Below the pieces are notes generated by a model. It saw only the letters and a list, made by a program, of their open reading frames with translations. It was not told the origin of the DNA and searched no databases. The position numbers and the translations under genes are program-made. From Spinacia oleracea (taxonomy: Eukaryota; Streptophyta; Magnoliopsida; Caryophyllales; Amaranthaceae): DNA of 64,000 bases. The stretch is from the NCBI RefSeq assembly GCF_020520425.1, contig NC_079491.1, positions 1,550,001 to 1,614,000 on the forward strand. The letters are read 5' to 3'. Shown one piece after another: positions 1 through 64,000 of this stretch (position 1 is its first letter; every line of letters begins with the position of its first letter).

Positions 1-2289
1 AAACATTGCTTTTGTTTTTTTTTTTGAATGTGAGTCTTTCTGTGTTTGAAGCAGAAATTTAGGTATGCTGATTATGGAACAAAATAGCCATTTAGTTCCA
101 GCCTTTGAAAGGACTTAAAACAAACTAGATGACCCTACAACTAATGTAGCATTGCCATGCTTCATTTCTCACTTGTAGGTCATTAGTGTATCCTTAGCTT
201 CCATTGTTTGAGTTTTTACCGAAGTAAGAACCTCAAGCGGTATATGATACCAAGGAAGTTTGATTGCTAGGTCACTTCTCTTTAACCATAAATTTATAGG
301 TAGAAACGGAATCGTAAATTCTTTCATTTGTTCCTTGTTTCCTATTTCTTGTACCCTTTCTTATAGTCTTAAGAATTGAATTCTTTAGTGTTGACTTTTA
401 TACTTGTTAGACATGTCCAATGTCACCCCAACAAGGTTCTTAACATTTAATTTATGTTGAATATTAAGTTTCAACTAGATGATCTTACCAGAAGCTTCTA
501 AAGTTCTCTAAGCATCGATCTATTCGAATGTCTAGGGACTAGACTCATTCGAGAATTAAATGGACAAAGATATTAGGTTGTTAACCATTGGTAAAGCTGA
601 GCGTTTAAGCTCAATGCTTTATGATCTCAAAACTATAGTGTATTTTGAATTCACAAGCACCAATTGGTTTGCCATTCGAATTTGATATTCGAAAACAACC
701 ATAAAAGTCGATATAAGAAACGTACATTTTAAATTGCTCACTTTCTCTCTTTTCCGTGAATCGTTCTTGGATTCACTACCAATCGAGGAAATTTACTGTT
801 ACCTTTCTAAAAGGATTTATTGCAGTGCAAGATATTTAATTATAAACAATAATTAAAACATACATTGAAGCATGCAAAGTCTAAACATTTATCATGAATA
901 ATAACTTGAAATTAAAGCAACCATGCAATTCAAACAAGTTATTAGCATTTTATTCGATTTTATTGTTCCGGCAGGTGTGAATAAAATGATTCCAAGATCC
1001 TAAAACCATTGAAGAATTAAGCACAGTTTGTCGACTCAATTCTAAAACATTTTAGGTAAGCAAAAGCCTTTTGCTAATAGTCTAAAAACTACTCTTGGTT
1101 GATAGGTACGTCTAAGAACTTATTAGGTAAACCTATCGATGTTGCCACGACATAAAAGGACTCCTTACTTATATCGTTGAGTTTCACCAAAACTAACATG
1201 TACTCACAATTATTTGTGTACCTTGCCCCTTTAGGACCAATAAGTAACACCTCGCTGAGCGAAAACTATTACTAGATTGATGTAAAGGATATCCAAGCAA
1301 GTGTATATTTTGGCATGGCACCTTTTAACTCAATTTTTAAGTTTGGAACTTAAGGCTCTTACTATGTTGGTTAGATTTTAAGTGAACTAAAATCCTTAAT
1401 CATGCAACATAATCAAGCTTTTGATCTCATGCATTTTAAGACATATTTAAAGCAATAAATAACTTAAAACATGCATAAGATATTTGTGATCTAGTATGGC
1501 CCGACTTCATCTTGAAGCTTTGACTTCAAAGTCCGTCTTGAAAATCTCCGTGGGAGGCACCATTTTCTTCAAATAGGATAAGCTATAACTAATTACAACT
1601 ATTTGATGGTTCGCAGACCATATTTGAATTGAAAAATAACTTTGGTACTTTAGACCAATTACATTCAAATTAATGGTACGCAGACCATATTTTCTATCCT
1701 ATTTGGGCCATACTAGTCACTTCATAACCTGCAAAACAGTACATATACAATATATACCATTCACCCATTCATTATCATGAATGGCCCACATAGCTGGTTA
1801 GTAAAACACATTATGCATCACGTAAACATTTGCAGCAATTAATCAAGGGCACCAATAATCTACCAATTATTCAGTCCTTATTAATTCTAATCAAGTTGTT
1901 TTAACCTTAAGGATTTGTAGACCTAATCAAGAGTTTATGACTAAAAAGCGCTCCCACTTAAACCAATAAATTCATATGCTTTACCAATTTTAAACATAAA
2001 AATGTATTTCTAGTCCAACCGGAAACATACAAATTTAATTAAAATTTAAAGCTCATATCAATTTATAATTGAATCCAAAAATTTAATTTAATTTCAGTCG
2101 TATTTAAATTAATTCATGATTTTAATTTTAGTAAAATAATTAGAATAAATAACATTTATTATAATTATAATATTCAAAATTAAAATCCAAGAAAATAATT
2201 CAAATTATTAATTTTAAAATCAATTAAAATTACGTGAACTGAAATTTTCAAATTAAACATTCAAAACGATCTAATCGTAACGCAAACAC

Positions 2290-2930
2290 CCTACGCGTTG
2301 CACGCCCATGGACCGTACGCACACAGCCATTGCTGGCCATGTGCGCGCAGCCCATGCGCTCGTCGCATAGCTGCTGCTTCCCTATCGCAAGCCTCCGCAC
2401 ACATTGTGCTCGCTGCGCGCGCCAGCGCTCATCGCACGCGAGCTATCACTCGCAGTGCGCGCGCGCGACATCGCTCGCTGGGCGCGCGAGCCATCGCTCG
2501 CTGGGCGCGCGACATCGCTCGCTGGGCGCGCGACATCGCTCGCTGCGCGCGCGAGCCATCGCTCGCTGCGCGCGCGAGCCATCGCTCGCTGGCGCGAGCC
2601 ATCGCTCGCTGGGTCGCGACATCGCTCGCTGGGCGGGCGACATCGCGCGCTGTGCGCGCGAGTAATGCTGGGCGCAGCGCTCGTGGCACGCGAGCTTGCG
2701 CTCGCTGCGCGCGAGGCTGCGCGCTCTTGTGCGAGGCAGCGCGCGCTGTGGCGCAGCTCGCTTGCTGCCCACACGCGACTGCCTTGGCTCGCCCTTCGCC
2801 CATGCCCATTCGTTCATTGCTCGTGGCACACGACACAAGGCAGGGCTGCTGCCTTGTGCTCGTGCACTACGCCCTTGCTCATTGCATTCGTGCCGCACGG
2901 GCGACGAGCTCCCTTGCTCGTCGTCGCATG
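2290..2930. repeat. GC-rich tandem repeat block in the retroelement leader
   Basis: Inside a very AT-rich leader lies a block built from roughly 20-25 bp units such as GCGCGCGAGCCATCGCTCGC, most regular at about 2440-2665. The units are partly self-complementary because GAGCGATG recurs against CATCGCTC. Long open frames exist on both strands, but only because the repeat lacks stops. They encode Arg/Ala/Ser-rich low-complexity sequence and I do not regard them as genes. Confidence 0.7.
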
Positions 2931-3715
2931 CCCGCATTATACAACACCCCTTAAGGGTAACACGAAGCGTCCATTGCTTCGTGCGTGCAAGTTATATGAA
3001 CGAATCGCATAAAAATTTAAAATTTATATTTAAAATTAATGACAAATTAATAAATATTATTAATTTCATAATTTTAGGGCGAAAAAATCGAAAATTTATT
3101 ATCCAATTGATTTCCGATTGTTATGGATTCAAGTCTAGGTCATAAAAATTTAAAATTTATCGTAAATTTACAATTTTTATGGTGGTTTTTAATCATAGGT
3201 TTCTAATTAAATTACAATTAATTATGAAAATCAAATTAATTCTAAATTATTCTAATTTTCAACAAATTAATCATAATTACAAATTAGATTGCATAATTAA
3301 CAAGACTAGGCATTCAAACTTGTTAAACATATGCATTAGGTCAATCAAAAATTCAAGATTTATCAACAAGAATCGCAAATATTTAATTTAACATCTTAAA
3401 TTTACGAAATTTTGCATTCGAAAAACTAAAACCTTCGAAAAGTCATAGTTAGGCTTCGAATTTGAGAATTCTGGGTTCGGCCGAAAAATACTGTTTTTTG
3501 TCAAAATTTTAGAATGCCTTTTACATGCGGAATTGACACAAAAATCACTCGATTTGGATGAGTAACGAAGAAACTGCCGAAAAACTGCGTACGTATAATT
3601 AAATAAACGCAATTTGCAATTAATTAACAATTACGAAAATTAATCACCCCTTTTAATTCTTGCAAATTTGTAATATTTAACCATGTTCATGCAATTTAGA
3701 TTATGAAAATAATAA

Positions 3716-3731
3716 GGGGCTCGTGATACCA
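3716..3731 (-). other. Primer-binding site, initiator-tRNA-Met type
   Basis: The minus strand reads TGGTATCACGAGCCCC, one base inside the LTR. It begins with the TGGTATCA typical of plant LTR-element priming sites complementary to the 3' end of initiator tRNA-Met. This fixes the element's orientation as minus and identifies the right-hand LTR as the 5' LTR. Confidence 0.75.
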
Positions 3732-3732
3732 C

Positions 3733-5110
3733 TGTTAGGTTATGATTCATATGACAGTTCATAAATCATGCGGAAAAACCATAAAGCCAGGAAACATATT
3801 ATTTACACATAATCATTTAGCATAGTTTAGATGCATACTCTTTGTTGCGTGCCTTCCCTAGCTGCGCCCGAACCGAACAAGAACAAGTCTTTAGGACTCC
3901 AAGTGTCGTCCCTCCGTAGATAGTCCACAGCACGTCCGGATCCGCCTTAAGATTGACCAACTAGAATCGCCCTTAAGGTTCTAATATTTTCGGTTAGGTA
4001 GGCAAGAATATTGGCTGATTTTTCTGCTTAAAAATCTTAGTTTTGAATACTTAAAACTTGTGTATAAATAATGACCCCTAGGCCTTTATTTATAGAGTTA
4101 TGGAAAAGGAATCGTAATCCTAGTAGGATACGAATTAATTGAAATTAGAATCCTACATGAATTCTATTTAATTAATTTATCCAATTAGGAATAGGAATTT
4201 AATCATACACTAACTCTTGTAGATTTAGGAATCACGCATGAGCACAAACTCACACACACACGGCAGCCACAAGGGCTGCCCATGCGCGTGCGAGCAGCAG
4301 CCCACGCAGCGCGGCCCACGCATCCGTGGCCTTGGCGCGCGCTGGGCCTGCCTTGTGGTAGGCCTGGGCGCTGCCTTGGCTGGGCTTGTGGCGCGCGTGC
4401 TTGCTGGGCGATGGCCCGGCTTCGTGCTGGGCCTTCGTCCGGCAGGCCTCGTCCGATGCTAATTCGTACGATACGCTTCCGATTAAATTTCCAGTTCCGG
4501 AATTTATTTCCGATACGAACAATATTTAATATTTCCGATTCCGGAATTAATTTCCGTTTCGAACAAATATTTAATATTTCCGTTTCCGGAATTATTTTCC
4601 GATTCCGGTAATATTTCCGATTCTGACAATATTTCCGTTTCCGGCAATATTTCCGATTCTGGTAATATTTCCATTTCCAATAATATTTTCCGATACGTAC
4701 CATGTTTCCGTTTCCGGCAACATCTACGACTTGGATAATATTCATATTTCCGATACGATCCATATTTCCGTTTCCGGCAATATCATCGTTTCCGGAGTAT
4801 TCATTTCTTGCCTGTGACGATCTTAGCTCCCACTGAAACCAAGATCCGTCGGTTCCGAATATTCATAGATGGAGTATTTAATGCCATTAAATACTTGATC
4901 CGTTTACGTACTATTTGTGTGACCCTACGGGTTCAGTCAAGAGTAAGCTGTGGATTAATATCTTTAATTCCACTTGAACTGAAGCGGCCTCTAGCTAGGC
5001 ATTCAGCTCACTTGATCTCACTGAATTATTAACTTGTTAATTAATACTGAACCGCATTTATTAGACTTAACATAGAATGCATACTTGGACCAAGGGCATT
5101 ATTTCCTTCA
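3733..5110 (-). repeat. Long terminal repeat, 1378 bp
   Basis: On the minus strand the repeat begins TGAAGGAAATAATGCCC and ends ATAACCTAACA, giving the canonical TG...CA boundaries, with the PBS one base beyond its inner end. I recognise the start as a common Caryophyllales Copia LTR, from memory. It contains a GC-rich patch (about 4255-4460) and a degenerate run of TTTCCG-type units (about 4480-4800). Only one copy is visible. Confidence 0.8.
4480..4800. repeat. Degenerate TTTCCGrTTCCGG repeat run within the LTR
   Basis: About 320 bp of the LTR consists of imperfect units of the type TTTCCGTTTCCGGNAATA, with drifting spacing. It is a degenerate minisatellite within the LTR and has no coding potential. 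Confidence 0.65.
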
Positions 5111-5890
5111 ATTACTTCCTCTTCTTTTAACTATTTCATCTTCAACGCCTTCTGCTTCCCTTTCTCCATTAAACTTCCCCCTTTTCATTGTATTTCCAGT
5201 CCAATTTCTTTTAAATGTATATATACTACACCAGGTTTCATGATCACCTGCAATTCAGTAATTCCAGTTCAGTAATATAATTAGGTAAGGTCAACTAATT
5301 ACGCTAAAAAGTTCAACTAAGCACTTTACGCCTTATCCAATAACTAAGTACGGAGTATAATTAAACAACTAATGCAACTCAATAAATAATTCAACAACTT
5401 TAGTGACTAACTGAAAAATTAATTAAATTGATCTATTGTTGAGTTGAAAACATTTTACTCCACCCCCACATTACAAATGAATTTCTTGAGCCCCGATTCA
5501 ATTGAATTAACCCAAATCAATTAAATTCAATTTTCAGTTTTTAATTGAGCCACGAGTCCCCGACTCAATTGAATTAACCCAAATCAATTGTGAAATCTAC
5601 GCAATAATTCAACCCACCAAAAACAAAATTTAAGCAAACATAAGATTTTGATCACTATATTTAACCGAATTTCCTTATTCAAAAAAATCAGGGTTAGCAA
5701 TTTACGAAGGAAGAATTAATTGCGCTTGCTTGCTTTTACAGATGCGTGACTATCACTTTTGTTGGCTGATTTCATGAATGGAGAAGGAAGTACGAAGGTT
5801 GAAGCTTAGATATGGTGTTAATGGCAGAGAGGGAGAGGAGCAGGAAAACGACGATCTCTTTTTTTATATATAAAAGTTATTGCTTTTTTT
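5111..5890 (-). other. Possible 5' end of a host gene interrupted by the LTR element
   Basis: Read on the minus strand, this stretch resembles a plant 5' gene end. There is a CT-rich leader (about 5850-5740), a possible donor near 5720, an acceptor-like TTGCAG near 5245, and an ATG at 5188-5186. That ATG opens a frame of 25-26 codons (MKRGKFNGEREAEGVEDE and onward) which runs unbroken into the LTR edge at 5110. The short peptide matches no family I know. Also present, at 5485-5590, is an imperfect direct repeat of a CAATTGAATTAACCCAAATC motif. Chance is a real alternative. Confidence 0.2.
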
Positions 5891-7955
5891 CTTTTTTTTT
5901 TAATGGTAGAGAAATTCTCCGTATAAATTATGAGGTGTGGGGAGTTGTCAAAAATAATAATCCACGTAGGCATATTTTAGAAGGAAGAGTCAAACTTTAC
6001 AGGTTGCCAAATAAATTATCCGGTTACCGGTTAAAAAACTTGATAAAAATAAATGGGTATAAAAGATTAACTTAATCCGATATAATTAAAAGTTAGACTT
6101 AATATTAATAAATGGAGCAAAGGTTGACTTATTCCCATCAATTTTTCCAAAAGTAAATACAAAACAAAGTTGATTATACATGCATTTGCATGAATTTCCA
6201 TGCTCACGATTACATTCTTTTATAAATTGAGAATAAGAATATTTTCGTTGACGCAACATATTATGAAACTCTCTAGATTGCTCTATTCAAGCACCTCATT
6301 CTATTATGTAGTGGTGTCAATTAGGAAAACAGACCGGTTTTAAGTAGGCTTCATCAGGTTGGGTTGAAACAGGTTCATTTGGTTATTGGGTAAGATCGGA
6401 CCATGTTGAAACTTTAACGAGTGGGGTCGGGTGGTAGGCACGTGATTATATCAGGTCTGGTTCATATAGGGTCGGGGTATAGTCGGGTTGTAAAACGAGA
6501 TTATCGAGGTTGTAACAGGTTAGGCTCATAGTCGGGTCGAGTCATAGTCAATAAAAGAGTGCATGACTAATAAAATAATACGTATACATAAGTTTATTAG
6601 ACCGTTAAGAATTAAATACTATAACATTCTATGTGTTATTATTCTAATAAGCTAATAATTGACAGATTGATTATAATAACTGTTTTATACTAAAACTCTA
6701 CAAAACTATAACTATATAATAACAACGTAACTCCAATGGTTTAATTTGACTAACTTGCAATTTATTAAAATATCAATTAGCGACTCACTTGACCGTTGGA
6801 GGAAAATTACAAATTCGCTTAGTTAAGTTAATTGCTCATTTAAGCTAATTCGCTTGGCCATTTTACACAAAATCCTGTAAACATCTCCTTCAAATGCGTG
6901 AGTGGGACGTTTATTCTCGTATTAGTACATTTTAAAAATAAAATAAATCAAATCTACTACTTAACTATATTGTATATATACTTATACGGAGTATATTATA
7001 TTGTAATGTAATATAATATAATGCATGCAAACGTTTAGTTTAGCTATTTGTATTGATAGTATAATAAACCAGTAAGTCATTTTTTGTAAAGTAAGAGTTT
7101 AATAAATAAAAATTTTAAAAAATAAATTTACAAATTAGCTAATCATTGGAGCAAAAAGTAGCTAGAAATGGTGTAGCTTATAAAAGATGACGTGGCATGT
7201 CAAGCTAGCTAATCAACAAATTAACCCACCATTGGAGTTGCTCTAAGTACAACTTAATAATTAAATTAGCTTGAATTATATTTTTAGTAACAATTACGGA
7301 GTACGATTTTAAAATATTTAATATAGAGTAAATTTTAAGAAGTGATCCCCCTTTATTTATTACATCTAAATACAAATACTCAGTATTTTTTTGTGGTTGG
7401 CATTAAAAATCAAAATTATTAACTAATTCATTACCACCTTATAAATTAATGTAGCATTTAAATAAACTAATTCTTCAAAAAAATTAATAAAACCGTGTGT
7501 TATACGGGTGCTAAGGCTCTGTTCTATTCGACTTATTTTTTCTGAATTTATATTATTTGAACTTAACTGAACTGTTTTGAACTTTTCAAATGTAAAATTT
7601 ATTTTATCTGCAAAAATGTATTTAATGTGAAATAAATTTATTTGTGTGTGAAAATGTTTAGAAAAAAAAAATTAATTTTTTCTGATCCTATCTTAATTTA
7701 TTTTATATGAAATAAATTAAAAATGAACAAAATAAATTGGACCATAAATTAGACATTTCTGATCATCTTAGGCCTCCATCACCCTCGAAGTTTGGAATTG
7801 GAGGGTAAAAGTTCAGGCAAACCAAATAAGAAAAAAAAAAGGAAAAAGAAAAAGGAAATGTAAGCTTCTTCTCTATTTCACCATAATTAAAAGTAGTTGA
7901 AGAAGTTCCTCGTGAAGTAGTTTAATCTCAGACACTCAAAAAAAATCATCTAGCA
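5891..7955. other. Intergenic and promoter region with degenerate repeats
   Basis: No coding region is seen. At 6310-6560 there is a GGGTCGGG/GGTTGGG-rich stretch beginning TAGTGGTGTCAATTAGG, which looks like one end of a GC-rich hAT-type element whose other end I cannot find. At 7510-7760 there is a sequence starting GGCTCTGTTC that resembles the start of the Tourist-like element at 38184 but lacks a clear partner end. The last 100 bp before the ATG at 7956 should hold the 5'UTR of the next gene. Confidence 0.5.
6729..7243. mobile_element. MITE-like element with AACTCCAATGG inverted ends
   Basis: The left end reads GTAACTCCAATGGTTTAA and the right end reads CCATTGGAGTTGCTC, which are inverse complements over about 11 bases. 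The interior is AT-rich and non-coding. This is a common plant miniature-element end, resembling the element at 43851-44098. I could not find a convincing target duplication, so the exact limits are approximate. Confidence 0.5.
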
Positions 7956-9753
7956 ATGGTTTCTGTATACACTTGGTGCCGCTACATCGCCCACAAACTT
8001 GAATACTCCATGGCTGTCAGCTGGAAGGTGCCTCTTCTTTCCATTACTTTCATCCAATTTCAGTCTTGCATTATGAATTTTTCGTGTTTTTTGTGATTTG
8101 ATTGTGTAATATGTGAGTAATTAGTTAATGGGGGTGAATTCATTTTCGGTGGGTTTTGCTAATTAGTTCTTGTTGGTGAATTGAACTTTGGGTTTGAATC
8201 TGAAATGATTAGTTTCTTTAATTGGGTGTGCTTTTCTTTGGGTTATTTCGAAATTCTTGCTAATTTATCGACGGGTTTTGGGTTGATTTTTTTAGGGTTT
8301 AAGGTTTAGGGTTTATCATTTCTTTGTTTTGAGGTTAACGGTGCGATCTTTTGGCATTACTCTCTTTGTATTAGTTGAATCGGCATGTAAAATTGTCCAG
8401 GCAGCAATTCTTCCTGAATAATGAAGTATGACAATGATTTCATTATGACAAGTAATTAAGGGGGTAAAGAATGAAAGTGAAGTTGTCTTGATGTTTCCCA
8501 ATGAAATAAATTGCGAAATTCAGTACTAGGAGAGTAGGAGTTGCTTTGGCTTAATGAACAGTCTGCAGGATCATTCTGATTGTGTACATTTAATCTGCTT
8601 TTGGACAATTTGGTTTGTATCATTGTATGTGCATTACACTTTTTCGTAATTACATCAGTTCAACCTGCGTGTGTATGTGTGTGCGCGTGTTCTTGGGGAA
8701 GGGGAACTGGGATTTTGTACCATTTTACTGTTTATCTTTTGGGGTGCAAATTTGCAATGATGTTTTGATAATTAGGACAGTGGATCATTAGTTGGCACAA
8801 TTGTTTCCATGTTGTGTCTCAGAAAATAAGATGACGATTTACAAGGGGATATAAAAACTATCTTTTGTCCATAACAAGTTGTATTTACCTAATTCACTAA
8901 TTTTGAGATTGGGCACGGGTTCACATTTCGCTACCTAAAATGCATCAGTTTCATGTTACAATTCACCTTTCTGGGTTGGCAGAGGATTAGGGAATTAGGT
9001 AATTCTAATTACAACATTTTAAGTTGGGCTGCATCATCTTTTCAAGAAGAAGTTTCTATATCTTTATGAATAATATGAAATCTAGGCTGATGGTTTGTGG
9101 TTGTATCATGCTTCTACTTATTTGGCACATTCCTTTTTAGCAAGGTTTTGTTTACATGAAAACAGCCTCCTACTGTATGCTACTGACCTACAGTTTGTTC
9201 AGGGATTAACTTGTATACATCTTGACCTTTTAATGTGCCAACTCTAGTGAACAGGAGTCAGAAGGATTCCTGTTGGGTTTTCATTGTCGTGGAGATTCTT
9301 TGCCTTTTGTAAAAACTGCAATTTTCATGTTATACAATCTTTTTCATTTACCATTTATGTGTCGATGTTATCAGTCTCCTAGGGCGCATCTTTTCTGATT
9401 GGGATGTTTAATGTGTTTTGAAGCACTATAAAGGGGGACGGATAACTGAAGGTCAAATTGGAGACACTGTCTGGAAAAACCTATTTCAGGGCAAAGTAAC
9501 CTTTTTACATTGGAATAAAGGACAAGAGATGGCTCCTACGATTGGGTCCGAAGGTGGAACTCTCTTAGTTAGAAAAATACCAGTTCCAGGCCCAAGGTAA
9601 TTCAGGATTGCCTATTTTTATTGTTCTTCATTCTATCTAGTGTTCATCAATTTCACACCTTTGTTCTTCATTCTATCGGATTGGCATTGTTGAGTTCCTA
9701 CGTGAACGTTGGATGTCTCATGTTTCTCATCTTTCATGGAGGCTAGTGGGGAG

Positions 9754-9786
<33 letters not shown>

Positions 9787-12700
9787 TGGGGGATGATGGT
9801 GTTCTTTGCTTTACATTTTTTTAGAAGGCACCGTTAATTATTGGTTGTCAGTGTATACATATTGTAATTTTAATGTTAGCTGGAGGTGAAACTGGGTGAA
9901 GTTAGTCGCATCCTATGAAATGGTGATTTTTACAAATTTCTCCATCCTTTTCAACTTTATACTTCTAAGTGAGCCATGGACTCCCTCAAAAAAAAAAAAA
10001 AAAAGTGAGCCATGGACAGTAAGAAGAAATGTCAAGAGTGGAATGAAAAATCGATGGTATATATATTAGAGAGAAAAGTAGTAAGAAATGTCAAGAGTGG
10101 AGTTAAAAATCGTTTGTATGTGAATATTGGGTTGATGCGATGGAGACAGAAAGTAAGTTTAACTTAAAAAAAGAAATGGGAAGCTATTTTTAGGGACATC
10201 CCCATACGGAAAGTGGGAAATTAGATATGAGATGGTGGGAGTGTTAAATAATTAAAGTTCTAGTATATTTTGTATGTAAATATTCACCTAAGATGTTATG
10301 TCCTGTACTCCTGTGCATTAAGGTAATCTGCCAATTTAGCTGAAGTGGAAAGATAAAAACGCTGCACTGGTCATTAACCTTGGTTCGTTGCAACTATATA
10401 TCCTTATTTTTTATGATGTTTTCTTTGTGGTATTGGAGCTTGTCGTTATTTCTAATTGGCTGGGTTTAATCTGGTAATGTGAAGGGGGCTGAAGGACTGT
10501 GTTGCAGAAATTTGGAATTTATAGGTCTATGTTTTTTATGGTTTACATGGAAAGGAAGTAGTGGGCGTATGTTTGTAGACAAAGCCTTGTCAGTTGTTGT
10601 GACTTGAGTCTCTTTAAGCGCTCAGTTTTCAGGTCATAGACTTATAGCTAAAGCCAAGATATCTATCATGAATAGAACTCATTGATAACGTAGTCTTAGG
10701 CTATAGATAGTTTTATGTGTGAGGTTACTAGTGTTTTTGTCCATGGCTCTTTTGTAATGGTTATCCGGTTGTGAGATATCTGAATCCTGAAGGTATGGTT
10801 TATTTTGTCCCCAGAACTTCTCTTGAATAAGCTAAGGTTGACTTCTCTTGGTATTAATTTGATACTTCTATTATTCTGTATGACTTAACCCCCTTCCTCC
10901 ATAAACGAGAGCGCATACACACACACACGCCACACAAACTCACATGTATATGTCCTTTAGTGAGGCGATTGAACGAACAAAAAGCGGGGGGGGGGGGGGG
11001 GGGGGGAGGCAAAACACAAACTCTTTCGATGTGTAGCCCGGGATCTTGTAAGAGACCGTAACAGTCTCTCTTTCGTAATTAGGTTCTTCCCCGATTATCA
11101 GCCTATCCTATCGCCAGTCAGGAATTTGGGATGGAATGGTTTGGTAACTGATTATCTTGAATAAGAAGCCATAATGATGTTGGTTGAGATAAATCTGGGA
11201 TTTGGACTTTTCTGCTTCAGCTCTTATGGCGCTGGTTTAGGTCAAGAAAACCTTTTCAGTCTTTAGCTTAGACATGTTCGAAGATGGTTTCTACTGTTTC
11301 TCCGCAATCCGCACCTAGTTTTGCTGAAATTTTTTGTGCGGTCAATTCGTTGCTCCCTCTGGGAAATGCTTTTTATTTCAAAGTGTAGTTTAGTTCTGTC
11401 TACTCTAGCAACTGTTTTGTTACCTGACTTAGTTGATTGAGTGATCCATTCTCAAGAAACTGGATGATGAATCACAAATGGTTTGTGCCTCTCTTCGCTT
11501 GAGAGTTACTAGTTTACTATTCTCTTCACGTGAAGTTATTGCATTATCCTACATTTATGTCAATTGGACACGGTCACACGAGTACGGCTGTCAGATATGA
11601 CTCCTATGGGTATACATTTGATTGTCCAACTCAACATGGCTAAAAACTCAAGAGGACACTGTTATAAATTTGAACACGTGTGGGGATAAGGAATTCTGTA
11701 TTCTGTGTTATAGTATCAAGAATAATTTTAAATAAATGAGGTTGATTATATTAAGAAGTATAAGGTGTAGAGCCAATTACTTGTCTAATAAGCAGATATT
11801 ACCCTCATAACCTTATCTAGCCCAAAACCATGTATTCCAAAATCTGAGCTGTCTGAAAGAAGTTTGATCTGTGTAAGTAAATCGACCTATCCAATGCTCT
11901 CTTCTCTGCCCCCTCTTCCGTCTTATGGTTTATGAGGACATGAATTGTTTGATCGCAAGGTCAAGTATTGGGTACGGATTCTTTCATGTATCCTTAAATG
12001 TGTCTTGCCATCACAGGTGTGGCAGCAAGAAGTATTTTTATGTATCTCTTGCAAAAGCCTAATTTAAGCAAAGATGTTTGTGTGTGACTGTATCTTTGCA
12101 TAGATTTTGTCAGCCTGGAAGTATTTTTTTTTATGTATCTCTTGCAAAAGCCTAATTTAAGCAAAGATGTTTGTGTGTGACTGTATCTTTGCATGAATTC
12201 TGTCAGCCTGTAAGCAGATGTGTCCTTTCAATTTTTTGTTAGTTCTTAAAATGTTTAAATTCCTTTTGCCCTAGTTTGATTATACTTCGCATATATTTGT
12301 CATGGTAGGTAGAAGTGGATGCACTATCTTCTTTCCCCCTTTTTTAGTTCTTATCATGGAAAGATATGTAATGTACTGTGTTGCTGCATAATTTTCTTGT
12401 TATATTTCCGTTTTGTCTGGCAAGGAAAAGGAGAACAGATAACTCTACATTTCTTTGCAAATGTTGCTTTCTATTTCAAATTCTTAAATGTGTGTATATT
12501 ACCATGGCAGTCGTGTTTTCATTGGAGATATAGTGGTCTTGAAAGACCCTGAAAGCCCAAATGACTATCTAGTCAGAAGACTTGCTGCCACGGAAGGATA
12601 TGAAATGGTCTCGAAGGATGAAAAAGAGGAGCCTTTTATTCTAGACAAGAACGAATGCTGGGTTCTTGCTGACAATGAAGCTTTGAAGCCAAAGGTACTG

Positions 12701-14373
12701 TCATTTGCCATTTCTTCATAACAAAATTTGTTGCTTTGCTCAAATACTTGCATTAGCTTTTAGCAGAACTGAGTTCGAACTTTTTACGCGTACTATCTAA
12801 CTGTTTCAAAATTCACACAGATAGCCAACTATCATTTGGTTAAATACACAATTGTAAGTTTGTAACGCCATTTGAAACACAAAATTTGACAGATTATTCC
12901 AGTAATCATTGCACAATTTGTTTACTGCCTGTGCTTGTTCGTCCTGAGTTTCTCCTTTCAATGGACTCCCTTCTTCCCATATTATAATTCAGACTTTTTT
13001 TTTTGGCACGGAGGGTAAGAATAGGGGTCAGAGAAAGAGAGAGAGAGAGAGTAAGAAGAGAGGGGGTGGGGGGTAGTGAATACAGTCTCTAATTACGAAA
13101 GGCAAGGTAAAGTTTATTCAAAGACAAGTGTGCAATTAATTTCTGACAGTTAGTATAGGATATTGTCCAATAATTAGAGTATGTAGGAAACGAATAATGA
13201 TGTGGAAGCTTTCTCTTGGCCTTGTGGAAGTCAGGAGGGGCTTGAACCGGAGAGACTAGAGATTCTGGTGGTGCCTGCACTTCATTATTGGAAGGCTTCT
13301 CTATTTTTTTTATTATCATCCTTAATATTACCGTCTAGGGTCGGGCTTCGTGCTGAGCCCACAGGCCGTTGCCTGAACGGGACGCCCCACGCCAAGCCCC
13401 ACTCTACATCGGGCCGGGCGGGTCAAATTTTTTAAAACAGGACCGAAGCCCGTGGGTCACCGTGCCGGACCTGGTCGGGCGGTCGTGCCAAAGCCTAATT
13501 TTACTAAAATTTGGCGTGCTTTGTCATTCCGTGCCTTGTCGTGCCTTTTCGAAAAAAACGCGCCATGGCCCACGACTTCATGCTCGTGCAGGACCGTGCT
13601 TACTTTTTTCATGCCGGTGCTGGGTCGGCCATTTTCGTGCGTATATGTTTACTTTTACTGCACGTTTGATCCATTTACCATATCTTCAGATGCTAAGCAG
13701 ATTTCTGACGTTATATGATCCACTTTCTCCCACCCCATCCCAACCCCCTGAAGCAGGAAGCCAAGGACAGTCGAGCTTTTGGTCCAGTTAATATGTCAGA
13801 CATTATTGGTAGAGTTATATATTGTTTGCGCAATGCTGTTGATCATGGTCCTGTGCAGAACAGGTAAGTAGTCTAAGCACATCAATTTGCTTCATTGTGT
13901 TTTGTTTAGGCTCCATTTGGTAGGGTGTAAAACGTTTCGTTTCCCCCTTTTGAATCATTCTACATTGTTTGGTTTGGCAATAAATCAATTTTCCATAACT
14001 TGCTCAAAGGTGGAAAAACCTTTTCCATTTGAAAGGGAGGGTAATCACTTTTCCATCTTCCCTCCTTACCTCCCTCTCCCCTTTTCCCCTCAATCTTCAC
14101 CCATTTTCTTTTCTCTATTAATTTTCTTTCAAGTAACCAAACAAAGGAAACTAGTTTGGAGTTGTGTTTTCCCTTTTTTCACTGAAAACGTTTTACACCA
14201 CACCAAACAGAGCCTTATTGTAAAATTACGCAACTACAACTACCTTGACAACTAACTTAGTGATCTTACTGTTAAAATCTTTTCTCTGCAGTAATTTCAG
14301 CATCAAGAAGGACTCACCAGTGTTAGAAGTTGAGCTCGATGTTGATGAGATGGCTAAGAATCACAAAACTTGA
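7956..14373 (+). CDS. S26 signal-peptidase family protein (mitochondrial IMP-like), likely pseudoprotease; 5 exons, 205 aa
   Basis: Exons are 7956-8027, 9424-9596, 12511-12694, 13757-13863 and 14292-14373; all junctions are GT/AG and the frame is kept throughout. The protein starts MVSVYTWCRYIAHK and resembles the plant proteins annotated as mitochondrial ATP-independent inner membrane protease-like (Arabidopsis At1g06200/At2g31140, from memory). S26 enzymes use a Ser in GxSMxPT and a Lys in a (V/I)KR motif. Here the Ser-box is KGQEMAPTIG (about residues 56-65), with Glu59 where Ser is expected, and the Lys-box is YLVRRLAATEG, with Arg104 where Lys is expected. The fold hallmarks (GDIVVLKDP, residues 87-95) are intact. 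I infer a non-catalytic or strongly altered family member. Introns carry poly-G tracts, a tandem duplication, a GC-rich hAT-type copy and a Tourist-like element. There is no clear transmembrane segment. Confidence 0.85.
9755..9785 (+). repeat. 31-nt poly-G tract in intron 2
   Basis: An uninterrupted run of 31 G lies in intron 2 of the S26-like gene, after GGGGAGC. Runs this long are rare in plant introns and are hard to sequence, so the exact length is uncertain. Confidence 0.9.
10986..11006 (+). repeat. 21-nt poly-G tract in intron 2
   Basis: A second uninterrupted G run (21 nt) in the same intron, about 1.2 kb after the first. It follows a CA-rich stretch (10916-10945). Confidence 0.9.
12028..12211 (+). 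repeat. Tandem duplication of about 90 bp in intron 2
   Basis: Two near-identical copies (about 12028-12116 and 12118-12211) share AAAGCCTAATTTAAGCAAAG and the following TGTGTGTGACTGTATC. They differ mainly in the length of a T-run and a few substitutions, so the duplication is recent. It is non-coding. Confidence 0.85.
13336..13636. mobile_element. GC-rich hAT-type miniature element, copy 1 (intron 3)
   Basis: This GC-rich island in an AT-rich intron shares ordered landmarks with copies at 28966, 39676 and 50538: GCTGAGCCCACAGGCC near the start, CTAATTTTACTAAA in the middle, then CCCACGACTTCATGCTCGTG. The terminal TAAAGATGG ends are not intact, so the limits are approximate. Open frames across it are shadows of its composition. 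Confidence 0.65.
13909..14214. mobile_element. Tourist-like MITE with TTA target duplication (intron 4)
   Basis: The left end GGCTCCATTTGGTAGGGTGT and the right end ACACCACACCAAACAGAGCC are imperfect inverted repeats ending in a shared GTAAAACG-type segment. TTA flanks both sides (13906-13908 and 14215-14217), the 3-bp duplication expected of PIF/Harbinger (Tourist) elements. About 306 bp and non-coding. Confidence 0.75.
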
Positions 14374-15645
14374 ATTGAAATCAGCTAATGATGCGTCAGA
14401 GCTCGTTGTTGGACTGGGTTATGCATAATCCACCCGCCAACCCACCCGCCTGATCATTCACGTGACCCGTAAAATTAGAGCCTTTACTGAATTGGTTTAT
14501 ATGTTCCCTTCGTAACGATCATTTCTTTGTGGCGAAAATTTATTCATTTGTCAAAATTTTAGTAAAGGAGAGAAGAAACTAAAATAATGAAGAGATGATG
14601 CAGAGTTGCTGATGAGTTTGGCACAGTTGGTTATGGTACACCTGCTGTTTTCTTCTTGAAAAATTTGAGAATGCCAGTATCAGATTTTGGATCTAAGCTG
14701 TAATCTTTATAATAATGTTTTGAAAATTTAAACACAGGGACTAACCATTCAATTTTCTGAGCTGGCATATGTTTTTTCAAACTATATCAATATTTGTACT
14801 ATATAGTTGAAGATTCTTATGTGCACTGAGCATTTAAGGGTATCTTATTGGCTTATTGCCGATTAGCGTTCTAGGTAAGTTCCACTATATAGTAAATTTC
14901 ACGTGGGGAGTTTCACTTACCTATGTGGACCTAGGTAAGCAACTTCTTTTATTTTGTGAGAACTAAGATGTAAAACTTCCTATGTTTTAATACTGCAATT
15001 CTCCACTTCTTAGGCATTTATACTTCACAAGTTCACATGATTATCCAAAACCCTCCTGAACTCGTGAATTCTCCTATCGATGGATTAGCGAAATTTAACG
15101 ACTCTCATTTATAATGTCAGTAAGCGGTAAGTTGATTATTTTAGGAGTTACAAGTATAAAATTAGGAGTTTATGGAGTATAAGTTATATGCGGATTTTTT
15201 CACACAGTAGTTGAGTGTCGAGGTTCTACATTTTGTGAAAACATTAATAACGGAGCAATGATAAAATTAAAAACATAACTTATCCTATATAGAAGTAATC
15301 ACTAAATCAAACTATATACTTTTGTTGATTTCATTTCAATTAAATCTTCGTCACAAAGCCACTATATCGTGTCGTGCCGTGTCGTTAGTGGGGAAAGCTA
15401 TCGTGACGTGTCGTGTCGTGCCGTGCCCGTCAGTGGGGAATAATTTAGATAGTTGAAGTAAAAGCAACTTCAACAATAAACGAAGTGGGAAATCTCAATT
15501 CTCAAGTGGATATTTGAGTCCACAAGAAAAAACCCCAAATAGCAAAACAAGTCGGATTACTTTCAGTGAAGCAGACCTCCTCCTCTGCGTATTACGGAGT
15601 ATACAAATGCGAATAAACCGCCATTGAAAAACTCATTTGAAGGTC
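14374..15645. other. Intergenic: 3'UTR of the S26-like gene and RHON1-like promoter
   Basis: No coding region is seen. The first few hundred bases should be 3'UTR. At 15367-15436 there is a short array of GTGTCGTGCCGT-type units with GTCAGTGGGGAA repeated twice, close to the start of the RHON1-like gene. It may be the edge of a GC-rich element or a local duplication. Apart from this I see nothing. Confidence 0.5.
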
Positions 15646-18549
15646 ATGTCTCGAACCCTAAATATCATCTCCAACAACGTTCAAGGTACTTTCTTTAACC
15701 TAACAAGGACACATTTCTTCTCTGTGTGCCTGTTTTCAACTTCATTTGTTAATACTGTAAGCAATTTCACATTCTCCACTTGTAATTCTCTCTAAAATGT
15801 CCATGTTTGATAATTGAGCTTCAATTTTGAATTTTGATTGTTGTTTAGTGGCGGTTTTTCTTCCTTCTTCTATAAAAATAAAAAATAAAAAATAAAAAAT
15901 AAAAAATTGTCCGTTTTTCTTCTGGGATAATTTGTCAATAGGTCAAGAATTTCGTTAATGGGGATGTGGGTTTTCATTTATCTGGTAATTTCTTTTGTGG
16001 GAAGGTGTTGTTTTTCGTAGGAAAGGGGTTATCTGTAGTGAATTTTGGTGTGTTTGGGAGTTTCAGGTATTGCCCGCCAAGTGTTTGTTGGAATGACATT
16101 GTTTAAATTAGGCTCTTTGGTACTTTTCTGGGATTATCATAGATTCATAGCAACCCAGAAAAAACCAGGTGCATTTTAGGGTGGCTCAATTAGTATTTTT
16201 ATAGGCATGAGCTTCATATAGATGGTGAATGGAACAACCTTTAGGATACTACGCACTTCGCGGTGATTCTATGTTAGCTTAGATAATCATGTTGATGGAG
16301 GATATGAATCAATTGCACAAATTGAGCTTTTCGTGATGGTAGAAGTGGACTATTGGAGGTCCATAGCAGCAGTTCGAAGATGGGTGGTATGTGCAGGATT
16401 TTGATAAAATATTAGAGGAGACTTTTCAAGGTTAATTTAGAATATGCATTAAGTCTCAACCCTATCTATTATTAAGCCATGCAGGTTAAGTTTAAGCTTT
16501 CTCTTTGCAGCATAACACCTCCATAGATTGATTAGATTCCGCTGAGCTGTCACCTTAATTTATCACTAACTTCATGACCCCCTCTCTTATTACTGTTACA
16601 TTGGTGCTGAATGTTGTGGGCGAAGGACAGACGTTATCTGCTTCATTTACCTTGTCATTGTTATGGATTGATGAGAAAGAGTAGGAATAAATTGCTTATT
16701 CATAGAGATCTTTGATTTTGGTGTTAACCAAGTTAAGAGGAAATTGGTGAAGAATTAAGACGAGTTATCAGTTATGCATCAAAGTTCTGTTCGCTCCTTT
16801 TTCCTCTCTTGGCCAGGGCAGGGGGTTGGGAACAGGTTGTTGGATTTATTTGGGACATAAGGAGGAAAAACCGGGGAAGCAGAAGTGAGGATTATAATTC
16901 CACTGAGATGAAAGAAGATGCAGGTGTACGCAGCTGAAAGCTGGCATTGTGTAAATGATGATTGTTGGATAGGGAAAAAAGCCAAAGGGAAAATTGCTAA
17001 AGATGTGTGGGTAGAACCAAGGATGGACATGATCTTGTTTTTTTTTTTTTTGTTTTGTAAGTCAATTGATTTAGATTGAATCATGAACTAAATTCTAGTC
17101 ATACATATAGTAATCATGTTGGTGAAAACTGACAACTGGAAACTACTTTTTGTGGTTTTCATATTTTGGTTTTTAGTTTTGTGAAAAACAGAAAACTGAA
17201 AACAAAAAATGATAACAAACGGGCCCAAACCGGTTTAGAGCGTATAATCTGGTTCTTGACTATCAATTTTTGTCATATTGCTGTTATTTCTTTGCTTTAG
17301 GACTTTGTTCTGGTTTAAATTGTTGTGCAGAAGTGTCATATGTCATTATCTTTCTGTTCTTCATTTTGTAGGCTATGGACCGTCTGAGAGCACCTCTCTC
17401 CCGTGCTTGGGAGTTTCCAGAAGGGCAGTTAGTGTATCAACTTGTCTGCGAAGTGAATGTAAAACTGCTCAGGTGAAAATAATATCATCAAAATGTTCTT
17501 TGAAACACATGTCTTTTGTCTGCAAGGCAAGTACAGAGGGTCATAGAAGAAATCCAGACTTCCCTAGGCATAACAGGTCCGGATACTCCCGAAATAGAAA
17601 CCGGTTGAACCAAGAGAAGGAAAGCTCTGACAACCTTGATGAATCCGAGTTCTTATCAACTCAAAACGGGCCATTACTTTCTCTTTCAAATAGCCCGAAA
17701 TCCCATGCTACTGCTACTCCAGGACCAAGAGAACGGGAAATTGTAGAACTGTTTAGGAAGGTTCAGGCTCAACTTCGTCAAAGAACCGTTGTCAAAGAAG
17801 AGAAAAAGTTTGAAGCTTTGAAAGGGCAAAATAATAAAGAGAGTGAAACAGTTGATTCTCTGCTTAAGCTTTTGAGGAAGCATTCAGTTGAGCAAGGTAA
17901 AAGAAAAGTCAATGGTGGTGGTAATGAGTTCAGTTTTGATCATCCAAAACAGAGTGGACAACAATCCAATGTGGATAATAAGAGTAGTAAAAGCTTTTTC
18001 AATTCCAATAGTATTGTTAGGGAAGAGACTCAAGAAACCAATAACAAGCCTTCATTTACCCGTCCACCATCAGAATTCCGGCGTAGGTCTCCTGTTCCTA
18101 GGGTTAAATACGAGCCGATTGTCTCTCATTCTGATCTTGATGTAAAGACAAATGAGACACTCACTGAACCTGAACCTGAGCCCGAGACTGAATCCGACTA
18201 TGATCTGGAGCCGGATATGGATCTGGAACCGGATATGGGTCTGGTGTCGGGTCTTGAGCTAGAACAAGAAGAAGAGGTAGAGTTGGAAACTGGTGCTGAT
18301 TTGGTGGATGAACCTGAACCTACAGTTAGTAAGTTGTCAGAGGCTGTTGTTTTAGATGCTGATGTTTTAGATGCTGAACAAGATGAAGATGATGAGAAAG
18401 ATGCAGAAAAGGAGTATACTGAACCCAAAGACTTGAGTTCTATGAAGCTAACGGAGTTGAGGGCGATTGCAAAAGCTCGAGGTATGAAAGGGTTCTCAAA
18501 GTTGAAGAAGTCTGAGCTTGTTGGGTTGCTCAGTGATGACTCCATGTAA
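15646..18549 (+). CDS. RHON1: RHON1-like chloroplast RNA-binding protein (Rho-N domain); 2 exons, 405 aa
   Basis: Exon 1 is 15646-15685 and exon 2 is 17372-18549; the join restores a Gly codon. The protein starts MSRTLNIISNNVQGYGPS and has a Ser/Arg/Cys-rich, acid-poor N-terminus, consistent with a plastid transit peptide. The middle is Asn/Ser/Lys-rich and of low complexity. Next comes an acidic segment of Glu/Pro/Asp repeats (about residues 277-327). The C-terminus is a Rho-N-like helix-extended-loop-helix (about residues 368-400, with MKLTELRAIAKARGMKG). Arabidopsis RHON1 (At1g06190) binds plastid mRNAs and works with RNase E in rRNA and rbcL processing; that function is transferred by similarity. 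The next gene upstream is the S26-like gene, as in Arabidopsis. The rice relative is called SAP-like BP-73. Confidence 0.82.
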
Positions 18550-19707
18550 TCTTTGTTGAGATTTCTCCTTTTTGGAGTTGAATTTCAGTGTTTTCAGTTA
18601 GGTGAAATGAGTTGTTTTGTTTGTTTAGGAATAGGTGCTGATAAGTTTATTCCCCTTCCTCCTGTCAAAAATTTTGAATCTGGAAACCAGTCTGTTTATT
18701 GGTGGTATACTTGCTTTTTATGTTGGATTTTGGAAGGAAAATCAGGATTTGTGGATGGTTTTTGTATACTCCTTATGACCGTACTTTCTTGCTCTCTTTA
18801 TGAAGTTATTGTCTTATCTGAACTTACCTAAACTTCACTTGGAAAATGAGTGTGTCTGAACTTATCCGAAGGCACAAAGCATTGTATAGTCTGGATCTGA
18901 TCAACTATAATCCGGCTCGAAAAAGTGCGGGTTTGGGCAGCCTGAAATACGCATTTTTAGACAAAAGTCTGAGTCCGACCCGAAAAGCCCGTTTCATCCC
19001 GAAAAGCCAGCACCAAGTGACCAAACTCATAGATTTGGGCATGTTTTGTTTGTGTTAATGCCTAGTCCGACCCGAATTTTGATCACCTCTAGTGTAGTCT
19101 AGTTGTAAAGGATTGTATTTCAAAATCTCACAACATTCGAGTTGTGATATTAAAGTTCACTTATGACATTTTAAAGGTCTTAATCGCGTTCATGAAGTAT
19201 AATACGAAGTAACAAATTCTTTTATACGAACGCATAGCCCAATGAAAAATAATCATATGTTTTACTTCGGATATGACAAGGGTTTTTCTGGACAACAAAT
19301 TTTAAACCATGCTATTATTTGATCTCTCTAACAAAAATTTCCAAATACAACAATGTTTTGCCAGTAATCCGTCTAGTGAACATTTAAGTGACAGTAACAT
19401 AATAATCCCGCATAATATTATCTGATTATATCCCAACCGTAAACAATCGATGACCCGATTTGACGGTCCTTGAAAGGAAAAAAAATTGGAGTTAGAAGGG
19501 GTAAATATGTAATTTACATCATTTAATACAAGTACAGTAGCAAATTATTCCGTATAAATACGGAGTATCAAATTATAAATACAGAGCAAATTGAACAAAA
19601 AGGAAAAAAGAAGTTGAAGCTCCCTCTTCGTTCGTGGCACTCTCTCTCTCCTTGCCAGATTTCTTGAATTGCAAGCTCAAATTATTCTCAGAATTTGCGT
19701 TTTCGAG
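18550..19707. other. RHON1-like 3'UTR, degenerate GC-rich element, TAF4 promoter and leader
   Basis: After the stop at 18549 come a few hundred bases of probable 3'UTR. About 18887-19091 contains CCGACCCGAA and CGAAAAGCCCG motifs and ends TTGATCACCTCTA, resembling a decayed hAT-type GC-rich element. From about 19600 the CT-rich sequence fits the TAF4 leader, ending at a donor after 19707 (TTTCGAG followed by GTATTA). Confidence 0.5.
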
Positions 19708-19942
19708 GTATTAATTCAAGTTTATTCTCTATTAATTTTCAATAATTTCGATTTTTGATGACCAATTTATGTTGTGCTCTCGATTTTTTAATCTTTTTGT
19801 TGCCCTAAAATTAATTTTATCGATTAGTGTTCAATCATATGTTATCAATTTCATGTTTTACGCCCAATTATCATGGAAAAAACTCGCAAAAAGAAGAACA
19901 ATAATCATATATTTTGATGATAATGTGGTGGCAGGCTACAGT

Positions 19943-20980
19943 AGAATTAGATTAGATTAAATATGGTGATTATTGTCATATTTTGGTCCGTTTAGACTAA
20001 TCTTCTTGGCCGAGGTTGAATTAGGTATTTAGTTTTAACATAAAGCGGTCTAAAAGCTTGAGATTCTCAGAAGAATGGTTTATTTGTAATGTTACAGATC
20101 AAATAGAACAGTAAATGTATAGAGACTATAGAGTATAGACCATGTTTATTCGGGTGAAAAATCGGGGGTTGGATTGGTTGGTTGATTCTGTAGCCGTGAA
20201 AGTAATCAACCTATAAGAACACTTATCGTTCTGTTCGGTTTCCGTAGAATTATTTGAATTAAGCAACCTCTTAACTGTTAATTTCAATATACTTTTCTTG
20301 GATGTCTATGGGAGTTGAAACGGAATTTCAATATAGATAGCAAAACTCTTATTCATTATTTGTAGCTCGTTTATTCAACCTGATTGTGGAGTTATTGAAT
20401 TTTTAAATTTTTTATTGGAATCATTAGTTATGCTGCTTGTGCAATGGAAGAATTAGATTAGATTAAATATGGTGGTTATTGTCAAATTTTGGTCCGTTTT
20501 AGACTAATTTTCTTGGCTGAGGTATTTAGTTTTAACCGAATGAGGTTAAAAAGCTTGGGAATCTCAGAATGGTTTATTTGCAATGTTACAGATCAAATAG
20601 TACAGTAGATGTATAGAGTTGCAATGTTACAGATCAAATAGTACAGCAGATGTATAGAGACTATAGAGTCTAGACCATGTTTATTCGGGTGAAAAACGGG
20701 GGTCGGATTGGTTGGTTGATTCTGCAGCCATGAAAGTAATCAACCTATAAGAACACTCTTCTCTGTTTGGTTTTCTGTAGAATAATTTGAATGAAACAAC
20801 CTCTTAACTGTTAATTTCATTATACGTTTCTTGGATGTCTATGGGAGTTGAAACGGAATCTCAATGTAGATAGCAAAACTCTTATTGATTATTTGTAGCT
20901 CGTTTATTCAACCTGATTGTGGAGTTATTGAATCTTTATATTTTCGATTGGAATCATTAGTTGTGCTGCTTGTGCAATGG
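19943..20980 (+). repeat. Tandem duplication (about 505 and 530 bp) of the TAF4 5'UTR intron end and start codon
   Basis: Copy 1 (about 19943-20447) and copy 2 (about 20449-20980) both start AGAATTAGATTAGATTAAAT and end TGCTGCTTGTGCAATGG. Each includes an intron acceptor (ATTAG at 20423-20427 and 20956-20960) and an ATG in the same context. Copy 2 also holds an internal duplication of about 45 bp near 20580-20660. Only copy 2's ATG at 20977 leads into TAF4. Copy 1's ATG at 20444 reads five codons to a stop. Confidence 0.9.
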
Positions 20981-23900
20981 ATCCTTCTATCATGAAGTTC
21001 CTTGAAGAGGATGAGGTATTTCTTCTTTCTCTTGCCAATAATTATTATTACACTTTGTGTTGTTAAATACTAACAATTTCCGATGTTGTTATTGGGGGGG
21101 ATAAATGAATGTTAGGACGAATCGATGCATTCTGGGGCAGATGTTGAGGCTTTTACTGCTGCTCTAAACAGAGACATAGAAGGTGATTCATCCACTTCTC
21201 AGCCTCTTCATGCAGATATTTGTAAGTATTTCCCTCTTTGGTTATAATATAATGTTTCAGAATTTTTTAAATTAGAATGTATGGAAATTTGCAAGAAAGT
21301 ATGTAGCCAGACATTTTTAATTTTTGACTTGTTTGGTAGTAGTTTATTGTAGAAAGTAATGGGAAGTGATCTCCATTTCTCCACAGTTTTCCATTATAAG
21401 GGCTGTAAAAGGAAAATAAGTATTTATGGACGTTAGAAACTATAAACTACATATGCTTTCTATCCTAGATGTCCCTTGTTCTTCGTGGTTTTCCTTGCTT
21501 CAGAGATTATATAATTACAAGATCTTTTCATATTTTCCGTTATACTGTTTTCATTTTTTCTCTTGAAACACCAATTTGCATTTATTTTCTTAAAATTATT
21601 TCTGAGTGTTTGATGTTTCTTCTTTTTGTCTTCATCAATTCTCACATTTATTTCCATCTGGTGAAACGACTGCAGCGTTTTCTCAAGAGAACAATCAAAC
21701 TTCAAGTCAGATGTACTCGCAATGGCAGCCTTCTAGCCAAGATGAAAGCAGCGGCAACCAATCTCAGCAGCAAGGTTTACGAAGTCAAGAACAGCAATCA
21801 TCTGAAGTGGAGATGAAGGAACATGGATCTAGTATGGAGATTCAGCAAGAAGTCAACGTCTCTCAGGCACCTGGTGGTCCTCATTCGCAGTTACATAGGT
21901 CTATGCAAGTTGATGTTCAGGGACACCCCATAGAACCTAAATCTGGAGATTTTTCCCAGCAATCAATGCCGACACAGTCGCAAATATCTGGAACAAGTCA
22001 AGCTCAGGCTCATGAACCAAGCAGAAATCTTAATTCAAGCAGTCAAACTCAGTTCTCAAACACACAGAGATTCAACAATCAGCCGGGTTCAGTGGCAGAG
22101 CAGGTTGGCACCTCCGCTAATCGGTCAAAGCAAATACCTTTTGGTAGTTTGCTTCCTATCATCTTACCAGAATTAGATAAGGATAAGGCCATGCAACTCC
22201 AAACTCTTTATGGAAAATTACGGGTTTGCTTCTACTCTCTGTCAATGAAATTTTGATTCTTTCCTGTACTATTGCAAGTACAGCAATGCTGTGAAAATTT
22301 GTTTCTTTTTTTGGATTAATAAGCTTTCATGGATGATTACTAGAGAAATGAGATACCCAAAGAAACATTTGTCAGGCTCATGAGAAGTTGTGTGGGGGAC
22401 CAAATGCTGAGGTTAGCTGTGGTAAAAATGCAAGCAAAGGTATGTTGACTTTTGATTCTGCTTCCTCTTGCTAAAGAGGTAGTTAATACTCAGGGTGTGG
22501 AGGAGCTAATTTATTTTAAATGCAGAGTCAAAACCCCGGTCAGCAGCCACACCCGAGACCTCCTACTGGTACTGCAGCCCAATTCTCCGATCCTTATTCC
22601 TTTGGACAACTCCATCAAAAGAGCAATAGCACTCCTACCATGATACGAACTCCTGCTTCAGTCTTGCAACCGGTTAAAGATTCGGGACACCAAATGGTTG
22701 ACAGCAAGCCTCTCAAATCAAGGGAGATAGAGCATCTGACGGATTCTCATGGAGTACAACCAAACCAAGCATCTGATCGTTCTGTAAATCCAATACAGGG
22801 GCTTTCAAAGCAACAGCAACAGCATTTGCACTTTCCACAGGGTTCCTTTCCCATGTATGGGGCCAGTAGTTATCACCCCTTCCCTGGCACAAATGTCAGT
22901 ACACCCTCAACCATGGTTAAAGCTCAACCTAATGACCCCCAATTAAGGCAAGGTCAACTTCATCAAGGATTTGGTTCTTCTATTGGAGATGGTACAAGCC
23001 AGGCTATGAATGTTATGAGTACTCCTAAAGTTGAGAGGCAGAGTTCATCTAATGAACCCAAAAGACTTCCTGGTGTAACCATGGCCAACATGGCCACTCC
23101 TATAATGCCACATAATCCTGTGCCTTGGCAGGTAAGTAAAGAGCAAAACATCAATGCTTCACCGAACATGAGTTATGTGAAGCAGGAGCCCTCTGATCAG
23201 GCTCTTGAAAAACAACCAAAGCCCAAAATCTCTTCATCCCAGGGGCCTGCATATTCAGGCCCTGTACTGGTTGATCAAAGAGAATCACTTCCAGTTCCCT
23301 CGAATGCTGAGTTGTTGGAGAGAAACAATTCTGGAATCGCCCATTCATCTTCGTTGAGGAGTGCAACTGTAGCAACCCCAGGTTCTGTTTCATCCAACAT
23401 GGATATTGATTCCCAGGTACTTTTGTCATGATTCTAGTGGTTGGTAGATGCCTCAGTAATTAGGTCTTGATTAGTTTATTTGGTAAATAATTGTGGTAGA
23501 TGTATCATGATTGGTACTGATTTCCCCTTACTTGATGTGAGTTTATCTCGCCTAAGAACTACTCATTGCCTGTCCCAACTCCCAATTCCTCTTAAAAGTT
23601 AAAACAAGAGGGTTCCGGTACGTTTTGACAACCAGCATAAACTTTGTCACATCCATGAGCATGAGCCGAGATGATATTTATGTAGGGGTGTTCCCTATTC
23701 ATCGACGCAGTGCCACTTCTTAGACCCAAACCCATGTGTATTGGTTATTCTAGAGTTGCTAGGTCATTGTCCCAATGTGGTCGCCCCAAATCAGAGAGGC
23801 AATCCAAATGAGCAGAGGCTCCTAGATTATAGGAAAGTTAGACTAAGAAAGAGTATGGAGACCGAGTTACACATATCATCTTAGGAACATTAGGTATCAA

Positions 23901-26900
23901 GCTAGCGAAGTGGGTAGAGATGTGAAGAGACTAAGTGGGTAGGAGAAAAAGCTAGAGTCATTAGGCCTCGGGGTTATAAGTGGTGGTATTTAACTTAAGA
24001 ATAAGCACGGAGTTGGTATGTTTATTGAGGATCGGCTAGTAAACGATGTAGTTGAGGTCTACTGGAAGGGTGATTTCATTTGTGGTAGAGAGATTGTAGA
24101 TGATGTTAGTGTCTTTTCGTGTTAAGTAGGTATGAGGAGTATGGGAGGATTCAGACGAGGAATACAATGTATCTCCCAAAAAGAGAAGAAACATACTACC
24201 TTCATCTCTAAATAGTTGCACCATTTTGACTTTTGACAATTCCCTTACCATATTTTGATCGTAATTTTCTACTAATAAATAAATAAAAAATATTATTATG
24301 TAAAATGTTATTATGTTTATCTTGATGTTATATTAAATATATCAACTTTTTATAATTTTACTAATACATCATTATAAATATTGATGGCAAAGTTATGCGT
24401 TGGCAAACGTAAAAGTCAAAATGGTGCAACTATTTTGAAAAGAAGGAAGCATTGAGATTGTAGATCTAATGGACACGTGGGTACAAGTCTCCATGGTTTT
24501 GAAAGTGTTCATCGCGGATTTGTTATGGACTAAGGAAAGAAGGGAGAGGGGCCATTTAGGGTTTTGTGTAGTCATATGACTTTATTTTGGTTAACACGCG
24601 GTTTAACAAGTGTGAACCCCAATGGTCACATTTCAAAGTGGGACAAATGCAACTCAAAGAGGCTTTTGTAGGAAGAACAGGTAAGGGTAATTACCTTCTA
24701 GTTTTCGATGTTTGCGTTAAATCAAGTCTAAGACGTAATAGATTAGAATGTCATCGGAGGATTAAATGGTGAAGTTTTAAGCTAATGTTAAGGTTGATCG
24801 ATAGAATGGTGAAAGAAGCTAGTTGGGCTAAAGGTGGTCTCTAACTCTACTTAAAGATGAATGATATCAAAGGAGGTTTTGGGGGAATTTAAGGAGGTTT
24901 TGGTGAACAAAAGAGAATGCTTCTTGACCTCGAGAAAATTTAGAGATAAAGAAACTACCGACGGTAAAGGTAAGGATTTATATGAATAGCTAGGATAAGT
25001 TGGAAGAGACAAGTGATGATTGCAGACCTACCAAAGAATTTTTCATCATGCATCATTAAGGACAAATTGAATTTAAGTTTTGATGAGTTGTTTAATGGAA
25101 GTTAAGTGGGTGTTATTGGAGAGTGGAGACATCTCTATTGAGGATCAACTGGGTTTTATTGGGGAGGATAAGGATTCAAAAAATGAGGATAAGAATTTTT
25201 GTTTAGGATGATATCATTAAGGACAGATGAAATTAAAGTTTTAATGAGTTGTTTAATGGAAGTTAAGTCGGGGGGTTATCAGAGACTTCTCTATCGAGGA
25301 TCATCCGGAAGGTAATGCGGAGGATTCAAAGAATGAAGGTTTAAACGATATTGAAGATAAAGAAAATGAAGAAATAGGTTGGGCTTGATGGTATTCCTAT
25401 TGAGGTTTAGAGATGCCTATGGAAGGTTGATGTTGATTGGTTAATAAATCTATTCAACACGATTTGGAGGACGAACAAGATACGGCAATGTACTAATTTA
25501 TAAGAACAAAGGAGATACACAACTTTAGATTCATACCATGAAAATGTTGAAGAAAGTGATGCACCATAGATTAAGGAATTATGCTAGCATTTGAGAGAAT
25601 TAGTTTGGGTTCGGGTTTATGTCGTGATCATCCTTAGAATTCATCAATCTCGTGAGACAAATAATGGAGTATTATAAGGGGGGAAAAAGGATTTACACGT
25701 GGTATATTTGATTTTGAGAAGATGTATGACAAGATACCAAGATAGGTGCTATTGCAGAGAATGACGAAGAAGGGAATACCACTCAAGTATATTCACCTAG
25801 TCAATGATATGTATTGAGACGTGAAAGCAAAACTCGGGATTGCTGAGGAGTAACGTAGGGGTTTCTGTATTACGATTGGATGACACCAAGGATTTACTTA
25901 AAAAAAAATTCATGTCAGCAACAATTTTGGATGAAGTAATAACAACATTATCTAAGATGAGATGTTGTGGTGTTTGTTGTTTGAGACTGCTATTGTAACA
26001 GACAAATATTAAGTAAGTGAAGTCCCATTTTATTATTGGGAGGGGGCAGAGCAAGGATGTTGTGACAGTGGATCTTTGTCAGTGAATGTTTTAAGTATCT
26101 TGTATCAATTTTACTAAGGAATGAATTTACAGAGGTATGGAGATAATATTGCTCAATTTGTAACTCAAGAGTTAACTCCTAATATTAAGTTTAGGTCTCT
26201 CAAATAGAGCAGCAATTTGTTAGCTGTGCTATTGTATCGTGCTTCTTAGGTCAAAGGGAAAATTCTATTGGGTGACAACAATGTTTTTTTTTTTTTTATC
26301 ATAATATGGAAGGATGAAGGGTATGGCCTGACTGTGAGGCTTGCACTGTTATTCACAGGGGACTTGGGAAGCATTCTCTGGATTGTAGTTTGCATAGTTT
26401 GAAGTGTTTGCACCGCAGTTCTGAACTGATGTGAATATGTGATTCTTTTCTCGCTGACAATAAGCTAGAAAAAAGTGATGTTAATCAAGTCAATGAGCTC
26501 TGCTTTTGGTTCCTATGCCAATTTGAGGGCTATTTTATTTCATTTCCTTAAGTCTATGTTTCTGTTAAACAATTATGCATTTCATACCTCTGATCTTGTC
26601 CCAATTAGTAATCATCCCTCCTCTCTATTGGCTTATGCTTGTTTGTAGTTATGTACTGTGTGACTGTGTCATATGTCCCTTGTTATTGACGATCTAACTA
26701 GTAGAGATTCTGCTTTATATAATTTTATGTATCTCAGCCTAGCCAAATGAGCGGGATTGGGAGCAATTCCAAGGCATCAGCTAAAAAGCCATCTGGTGGT
26801 CAGAAGAAGCCACTTGATGCACATGCTACTACTTCACCCCCTCTGCCAAGGTGAACTTAAGATTTGAGAGTGATTTTCGTAGCTCTGATTACATCTTAAG

Positions 26901-29531
26901 TCTATTATGATTGTTTAAAAACATTCTTGCCTTCATGACCTTGCAGTAAGAAGCAGAAAGTTTCCGGGGGATTTTCTGATCAAAGCATTGAACATCTTAA
27001 TGATGTTACTGCCGTCAGTGGGGTTAATCTTCGGGTATGGTGTTTATCTCCATTTCTGCTTCGTTTTTCTGCTCCCAAAGTTGGATTTTGCCTGGAATCT
27101 CTCCACTGTTTATTCAAATTGTTATATGGTGTGATTTTATAGGAAGAGGAGGAGCAGTTATTTTCTGTTCCCAAGGATGATAGTAGAGTTTCAGAGGCGT
27201 CTCGTAAGGCTGTTCAAGAAGAAGAAGACAGACTACTTCTGCAAAAGTTTCCACTCAAGAAGAAGTTGGCACAAATAAGTTAATATTCGATTATCTTTTT
27301 TAGTTTTCTAACTGTTGGTTATTTAAGGGGTAAAGTTATATTATGTTTTTCTTTACTGTGTTCGACAGTGATGAAATGCGGATTAACGAACTTGAGCAAT
27401 GATGTGGAGCGGTGCCTCTCATTAGTAAGATTTCAACTGCTTCATCCTTCTGTTTCTCCCATGCTTATACGGTTATACCTTTAAACGTTGCATCTTTAGT
27501 GTGTAGAGGAAAGAATGCGTGCGTTGATAAGCAGTCTGATCAGAGTTTCAAAACAGGTATTGTTTCTCTTTTCTTTCTACTGATTGAAATAACAATTTTT
27601 TTTATCTGCTTGCTGAGTTTAAAAAGAACTCATGATTTCAACAGAGGGCTGACTCTGAAAAGTCAAGGCACGCTACTGTTGTCACTTCCGATGTTCGTGA
27701 ACAAATATTGGCGATTAACCGAAAAGCCAGAGAAGAATGGGATAAGAAACAAGCAGAAGTTGAGAAACTTCGTAAACAAAATGAAGTGTGTAATTTCACT
27801 GTGCTTGCTTTGAATATACGTTCTTTTTTGTTTTCCCCATGAGGTGATCATGTATTTTAGGATTTTTTGTCATTTAACACCTTTAATAAATCAGTTTTTG
27901 TAATTTAACACCTTAGTTAATTTTTATTATATATAAACACCTTAAAAAACAAAAAAATAGAAATCGACACCATTTAACGATTTTCGTTAGGGAAAACGTT
28001 GGTTTTAAGTCTATGCTATAGTTCCAAACAATAATAAGGAGTTGTCTACCATCAAATCATTCCTTGGTAACTATAGCATAGTTAAAAACCAACCTTTTTC
28101 CTAAGGGAAATCGTCAATTGGTGTCGATTTCTAATTTTTTTTGTTTTTTAAGGTGTTATTTCTATTTTTGTTTTTTGTTTTTTAAGGTATTAAATTACAA
28201 AAACTGGTTTTTTTAAGGTGTTAAATAACAAAAAATCCTGTATTTTATGATTGGGATTAATGCATTTATGTGTTCATAGCAGCCTGATGGCAGTGCTGTA
28301 GTTGATGCTGACAAGGAAAAAGATGAAGGACGTTCGAAATCACTGAAGGTATAATTATAACTGATTAAATTTTACGGAGTACATTATTCAACCATTGAAA
28401 AGTTATTATAGCAAGTCTCGCGTTATATTCTTGTGTACAGATGCCAGTGAACAAAGAGGAGGATGACAAAATGCGCACTACAGCAGCAAATGTAGCTGCC
28501 AGAGCTGCTGTTGGAGGGGATGACATGCTATCAAAATGGCAGCTTATGGCACAAACAGCTCGCCAAAAGCGTGAAGGTGGGCCCGACATTGCAACAACTA
28601 GTTCTCAGACGGGTAAAGATGTATCCAATAAGCAATCCACAACGTCTGTTGGGAATGTTCGGGAAACTCGAGGAACTGGAAAAAGGGATCTGTCAACTCC
28701 TGCTTCTGGTAATGAGTTTTAAATATATACTTATATTTGATTTCTTGATTGGAATGAGTTTGAAATATATATTTGATTTCTTGATTGGAATGAGTTCTAC
28801 TTGTTACCTAAATAGTAGATCAACTTTATTAATAGAAAACGCCCTAATAGTGGACATGGAGTTCTTTGACCTTTCACTTGGTTCTCCTGAATGCCATATC
28901 CATTACCATCCCCATTTACTACCCCATGCCCAGCCTCAGAAGAAAAAGAAATATGTAGAAAAAAGTAAAGATTGCCATGGGCCTAAACAGGCCCGGCCCA
29001 CGCCAAGCCCACTTTGCATCATGCCGGGCCGGACCGAAAAGTTCAAAACAGGCCCAGGCCCACAGACTGTTGTGCCGGGCCAGGCCATCGTGCCCTATAC
29101 CTAATACTAAATTTAGTGTGTTTTGTCGTGCCGGGTCGAGTCGTGCCGTGCCGTGCCTTGTCGTGCTTTTTCCAAAACAATGCGGCCCAGGCTCGCCCCG
29201 AGACTTCGTGCTCATGACGGGTCATGCTTTTTTCGCCCCTGTGCCGGGCCGGGCCTCGGGTTGGCCCGCCCCACAACCATCTTTAGAAAAAAGGGTTGGG
29301 TTTTGGGAGAAGAAAAAAACTCGTTTGAACGTGTGAACCTTGTTTCTCATTGTAGGTGTTGCGAGACAAGGCGGCGGTGGAAGCCAAGTTACCGTGCCAC
29401 CTCCCAGAGTAGTTCCTCGTATCTCCGTCAAGGATGTGATTGCTGTGCTGGAAAAAGAACCCCAGATGGCAAAATCCACTATAATATACCGACTTTACGA
29501 CAAAATGCATGCCGATCCTGCATCTGAGTGA
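20977..29531 (+). CDS. TAF4: Transcription initiation factor TFIID subunit 4 (TAF4); 14 exons, 927 aa
   Basis: Exons: 20977-21015, 21116-21221, 21676-22223, 22344-22439, 22526-23416, 26738-26850, 26947-27034, 27143-27278, 27369-27424, 27500-27556, 27645-27785, 28280-28348, 28441-28708, 29356-29531. All joins keep frame. It starts [20 protein letters not shown], as in plant TAF4. An RST domain (RCD1-SRO-TAF4; about residues 202-263) spans exons 3-4, with [21 protein letters not shown] Gln/Ser/Pro-rich middle follows. The conserved C-terminal TAF4 domain (about residue 628 on) has the histone-fold segment [15 protein letters not shown], then [20 protein letters not shown], and ends near [23 protein letters not shown]4 pairs with TAF12 in TFIID and supports RNA polymerase II initiation in the nucleus. 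The exon 8 donor (A|GTTAAT) is weak but needed for frame. Intron 5 (3.3 kb) holds a dead LINE. A second locus of this family (TAF4b) exists in Arabidopsis; which orthologue this is I cannot say. Confidence 0.9.
23690..25890 (+). mobile_element. Degenerate RTE-like LINE in TAF4 intron 5
   Basis: Scattered frames match a non-LTR element. An endonuclease-like stretch near 24000-24060 reads [21 protein letters not shown] later endonuclease part at 24587-24680 reads [20 protein letters not shown] (compare the usual 'NTWFKKRDEHLVTYKSG'). A reverse-transcriptase segment near 25630-25745 has [17 protein letters not shown] and [12 protein letters not shown]. The order is endonuclease then RT, on the plus strand. 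Many frameshifts and stops show it is dead. A MITE (24197-24449) is inserted in it. Clade assignment is from remembered plant RTE-type sequences and is less certain than LINE identity. Confidence 0.65.
24197..24449. mobile_element. Stowaway-like MITE nested in the LINE
   Basis: Inverted ends of about 30 bp: AAATAGTTGCACCATTTTGA on the left, and its complement-like TCAAAATGGTGCAACTATTT on the right. The interior is AT-rich and non-coding. It splits the endonuclease part of the LINE, so it arrived later. Confidence 0.75.
27860..28238. mobile_element. Mutator-like MITE with perfect 9-bp target duplication (TAF4 intron 11)
   Basis: The left end GGATTTTTTGTCATTTAACA and the right end TGTTAAATAACAAAAAATCC differ by one base over about 22. 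The inverted homology continues inward (AACTATAGCATAGTT-type and ATTGGTGTCGATTTCTA-type segments), so nearly the whole 379 bp can fold back. TGTATTTTA flanks both sides exactly (27851-27859 and 28239-28247). A 9-bp duplication is the Mutator superfamily signature. Confidence 0.88.
28966..29285. mobile_element. GC-rich hAT-type miniature element, copy 2 (TAF4 intron 13), perfect 8-bp TSD
   Basis: The element starts TAAAGATTGCC and ends ACCATCTTTA. GAAAAAAG flanks it exactly on both sides (28958-28965 and 29286-29293), the 8-bp duplication of hAT elements. The interior is full of GGCCC/GGGCC and GTCGTGCCGTGCC motifs and carries the family landmarks (CCCACGCCAAGCCCAC, AATACTAAATTTAGTGTG, GACTTCGTGCTCATG). 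It is non-coding, and the open frames here are compositional. Confidence 0.85.
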
Positions 29532-30898
29532 AAAGGGAAGGACATTATAAGCTTCATGGTATATTCTGTTGGAGCTTCAACCATGAAGTTTTATTCATAC
29601 ATTTCTGGTTTACTGGCTAATCACACTAATAATCATAGATAGTTAGTTATACGTACCTTTATTTTTCGGTATGCCCTTCAATTTCTTGTAAATCTGAAGT
29701 GTCTTTGCCCTTTGTTAGGGTATAATAGTAAGGGTAATCTGAAGTGTCTTTGCCCTTTGTTAGGGTTTGGTAGTTTTATAAAGTTTCTGAACTTTTTCTT
29801 GTACTTTTATAATCTGATCTAAATTGAAGATTCTGTTAACCTCGTGTTGATCTTCGAAGTCGTATTAAGTTTGCTTGGCTTTGGTTTCTTTTAGCATACT
29901 GGTAGAATAATATTATTGACAGTATTTCTGAAGAAAAGTAACAGTATTATTATTCATTTTCTGAGGTACAGCAATGTGCTACCTCATAATGTAATTGTAG
30001 TATTATAATTCATTTTCTGAGGTATAGCAATGTGCTACCTCAAATTGTTATTGAATTGTTAAGACATTTGATGAAATTGTTATTGAATTGTTAAGACATT
30101 TGATGAAATTGTTATTGAATTGTTAAGACATTTGATGAAATTGTTATTGAATTGTTAAGACATTTGATGAAATTGTTTTTGAATTGTGAAGACATTTGAT
30201 GAAATTGTTTTTGGATTGTGAAGGCATTTGATGAAATTGTTTTTGAATTGTTAAGACATTTGATGAAATTGTTTTTGAATGAATCTGGCATTGATAAAAT
30301 CCTGCTCCATGAGTGTAGTAGACTAGTAGTATAGTTGCTAGCTGAAGAGTCAAGACAACCTTTTCCAAACACTTACCTACCGGATCAATTACTCCATACA
30401 AATTTGAGACATCGGTAGACTGATTAGCATGCGTAAATTATATTTCCAGGAATATCTCCAATTTTTTACTTGTATAGAAACTATTTTCAATTTTTACTGA
30501 ATTAAAAGGAATATTTAATTTAAGAATTCTCCAATTACTTGCCAATCACGGTTTCATGTTATCATTGCAAAAAAAATCTAACTAAATGTGAAGTTATTAA
30601 TGTAGTAACCCGAGGATCACCCGAGTCCAAAAAACTAGTTATACCTTATAACCGGTTGTATTATAGACTTGCAATACTCCTTCCTGAGGATTTCTAAATG
30701 TCAAGTGGCTTTGTGACCAAATTGAACACAATTCACCTAATATAATCTCTTTCAAGTATCAACGCAGAGTATTTAAGGTTCAAATGTTCAATAGCACCAA
30801 GTGATTCTTATTGATAGTACTAACTAGTAGTGTATTTAAATAACACACTAATTCAGTACCAATAGCAAATTAATTAGTATCAATACGAGTTACTCAAG
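29532..30898. other. TAF4 3'UTR and intergenic DNA with local repeats
   Basis: No coding region. Short direct duplications occur at 29698-29770 (AATCTGAAGTGTCTTTGCCC twice) and 29943-30048 (CATTTTCTGAGGTA..GCAATGTGCTACCTCA twice). These precede a 32-bp minisatellite. Beyond it, 30300-30898 is AT-rich with nothing I can name. Confidence 0.6.
30043..30285 (+). repeat. 32-bp minisatellite, about 7.5 units
   Basis: Contiguous units of AATTGTTATTGAATTGTTAA plus GACATTTGATGA. The first four are near-identical, and the last three and the partial unit carry shared changes (GTTTTTG, GTGAAG). There are no spacers, so it is a tandem repeat and not a CRISPR-like array. Confidence 0.92.
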
Positions 30899-31010
30899 AG
30901 TGATGGATAGCTCAGTTGGTTAGAGCTTTTATCCCGATTTCAGGTGATCCTGAGATCAATTCTAATTGCGTTCATTTTGAACACGTATCATTTTTGACAA
31001 AAACTTTCTT
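30898..31010 (+). mobile_element. tRNA-derived SINE-like head
   Basis: A box-A-like TAGCTCAGTTGGTTAGAGC (30908-30926) and a box-B-like GATCAATTC (30954-30962, matching GWTCRANNC) stand at tRNA-like spacing. The body does not form a proper acceptor stem or anticodon arm, so a functional tRNA is unlikely. The 3' end and target duplication are unclear. Confidence 0.5.
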
Positions 31011-31422
31011 ATCCCACATTCCCTATTTATTTACCTCATTTCCATTTTGATCCGTGCCTAAAACATTGGCCATTACTTACACACATACACACACATAAAA
31101 AAAAAAAAATAGCCCATATATCCTTCATTTCTTCTCCATTAACTAAAGACCAAAATATAAAGACCAAAATCTTCCATGGATCAACCCAGAAATTCCACGA
31201 TTCCTATTGACCTGACGCAGATAATTTTCTGAGTCCACACTCATAGCCATGCTCTATTTCCCAGTGCCTTTCCCAAATCCTTCATCGTTAAGATTGAGGG
31301 AATTGCTAAAACCTGGGATTTTTGTTAATAAGATATTTTCTGGGTAAAATATAATTCGATTCCAATATTTTTCAACAAAATAAACACAGTAGATAGATAG
31401 TAATTGAATATTTGAAAGCAAT

Positions 31423-34400
31423 ATGGGTCAAAAAATCTCAAAAGATGAATTGGTTTATCAGCAAGTGATTGGGAGTAATATTGATGCAATTAAAGCTCTT
31501 TGCACTGAAGGTGCTCGACTTGAGGTAATCATAACTCAATGTTGTGATTATAATTCTGGGTTGCATTTCTGATTATGAATGGATTGAGTATTTGTTTGTC
31601 TTACAATTTTATGGATACAATTTATTGGTTTTATTCTGATTCAAGTATAATTTGTCTTTTAATCTTATGGTTGTTATTTTGATTTTGAGTTTTATTGGAT
31701 TGAGTATAGTTTATCTTTTGATGGTGTGATTATAATTTCTGGGTTGAAACTAGTGGATTGATAAAGAAGGGAAAACTCCATTGATAGTGGCTTCTATGGA
31801 TCCTAGACTTTATGTTGTGGCCAAGACTTTGATTGAATTGGGTGCAAATGTTAATGCGTATCGCCCTGGTAAGTTTTTTTTTCCCCATTAGTTCTTTGCA
31901 CGTAAGAGTTGCTTTAGCTTTGCTAGAATGAGTTTATTATGTGTATAGAGAACCACAAAGGGTGGTAATTTATCCCAAATCTTGGGTACACTACTGGAAA
32001 CTTTAACCAACTAAGCTAGTTGGCATCAATGGCGAATCTAGAGTTTGTTTGAAGTGAATTCAAGTCAATAGAAATGGTAAACATATTGTATATTATATAA
32101 ATATGACACTATATTATAAATATTGAACATATATATTGTATATAGGTACATGTATTGACCCTCTAAAATTGGTAGATTACATTTGAACTCATATGTTATT
32201 TCGCATTTTAACTTGATTCAACAAGGCCTTGTATATTCATGTTTAAGTGTTTAAAAGATATTTAGAGGACTAAGTGGGGTCAATAAACCCCTCTTTTTTG
32301 AGCATAACTCCGCCCCTGCTTGGCATCTACATATTGACGCGTCTTAGGATCAAGTTTGATCGAGTAAGTCATGCTTATGTTAGCATAAGTTGAGTGATAA
32401 TGGGGCTCCTTGGGTGTTCTTGTATATACTGATTTATTAACTCCAGATTTTAATAGGACTTTGTAGGTCAAATTCCAATTGCAAAAAGTATTACTTGTTA
32501 TCTGTGTGCTGCATTACGTAATACGTTGCTTGTTAGCCAGTCATGTACATAGATTTTTGGGAGTTTGTAATGAGCCAAATTGTAGGACCCCCTTCCCTGG
32601 TCATATGGGAATAATACTCCGTAGACTATTATAATGGAAGCTTGGGATTGGCGTGGCAGTAAGTTGACAGTTCATTTGGATTGAGTACTAGAAAAAAAAA
32701 TATCAAAACTATGCTTTTGTGATCGAGTTAGTGTGAATTTGCAGTGAAGCAGATTTTTATGGAATGTAAATAAGTATCCTTTGAATCAGATTCGAGGAAA
32801 TGCATTTTCTATGAGATTTCAAAGAGAAAATAGATTAGCAAAAAGAACTAAAAGTTGTGGAAAATAGATTAGAAACTGTGAAAGCATCTATATGTTTCTT
32901 ATGATTTAAGAATTTATTTCTGTGAGGCTTTTCTTTTCCTTGTTCTTAAATGTTTCCAATTTCATATTAGGGAGTCATGCGGGTACACCTTTGCATCATG
33001 CTGCGAAGAGAGGTCTGGACCACACTGTTAAGTTGCTTCTCTTGCATGGAGGTAAATATCAAGGTTCTAGATTGTGTTTAGGAGACTTGAGTAAGTCAAG
33101 TGTATGGAATGTCAGTGACGTCACATAAATGATGGGCTCTGTTGAATAAAATTGCAGCTAATCCTTTTGCGAGAAATGATGATTGTCAAACACCGTTAGA
33201 TTTAGCGAGAACAAAGGGGTACTGCAATGTTGTTCGTACAATTGAGGTGCTTTTTTCCCTTATTTATATGAAACATAGACACGATATTTAGAGATATACT
33301 GCTAATTTGCTAAATATGGTTATAATTTAGGCACACATATGCTACTTCTCTAGTGATGTACGTGAGGTTCTGGCGGTCCCAGGCTTCCTCGGGTCTTTGG
33401 TGCCGCAACGATTAGCAAGGAGGAGCTCAAAGTAATGCCTCCTTGCCAGTTTGCACTTTGCATGTTTCATCTAGAGATATCCTCTCTATCTATTTTGTTA
33501 AAGGGTATTGATAGATGAATGTATTCTTCAAGTTGTACTATGTATTTCTCTGACCTATTTCCCATCTTTTCCAGGAAGTGTTGGGTAGTCGTTGTTCCTT
33601 GCGGTCTCCCTAATACAAGGGGGCCTCTGAAATTGGAGCTGGTTGTGTATTCTAGTGCACAGGTATGTAACATATGACTGAGTCTTACACTCTTACCTGG
33701 ATATTTGTTTGAAACTATAGGCTATGTTTCTGCAGATTATATTCGATTTTCGCCATCCTTGAGAATCTGAGGGTTCTGATTTTGGACTTTTTTAAATACG
33801 TAGTAATAGTTTTCTACTTTATTCCATGAGAGCCTTTCTTGTTCTGCTTGACTGAGGTTCGAAAACAAACTAACAAAGAACAAAAGGCTTGGCTAACATT
33901 CTGTTACTCTGGCAATTATACTTGGTAAATGGGTTGTCACGATTGGGTTCAATTCTTATTAATTTGATTTTGGTCATATCGAACTGATTAATAATTCATC
34001 TCGTCATCAGTTACTTCATTTTAGGTCATTGTGATTTGATGTCAGTTGGCTTGTTATGCAAAAGTCTGAATGTATAATTAATATTTGTCAAGTTAATTAC
34101 TTAATTCAGTCGGTTATGTTTAGATTGGTAAATTCTGATATTGTGTATAATTCAAGAATGATTCTGGGTAATTTAAATCAGGTAAATGAGTATTTTGCTT
34201 GGTCTTGGCAGTAGGCACTATCGAAGAATCTGTATCTTTCTTTTTCTCCTTGACCCTTCAATGTTTATCAGACAAGAATTTTTCTTCTTCCCGTTTTCGA
34301 ATAAAAGGGAACAAAACAGGAAAAAAGGAACAGAAGAACTCCAGGAAGACATATCTGGTCTTTATTAGGAAGCCTTTTCGAGGACAATAAAGTGATAAAC

Positions 34401-37400
34401 CTCATAGTTGACCTTGCTCTTATGTTCTTAAAATTCATGTTCCAATTTTTTCCTCTGGAGTTATTTTTGGAGAATGATCTTAATGCTTTCCCAATACAAT
34501 GCTCATATATTCACGTACTTGAAATGCACATGGAAATGTGATTCCCTTTTTTCTAGTTCAAATAGACTACAGGGGCGTTTCAATGTAGGAGTACCGTGAT
34601 CCAGTTCTTACGTACTACGACTTGGTTTGCATGTGCCGGTTGGAGACCTGCTGGGTGGGTGGTTGAGGGAAAGACTGCTCAGACCTAGCCACCTAGGAAC
34701 AGTTTTCTGCACGCATGTGTGTAAATTAATACCCTGGTCAGATCTTGTATATCATATTCTTAAATTTCTTAGAATGCGATTTTGCAGCTTTGAGTGATGG
34801 AAACCTGAGTTTTCCTTACTTTTGCCATACATGTACATTGTTTTTGTAAAATACTCATTTCGTTACTTTATAAATCACCTATTTTATCTTCTAAAAAAGG
34901 TTGTAATAAACAGGATCCGCAGCCTCGTACTGTCATTCCTCTTTGGAAGTCCAACATTGTGGGGCCAAAGTTTCACGAGTCAGACCCCACCTTGACAATT
35001 TCCATTGAGTCCACTGGTAAGTTTATAAATTTTAATATTTCTTAATATCTTTTGTTCAGCACTCTTGTTTTTGGCATGACATGCTCTTAGGACAGAGGTA
35101 TTGCTTCCAGTTATATATATTTGGAGACCTTTTAGTTTAAAATCATCACGATTGTAGGCTTACCAGTGAAACATAATCAATGATTACCACTATCATTGTT
35201 GGATTATTTTCACTTCCCCCATTTTTTTAGTTCTTCCATGTTGCCTTTTTTACTGTTTCACTTTCTCATACCCTACTTTGAACATATTCTTATTACTTAT
35301 ATATAAAAACAAATGTTATCCTTGAAATATTTACTTGATTTGTCTCAAAATATATTTTCAAGATATTAATGATCGAAATGGTGCATTGGCAAATGTCAAA
35401 GTCAATATGGTAGAACTAACCGGATGAAGTATATGGTAGCTGATTAGCTGTACTGTTTGTGAATTATCAACCTGATGAGTATGTTTTTTATGTTGAATTG
35501 TCACCTCCATCCACTTTTTTGCTAGGGTCTATCTTAAATACTTGCTCTTCTACCTTTTTCAGGGACCCGTTATAAATTTTTATCTGATATTGAGGGAGAC
35601 AAGCATAAACTTGCTCAGTTATTCAGTGCTTGTAAAGGGTTTCTTAAGGTATCTACGCACTGCCATGTTGAACTGATATCCCATAGTTTTTTCTGCCTTG
35701 ATGACAATCACCTTTATTTTGTTTGGAAATTTTATGACTTCCTGAAAAAAATTCTGTGTGATTTACTTTGCTCAATTTTTTAGTGTGCTAAGTAGCTTTT
35801 GAGATTTTCATCTAACCTCTCCCTCCTGCTATATTAGAGCAAACATGAAAGAAAGTGCAACCATTTTTTCCTACATAAAAAGAGAGAAATTTTTGGCGAT
35901 AGATGGAGCTTAATTTTATCCATATCCCCTCTGTTTCCATTGTCTTCAATGATATTGATATAGGAATGTTTCTGGCCGGATGGAGTAGTCATTCTTTCAC
36001 AAATATCTAGTAAGACCGAAGATCATTAATTAGAGTTGTGAAGTTATTGAAAAAATATATCCTTGGACCTTGGTTGTTTGCGTTCCAGTGTGATTAAATT
36101 TGGGCTTGGTAAATTGAGTACCAGCGATAGGAGAGTGAGAATAAAAATGTTCTATATTTTGGTGTGTAAATGAAATTTTGGTCTGTACTGGTACCAAAAT
36201 GCATTTTAGGTATAATTTGCAAAAATTGGGGGGAAAAACGAGTTAGCAGAACTTGTAAAATAAGATAGCTTTAACTCCCCTAAGCCCTAACCTTAAACTT
36301 CCAAACCATATAACAAGCCTGTTGTCTATAGATAAGTACTTCTTTCTACTTCTGACGCCTTGGATTGGGGTATCTGGGGACCAAATGGCACAGAATATGC
36401 ACCTGCATGTCCTAGTTTACTGGTTGTAAGTCTTATATATGAATGCCAAACTTACCGCCTATAAAACTTAGGTAGCTGTCCTGTCATCTGGAATTTATAG
36501 CTCATGGCCTCTGATGGTCTCGTGGATCTTACAATGTTTAACTGTAAAATGATATAGCCTGTAGCTTGGATCTAAGGGTTGTTCCAACTTCCAACCTATT
36601 GAAGTGAAATAATTCACCTGTGTATCTCAAACATTCAACATCCTGATTGTAGCAGGGAAGAATTTATGCTATAACCAATAGTGCTCAGTCCCGAACAAGG
36701 CTACATGGTAGGTAATTCGATGTTTCTGGAAGGCCATGACTCTTTACGGACAGTTTGTAGTAGTACCGAAAACCAAACTCTAGCTACTAGTAAGTTATGG
36801 CTCCCAACTTTTCATGCCTCCCAGTAATACATAGTTATGCATGAATATTACTCCCTCCGTTCCTAAATAATTGTCCTATTTGGAAGAATGCACGGGATTA
36901 ATAAAAATGAGAAGTGTGTAAGAAAAACAATGATTGAGAGTGTTTTTTTGGGGAAAGGATAGAGTAGATAATTGTTTATTGATAAAGTACAAATAAAAGT
37001 GGATGTGGGGATCGCAAAGTGGGAAAAGTGTAGAATGTGTAAGAAAAAACAATCATGATTTAAGTGTATGTCCAAATATGGAAAGTGGATACTTATTAGA
37101 GAACGCTATAAATAGAAACAAAACACTTATTTAGGAACGGAAGAGTATTCTGAAACTACTGAAGCTGAAGCCTATATCCACTGTAGGTTGGGTTATGAGA
37201 TTACTAAAGCAGTAAAGCCTCCTTTAGTTCACGTCTATAACTTCTGGTATGTAAATACTTTGCTCAGTCAAAGCTTTTGGCAATAGCTCATTAGTGGTTA
37301 CAGTCCTGAACCTCACATAAATCATTTTTATGATGCCATCCTCATTGTAGCTAGAAGCCTAGAACTGAATGCCTTTTAGTTTACAGGTTATCCTAGCTGT

Positions 37401-38369
37401 AGTTCAATGTTACCTGATTCCCTAGTATGAGACTTGGTACGGGTACGCAATTCGCTACTTAATTTGCTAAAGTAGACCAAAATTGGACCATTTTCATATT
37501 ATAATTCGCCTTTTCGGTACGCAGTTCGTGGGGTGATTAGAGAATTAGGTAACACTGTTCCTGCATCCCCCAGACCAAATTTTTTGTGCAATTAGCAGTG
37601 CTCCTTGGCCTTAAAACCTAGAGCCAATTGCTAATGGCTTCGAAGGTAGCTAGAATCAGGAGTCTAGTCAAATTTGTTTTTGGTGGAAAATGTTATTTCT
37701 AGTCTCTCTTTTGGCACATGATCACTGGTCTTTGCCTGCAATGTACTTGGTTGTCTTTTCCTTATTAGCTTTTGAGCTTCTCCTTCACAATATGAATATT
37801 TTTTTTCCGTAGCAAATATTTGCAACCTCCCTTTAGCATGGGAGTTAGTTTTCAAACCAATGCAACAAGGAGGTTTGAGCTAATTATATTATATGACTAT
37901 CTGTGCTGATATTACTTTAGGCATTGACTTTTTGTTTGTAGGTAGTAGTAGTAGTAGTACCCCAGCCATGCTCGTTCTTTAGTATATCTATGAAAAAATA
38001 TTGGAAAATCTAGCTGATTAACTAATCTCCAATTTCTACGTAGTCAATTGTTAAGAAACTTGACAAGTAATATTGCAGCATTAACTAAATGTTTTGACAT
38101 TAAAGACAAATATGGAGAATATGTTTAGGAAGGAAGTTTCAGAATTTTAGGAGAAAGATTTTGTGTTGGCGGGAGCCGCTTTAGCCCTGTTCTTTTCTTT
38201 TGAGCCTGTTCTTTTCTTTTGAGCTGAGCTGAGCTAGAGCTTAACTTAACTGAATATTACAGAATTGAAATAAATAATAAATGACAAATGATAAATAGTA
38301 ATTATTTTTTTTGAGGGTAATAAATAGTAATTATTAATAATAATTACTAAATAATATTAATAAATGATA

Positions 38370-38410
<41 letters not shown>

Positions 38411-39333
38411 TAATAACAATAATAAGTTGAACTGAAAAATAAGCCCTGAAACTGAAATTAAGCCAAAAAAACAGTGCCTTAGTATAGTATAGAGTTGGGA
38501 GACATGTAAGAATGGTGAAAGGAGTTTTCAGATAAAAACAGTTATAAAGTGAACTGCATATTTTTCTTTTTACTTGTTTATCAGATTTTCTGCAAATCAA
38601 GTCACAGGATTTTCTGAAAATGTCAATGTTATACTTGTTCAGACTTTGATCCCCTCTGAAATTATTGATCTAGGTTATGCCTTCTTCACAACCAGAAGCT
38701 AACACAGGCAACCAGCCAGAATTTTCAGCAGGCCCGGATTCTCAGTCAAGTTCTGCTACAAATGGTTGGGGTGATCTTGACAGTAATGCTACTCACACTG
38801 AGTGTGGTCCATCTAGTGGCCCGCCTCCCGGTAAAGCAAGCTGCAACGGATGGGCCGATGAACCCGCAGCACAAGAACTAAACGGATGGGCCAATGAACC
38901 CGCAGCACAAGAATTAAACGGATGGGCCGATGAACCCACAGCACAAGAATTAAACGGATGGGCTAGTGCTGCTGATCCAGGCCCATCCATGCGGCCCGCA
39001 GACGGTCCTACTACAATTGTTGCCTCAGAACCCGTCTCTTCAGCTCCATCAGCTCCTCCCTTACCCGTGGACACCGTGGTTGACGGGCCTATCCATTATC
39101 CAGCTGTCGATGTGGGGCCCGTTGACGTGTCTGTCACCGGTACCAAAGCAACAGGTAAAAACGACGAGTCTTGTTGTGTGATATGTTGGGATGGCCCGGT
39201 AGAGGGGGCTTGCATTCCTTGTGGTCATATGGCTGGATGTATGTCTTGTTTATCAGAGATCAAATCCAAGAAAGGGGTTTGCCCGGTTTGTCGGGCCAAG
39301 ATTGACCAGGTTATCAGATTGTATGCTGTTTGA
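31423..39333 (+). CDS. XBAT35-like ankyrin-repeat RING E3 ubiquitin ligase, copy a; 9 exons, 474 aa
   Basis: Exons: 31423-31524, 31754-31868, 32971-33051, 33158-33246, 33331-33431, 33575-33662, 34914-35016, 35563-35648, 38674-39333; frame is kept at every join. Ankyrin repeats fill exons 2-4 (GKTPLIVASMDPRLYVVAKT; GTPLHHAAKRGLDHTVKLLL; CQTPLDLARTKGYCNVV). A conserved XBAT34/35 middle follows (WVVVVPCGLPN, LKLELVVYSSAQ). The large last exon has a Pro/Ser/Ala-rich linker, a 13-residue NGWADEP-type repeat (about residues 313-354) and a C-terminal C3HC4 RING (CVICWDG, CIPCGHMAGCMSC, CPVC; about 422-466). The RING recruits E2 enzymes and the ankyrins bind substrate. Arabidopsis XBAT35 (At3g23280) acts in ethylene responses and cell-death control, by similarity only. 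MGQKIS at the start fits N-myristoylation. Intron 8 (3 kb) holds a Stowaway-like and a Tourist-like MITE. Confidence 0.88.
32028..32317. mobile_element. Possible miniature element in XBAT35-like copy a intron 2
   Basis: The left end is CAATGGCGAATCTAGAG and the right end is CTCCGCCCCTG, which are loosely inverse complements. The interior is AT-rich. It resembles the element at 60659-61190. No target duplication is clear. The rest of intron 2 is unremarkable. Confidence 0.35.
36851..37145. mobile_element. Stowaway-like MITE, XBAT35-like copy a intron 8
   Basis: The left end CTCCCTCCGTTCCTAAATAA and the right end TTATTTAGGAACGGAAGAG are inverted repeats flanked by TA on both sides, as expected of Tc1/mariner-type Stowaway elements. 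It is non-coding. Confidence 0.8.
38184..38478. mobile_element. Tourist-like MITE with TTA target duplication and TAA microsatellite, intron 8
   Basis: The left end GCCCTGTTCTTTTC and the right end AACAGTGCC are imperfect inverted repeats. TTA lies on both sides (38181-38183 and 38479-38481). The interior contains a TAA-type microsatellite (about 38373-38407) and GAGCTGAGCTGAGCT. It ends about 200 bp before the RING exon. Confidence 0.65.
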
Positions 39334-39469
39334 AAGGGGGCTTGACTAAATAATTTTTTGCCACTTTGTACAATTGAATCTTATTGTATAGTCAGTAATC
39401 ATAATGTTTCGGAAAAGAATGCTGTAAATATATTTTAAGTCATGCTTCCTTATCGAAGCTGGACTTCGT

Positions 39470-39675
39470 AGTTGTCAACAGCAATTTGAGGATTTACAAA
39501 CTAAATAAACTACCATATCCAAATCCTGATTTAAGAAATCAAAGACAAAATACAATAATAAATCAACAGTGAGATTAGAATAAATAATACAATAATAAAT
39601 CAACAGTGAGATTAGAATAAATAATACAATAATAAATCAACAGTGAGATTAGAATAACAAATCCAAATACAAATC
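39470..39675 (+). pseudogene. Relic of eL6 intron 2 sequence downstream of XBAT35-like copy a
   Basis: This stretch matches the eL6 intron near 53230-53440: both have GCARTTTGAGGA, then AAATCCTGATTTAAGAAATC and ATAAATCAACAG.GA(T)TAGAATAA in the same order on the plus strand. Here the segment around AAATCAACAGTGAGATTAGA is present three times in tandem. No eL6 exon is left. I infer the remnant of a second eL6 gene copy. Confidence 0.6.
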
Positions 39676-39964
39676 TAAACGGGCTGAGCCCAGTCAGGCC
39701 CACTCTAGATCGTGTTGGGTCGGGTTGGGATGAAAAGTTAAAAACCCGGGCCCGGACTAGGTCTATTAGCTACCAGACCGGGTCGGGGCTCGTGCCTAAG
39801 CCTAATTTTACTAAATTTAGCGTGCTTTTTCCAAAAAAATCGGCCCAGGCCCTGCCCACGACTTCATGCTCGTGTCGGGCCGAGCTTTTTTCGTGCATGT
39901 GCCGGGCAGGGCTTTTTCCATGCCGGGTCGAGTATCGGGCCAGCTCGGTCCATAGCCATCTTTA
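39676..39964. mobile_element. GC-rich hAT-type miniature element, copy 3
   Basis: It starts TAAACGGGCTGAGCCC and ends AGCCATCTTTA, with family landmarks in the middle (CCTAATTTTACTAAATTTAG, CCCACGACTTCATGCTCGTG). The target duplication is no longer visible. It sits between two gene relics. Confidence 0.75.
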
Positions 39965-39987
39965 ATCTGCAGGCCAACAACCTCAAT

Positions 39988-40070
39988 CTGCCGATTCTAC
40001 GGTGTGTGTAGTCTGCTGGGAAGCTCCGAAGCTCCAGTTAAAGGAGCGTGCATCCCTTTGTGGGCACGTG
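39988..40070 (+). pseudogene. Truncated XBAT35-type RING exon fragment
   Basis: About 80 bp closely match the start of the RING of XBAT35-like copy b (50038-50115): GTGTGTGTAGTCTGCTGGGA encodes the CVVCWE core, followed by GGAGCGTGCATCCC and GTGGGCACGTG. An 8-bp tandem duplication (GAAGCTCC) and one further inserted base spoil the frame between the first Cys pair and the His. The fragment stops before the last four Zn ligands. It is closer to copy b than to copy a, and is probably the remnant of a third gene copy. Confidence 0.8.
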
Positions 40071-41201
40071 ATTTAATTTTACACCTATCTACGTACTACT
40101 CGGCTTAATTACCCTAAAACAAAATTTAATTTCAATTCCTAACAGAATCTAATGGAAAATCACTATTATCCTCTCAAAAAAATTAAATAAATTTCTTTTG
40201 ACAGCAGATAAAGGATAGTTTTTTATTTTTTTACCAAAGAAAATTAAGGATAGTTTTATAGAAACACTAATACTTTATACTTTTAAAGCCCTAAACCTTC
40301 CTAAACTCTACCAGTTACCGTTTGTTTACTTGTGAAAAGGTTTACTTGTGAAAAGGTTTACCTTTGAAATATATTTCCTCTGTTCTCATTCACACATGCT
40401 CCTTTAACTTTCTTTTGTGATTTATGCTTAAGAAAAAACATAGTCGTGTGGGTCTTATTAGATTCGTCTCAATAAATAATTTTTAAATAATATCAAATTT
40501 TTATAATTTTTTCTTATCTATAATGAAAGATATTAATGTTTGAAATCGTGCATTGGCAAACGTGCCTAAATAATTGTGTCATTTAAAAAAGAGAACTGAG
40601 GAAATAGTACAAAGGGGAAGTGGAATATAATACTTATTTTTGTTTTGTTGTGTTTCAATATATTTTTTAATTAATATAGTATATGAGAAATTAGAAACCT
40701 TAATAGTCAAAAATAGAAACATGACTATAATTTTGGGACGCCCGATATTTTGGGACGAAGGGAGTACGTACTACTCGGCTTAATTGCCCTTAAAACAAAC
40801 TTTAATTTCCTAAGATAATCTAATAGAAAATCATTATATATTATCCTCTCAAAAAAATTAAAAAAATAAATAATACTCCCTCCATCCCAAAATATAGTAA
40901 TAATAATGTGGTTCGATATTTAATGTTTGTACGTACTAGAGTAATAATAATTGAGAAAAGAATAGTTTCTTTTGACAGCAGAAAAGGATAGTTTTTTTTT
41001 TTTTACGAAGGAAATTAAAGATAGTTTTATAGAAACAATAATACTTCTAAACTTCTAAAGCCCTAAACCTTCCTAAACTCTACCAGGTACCGTTTGTTTA
41101 CTTGTGAAAATGTATACTTATCTTTTTATAAATATACTCAAATTGCTTTGCTTAAATATAAATTTCTTTGTAATCACGTACTATCAAAAGAAATCATGAC
41201 A

Positions 41202-41479
41202 CTCCCTCCGTTTCTTTTTGTTCTTTACGTTTGGCCTTTATTAACGTCTAATTACTGTATATTAAGATTTCTCTGTTTTTTTATTTAAACAAGAAAATTT
41301 GCTTTTATTTATAATGTTTACACTTTTATCAAAAATCTGATATTTGAAAAATGAAAAAAAATTAATGTCTCATTAGAATTTTGATAGAATATTAAAGCAT
41401 TTATTAATATAAAAGGAAATGTAAAAAACATTTTAAAACACTCAAAAATAAAAACGTAAAAAACAAAGAGAAGGGAGAG
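41202..41479. mobile_element. Stowaway-like MITE
   Basis: The left end CTCCCTCCGTTTCTTTTTGT and the right end ACAAAGAGAAGGGAGAG are inverted repeats, and the inner sequence ACGTTT/AAACGT matches too. The same family as 60721-61075. It separates copies 2 and 3 of the upstream module. Confidence 0.75.
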
Positions 41480-41653
41480 TGTTTTTTTTTTTTTAACAGG
41501 AGAAAAGGATAGTTTTTTTTTTTTTTTTTTTACGAGAGAAAATTAAGGATAGTTTTATAGAAACATAAATACTTCTAAAGCCCTAAACCTTCCTAAACTC
41601 TACTAGTTACCGTTTGTTTACTTGTTATTTGTTAAAAGGTTTACTTATCTTTT

Positions 41654-41663
41654 TATAAATAAA
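41654..41663 (+). promoter_or_regulatory. Putative TATA box of the PLATZ-like gene
   Basis: TATAAATAAA lies about 115 bp before the ATG at 41777. A matching TATAAATA is present in the upstream module copy at about 41127. No transcript start is known. Confidence 0.4.
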
Positions 41664-41776
41664 TACTCACATTACTCGGCTTAATTCAAAGAGTAATCAC
41701 ATACTAGAAAATAATCCAAAGAGTAATCACATACTAGGAAAAAAAGAAATCATTCATAAACACAAACAAACAATTT

Positions 41777-43204
41777 ATGATGGAAACAAACCCAGAAAAA
41801 TCAATAATGGAAGATGGTGAAAAGAAACTCAAAGATCTTCCACAAGTGTTACAAGACATGATCAATGCGAATTTCGATTCGACATGGGGTGCTGGATCAA
41901 AAGATGATCATCCCTATTTTTGTGTAGATTGTAAAGGAAGAAGTTTGAGCGAGTTAGAAATCAAAGAAACTTGTAAACCGAAACAACATCGTGTTTTAAG
42001 GGCAATGAAGTGTTCAAAAGTGTATGGTTTTCAGGTAAAAGAATTGGATTTGATTAATGATGTAGTTGACATAAATGGGGTTTGTAGGTATTCAATTAAC
42101 CAGAATTATATTTGCTATCCAAAAAGGAGAACAACAAACAAACCTAGTTATAATAACCCTAATAAGGGTTGTGCTTATTGTATGGATTGTTTGAAGATTG
42201 GGGATGAGAAAGGATTTGTGTTTTGTTCGATTATGTGTAAGCTTCTTTGTTCGAATGATCAACTTCAACATTATCAGAATAATCAAGTTGGTTGTTCGAA
42301 TGATCGACGACTGCAACAATATCAGAATAATCAACTAGGGTTGCAGTCTTTCTCGACGAAGAACCGCAACAACAATAGCAAGAACAAGATGAAGAAGAAT
42401 ACTCAACTAGGGTTGCAGTCTTTTTCGACGAACAAGAATACTCAACTAGGGTTGCAGTCTTCTTTTCCGACGAACAAGAGTACTCAACTAGGGTTGCAGT
42501 CTTCTTTTTCGACGAATAAGAATACTCAACTAGGGTTGCAGTCTTCTTTTTCGACGAACAAGAATACTCATCTAGGGTTGCAGTCTTCTTTTTCGACGAA
42601 CAAGAATACTCATCTAGGGTTGCATTCTTCTTTTTCGACGAACAAGAATACTCAACTAGGGTTGCAGTCTTCTATTTCGACGAACAAGAATACTCAACTA
42701 GGGTTGCATTCTTCTTTTTCGACGAACAAGAACACTAAACTAGGGTTGCATTCTTCTTTTTCGACGAACAAGAACACTCAACTAGGGTTGCAGTCTTTTT
42801 CGACGAACACTCAACTAGGGTTGCAGTCTTTTTCGACGAACAAGAATACTCAACTAGGGTTGCGGTCTTTTTCGACGAAGAAGCGCAAGAAAAATAGCAA
42901 GAACAAGACGAAGAACAAGAAGAAGAGAAAGAAGGAGAATATAATTGGAGAGAAAGTTGTTAGTCTTGAGGGAAAAGGAAAAAGAAGCAGTTCTAAGTAT
43001 AAGATTCATCATAAGAAGAGGAAATTAGTGAGAGAGAATTATACGAAGAATAAGAAGCAGAATGTATCAAATGTTAACGATGGAAAAATTGAAGAAAAAA
43101 TTGAAGAAGAATTGGTTACAGAGATGGATCAGATAAACAATAGTTTGAGGAAGAGAAGTAGGAAAGGAGTTCATCGAATTCCGTGCAGAGCTCCTATGTT
43201 TTGA
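41777..43204 (+). CDS. Divergent PLATZ zinc-binding protein with 14-residue tandem repeats; single exon, 475 aa
   Basis: A single open frame. Residues about 19-160 match the plant PLATZ family: LPQVLQDMINANF (usual 'PPWLKPLL..FF'), HPYFCVDC, QHRVLRAMK, VVDINGVCRYSINQ (usual 'DITGVQTYIIN'), and the C-terminal finger CAYC...GFVFCSIMCKL. The C-x2-C pairs in the middle and at the C-terminus are kept, but the first C-x2-H pair and some CxxC/HxxH partners are absent. After about residue 184 come about 12 tandem units of NTQLGLQSSFSTNK. The tail is Lys-rich (NKKKRKKE, KKRKL), likely nuclear targeting. PLATZ proteins bind A/T-rich DNA and repress transcription, or affect Pol III. Usual members are 200-260 aa with several introns, so a retrocopy or a lineage-specific type is possible. 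Alternative ATGs: 41780, 41807. Confidence 0.75.
   Translation: MMETNPEKSIMEDGEKKLKDLPQVLQDMINANFDSTWGAGSKDDHPYFCVDCKGRSLSELEIKETCKPKQHRVLRAMKCSKVYGFQVKELDLINDVVDINGVCRYSINQNYICYPKRRTTNKPSYNNPNKGCAYCMDCLKIGDEKGFVFCSIMCKLLCSNDQLQHYQNNQVGCSNDRRLQQYQNNQLGLQSFSTKNRNNNSKNKMKKNTQLGLQSFSTNKNTQLGLQSSFPTNKSTQLGLQSSFSTNKNTQLGLQSSFSTNKNTHLGLQSSFSTNKNTHLGLHSSFSTNKNTQLGLQSSISTNKNTQLGLHSSFSTNKNTKLGLHSSFSTNKNTQLGLQSFSTNTQLGLQSFSTNKNTQLGLRSFSTKKRKKNSKNKTKNKKKRKKENIIGEKVVSLEGKGKRSSSKYKIHHKKRKLVRENYTKNKKQNVSNVNDGKIEEKIEEELVTEMDQINNSLRKRSRKGVHRIPCRAPMF
42325..42890 (+). repeat. 42-bp coding tandem repeat in the PLATZ-like gene
   Basis: Units centre on ACTAGGGTTGCAGTCTTCTT followed by TTTCGACGAACAAGAATACT. About 12 units encode N-T-Q-L-G-L-Q-S-S-F-S-T-N-K with few changes (Q/H/K at position 3, Q/H/R at 7). 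Some units are shorter by one Ser or by NK, and every length change is a multiple of three, which keeps the frame. Confidence 0.92.
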
Positions 43205-43850
43205 TTCTAATTATACTAAGCCCTAATTAAACCACGCATTAACTTTATGGTCAGTCGTAAATTCACTAGTTATGTTATATATATGTTGTTAGGGAGAAAT
43301 TAAGATTGATTAATATGAATAATACATTATTATGTTTTTTTAATTTTTAAGTATTCAATTAGTAGTATAGATCGATCAAGTTATATATTCTCAATCCAAT
43401 TTGTATAGGATTTATATTAATTAAGTGTTCTTTCTTTGTTTGCAATTATAATACAAGTAGAGATGATTACTCCATAATCAATATATTTGAGATTTTTAGT
43501 TATCTGTTTATTGATTCAGTCGACTATATTTATTTAAATATGTCACGTGTTTCTTAATTTTTATATCTCACTACTCATTTTGGAGAACGTAGTGCATGCT
43601 AATTGTAATACGGAGCATATTAATATATGAATTGTTGTCTGATACTCACTCAGTCTCGAAATACTCGCACCGCTTTTCAATTAATATAAAATTTTGACCG
43701 TAAATTCACATTGTTCTATACGTACAACAACAAAAAAAAAAAAAAAAAAGTAATCATATAAGATCTTGTTATATTGGTCTTGTTATGTTTTTTTTTTTCA
43801 GAATATCAACTTTTTAAATAATTTTTTCACATACGAAATTGAATAATAAG
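43205..43850. other. Intergenic, PLATZ-like 3' region
   Basis: AT-rich sequence without coding potential. Near 43650-43830 there is a degenerate Stowaway-like end (CTCAGTCTCGAAATACTCG) and an A-run (43731-43749). Confidence 0.5.
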
Positions 43851-44098
43851 AGCATTTATAATGGTAAGCTAGTTTGACAATTAGCTTGTTATGCCATATA
43901 AGATTTCAAGCTATTTTATTGTCTAGCTAATTTATGCTCCAATGGCTAGCAAATAGCTTGTTATTTAAATTGGTCCTACTTGTTCCATTTGTCAATTATT
44001 TATTTGGCAAATTTGGGAGCTAGTTATTATCTTCACTCCAATGGTCTAGCTATTAGTTTGAAACTTTTATAAATTTCAACCTCATTGGAGATGCTCTA
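43851..44098. mobile_element. MITE with GAGCATCTCCAATG-type inverted ends
   Basis: The left end is GAGCATTTATAATGG and the right end is TCATTGGAGATGCTC, inverse complements with a few mismatches. The interior repeats CTCCAATGGNTAGC motifs. Non-coding, about 248 bp; the target duplication is not clear. Confidence 0.65.
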
Positions 44099-44390
44099 TG
44101 TGGTTAAATATTGCATTAGAGTCCGTGCAAATAGTAAACTTGTAAAAGGGCAAAGTTAAGGACACCATAGTTGTCAATTTTGATGTGAGACTTTATTAGG
44201 GTATTTTCCCTTAATAATATACTCCGTATTTGTTCTATCCTAAAATGTTATGACTTTTTACACTATACTTATTCTACTCTGGTTATTGTTGGTGATATAT
44301 ACGTAAGATAAACATAGTTATGCGGAATTCTGATAGATCTGCTCAGTGTGTATTTTTAATATAATTTTTACTTGAAATTTTAAAAAGAAT

Positions 44391-44658
44391 CACTACAAGA
44401 AATTGTACTATTAACGACGGGAAATCCCGTCGCGAAAGGCCAATAATCGTTGATTAACGACGGGATTTCCTGTCGCGAACCCGTCATAAAAGGGGGCCGT
44501 CGTTAATAGAAATCCCGTCGTAAACCCGTCGTAAAAGACATTTGCGACGGTTATTCCTGTCATTGTTTGGTTGTTAGCCCCGTCGCAAAAGGCTTTTGCG
44601 ACGGGATTTTTAACCCGTCGTAATTAGGTTGTCGTTAAAGATACAAATTCTTGTAGTG
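44391..44658. mobile_element. CACTA-type (En/Spm) miniature element, copy 1
   Basis: The element starts CACTACAAGAAATTG and ends CAAATTCTTGTAGTG, perfect CACTA termini, and is flanked by AAT on both sides (44388-44390 and 44659-44661), the 3-bp duplication of CACTA elements. Between the ends are many GACGGG/CCCGTC subterminal repeats in both orientations (for example CCCGTCGTAAACCCGTCGT). At 268 bp it is non-autonomous. Confidence 0.9.
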
Positions 44659-45283
44659 AATTAAGGATATTAATTAATTAAAAAGTTGTGCATTAACATG
44701 CATGAGAGTAACCAACGTTACGAGTAAAAACGAAAGGATGAATTACACATACTTCGTAATACATTGACTAAATATGTCTTTGCCAAGTTATTTCAACGTG
44801 TGGAATTTTGCGTTTTCACATAAACGAAGGTTCCTTGAATATTTTATTTAAGTTATGCTTGCAAACTTCATATGCATACATCAACCAAGTTCACACAATC
44901 ACACATAAACAACTGGTTTACTTTACGTAATATCATTCTACACAATTTTTGGTTTACAATTTGACCTTTTAAAAACGAAAGTTCCTCGACTTAGGATACA
45001 AACTTCGAACACATTAATTCTATGAAAAATTTAAAAAAATACAAATATCTTTGAGTCATTATCAGTTTGTTTGTATTAGTGGGATGTTCTTTATTTTTTT
45101 AATTAATAAGTGGAATGTTTTTCAAAACGATGTGTTTGGTATGAAACTTTGGACGACATCATGTTTAGACGTCGAGTTTTTACACCTAAGAGGGAAGGGA
45201 AAAGACTTTAGAGTAAGCATAATATTATTTCAAGTGATTGGAAAATCAAATGCATTTTAGAAAATAGTTAAGTTCATTACAAG

Positions 45284-45766
45284 TGGGGGTGTGTAAAAAT
45301 TGGTCCAGATCGAAAAAATGGACCGGACCGACCCAGACCGGACCAATTGCCGGGTCAAAAATATCAATTTTCGGTCTTCGGTCCAGTCCGGTCCGGCCGG
45401 TCCGAACCCCGATTTTGGACCGGATCGATTTTTCCTTCATAAAATATAATATAACTATTTAAAAATTTAATTCTTTCTTTAATATGTTGTAAATATTACT
45501 ATATTGTGATATATTTTATTTTAGCTTTCGGAAAAGGCCTTAAACAATTGGTTTTTAAATATATATTTTATCTTTTTTACCATAATTTTTAGAAAATATA
45601 AAAAAGTATATAGAAATAGGTCTACAACTGGTCCAAACCGGTCCTGTCCGGATTTTAGATCGATTTTTCCGGTTCGGTCCAAATATAATCGGTCCGGTCT
45701 TCGGGTCTTGAATTATCAAATTTTCGGTCTTCGGTCCGGTCCGGTTTTGGACTGATGAACACCCTA
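45284..45766. mobile_element. GGTCC-rich hAT-type miniature element
   Basis: It starts TGGGGGTGTGTAAA and ends GATGAACACCCTA (inverse of TAGGGTGTTCATC). The flanks ATTACAAG and GTTACAAC share six central bases, an imperfect 8-bp duplication. The ends are packed with CGGTCCGGTCC/GGACCGGACC motifs and the middle is AT-rich. Confidence 0.65.
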
Positions 45767-46266
45767 GTTACAACTTACAAGTATAAGATGCTGTTATTTT
45801 TTTTTGCTTAATTTCAATTTCAGGGCTTATTTTTCAGTTGCCGTCATTTTGGCTTTCAGACCAACAAAATTACGGAGTATAAATTTATTATAAGAGATAT
45901 GTAATTCCATGCAAATGAAGTAGTCAAATTTCAAAGCCATTTTTTCATGGCAAAAATTATTAACAAAAGGAAGAAGCTTGAATTGTCAACCTTTTATATT
46001 GTCAAAGGGTTTGAACAAAAAAAACAACATACAACAACTAATTAACCTCTTTATCTCTCAAAAAAAAAATCTTAGACTTTTTCTTTCTTCATACAATCAC
46101 TCTGTCTCAACCTGCATGTTTTTCTCATCTTACAACAAAGGGTTTTTCTTAACTAACAACAAAGGGTTTTTCTTTTGAATTTCCCTTTTTTCTTATTTTG
46201 TTCTTAAATTATTTTACTCGAATCAATTTTGATTTGTTTGAGCTTTCTCATAACTCTATCAGAGAA
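45767..46266. other. Promoter and leader of XBAT35-like copy b
   Basis: No coding region. Near 45820 there is a fragment (TCAGGGCTTATTTTTCAGTT) like one end of the Tourist-like element at 38184. A short direct duplication containing ACAACAAAGGGTTTTTCTT lies at 46131-46172, within the probable 5'UTR. Confidence 0.5.
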
Positions 46267-49200
46267 ATGGGGCAAAAACAATCAAAAGAAAAATTGTTGT
46301 ATCATTATGTTATTAATGGTGATGTTGGTGGTATTGAATTTCTCTCCAAACAAGGCACTGGTCTAGAGGTACGTAACGTAATTTATGTACACGTCAATTA
46401 ACCATTTTAATTTGTACGCCGTATATATATTGTTTTTGTTCGATTATTTGTAAATATCAAGTGTACTAATGCCAAAGTTACTCGTGTTGTAGATATAAAT
46501 TTATATAAATTATATGTGTACATGTAACATAAATTTTATTTGTTAAAGAAACAAATTATGATTTTGATTATAGTGGAAAGATAAAGAAGGGAAAACTCCC
46601 CTGATTGTGGCAGCCAAGGATCCTGGACTCTATGATATGGCTAGAACTCTAATTGAATTGGGTGCTAATGTCAATGCTTTTTGTAAAGGTACATATTTTT
46701 ATTTTTATTATTTCATTTTATGCGTTAAATAAATGAAACAATTGTAATCAAATATTAATATCGGTGTCTAATTTTGTACCCCTCTGTCTCATTTTACTTA
46801 CTTTATTCTGACCAAAAAACTCTCACAAAATTGGTTAAACGGAGCAAGTAAAATGAGACGGAAGGAGTAATGAATTAGAAAATGTTCTTAGTCATGAACA
46901 CACCAAAAATAACATTAGAATTAATGGGTTTTTCAACATGATAAAAAAAAAAAGTTTTAAACCAAATTACAAAGAAGTGAAATCATGGAAATTGCTGAAT
47001 GTATGGAATGAATTTCATGATAGGTCGTCAAGGAGGAACACCTCTACATTATGCTGCAAAGGAAGGACTTGATAATACAGTCGCTTTACTTCTTTTACAT
47101 GGAGGTATTTCTTTTTATATAATGTACTTCATTTTCAATCGGGTCAGTTTCTGACAGTCTGTTAGCTAGTACTCCGTACTAATCATCAGAAGCATAAGAT
47201 CAGTTATAATGTTCTGTTTAGAATAATGAAGTTTATTAGAAGTCGATTTTGAGTCGAGTCAGTTTCTGACAGTTTGTTAGCCAGTACTAATCATAGACCT
47301 GGTCAAATTGTGGGTCGGGTCGGGTTCGGGTTGGGCCATGTCTTAAAAATTCTGCCCAATATGTTGGGCATGGCCGGGCCATACTTCAGGGTAAAATTTC
47401 CTGCCCAAAACCCGCTAATTCGATCCAAAAATAACGGCCTTTTCGAGCCAAATTTATAACTATAATTGCAATTTTGAGTTGCCCAAAACCCACCCCAAAA
47501 AGTTTTCTATCGGGCCGGGTCAGGCCTGGAAAACGTGCCTAATTAAAATTCTCACCATTTTTAGGGGCGGGTCGGGCCATGTCTTAAAAATTCTGCCCAT
47601 TATGTCTGTGCAGGGCCGGGCCAAACTCCAGGGCAAAATTTCCTGCCCAAAACCCGCTAATTCGAGCAACAATTTTAGAGCCCTTTACGGGCCAAATATA
47701 TAACTATAATTGCAATTTTGAGTTGCCCAAAACCCACCCAAAAAATTTTAAAAACGGGCCGGTTCAGGCCGAAAAATAGGCCTAAAATTCTGCCCAAACC
47801 CCACCAAATTGCGGGTCGGGCTTGTGATGATCATGTCTAACTAATCATCAGGAGTCTCAGATCAGTTATGATATTCTGTTTAGATTAATGAAGTTCATCA
47901 CAGTTGATTTTGAGTCGGGTCAGTTTCTGACAGTCTATTAGCTAGTACTAATCATCATTAGTCTGAGAGTAACTATGAATTCCCAGCCAATGCCTTTGTC
48001 AAGAACAGGGAGAATCAAACTCCACTTGATGTTGCTAGGAAAAATGGCCATAATCATGTTGTTCGACAGATTGAGGTTAGAATTTCCTCTATTTCCTGTT
48101 GTTTCTGTTACAATACAATCATAGTTAACTATCTTAGAACTTTTAATCATGAATTTTTAATATATCTTGATCATTTTCCTTGCATTTTTTCAGAGCCGTA
48201 TTTGCTACTTTGCTGGTCCAATACGCGAAAAATTTGGACCAGGATTGTCTGATGTATCAGCTCCACAATCATCATCAACATCAGCAGTAATGTCTGTACT
48301 TTTACTTAAGCCTGATTGTTTATGTACTACTCACTCTGTCCCAAATTACTTACCCTAGTTTGACTGTACACTCTTTCCAATGTACAACTTTGACCACTAA
48401 TATCTTTAATTACATATTAGAAAAACTTATAAAATGTTAATATTTTGAAAATAAATATATACTTCCTATGAAGATGAAACAAACAATATATTATTGTACA
48501 TGCTAACATTTATTTTCATATACTAAAAATAAAATATAATCAAAGTGTATTGTGTGAACAGTGTAAAAAATCGAAATGGTGCAAGTAATTTGGGAGAGAG
48601 GGAGTACTTCGTATTTTATTTTATTTTTGTTAAGTATGATTTTCGGTATGATTTTTAGTTCAACTGAGATTTTGTGTTCTTGCTCTTGTGCAGTTGGGTT
48701 GTTGTAGTACCTCGAAGTCCTCACAATCCTCCAAGACCACAAAAATTAGAACTTGTTATTTACTCAACTGCTCAAGTATGATTTTTCTTTTCTACAACTG
48801 AGATTTAGAACTCAATCTCTTCATTCTAGCATATCTAACTCAAAATCGATTACTAGTTATTGTAATGTAGCTTTAACATATTTGCATCCAATCTTCTGGT
48901 TAAATAATGCCTTGAATCGGTCAAGCCCCTTATTGCAACGCCCCCGAACTTTAGGGTATCTGTAATTTTGGACACGAGTTATCTGTTTTGGGCCTATTTT
49001 CTGGGCTTTTCCGCATCTGTCTAGAGAGTACTATATAAACTCTTTAGGTGATAACCTAGCCGTATTCTGTAATCTGTATTCCTCAAGATCAATAAAACTT
49101 TCCTCCCCTCTGCCTGTGGACGTAGCTAACACATTGTTAGTGAACCACGTTAAATCTCTGCGTTCTTTAATTACGTTATTTAATCTTTTTTTGCATCCGT

Positions 49201-50215
49201 TATAAGTTATAACACTTCTTGTGCAGGATGCTGAACCTCGAAAAATTATTTCTCTTAGACGGTCTAAAATCAAGGCGCCAAGATTCGATCAACCAAGTCC
49301 TGCTCTGACAATTTTCGACAAGCAGACCAGTGAGTTGATAACTGCTTTCATAAACCCTGTTATACTGTTCTGTTTAGACTTAAAGTTTATCTCCAACTTC
49401 TACATACTGATGTTTGTTTTCGTGTTCAGAAAATCGATATAAATTCTCATCAATTACCTATGATGACAAGCAGCAACTTCGACGATTGTACAATGCTTGT
49501 AAAGGGATCTCTCAGGTATCACTTGGACTCACATGATTTGTGATTTTGTGTTATCTGCTTCATTTTCTGATCATAAGTTTGGTTTTCTTGTATGACATGA
49601 TTTGTGTTATCTGCTTCATTTTCTGATCATAAGCTGATCATAAGTTTGGTTTTCTTGTATGACATGATTTGTGTTATCTGCTTCATTTTCTGACCATAAG
49701 CTTCAATTTCTGATCTTTAAGTTTGGTTTTCTGTATGACATATGCAGGTTATGCCAGCCTCAGCACAGATGATGATTCCAGAAACTATAAACTCTTCACC
49801 ACTTCATACAACATCATCCCATATAACTAGTCCTGCATGGACAACACCCAGAATTTTCTCCCCTCCCATGACACCCAACAACAACAACAACAACAACATC
49901 TGGGTACACGAATCACCACGATCGAAACTGAATTCTGCACCTAATAGATCGCCTACAGCAGCAGCAGCGGTTTCTTCCCCTGTTCCCTCAGCTCCCCCAA
50001 TCAATACTACCAGCATTAATACACCAGTTTCTGATGAATCTGCAGATTTTACTGTGTGTGTAGTTTGCTGGGAAGCTCCGGTTGAAGGAGCGTGCATCCC
50101 GTGTGGGCACGTGTCTACGTGTATGTCTTGTTTGAAGAAGATTAAGGATAATAATGGGGTTTGCCCTGTTTGTAGAGGTGAGATTGATCAGGTTGTAAAA
50201 CTCTATGGTATTTAA
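46267..50215 (+). CDS. XBAT35-like ankyrin-repeat RING E3 ubiquitin ligase, copy b; 9 exons, 407 aa
   Basis: Exons: 46267-46368, 46574-46688, 47024-47104, 47987-48075, 48194-48291, 48694-48775, 49227-49329, 49430-49515, 49748-50215. Exons 1-4, 7 and 8 have exactly the lengths found in copy a. It contains ankyrin repeats (KTPLIVAAKDPGLYDMARTL; GTPLHYAAKEGLDNTVALLL; QTPLDVARKNGHNHVVRQI), the middle WVVVVPRSPHNPPRP, a shorter linker with Asn and Ala runs, and a C-terminal C3HC4 RING (CVVCWEAP, CIPCGHVSTCMSC, CPVC; about residues 356-398). The NGW repeat of copy a is absent. The exon 5 donor is uncertain: GTAATG at 48287 would break frame, while the weaker GTCTGT at 48292 keeps it. MGQKQS fits N-myristoylation. 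Introns hold Stowaway-like and hAT-type elements. Confidence 0.85.
46781..46870. mobile_element. Very short Stowaway-like MITE, copy b intron 2
   Basis: About 90 bp with inverted ends CCCTCTGTCTCATTTTACTT and AAGTAAAATGAGACGGAAGG, leaving only a few tens of bases of loop. Confidence 0.7.
47139..47965 (+). repeat. Tandem repeat of about 115 bp, three copies, in copy b intron 3, split by an hAT element
   Basis: TCAGTTTCTGACAGTCTGTT and TAGTACTAATCATCA recur three times (from about 47139, 47256 and 47906). The second copy is interrupted at ACTAATCA by the 47294-47839 element and resumes after it at 47840, so the repeat predates the insertion. Confidence 0.8.
47294..47839. mobile_element. GGGTCGGG-rich hAT-type element with perfect 8-bp TSD
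   Basis: It starts TAGACCTGGTCAAATTG and ends GATGATCATGTCTA. ACTAATCA flanks it exactly (47286-47293 and 47840-47847), fitting hAT. The interior is a roughly 235-bp tandem duplication: GGGCCATGTCTTAAAAATTC, CCCAAAACCCGCTAATTCGA and AACTATAATTGCAATTTTGA each occur twice. Non-coding, 546 bp. Confidence 0.88.
48324..48607. mobile_element. Stowaway-like MITE, copy b intron 5
   Basis: The left end is CTCTGTCCCAAATTACTTAC and the right end is GTAATTTGGGAGAGAGGGAG, inverted repeats, with TAC-type flanks. Non-coding. Confidence 0.65.
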
Positions 50216-50537
50216 AATAAATGAGACAGGGTTGAAGTATTTTGTACATAAGACTGAGTGGATCATTTGTTATTTTTTTCTGAAATTCTGGGGTTCGTCT
50301 TTTGGTGATCATTCATTTTATCTTAACTCATGCAATAAGACAGTTACCAAGATATGTTTGGTCCTAGATATACTTGTTCTGAATGTGAAAAACCAGCTTA
50401 ATTTAAGTACATATTTAGCAATATTGACACGTGTCACATTCTGGTGAGTCCTTAGTGATTTTTTGCCTGCCGAAAAAATTTCACCATATTAACATTGAGT
50501 TCCACGTTTCTGCAACTTTCAAATGGAGAGCTATAAC
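50216..50537. other. XBAT35-like copy b 3'UTR
   Basis: The sequence after the stop at 50215 is AT-rich and without coding potential, consistent with a 3'UTR. No clear polyadenylation signal was singled out. Confidence 0.4.
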
Positions 50538-50769
50538 TAAAGATGGCCATTGGACAGGCCAGGCTTCGGACTGAGCCCACAGGCCGTGTGCCTAAAAACA
50601 GGCCAGGCCCACGTCAAACCCACTCTGGGCCAAGCCAAAAAGTTCAAAGCATAGCCCAAGCCCAAGCTAGGCCCGTGGCTTGTCGCGCCAAAACGTAATT
50701 TTACTAAATTTGACATGTTTTTCATGCCCGGGCCAGGCCGGGTGGCTTTTTCGCGCACAGCCATCTTTA
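50538..50769. mobile_element. GC-rich hAT-type miniature element, copy 4
   Basis: It starts TAAAGATGGCCATTGG and ends AGCCATCTTTA. The flanks GCTATAAC and GATACAAC match at 6 of 8 positions, a decayed target duplication. Family landmarks are present (GACTGAGCCCACAGGCC, TAATTTTACTAAATTTGACA). 232 bp. Confidence 0.8.
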
Positions 50770-51060
50770 GATACAACTCCTATAAAAACGCTACAATCAC
50801 CAGGGATAAATTGGTTTTGCTCAAGTATTTGAAAATAAGAATACCATACAGCAGCTAGAATGTGAGGAAACCACCAAAAACATAATTTAAGAACAGAGGA
50901 TTCTCATCATGAAAACAAACACAGATTCCTACTGAAGCATAAACAACACCAATCCAAGATAACAAACAAGGTGACTAAACCGTAATACATGATCATAGAA
51001 ATCAAAATTTAAGCATTTAAAAAAAGTTGTCTTAACTAACAAAATTTAGAGGCTACTCCA

Positions 51061-53933
51061 TTAAAAGATAAGCTCGTGAGGTTTCATGCCCGACTTCAAT
51101 GAAAACCTTGCTGCCAAATAGGCCTTCAACTCAGGTACGGCTTCAATGTTCTTGGTTAATGGAGCATCAACTGCCTTTTGTGACTCTTTCTTCTCTGCTG
51201 GAAGAACATTCTTCTCCTGAAATTAAGTATGCAATTCAATTCAATTCAACTACTAAACCAGTGCACGAAGGACTGAACTTCTAAGGGCAATAGCAATAAG
51301 AGGTTTATATTGAATTTTAGAGGTTTGCAAACAAACCTCGCTATTGTTGGGAAAAGTAACAAAATCAAAGGTTACTAAAGAGCACAGTGAGTGGTTTGTT
51401 TTTACTATGTACGTAAAACATATTAATTTTCTTTTTTGTTTTGCTTTGTAATTTAGATCAGAGGAATGATAATGGGTCCCACATATGAACTTTTTTACTC
51501 CGTACATGTTTATCTATTTTTGGTAGAAGGTTCATCACAATCTAAGGTTACTATTGTTGGGAAAAGTAACAAAATCAAAGGTTATTAAAGAGTACAGTAA
51601 GTGTTTTGTTTTTGCCATGTATGCAAAACATATTGATTTTCTTTTTTTTATTTTGTTTTGTAATTTAGATGAGATGAATGATAACGGATCCCACATATGA
51701 ACCTTTGTGTAAGTTAATCTATTGTTGGTAGAAGGTTTATCACAATCAAGGTTTGTAAAATGATAATGTGGCATGAAAACAAACCTCATTGAAGTTTTTA
51801 TTGCTATTAACCTAACAGATACAACAAAATGGAAAAACTCGAACTCACCTCTTTCTCTGCCTCGAAAAATTCTCCTTCTCCCTTCTTTTTCTTCTGCTCA
51901 CCTTGCTTTGCAAAGTATTTGTCGTCAATGTTGGAAACATCCACTCCGGAAATATCAACTTTAGTAGAAGTAGCAATGACATAAGCTTGGTTGCATCGCC
52001 TTAGTGGGACCCCATTGATCTTAAAGGGACCTACAGAAAACAGCAGAGAACACTTGATATAGAGTTTGATAAAAAATAGTCAATAACGGCAATTTCACAA
52101 GGCCGTGATAGTACTATACTTCTATGAATTGATAATACGGCCCTCAGCTTTTCCATTCAACAAAGGCATATGAAGTAACGTACTATGCAAGGACAACATG
52201 GGAGATAAAATCTTGGTTCATGTAACCGACTCATCATTGGGAAAGGCTTAGATATTGCTAATTTGCTATTGTATTGAAGTATTATGCAACAATATCAAAA
52301 CCAATGAAACCCTCAACAACGCACAGTCCATGAACATGTTCAATAATCATTGATTACTCATTCATCACTAATTAATACAAAGGTGTATGAGCAGGACACA
52401 TTAGCAATGTTATCGCAAAGAAACAAGAGTGATATGATGATATCAGATTTTTGGCAAACAACTAAACTTGTTCCCAATTAGTTGAACATGGAAAAGAAGT
52501 AAGGGGGCGTTTGGTTTGAGGTATTCAGGAAAGGGAAAGAGATTGAATACGGGTGATTCCCTTTGTTGTTGTTTGTAATGCAATTTTAATCATTCTCTTT
52601 ACCCTCTCTAAACCCCCAAAGTCCTCTACTCTCCCCCAACCCCACATGGTATTTCCATTCCCTTTCCCTAAATCACCATCGCACTACCACACCCACCATG
52701 AATACCTCACTGTCACCCGCTGCACTGCCCATCACAGTTCCATCCTACCACTGCAGCCCGACCTAGCACTGCTGCCCAACCTAGCTACCACCGTCTACCA
52801 CCTTAAATCGGCCACAAAACCACCCCAAACTATTATGCAACAATATCAAACCCACTGCACCCCACAACAACACATAATCCATGAACATGCACAATAAACA
52901 TTGATTACTCCTTCATCGCTAATACAAAGGTGTATAAGCAGGAGACATGCGCAAATTAGCAATGTTATCGCGAAGAAACAAGAGTGATATGATGGATATC
53001 AGAATTTTGGCAAAACCAACTACACTTGTTCCCAATTAGTTGAACATGGAAAAGAAGTACGATATCATCACTTCGCATTTCACTTCCAACCCAATAACAT
53101 AAGATATCATTCATAAACATTGCATAGGATACCATTGAAAAAAAAAAAATCCCATAAATCATAACCCCAGTAACAATAGGCCAACCATGAACAGAATTCA
53201 AATCAAGCTAATATCAAGGTGAGGTATAAAACAGCAGTTTGAGGACACCGCATACATATATAGATACAACCTAAATAAAATACCAAATCCAAATCCTGAT
53301 TTAAGAAATCAAACACAAAACGCAGAAATAAATCAACAGTAAGATTAGAATAACAAACCCAAATCCTGATTTAAGTAATCAAACAAGATAAGAATAACAA
53401 ATCCAAATCCTGATTTAAGAAATCAAACAAAAAATACAAAACTAAAATAAGAAAATTTACCAGTAATGAGAAGTAAGCCGGATGAAAGTTGTTTCAAGAA
53501 CACAACTCTTTTCCCCTTAAACCTCCCAGCTAACACAATCAACACTGTCCCAGGTGTAATACTCGCCCTATTCAATTAATCAAAAAACCCCCAAATTATT
53601 ACCAACAAACTACAATACAAATCAACATTTTTTATGAAATTAATTAAAAAAACAACAAAAATCAACAATTTTGATAAACTCGAACCTGAGCTTAGCGGGT
53701 TTGGGCTTGCGCTTGTTGATCAAGGGCTTCTTAACATCGTCGGCAGGGTAAAACTTGGCCGTCTTCTCCGCCGTCGCCGGTGCAGCAGCCTTGGGTGCAT
53801 GAGTAGGGAAAACGCCGCCGTTTTTGGCCTTGATAGCCCATAAACCTCTCTTGTGGTACATTTTTGATCGGCTGAATTTTCCGATACCTTTGACCAGGTC
53901 TGGGTTTCTGCTTGTGGTCCTTGGTTTCACCAT
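51061..53933 (-). CDS. RPL6: Large-subunit ribosomal protein eL6 (60S L6); 4 exons, 230 aa
   Basis: Minus-strand exons: 53933-53686, 53567-53461, 52030-51849, 51216-51061. All have GT/AG borders and stay in frame. The protein starts [20 protein letters not shown] and contains [18 protein letters not shown], the KOW-like [40 protein letters not shown], the C-terminal Lys-rich [17 protein letters not shown], and the end GMKPHELIF. Length and order match plant eL6 (about 233 aa). It is a structural protein of the cytosolic 60S subunit. It lies tail to tail with XBAT35-like copy b. Introns contain a Tourist-like element and a 550-bp-spaced duplication. No defects seen. Confidence 0.93.
51285..51812. 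mobile_element. Tourist-like MITE with internal duplication (eL6 intron 3)
   Basis: Ends GGGCAATAGCAATAAG and TTATTGCTATTAACC are inverted repeats flanked by TAA on both sides (51282-51284 and 51813-51815), the PIF/Harbinger duplication. Inside, a unit of about 205 bp beginning TATTGTTGGGAAAAGTAACA occurs twice (from about 51342 and 51551). 528 bp, non-coding. Confidence 0.8.
52281..53060. repeat. Direct duplication of about 220 bp in eL6 intron 2, split by inserted DNA
   Basis: Copies at about 52283-52502 and 52831-53060 share TATTATGCAACAATATCAAA, AACAAGAGTGATATGATG and TTGAACATGGAAAAGAAGTA. About 330 bp lie between, starting GGGGGCGTTTGGTTTGAGG, a common plant miniature-element start. Open frames in this region are not genes. 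Confidence 0.8.
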
Positions 53934-54369
53934 TGTTGCGGCGGCTTGATTGTGTGGGTGATGACTTTACAGAGAAATGAGAGGAGAGGGACGAACTGAT
54001 AAACCCTAGAAAATGAAAAGAGGTTTTCTAAATGATGAACATTGCTTGTCCTTTATTACAAACTCATGGGTAGTTTGGACATTCCGTGTGTTTAATGATG
54101 GGGCATTTTTGTAATCTCATGTGTGGTCTCGTTCCTTAAAAAATCATACCAGGTCAGAAGAGGCACTTACCAAAAACATTTCAATCAAACCAAATCAGAC
54201 CAGACCAAAAACTAAAAAAATCGGACCAAATCAGGTGAGAAGAACAAGGCCTTATTGATGGATTGTAAAGCTATCCCTGGAATCATATACGAAGTATTAA
54301 ATCAGTTATCAGTGTAACATTATTGCTCCTACTCGATTAAAAAAAATGACTTTTTTTAGCCTCTTAGAC
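53934..54369. other. eL6 promoter and leader region
   Basis: Upstream of the minus-strand eL6 start. No coding region seen. 54180-54250 has short repeats of AATCAGACCA type. Confidence 0.4.
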
Positions 54370-55100
54370 AAAACTACGAGTAAAATTAGGGGTTGGCAAG
54401 CTAAACTATTAAATATGGTTAAGTTGGTTTTAAATACTTACTCTCTTTTTGTTATGCAAAATGGTGTCTATCGGCCACAATTACCCAAGAATATAAATTA
54501 GAGAGTAAATGTAAACATTTTCATTGGAATAAGGTTTATCGGTCTAGATATATTCGTGGGACTAATTGGGATTAGGATGTGTGATCCAATAAGCTTGGAG
54601 GGCCTAGGGATTCGAAACCTTAAGCATTGGAATCTAGCTTTTATGGAGAAGTTGGGGTGGAAAAATCTTACTCAACCTAATGAACTTTGGGCTCGAATTT
54701 TAACTTCCTCACCTAAAATACTCGAATTTTATTGTCTCGCCTTCTTCTTCTCCTTTATGGAAATATATTCTAAAGGGTCGGGATATTAATAGGAAAATGA
54801 TTATTGTGAACATCGAAAATGAGGAAGATACTTCCATGTGGTATCATCATTGGGTCGGAAATAAACCCTAATCACGAACATTATCATCCCAGATCCCAAG
54901 CTAGACCCATTATAGGGTGTCTCATATCATTAGAAACAATAAGGAAGAAAAAAAGGATGCTTATTTGGAATGCATGTCATTCTATTCTTCGGGTAGCTAG
55001 CACTCTATCCTTCAAAGTGCCTAACTTTGATCATATATGTCTTAGATGCACAACCTATATTGAAGATAACATTCCACTTATTCAGAAATTGCTATAGTAC
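54370..55100 (+). mobile_element. Degenerate L1-type LINE, 3' part of ORF2
   Basis: Frames match the C-terminal region of plant L1 ORF2. LEGLGIRNLKHWNLAFMEKL and GWKNLTQPNELWARILTSS parallel the usual 'GLGLRDLKLWNLALLGKLGWRL...LW'. Next come a zinc-binding RT tail, IWNACHSILRVASTLSF and VPNFDHICLRC, and EDNIPLI. Stops and frameshifts are frequent, so it is dead. The 5' part is missing. Confidence 0.75.
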
Positions 55101-55150
55101 CTCAGTGTTAACTTTTAAATTTGGATTTCTATCTCTTTCATTCTCATAAC

Positions 55151-55837
55151 TAGAGATGGGTTCAAGACCCGATCCAGATCCGATTGGACTCGGTCTATTT
55201 TTAAGGGTCTGGGTCCAAAAAATTAGACCCTGTGTATCTGGGGTGGATCTGGGTCTTTGTTCAATGGTGCGGGTTTGGGTCTGGGTCCAAGAATTAAAGA
55301 CCCAGATCCGGTCCAGATTCGACCCACATACCCATATATATAATCTTTAATTTTTGTTTATTAAAATGTAAATATAATTCAATCTTTACATGCTAAACTA
55401 TATTCAGTTCTTATGATACTAAACTATTTAAAATTTGTTTGACGTGACATATAAATAATAATATTACAAACTTTAAATATTTATTATATTACAAGGCTAA
55501 TATGATTTTTTTCCTAAACAAAAGTAACGAATATTATGTTTCTAGTGGTTTTATTAAAGCAAGATTAGTTTAAATACAAAAAATTGGCGAAAAATTTACG
55601 TAAGATAAGAAAAATGAGGGACAAATTTTTTTGGAAAAGAAATACGCTTAGACCCATTTAGGACCCAGATCCGACCCTAGACCTATTAGACCTAGTGGAT
55701 CTGGGTCTGGATCTGATTTTTTTGGACCCAGCGGATCTGGGTCGGATCTGGGTCGGATCTGGATCCACCTCTAAAAAAGCGGGTCTGGGTCTGGATCTTG
55801 CCGGACCCGATCCAGATCCGACCCATTGCCATCCATA
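55151..55837. mobile_element. GGGTCTGG-rich hAT-type element with perfect 8-bp TSD
   Basis: It starts TAGAGATGGGTTC and ends TTGCCATCCATA. CTCATAAC flanks it exactly (55143-55150 and 55838-55845). Both ends are arrays of GGATCTGGGTCT/AGACCCAGATCC units, with an AT-rich centre (about 55330-55640). 687 bp, non-coding. Confidence 0.88.
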
Positions 55838-56328
55838 CTCATAACTGACGTGATTGGATCTCTTATAATCTGAAAGGTTCGATTAAATGACAAACTATTT
55901 TTTTCAGTTTGCATTTGGCACATTTGGTCTTTTAAAAACAATGATATTTCTAATCTCAAAATGAAAATGCATTAAGTTAATTTTATAACAAGTTTTGGGA
56001 AGATTACCTATTTTTTAACACAACTTTAAACACACATAACACAATTTCAAATAATTTTAGTTAAATTCAATAAGTTAAACTACCATAAGTTGGATAAACT
56101 ATACTTTATGAAGTACTATATTCTGTACACATGATCTACTGTAAATCTGTAATTGTAGATGAAAATAAAGAGTGGGACAGATTGTTTACACCAAGTATGT
56201 AACTCCACATGGGAGGTGCACCCTTTCATTTATTGGAGTTTCCCTTTTGGAGGCAGGATGGCGTAAACGGCAGTCAATATTTATTATGGGGCCATCTTTG
56301 ACCCCCTTAATCTTTATTAATTTTATAA
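55838..56328. other. Intergenic, nothing recognised
   Basis: AT-rich sequence without a gene, terminal repeat or similarity that I can name. Confidence 0.4.
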
Positions 56329-58827
56329 TCTAATATATATATATAAAGGGGAGTTTTTTGGAGAGATTTCGGAGCGTTCACGTAGGATTTCCACATTATC
56401 GCATATAATTAAATTATTAATTAATTAAATAAATAATATTAGATAAATATATTAGAGTCTTGACATAATTGACTACTTAATATGATAAACATAGATTCCA
56501 CAAACTTATTCTACCCTTTTGTATATGTATATACATATAAACTTCACGAAACAAAATAGAATAATTCCGGTGTGATAGGTAGTCTTCGAATTTTTTATAT
56601 TACTCTAATATGTCGTTGTTGTTAGCATGTACGGAGTACTATAATTTGCTTGCGTTTCTTATCGGATAAAAATATGGTGTATAGCTTAAAGCATCATAAC
56701 CTTTCGTAATTGAGTAACTCACCAACATTAATTCCGGAATAAGTGCTTAACTTTAGAATTTTTATATTTATTTCCAATATGTTTCCATCACTTATCAAAC
56801 AAATTTGTTTATTAAATGTTTACTTGCGGGAGTTTTGTAATCTAACAGGTGGGATGAGGATCGAGATCGAATTGGTTGTTGGAAATTTGTACGGAGTACT
56901 TCTTAACGATTCAAGTGGAGTATTTATGTTTTTTGCACGCCTTTATCTTAGCTTGGGGATCAAAACTGGAGTGGCAACAGTTGACTATCTGTTAAATTGA
57001 GATTTCAGATTGATAACACATTGTAACCTTAATTATATGTAGGGTTGTTAAATTGAGCCATTGGCTTGGGTTCAGATCGATTATGGACAGGTCAGTTCAT
57101 GTTGAGAATGGTTAATGTCGGGCCATTATTTATGTTCATATCACTTTTTAATTCGGGTCAAATCTGATCATTTTTCATTTTAGGTTCGAGTCAGTTTTAA
57201 TTCGATCGGGCAATTTCAATTCAGGTCTATTATGGAATCGATTTGTATTTGTTCGATTTTAAAACGATTTTGTGCCAGTAGGTTGTCTTATATCCGGCAC
57301 AACAAACCACAATATAGGTGTGAAAATTACACCAACCTCGCAAGATCGCCCTGCATCAAGAATTTTGAAAGTTAGATGTTATTAAAAAAAATTAGTGGTG
57401 ATTGTAATTTCAATTACCTTAATAATAACGATTACATTCCCTTTTTATTCTCTTTTAATATTCAACCCCCACCAACAAACACAGTCAGCAACGAAATCCA
57501 ACTAGACAAACTCTAATCTCTCAAGAAATCGAAGACCATCTAAATGCAAATTAAGTACTAACCTATTCTCAATTCTTTAGAGTTTGAAAGATATGATAAT
57601 ATGATTAACATATGAAAATATTCAATTGTCCAATCGAACTCATCATCCTAATTTAAGTATTAAGTAAATCTTTAGTGTCATTTTGATGAATATTAAGATT
57701 ACTTTGTATGATCAGCTACGACCTTTTATTAGGCCGCAATACTAAAAAAAAGATGATAACGAAGAAAAGGATAGTAGATTTCAACGTAAATTTATCTGTG
57801 TATATTACCCATAATGATAAGATAAATATTTAAAAAGATGATAACGAACAAAAGGATAGTAGATTTCAACGTAAATTTATCCTACTTTTACTTTTCCCAT
57901 ATTAAGATAAATATTTAAAAAGATGATAACGAACAAAAGGATAGTAGATTTCAACGTAAATTTATCCTACTTTTATTTTTCCCATATTTTGTACATATCA
58001 TTTTCATTATGCGATAAGGATTAAGGGCCATGGTTTTAATTGCTACAAAATAACATGGAATGATGGAAAATATCAATACGTACACAAAAAGATCATTGAG
58101 ATTGTTATACTCCGTACCAAATAGTCAAACACTATTCTAATTTATTTTATTCTTTTTTGCAAATTTTTACTGAAATATATAGTAGAGTTTTATTTTATTA
58201 AACCTTTGATATTTGGATTAATTTATATTATAACAGAATTCTACTTGCATTGTTTAATATTCTATATTTTCATGTTTTATACTCTATAATATATTACCCA
58301 TAGTGATAAGATAAATATTTAAAAAGATGATAACAAAGAAAAGGATAGTAGATTTCAACATAAATTTATCCTACTTTTACTTTTCCCATATTTTTTTTGA
58401 CGTTATATTGAAGGAAACTGAATGCAAAGTAAATGGCGTTTATAGGGTAAATTTAATACATCATACAAAAATGAAGCAATCTCTAAGGAATTGACTAAAC
58501 AAAATATGGGGCGAAAAAAATAAGGACAAAGTGAGTCTATACTTATACAAAGTATATGTAATAATTTTGTAGAGAACACATGAATAACTAACTCGAGTTT
58601 TACCATTATTGAACTAACCATTTCATAACTCAATTTTCCTATAAATGTCTTATTCATAAACATTTTAAATATTAAGAACACATTTATACTCCAACTTGAA
58701 ATGGGACATATTTTAACTTACTATTGTACGTATACTTTATAAAAACAACTATTTGTATACGATGATATAATAAGACAAATATGTACGAAAATTGACAAAC
58801 CGTGCATCGCACGGGCTTCAATACTAG
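56329..58827 (+). mobile_element. Non-autonomous Helitron, 2.5 kb
   Basis: The left end is TCTAATATATATATATAAAG, preceded by A at 56328. The right end is CTAG (58824-58827), followed by T, so the insertion lies between A and T as Helitrons require. A GC hairpin CCGTGC-ATC-GCACGG (58800-58814) lies 9 bases before CTAG. There are no terminal inverted repeats and no Rep/helicase coding, so it is non-autonomous. It contains four copies of an 80-85 bp repeat and a GGTTCGGGTC-rich insertion (about 57040-57260). Open frames inside are short and unrecognised. Confidence 0.82.
57747..58395 (+). repeat. Four copies of an 80-85 bp repeat within the Helitron
   Basis: AAAAGGATAGTAGATTTCAA and GTAAATTTATCC with AAGATGATAACGAA recur from about 57750, 57835, 57917 and 58323. 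The first three are adjacent and the fourth lies 330 bp further on. Confidence 0.85.
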
Positions 58828-58985
58828 TTAGTACTAATTAGGACTTAAGATAGTAATTTGACTTAGGTCTAGGTCTAGGAGTGGGGGAAACATCCCATCA
58901 TTCTTACAAAGATGAAAATGTAGGGTAGTAACTTTTATCAATTCTATAGTACTTCGTCGGTTCCCTTTTATTTTCCCCAATTTAA

Positions 58986-59252
58986 CCCTACAAGAAATTG
59001 TGCTATTAACGACGGAAAATTCCGTTCCGAAAGGCCAATAACCGTTGATTAATGACGGGATTTTTGTCGCAAACCCGTCATAAAAGGGGGTCGTCGTTAA
59101 TGGAAAATCCCGTCGTTATCCCGTCGTAAAAGACATTTGCGACGGTTGTTTCCGTCTTTGTTTGATTATTAGCCCCGTCGCAAAAGCCTTTTGCGGCGAA
59201 TTTTTAACCCATCGTAATTAGATTGTCGTTAAAAATACAAATTCTTGTAATG
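58986..59252. mobile_element. CACTA-type miniature element, copy 2
   Basis: Same family as 44391-44658 (267 against 268 bp), with the same subterminal GACGGG/CCCGTC repeats. The ends have decayed (CCCTACAAGAAATTG at the left, ATTCTTGTAATG at the right) and no clear 3-bp duplication remains, so it is the older of the two. Confidence 0.85.
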
Positions 59253-60658
59253 TTATTTTATTAGAAGCTTTTAGATTGACACATACTTAGTATCTTAAGT
59301 TGGAATTTTTTTCCCAATTGTTTTTTTTTTTTTTTCCTAATAGGATTATTTTATCAACTCATATACCCAATTCTTAATAAAACGAAATTTGACTGTAAAG
59401 GCAAACAAAAAGGGACATAGGTAGTATATCCTTACTATTCCTACGAAAAAAACATTCAAGGATATGTTATTTTATTTTATTTGACATGAAGAAAAGGTTA
59501 TTTTTAACAATGCATGTTTCGAATTTTAAATAAACATACATGACAAATTTTAAAATAGTACGTACAAAGTAAAGGTAAGTGGCCTGAATAAAATTTCCTT
59601 AAATAATTGGCTTATAATATATCGATATTCTATAAACCGAAAGGTGTATTTATATACCACCTGTGCAGTCAATAAACCCTCTTCTCGATCACCAATCAAC
59701 ATAAAGTACATTGTTTATTTTGTGAAATCGATTGTTATTACTTCGTACAAGTATATGATTAGGAACAATATTTTTATATATATATATATATTTTTCATAC
59801 ATGTGTTATGGACAAATTTGTGCGCTTTACTACTATGATATTATCCAATAACTTATTGCTCTACTAATTTGTAATATATAGGAGGTCAAAGCCACAACGA
59901 ACTCAACTAATCTTGTTGATTAATTGAAATTGTAAGCTAATTATATTGTTTAAAAATAGCGATAGTAGCTACTACTTACTTTTTTCTAAGGGTTTGGTTA
60001 GTAGTGGATTTCAATCATTTCATTGTACTTAAAAAACAATAATGAATAATGATTACAAATAGAATGATTAATATCTTTGTTTGGTGCAATTTTCATTAAA
60101 CATAACTACGTAGTAATATACTAACACTAACCGTTCTTGATCGATTTAGAAAAATCAATAGAAAATTAAAAAATCAGTAGAAAATTAAGTAATATAATAT
60201 GAATTATACTCAAATTTTAGAGGAGGTTGAAACTAAAAACACACTTTTAAATTTTCAGCCCGATAAATCAGATCCCAAATCATACTAAAGATCCATCGCT
60301 AAATTTACCATTTTTTTTTTTTTGCAAAAGTGAAAATATTTTGGACCTTAGAGTCCTACATGGCTAAATGCATGCATGGTTCTAGGAATTCGAGATCCAA
60401 CCTTATATCCACTTTAATTATTGGAGTATATGAAATGGTATCCTAAATACATTTCGAAGCCAAAATTTATTGCAAGCCTGTCACAAGAATATAAAGGTCT
60501 ATGTCACAAAAAATAAAAATAAAGGTACAACCTCATTTAACTTGCTCATTTATATTGTCTAACTAGTTATTATAAAGTACATGCCAATGATCGACAAATT
60601 CTTAATTACAGGAGTGTAGAATTAATAAAAGAAACTTTTAATTTGCAATTGCTAAAAT
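59253..60658. other. Intergenic, AT-rich
   Basis: No gene seen. There is a TA microsatellite at about 59776-59790. At 60215-60300 a fragment (TTTTAGAGGAGGTTGAAACT) resembles the right part of the 60659-61190 element. Confidence 0.5.
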
Positions 60659-61190
60659 CAGTGGCGGATCTTGAACAGTTTTACGAGGGGGCCGGTAGAA
60701 AAATATTAAGCAAAATACTACTCCCTCCGTCTCTTTTTGTTTTTTACGTTTTCCTTTTTGGGTATTTCAAAATGTTTTTTACATTTCCTTTTATATTATC
60801 ACATAAATGATTTAATATTCTATCAAAATTTGTGTCCAATTATTATTTTAACCAATTAAATTCATTGAGTCATTTAATCTCTCACACTTTTCCATTATGA
60901 CATTAACCTTTTCTCATTTTCCCAATATCAGAATTTCGATAAGAGTGAAAACATTATAAATAAACGTAATTTTTCTCGTTTACATAAAAACTAAGAAGAA
61001 TCTCAATGCATATTAATTAGTCGTTAAAATGCGTGCAAAATACCAAACGTAAAAAACAAAAAGAGACGGAGGGAGTATATATTATACAACTACACACAAA
61101 TTTTAGGGGGGTCGTAACTAAAATTACACTATAAAATTTTCCGACCGGGGGGTCGGGCCCCACCCAATGCTAACTAAGATCAGCCATTGG
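60659..61190. mobile_element. Miniature element with CAGTGGCGGATC ends, host of a nested Stowaway
   Basis: The left end CAGTGGCGGATC and the right end GATCAGCCATTGG are inverse complements with two or three mismatches. The right arm contains GGGGGGTCG and GGGGGGTCGGGCC. A Stowaway-like MITE is inserted inside. No target duplication is clear for the outer element. Confidence 0.55.
60721..61075. mobile_element. Stowaway-like MITE, nested
   Basis: The left end CTCCCTCCGTCTCTTTTTGT and the right end ACAAAAAGAGACGGAGGGAG are perfect inverted repeats over 20 bases, with TA on both sides. Same family as 41202-41479 but better preserved, so probably younger. Confidence 0.9.
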
Positions 61191-62525
61191 TTACAATTAC
61201 TAATTCTAAAAATTGGTGTAAATAAGGCGAATAAAACAGAATAGTAGTATCTTAATGACATTTTTTTAGCCAAAAGGGTGACATAGTGATTATGTCAAAA
61301 GAAGCCTAGTCTTAATCCGAATTATCTGTAAAATGAGGGGAGAAGATAACAAAATTGTTATGGTTTTGACTAAATAGAAGGAAGACAACTGTAATGTGCC
61401 AATTTTGTGGATTAGATCAGTTGCTGATAAAGCCTAATCATTGCTAAAAAATATATTTGTACCACTTTTTGGATTTACTTAATTTTTTTTTTTTAGAATT
61501 AGGCACACCATGCTTGATTAATCCATTGAAATAAACATACTTTGAAGTTTGAACTACATATATCTCATGTTTTATTGTTAGGGAAATTACAATAATTTTC
61601 ATACTATCTTTGAGTTAGTTGTATAATAGGCCAAATGATGTATAAATAAATATTGAAAATAAATTATAATGCATCTAAAATAACTTAATTATAGAATGTT
61701 CGAATAATTAATACACCATGGCCTATTTATACATAAAATGATAGAATAATCGAATAATAGTTACACCTAGTACCATATGATCATAGAATAATATGATCTA
61801 ATAGTAGTTGGTTAGTGAACGAAAAAAATTATGGTTGACTCTCTTAGCCCTTCTAGGTTTTAAGGAAACACGTCGTGCATACTCAGCATTACTAATCTTA
61901 TACTTTTTTTTACAAAGGTAAAAGAAAAAGGAAAAAATACAAAACTTTCTTTACGAGAGGAATTACTAATTACTGTGATACTGATCTATACGAAATATCT
62001 CTACTTATATTTGTATAAATTATATTCAAAACAATTATAATTTGAAAATATACACTAAAATTAACGGAACACATCACACAATTAAATATTGACGTTAATA
62101 GTTGCCTATTGATAAATAAATATGGCCAAAATTAGTACTCCCTAGTCGACTAAAATATCCAAAGAGACCAAGAACAACAAAAATAAAATTGAATCAAAAT
62201 TAAATAATAAAAAAATTACACACTTATGTCCAAGACAAAGTGGGCCCCTCTCTACTTTTTGCCCTAAAACAAGAAAATAAAATAAAATGGCCCTTAATCA
62301 AAAACACCAAAATTACACTCCTCCCTCTAACAATTTTGGGAATTTATAATTTCCATGAAACCGTTGTAAACAAGGTACATAGAGAGGGTTTTCCAGAAAT
62401 AGGAAAACTTTTAAGGGGAAATTGCTGAATTTAATTTATTTTTTATTTTTCATATACAAATAATTTCAGTCTCAACAAATTTTGCTATTTTATGCTAACA
62501 GAACTTACCATTTCTGGGTCTGTTA
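61191..62525. other. Intergenic, possible promoter and leader of the right-end gene
   Basis: AT-rich, with no gene seen up to about 62230. From about 62230 the sequence becomes less AT-rich and could be a 5'UTR. Confidence 0.35.
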
Positions 62526-64000
62526 ATGCCTTCACCTACTAAGCTTCCCCTGCGTCAGGTACAACCATTTCTTCCATTTGACCTTGCGTTTTTTCTCTTC
62601 TGGGTTTTTATGTATTGCTCAGATTTTTATTAATGATTTCCTTGATTTTAGGATTGCAAAATTATTAGAATTAATGGGTATTTTGTATTGATATGATTTG
62701 GGTTTTTAAGAATGTTGAATATTTTGTTTTCTGGGGATTATTTAGGTTAGAATTCAATTGGGGTTTGTTGTTCTTTGTGTTTTTCATCTGGGATAATAAA
62801 AAAGATTGAAGCTTGATGATGTTTGTGTGCTATGAAAAGAGGTGATGCATCTGTTTGGTGTCAATTTTTTCACAATTATGCGATTTTTTTGTGTTGTATA
62901 GAGGTATTTTAGGAGTTTTTTTTTTCTGAAGGGAAATGCTCTTAAAATCATCTGAATTGTTATCCTAAGAGAGCTCTTTTTGGTGATCTCCGTTCTGGTT
63001 CTTCTTCATTTTCTTCCTATTGAAAAATGAAGGAAGAACGAGAGGCTACTCAACAGGAGTTTTGAATGAAACTGTACCTGTAGTTTGGAGCAGTTGTTTA
63101 TTTTCTGGGAAAGGGCTTGTCTTTAGAAAGTAAGCGAACCGTGTTGATTGTTACACAAACAAAGTAGAATGTGGAATTTGGTCTAAGTTGTACTCTGTAT
63201 AGGCATATATTGTATAAATGTTTGATCCTTGATGGATGAGTTGCTGGTTATAGGTTCCTAGAATATCATGTTTAGTGAAAATGCTGAATTATTTGACCAA
63301 CAATTTGTCTTATTGCCTTCTTTCTAAATCTTTTAATGGGAAAAATGTTATGTTAATATCTATCTAAGGCCTAAATTGCCTAATGTCATTGTACTGTGTT
63401 GATCTTGGTTGTTGAACCTTCATTATTTCTACACCTCTCGATGGGTATTTCAATTTGTAAAATATACTTAGTCTATACTATTCTGAATCGGGAACAATGT
63501 GCAGTTACAGAAGTGGATTGAGCTACTTCTGGGATTTGTATCAGTTCTGGTCTATTTGAAGTGTTTAAAGGGCATATGGAAATATTGGGTTGGGATGAAT
63601 TTTCCAAGTGGCATGGTTCACATCTCCATGAACAAGAAAATAAGAATTGTTCTTGGACTTCCGCTTGTGAATTCATACAGAAATATTTTAAGCTTTCTAT
63701 ACATAAAGGTGTAGAACATAATACTTGTGTAACTTTTTAGTGTAAGGTCATATACTTCTTCCAAAGCACTCGTTCTTATCTTTTCAACTTGTACCACACA
63801 CTAGCTCAAGAAATATAAGCAGGGCCTACAGGAAAAGTTGTCATATACAAGTGTTACTTGATTTCTTTGCAGACTGAAACCTGAACTTAATAGTTAAAAG
63901 AGATTTGGAGTTAGATTTTTTGTTGCTTTTTTTTTTTCTTCTTCTTTTCCTCTTTTCCTGCTTTTTTGGGTTTCTCATTCTTTTGGGCATGACAATTCCA
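62526..64000 (+). CDS. Possible 5' end of an unrecognised gene running off the window
   Basis: ATG at 62526 opens MPSPTKLPLRQ, ending at a CAG|GTACAA donor (exon 62526-62558). The following sequence is T-rich and intron-like. A later acceptor (GTGCAG, ending 63503) is followed in frame by LQKWIELLLGFVSVLVYLKC, a hydrophobic stretch that could be a membrane segment, open to a stop near 63714. Whether that second exon is real is unclear, and no family is recognised. It may instead be a non-coding leader exon. Confidence 0.3.

Follow-up and report, generated by a model that had tools for sequence, protein, structure and literature searches.

What is the long open reading frame at 41777-43204 of this stretch of spinach DNA, and how did a regular tandem repeat come to lie inside it? 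The frame was analysed within the window, the whole 64,000-nucleotide stretch (C5:1550001-1614000), and against the 894.2-Mb genome. It was stop-free on the + strand and encoded, in a single exon, 475 residues plus the stop; the stop-to-stop run around it was 488 codons, whereas in 1000 mononucleotide shuffles of these bases the longest run averaged 87 codons and never exceeded 178. When the protein was scanned with Pfam, PLATZ (PF04640) was matched at residues 91-156 with 26.8 bits, narrowly above the cut-off of 25, and nothing besides PLATZ was found. The E-value of this match was 8e-6 in the protein scan and 7e-4 in the whole-genome search. With this score and no intron in the frame, the original prediction of a divergent, PLATZ-derived, intronless gene held good. 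A B-box-like finger remnant (residues 20-79; 41834..42013, +), delimited by alignment with six intron-bearing and four other single-exon frames, was followed by a second finger, C-x2-C-x14-C-x3-C (residues 132-154; 42170..42238, +), by a direct duplication CSNDQLQHYQNNQVG / CSNDRRLQQYQNNQLG read from the translation (42248..42340, +), and immediately 3' of it by the repeat array (42326..42886, +). Beyond the array came a basic Lys-rich tail (42887..43096, +) that is, to judge from its composition, a putative nuclear-localisation signal, with 34 Lys or Arg among the last 105 residues of the protein, and a C-terminal motif RKRSRKGVHRIPCRAPMF (43148..43201, +), which corresponded, in the five-frame alignment, to the RKGIPHRAP/RSP end motif of PLATZ proteins.

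A putative TATA box, TATAAATAAATA (41654..41665, +), stood about 120 bases 5' of the ATG; it aligned with TATAAA in upstream promoter copy B and with TATAAG in the paralogue L002, described below. The promoter segment occurred as three tandem copies (40090-40361, 40765-41155 and 41487-41684) with 81-92% identity, and no coding remnants were noticed in the stretches translated across 40090-41684. A MITE-like element (window 41201-41472) lay between two of the promoter copies; of 2334 first-look candidates for further copies 40 were scored, and 38 of these matched it elsewhere in the genome at 72-84% over the best piece of each. The array gene was flanked by two RING-finger frames (38674-39333 and 49739-50215; zf-C3HC4_3, 47.9 and 50.4 bits). 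The frame at 38674-39333 contained its own in-frame 12-residue repeat NGWADEPAAQEL in about 3.3 copies, so that two adjacent genes both carry coding minisatellites.

When the genome was searched with the Pfam PLATZ model, 16 scored candidates gave 14 domain matches, which fell by position into 12 loci: seven intron-bearing (L009-L015) and five single-exon (the array gene, L002, L003, L004 and L005), the latter lying on two chromosomes. GT...AG introns were found in six of the seven intron-bearing loci, each of the six being joined from two exons (L014 was left out); the intron lay between the finger and the PLATZ domain in L009-L012 and within the domain in L013 and L015. In a tree of 11 rows (six intron-bearing, five single-exon) the two sets were separated with support of 100/99; calling the single-exon set a branch assumes that the root of this tree lies among the intron-bearing genes. 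L002, L003 and L005 scored 35.1-36.8 bits against the PLATZ model. The PLATZ domain and the second C-x2-C...C-x3-C finger of the array gene were common to all seven intron-bearing loci, and a RKG-P-RAP/RSP end motif was present in L009, L011, L013 and L015 (4/7 as fetched). These genes differed from it in having introns (the six joined) and no array in the stretches read. No array was present in L002, L003, L004 or L005 in the five-frame alignment either, in line with the original remark that such an array was not familiar from PLATZ proteins. L004 (C4:181879101-181879502, minus strand) was open through both fingers and had its first in-frame ATG at codon 75; the ATG of L005 aligned with a non-ATG codon in L004, for which a non-AUG start, a pseudogene or an assembly error are the alternatives. 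Three broken copies of the subfamily promoter and N-terminal part were observed at C3:37350814-37387647 (L006-L008, L042, L043), adjoining repeated copies of a frame that looked esterase-like by eye.

Zinc ligands were counted from the alignment of 11 frames (six intron-bearing, five single-exon). The first region of PLATZ proteins is reported as C-x2-H-x11-C-x2-C-x(4-5)-C-x2-C-x(3-7)-H-x2-H and the second as C-x2-C-x(10-11)-C-x3-C (both in the available text of PMC8974209). In the B-box-like finger of the array gene, C49, C52 and H71 (ligands 3, 4 and 8) were retained and ligands 1, 2, 5, 6 and 7 were absent, so that five of the eight ligands of the first-region motif were missing, as had been predicted for the N-terminal part. 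Ligands 3, 4 and 8 were present in 11/11 frames, and ligands 1, 5 and 6 in 6/6 intron-bearing and 0/5 single-exon frames. Ligand 2 was found in all six intron-bearing frames and in two of the five single-exon ones (His in L003 and L005), being absent from the array gene, L002 and L004; ligand 7 was found in 5/6 (one residue off in L012) and 2/5 (L004 and L005). The array gene, L002 and L003 were without ligand 7 and had two cysteines in common (C66 and C79 in the array gene). The ligand loss was therefore real but not private to the array gene, most of it being common to all five single-exon frames. The second region retained its four cysteines with a middle spacing of 14 (10 in L004 and L005), and the final finger, FCSIMCKL, was present as first described, as was the Lys-rich tail. 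A zf-B_box match below the cut-off (21.1 bits against 24.1) was obtained for L013, the sole match among three intron-bearing proteins scanned, and none for the four single-exon proteins scanned.

The lost ligands can be compared with MID1 B-box1, in which one zinc is reported to be held by C119, C122, C142 and C145, and in which breaking this site is reported to unfold the whole domain (available text of PMC4162623). By spacing, these four residues correspond to positions 1, 2, 5 and 6. By analogy, one zinc site would have been left with no more than one of its four ligands in every single-exon frame, and with none in the array gene. Since MID1 B-box1 unfolds on loss of the site, the remnant finger may fail to fold unless the loss is compensated.

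L002 (C5:11.266 Mb) was the closest relative of the array gene, on the same contig and 9.7 Mb away. The two were 70% identical over the N-terminal part, with a pairwise dS of 0.52 overall and 0.66 for the N-terminal part. They aligned end to end, with like ligand loss, the end motif and homologous flanks in common; L002 differed in having 253 codons including the stop and one repeat unit only. The homologous flanks were fragmentary, reaching about 430 bases 5' of the ATG in L002 and about 310 bases beyond the stop of the array gene. Because non-coding flanks match on both sides, the array gene and L002 are, by this comparison of sequence, the outcome of a duplication at the DNA level, and the array gene is not a retrocopy.

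The array comprised 13 LGL-centred units at the protein level (residues 184-370; consensus NTQLGLQSSFSTNK) and occupied 39% of the protein, close to the predicted share of nearly 40%. TRF reported a 42-base unit in 12.2 copies at 42391-42883 with 91% matches. About 12 tandem repeats of 14 residues had been anticipated; the array itself stood, with 13 units by protein, only eight of which were exactly 14 residues. Unit 1 had 24 codons, units 2 and 12 had 13, units 3-10 had 14, owing to an extra TCT, and unit 11 had 11; unit 13 ran on into the tail. Gln, Asn, Ser or Thr made up 57% of the array, a composition that suggests a flexible spacer.

The origin of the array was indicated by L002, which carried a single unit DIQLGLQPFATKK at the homologous place, before its Lys-rich tail. 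Over the 33 core bases, this unit had 5 differences from array unit 1 and 6 to 9 from each of the other units. Units 1 and 13 retained the ancestral Lys-rich continuation, and with it matched the single place in L002 at 78-79%. When a 21-base unit core was searched genome-wide with at most two mismatches, 13 occurrences were recovered, all inside the array. On the simplest reading, the array would have arisen by successive duplications of a pre-existing segment of which L002 has a single copy.

Other sources and identities for the array were tried and set aside. A protein search made to look for a transposable-element origin gave 28 matches besides the array gene among 66 scored candidates; 27 of these contained 4 to 9 TGA stops and one contained TAA. 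Four that were read (L045, L046, L049 and L050) were 42-base satellites of one other unit, of the TTTAGGGTGACAGTCGTCTGATGACGTCAACC type, and six pairs among the 28 lay at distances of 13.6-14.8 kb, a spacing that would suit LTR pairs. The satellite unit matched the array unit at 21/42 bases in the best rotation, and 202 of 5000 shuffles did equally well or better; this 4% is borderline by itself, and we judged the likeness to be chance because the unit of L002 at the homologous place offers a simpler source. A transposable-element source was rejected on the same ground. The 7-mer TAGGGTT was observed in 13/13 units (window 42336-42861), which hold 13 of its 19 occurrences on the + strand of the window, mostly 42 bases or roughly four helical turns apart. 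The Leu-Gly-Leu codons probably account for its recurrence; as a telo-box it was rejected, the unit of L002 being without TAGGGTT, and its flanks in the array presumably depart from the plant telomere-binding core. A 14-residue YadA-like head repeat (Hep_Hag) or solenoid was likewise rejected: phmmer against 3s6l gave E 0.022 for the whole protein and 0.0058 for the array, and arrays of permuted units reached best E-values of 0.02, 0.62 and 4.4e-13 against other chains, so that the 3s6l values are not evidence; in addition, Pfam found only PLATZ. AlphaFold run on the single sequence drew strands in the array with low confidence (mean pLDDT 42 for the whole protein, 51 for the array), and these predicted strands neither support nor exclude a flexible linker.

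Selection was estimated from comparison with L002. Outside the array, the N-terminal part had a dN/dS of 0.30 (95% bootstrap 0.19-0.50) and the C-terminal part one of 0.38 (0.16-0.98), pointing to constraint on the body of the protein. In a branch model with three taxa, 195 codons and L003 as outgroup, omega was 0.19 for the array gene (2dlnL 17.6, p 2.8e-5 vs 1), 0.34 for L003 (p 4.5e-5 vs 1) and 0.50 for L002 (p 0.43 vs 1, omega 1 not rejected). Forcing an equal omega on the array gene and L002 cost only 1.5 in 2dlnL, so a difference between them was not supported, and synonymous sites to L003 were near saturation, which weakens the split between branches. Purifying selection on the body of the array gene is visible in these alignments. 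The 11 distinct changes counted within the array divided into 8 non-synonymous and 3 synonymous, where neutrality would predict 3.2 : 1; the array thus appears to be without sign of constraint, a count of 11 giving little power. Selection on the protein, as first proposed, was accordingly borne out for the gene body and not for the array. The frame-preserving length changes cited in its favour were real but weak evidence, amounting to two or three independent events. Absence of stops also says little here, as two other frames were open across the array for 72 and 115 codons.

The array might still be a selected module, its LGL/F motifs binding a partner such as a co-repressor multivalently or driving condensation, with repeat number tuning the strength. 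The L, G and L codons were identical in 13/13 units and the frame was kept, the composition rich in Gln, Asn, Ser and Thr would suit such a role, and the QLGLQ segment occurs in L002 too. However, the changes between units fit neutrality, the units differed by a mean of only 6.4% in pairwise comparison (33-base core), so that their identity may reflect recency, and Pfam found PLATZ alone in the protein. We consider such a module rather unlikely. Any role for the array is hypothetical, as it shows no sign of constraint.

It is distinctly unlikely that the array gene is a decaying duplicate, still open by chance, in which the array spread since the protein is unimportant. The low Pfam score, the loss of zinc ligands, the neutral array and the three broken N-terminal copies of this subfamily on C3 would fit decay. 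Against it, omega on the array-gene branch rejected neutrality, the end motif and second finger were intact across a split of dS about 0.5, and ligands 1, 5 and 6 were gone from all five single-exon frames, so that no recent private decay is indicated.

That the array gene began as a retrocopy of a spliced PLATZ mRNA in which the repeats later multiplied, as first predicted, is highly improbable: the introns of the intron-bearing genes were absent without trace from the aligned frames, as a retrocopy would have it, but all five branch members on two chromosomes were intronless and L002 shares promoter and 3' flank DNA, so that the array gene has neither a private intron loss nor flanks unrelated to those of its closest relative. 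Retroposition may possibly have founded the whole single-exon branch; since all its members are intronless, any such event predates the radiation of the branch.

The explanation that we prefer, and hold to be quite probable on these comparisons, is that the array gene is a protein-coding member of a PLATZ-derived single-exon branch with a recently expanded flexible linker, and a probable nuclear regulator by prediction. In this branch one zinc site of the N-terminal B-box-like finger would have lost its ligands wholly or for the most part, while the second finger, the PLATZ-type end motif and the basic tail were kept. A duplication at the DNA level, about dS 0.5 ago, would then have produced the array gene and L002. 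In the array-gene lineage, a 13-codon segment immediately 5' of the Lys-rich tail would have been amplified in tandem by replication slippage or unequal exchange, probably with the 24-codon unit arising first, then 13-codon units, then the TCT insertion that gave 14-codon units. Retention of the second finger, the basic tail and the RKG...P.RAP-type end motif suggests that the protein is most likely a nuclear DNA- or protein-binding regulator, in which the Gln/Asn/Ser/Thr-rich array would link finger to basic tail with its length nearly free to vary. Points against this explanation are the array without sign of constraint, the possible failure of the remnant finger to fold, the PF04640 score near the cut-off, the compatibility of the L002 branch with omega 1, and L004 without the expected ATG.

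Among published relatives, group IV of the Ginkgo PLATZ genes (GbPLATZ1 and GbPLATZ5; PMC9262033) is similarly described as single-exon and divergent, with an altered N-terminal finger, and as weakly expressed in ginkgo. It differs in that the change reported there affects the last conserved cysteine alone, which is replaced by glycine, and the available text mentions no array; the likeness is one of description. Alfalfa MsPLATZ1 (PMC9916490) also has one exon, but is placed in group I, where every other gene has four exons, and again no array is mentioned in the available text. The usual PLATZ gene is multi-exon, although this is not strictly defining, whereas the array gene has a single exon. 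PLATZ proteins are also described as binding A/T-rich DNA in a zinc-dependent way. The available parts of two tomato surveys disagree, giving PLATZ introns as 0-4 or no gene without an intron; in those of the surveys in buckwheat, soybean, apple (two), eucalyptus, birch and poplar, every gene described has introns or several exons. No PLATZ repeat array was found in the available text of the plant PLATZ surveys consulted in the open-licence literature. Surveys that apply PF04640 at E 1e-5 (e.g., PMC10384190, in its available part) could retain or miss the array gene, whose two E-values lie on either side of this threshold.

The array gene is thus an unusual variant within the known PLATZ family and not a new kind of system. 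A bolder reading, which we regard as a long shot, is that the branch runs on half a B-box with one zinc site, re-ligated by C66 and C79 in the subgroup that shares these cysteines, and that the array is a multiplied ancestral QLGLQ-type docking segment, multivalent and variable in length, that varies between accessions and tunes strength. If this were true, repeat number would set the strength of the regulator and would vary between spinach accessions. The finding draws attention to a PLATZ-derived branch of single-exon genes in whose B-box-like finger one zinc site is degraded. Within it, the array gene with 13 units and L002 with one form a before-and-after pair for a coding minisatellite arising in a plant regulator gene, and the array is a candidate length-polymorphic marker.
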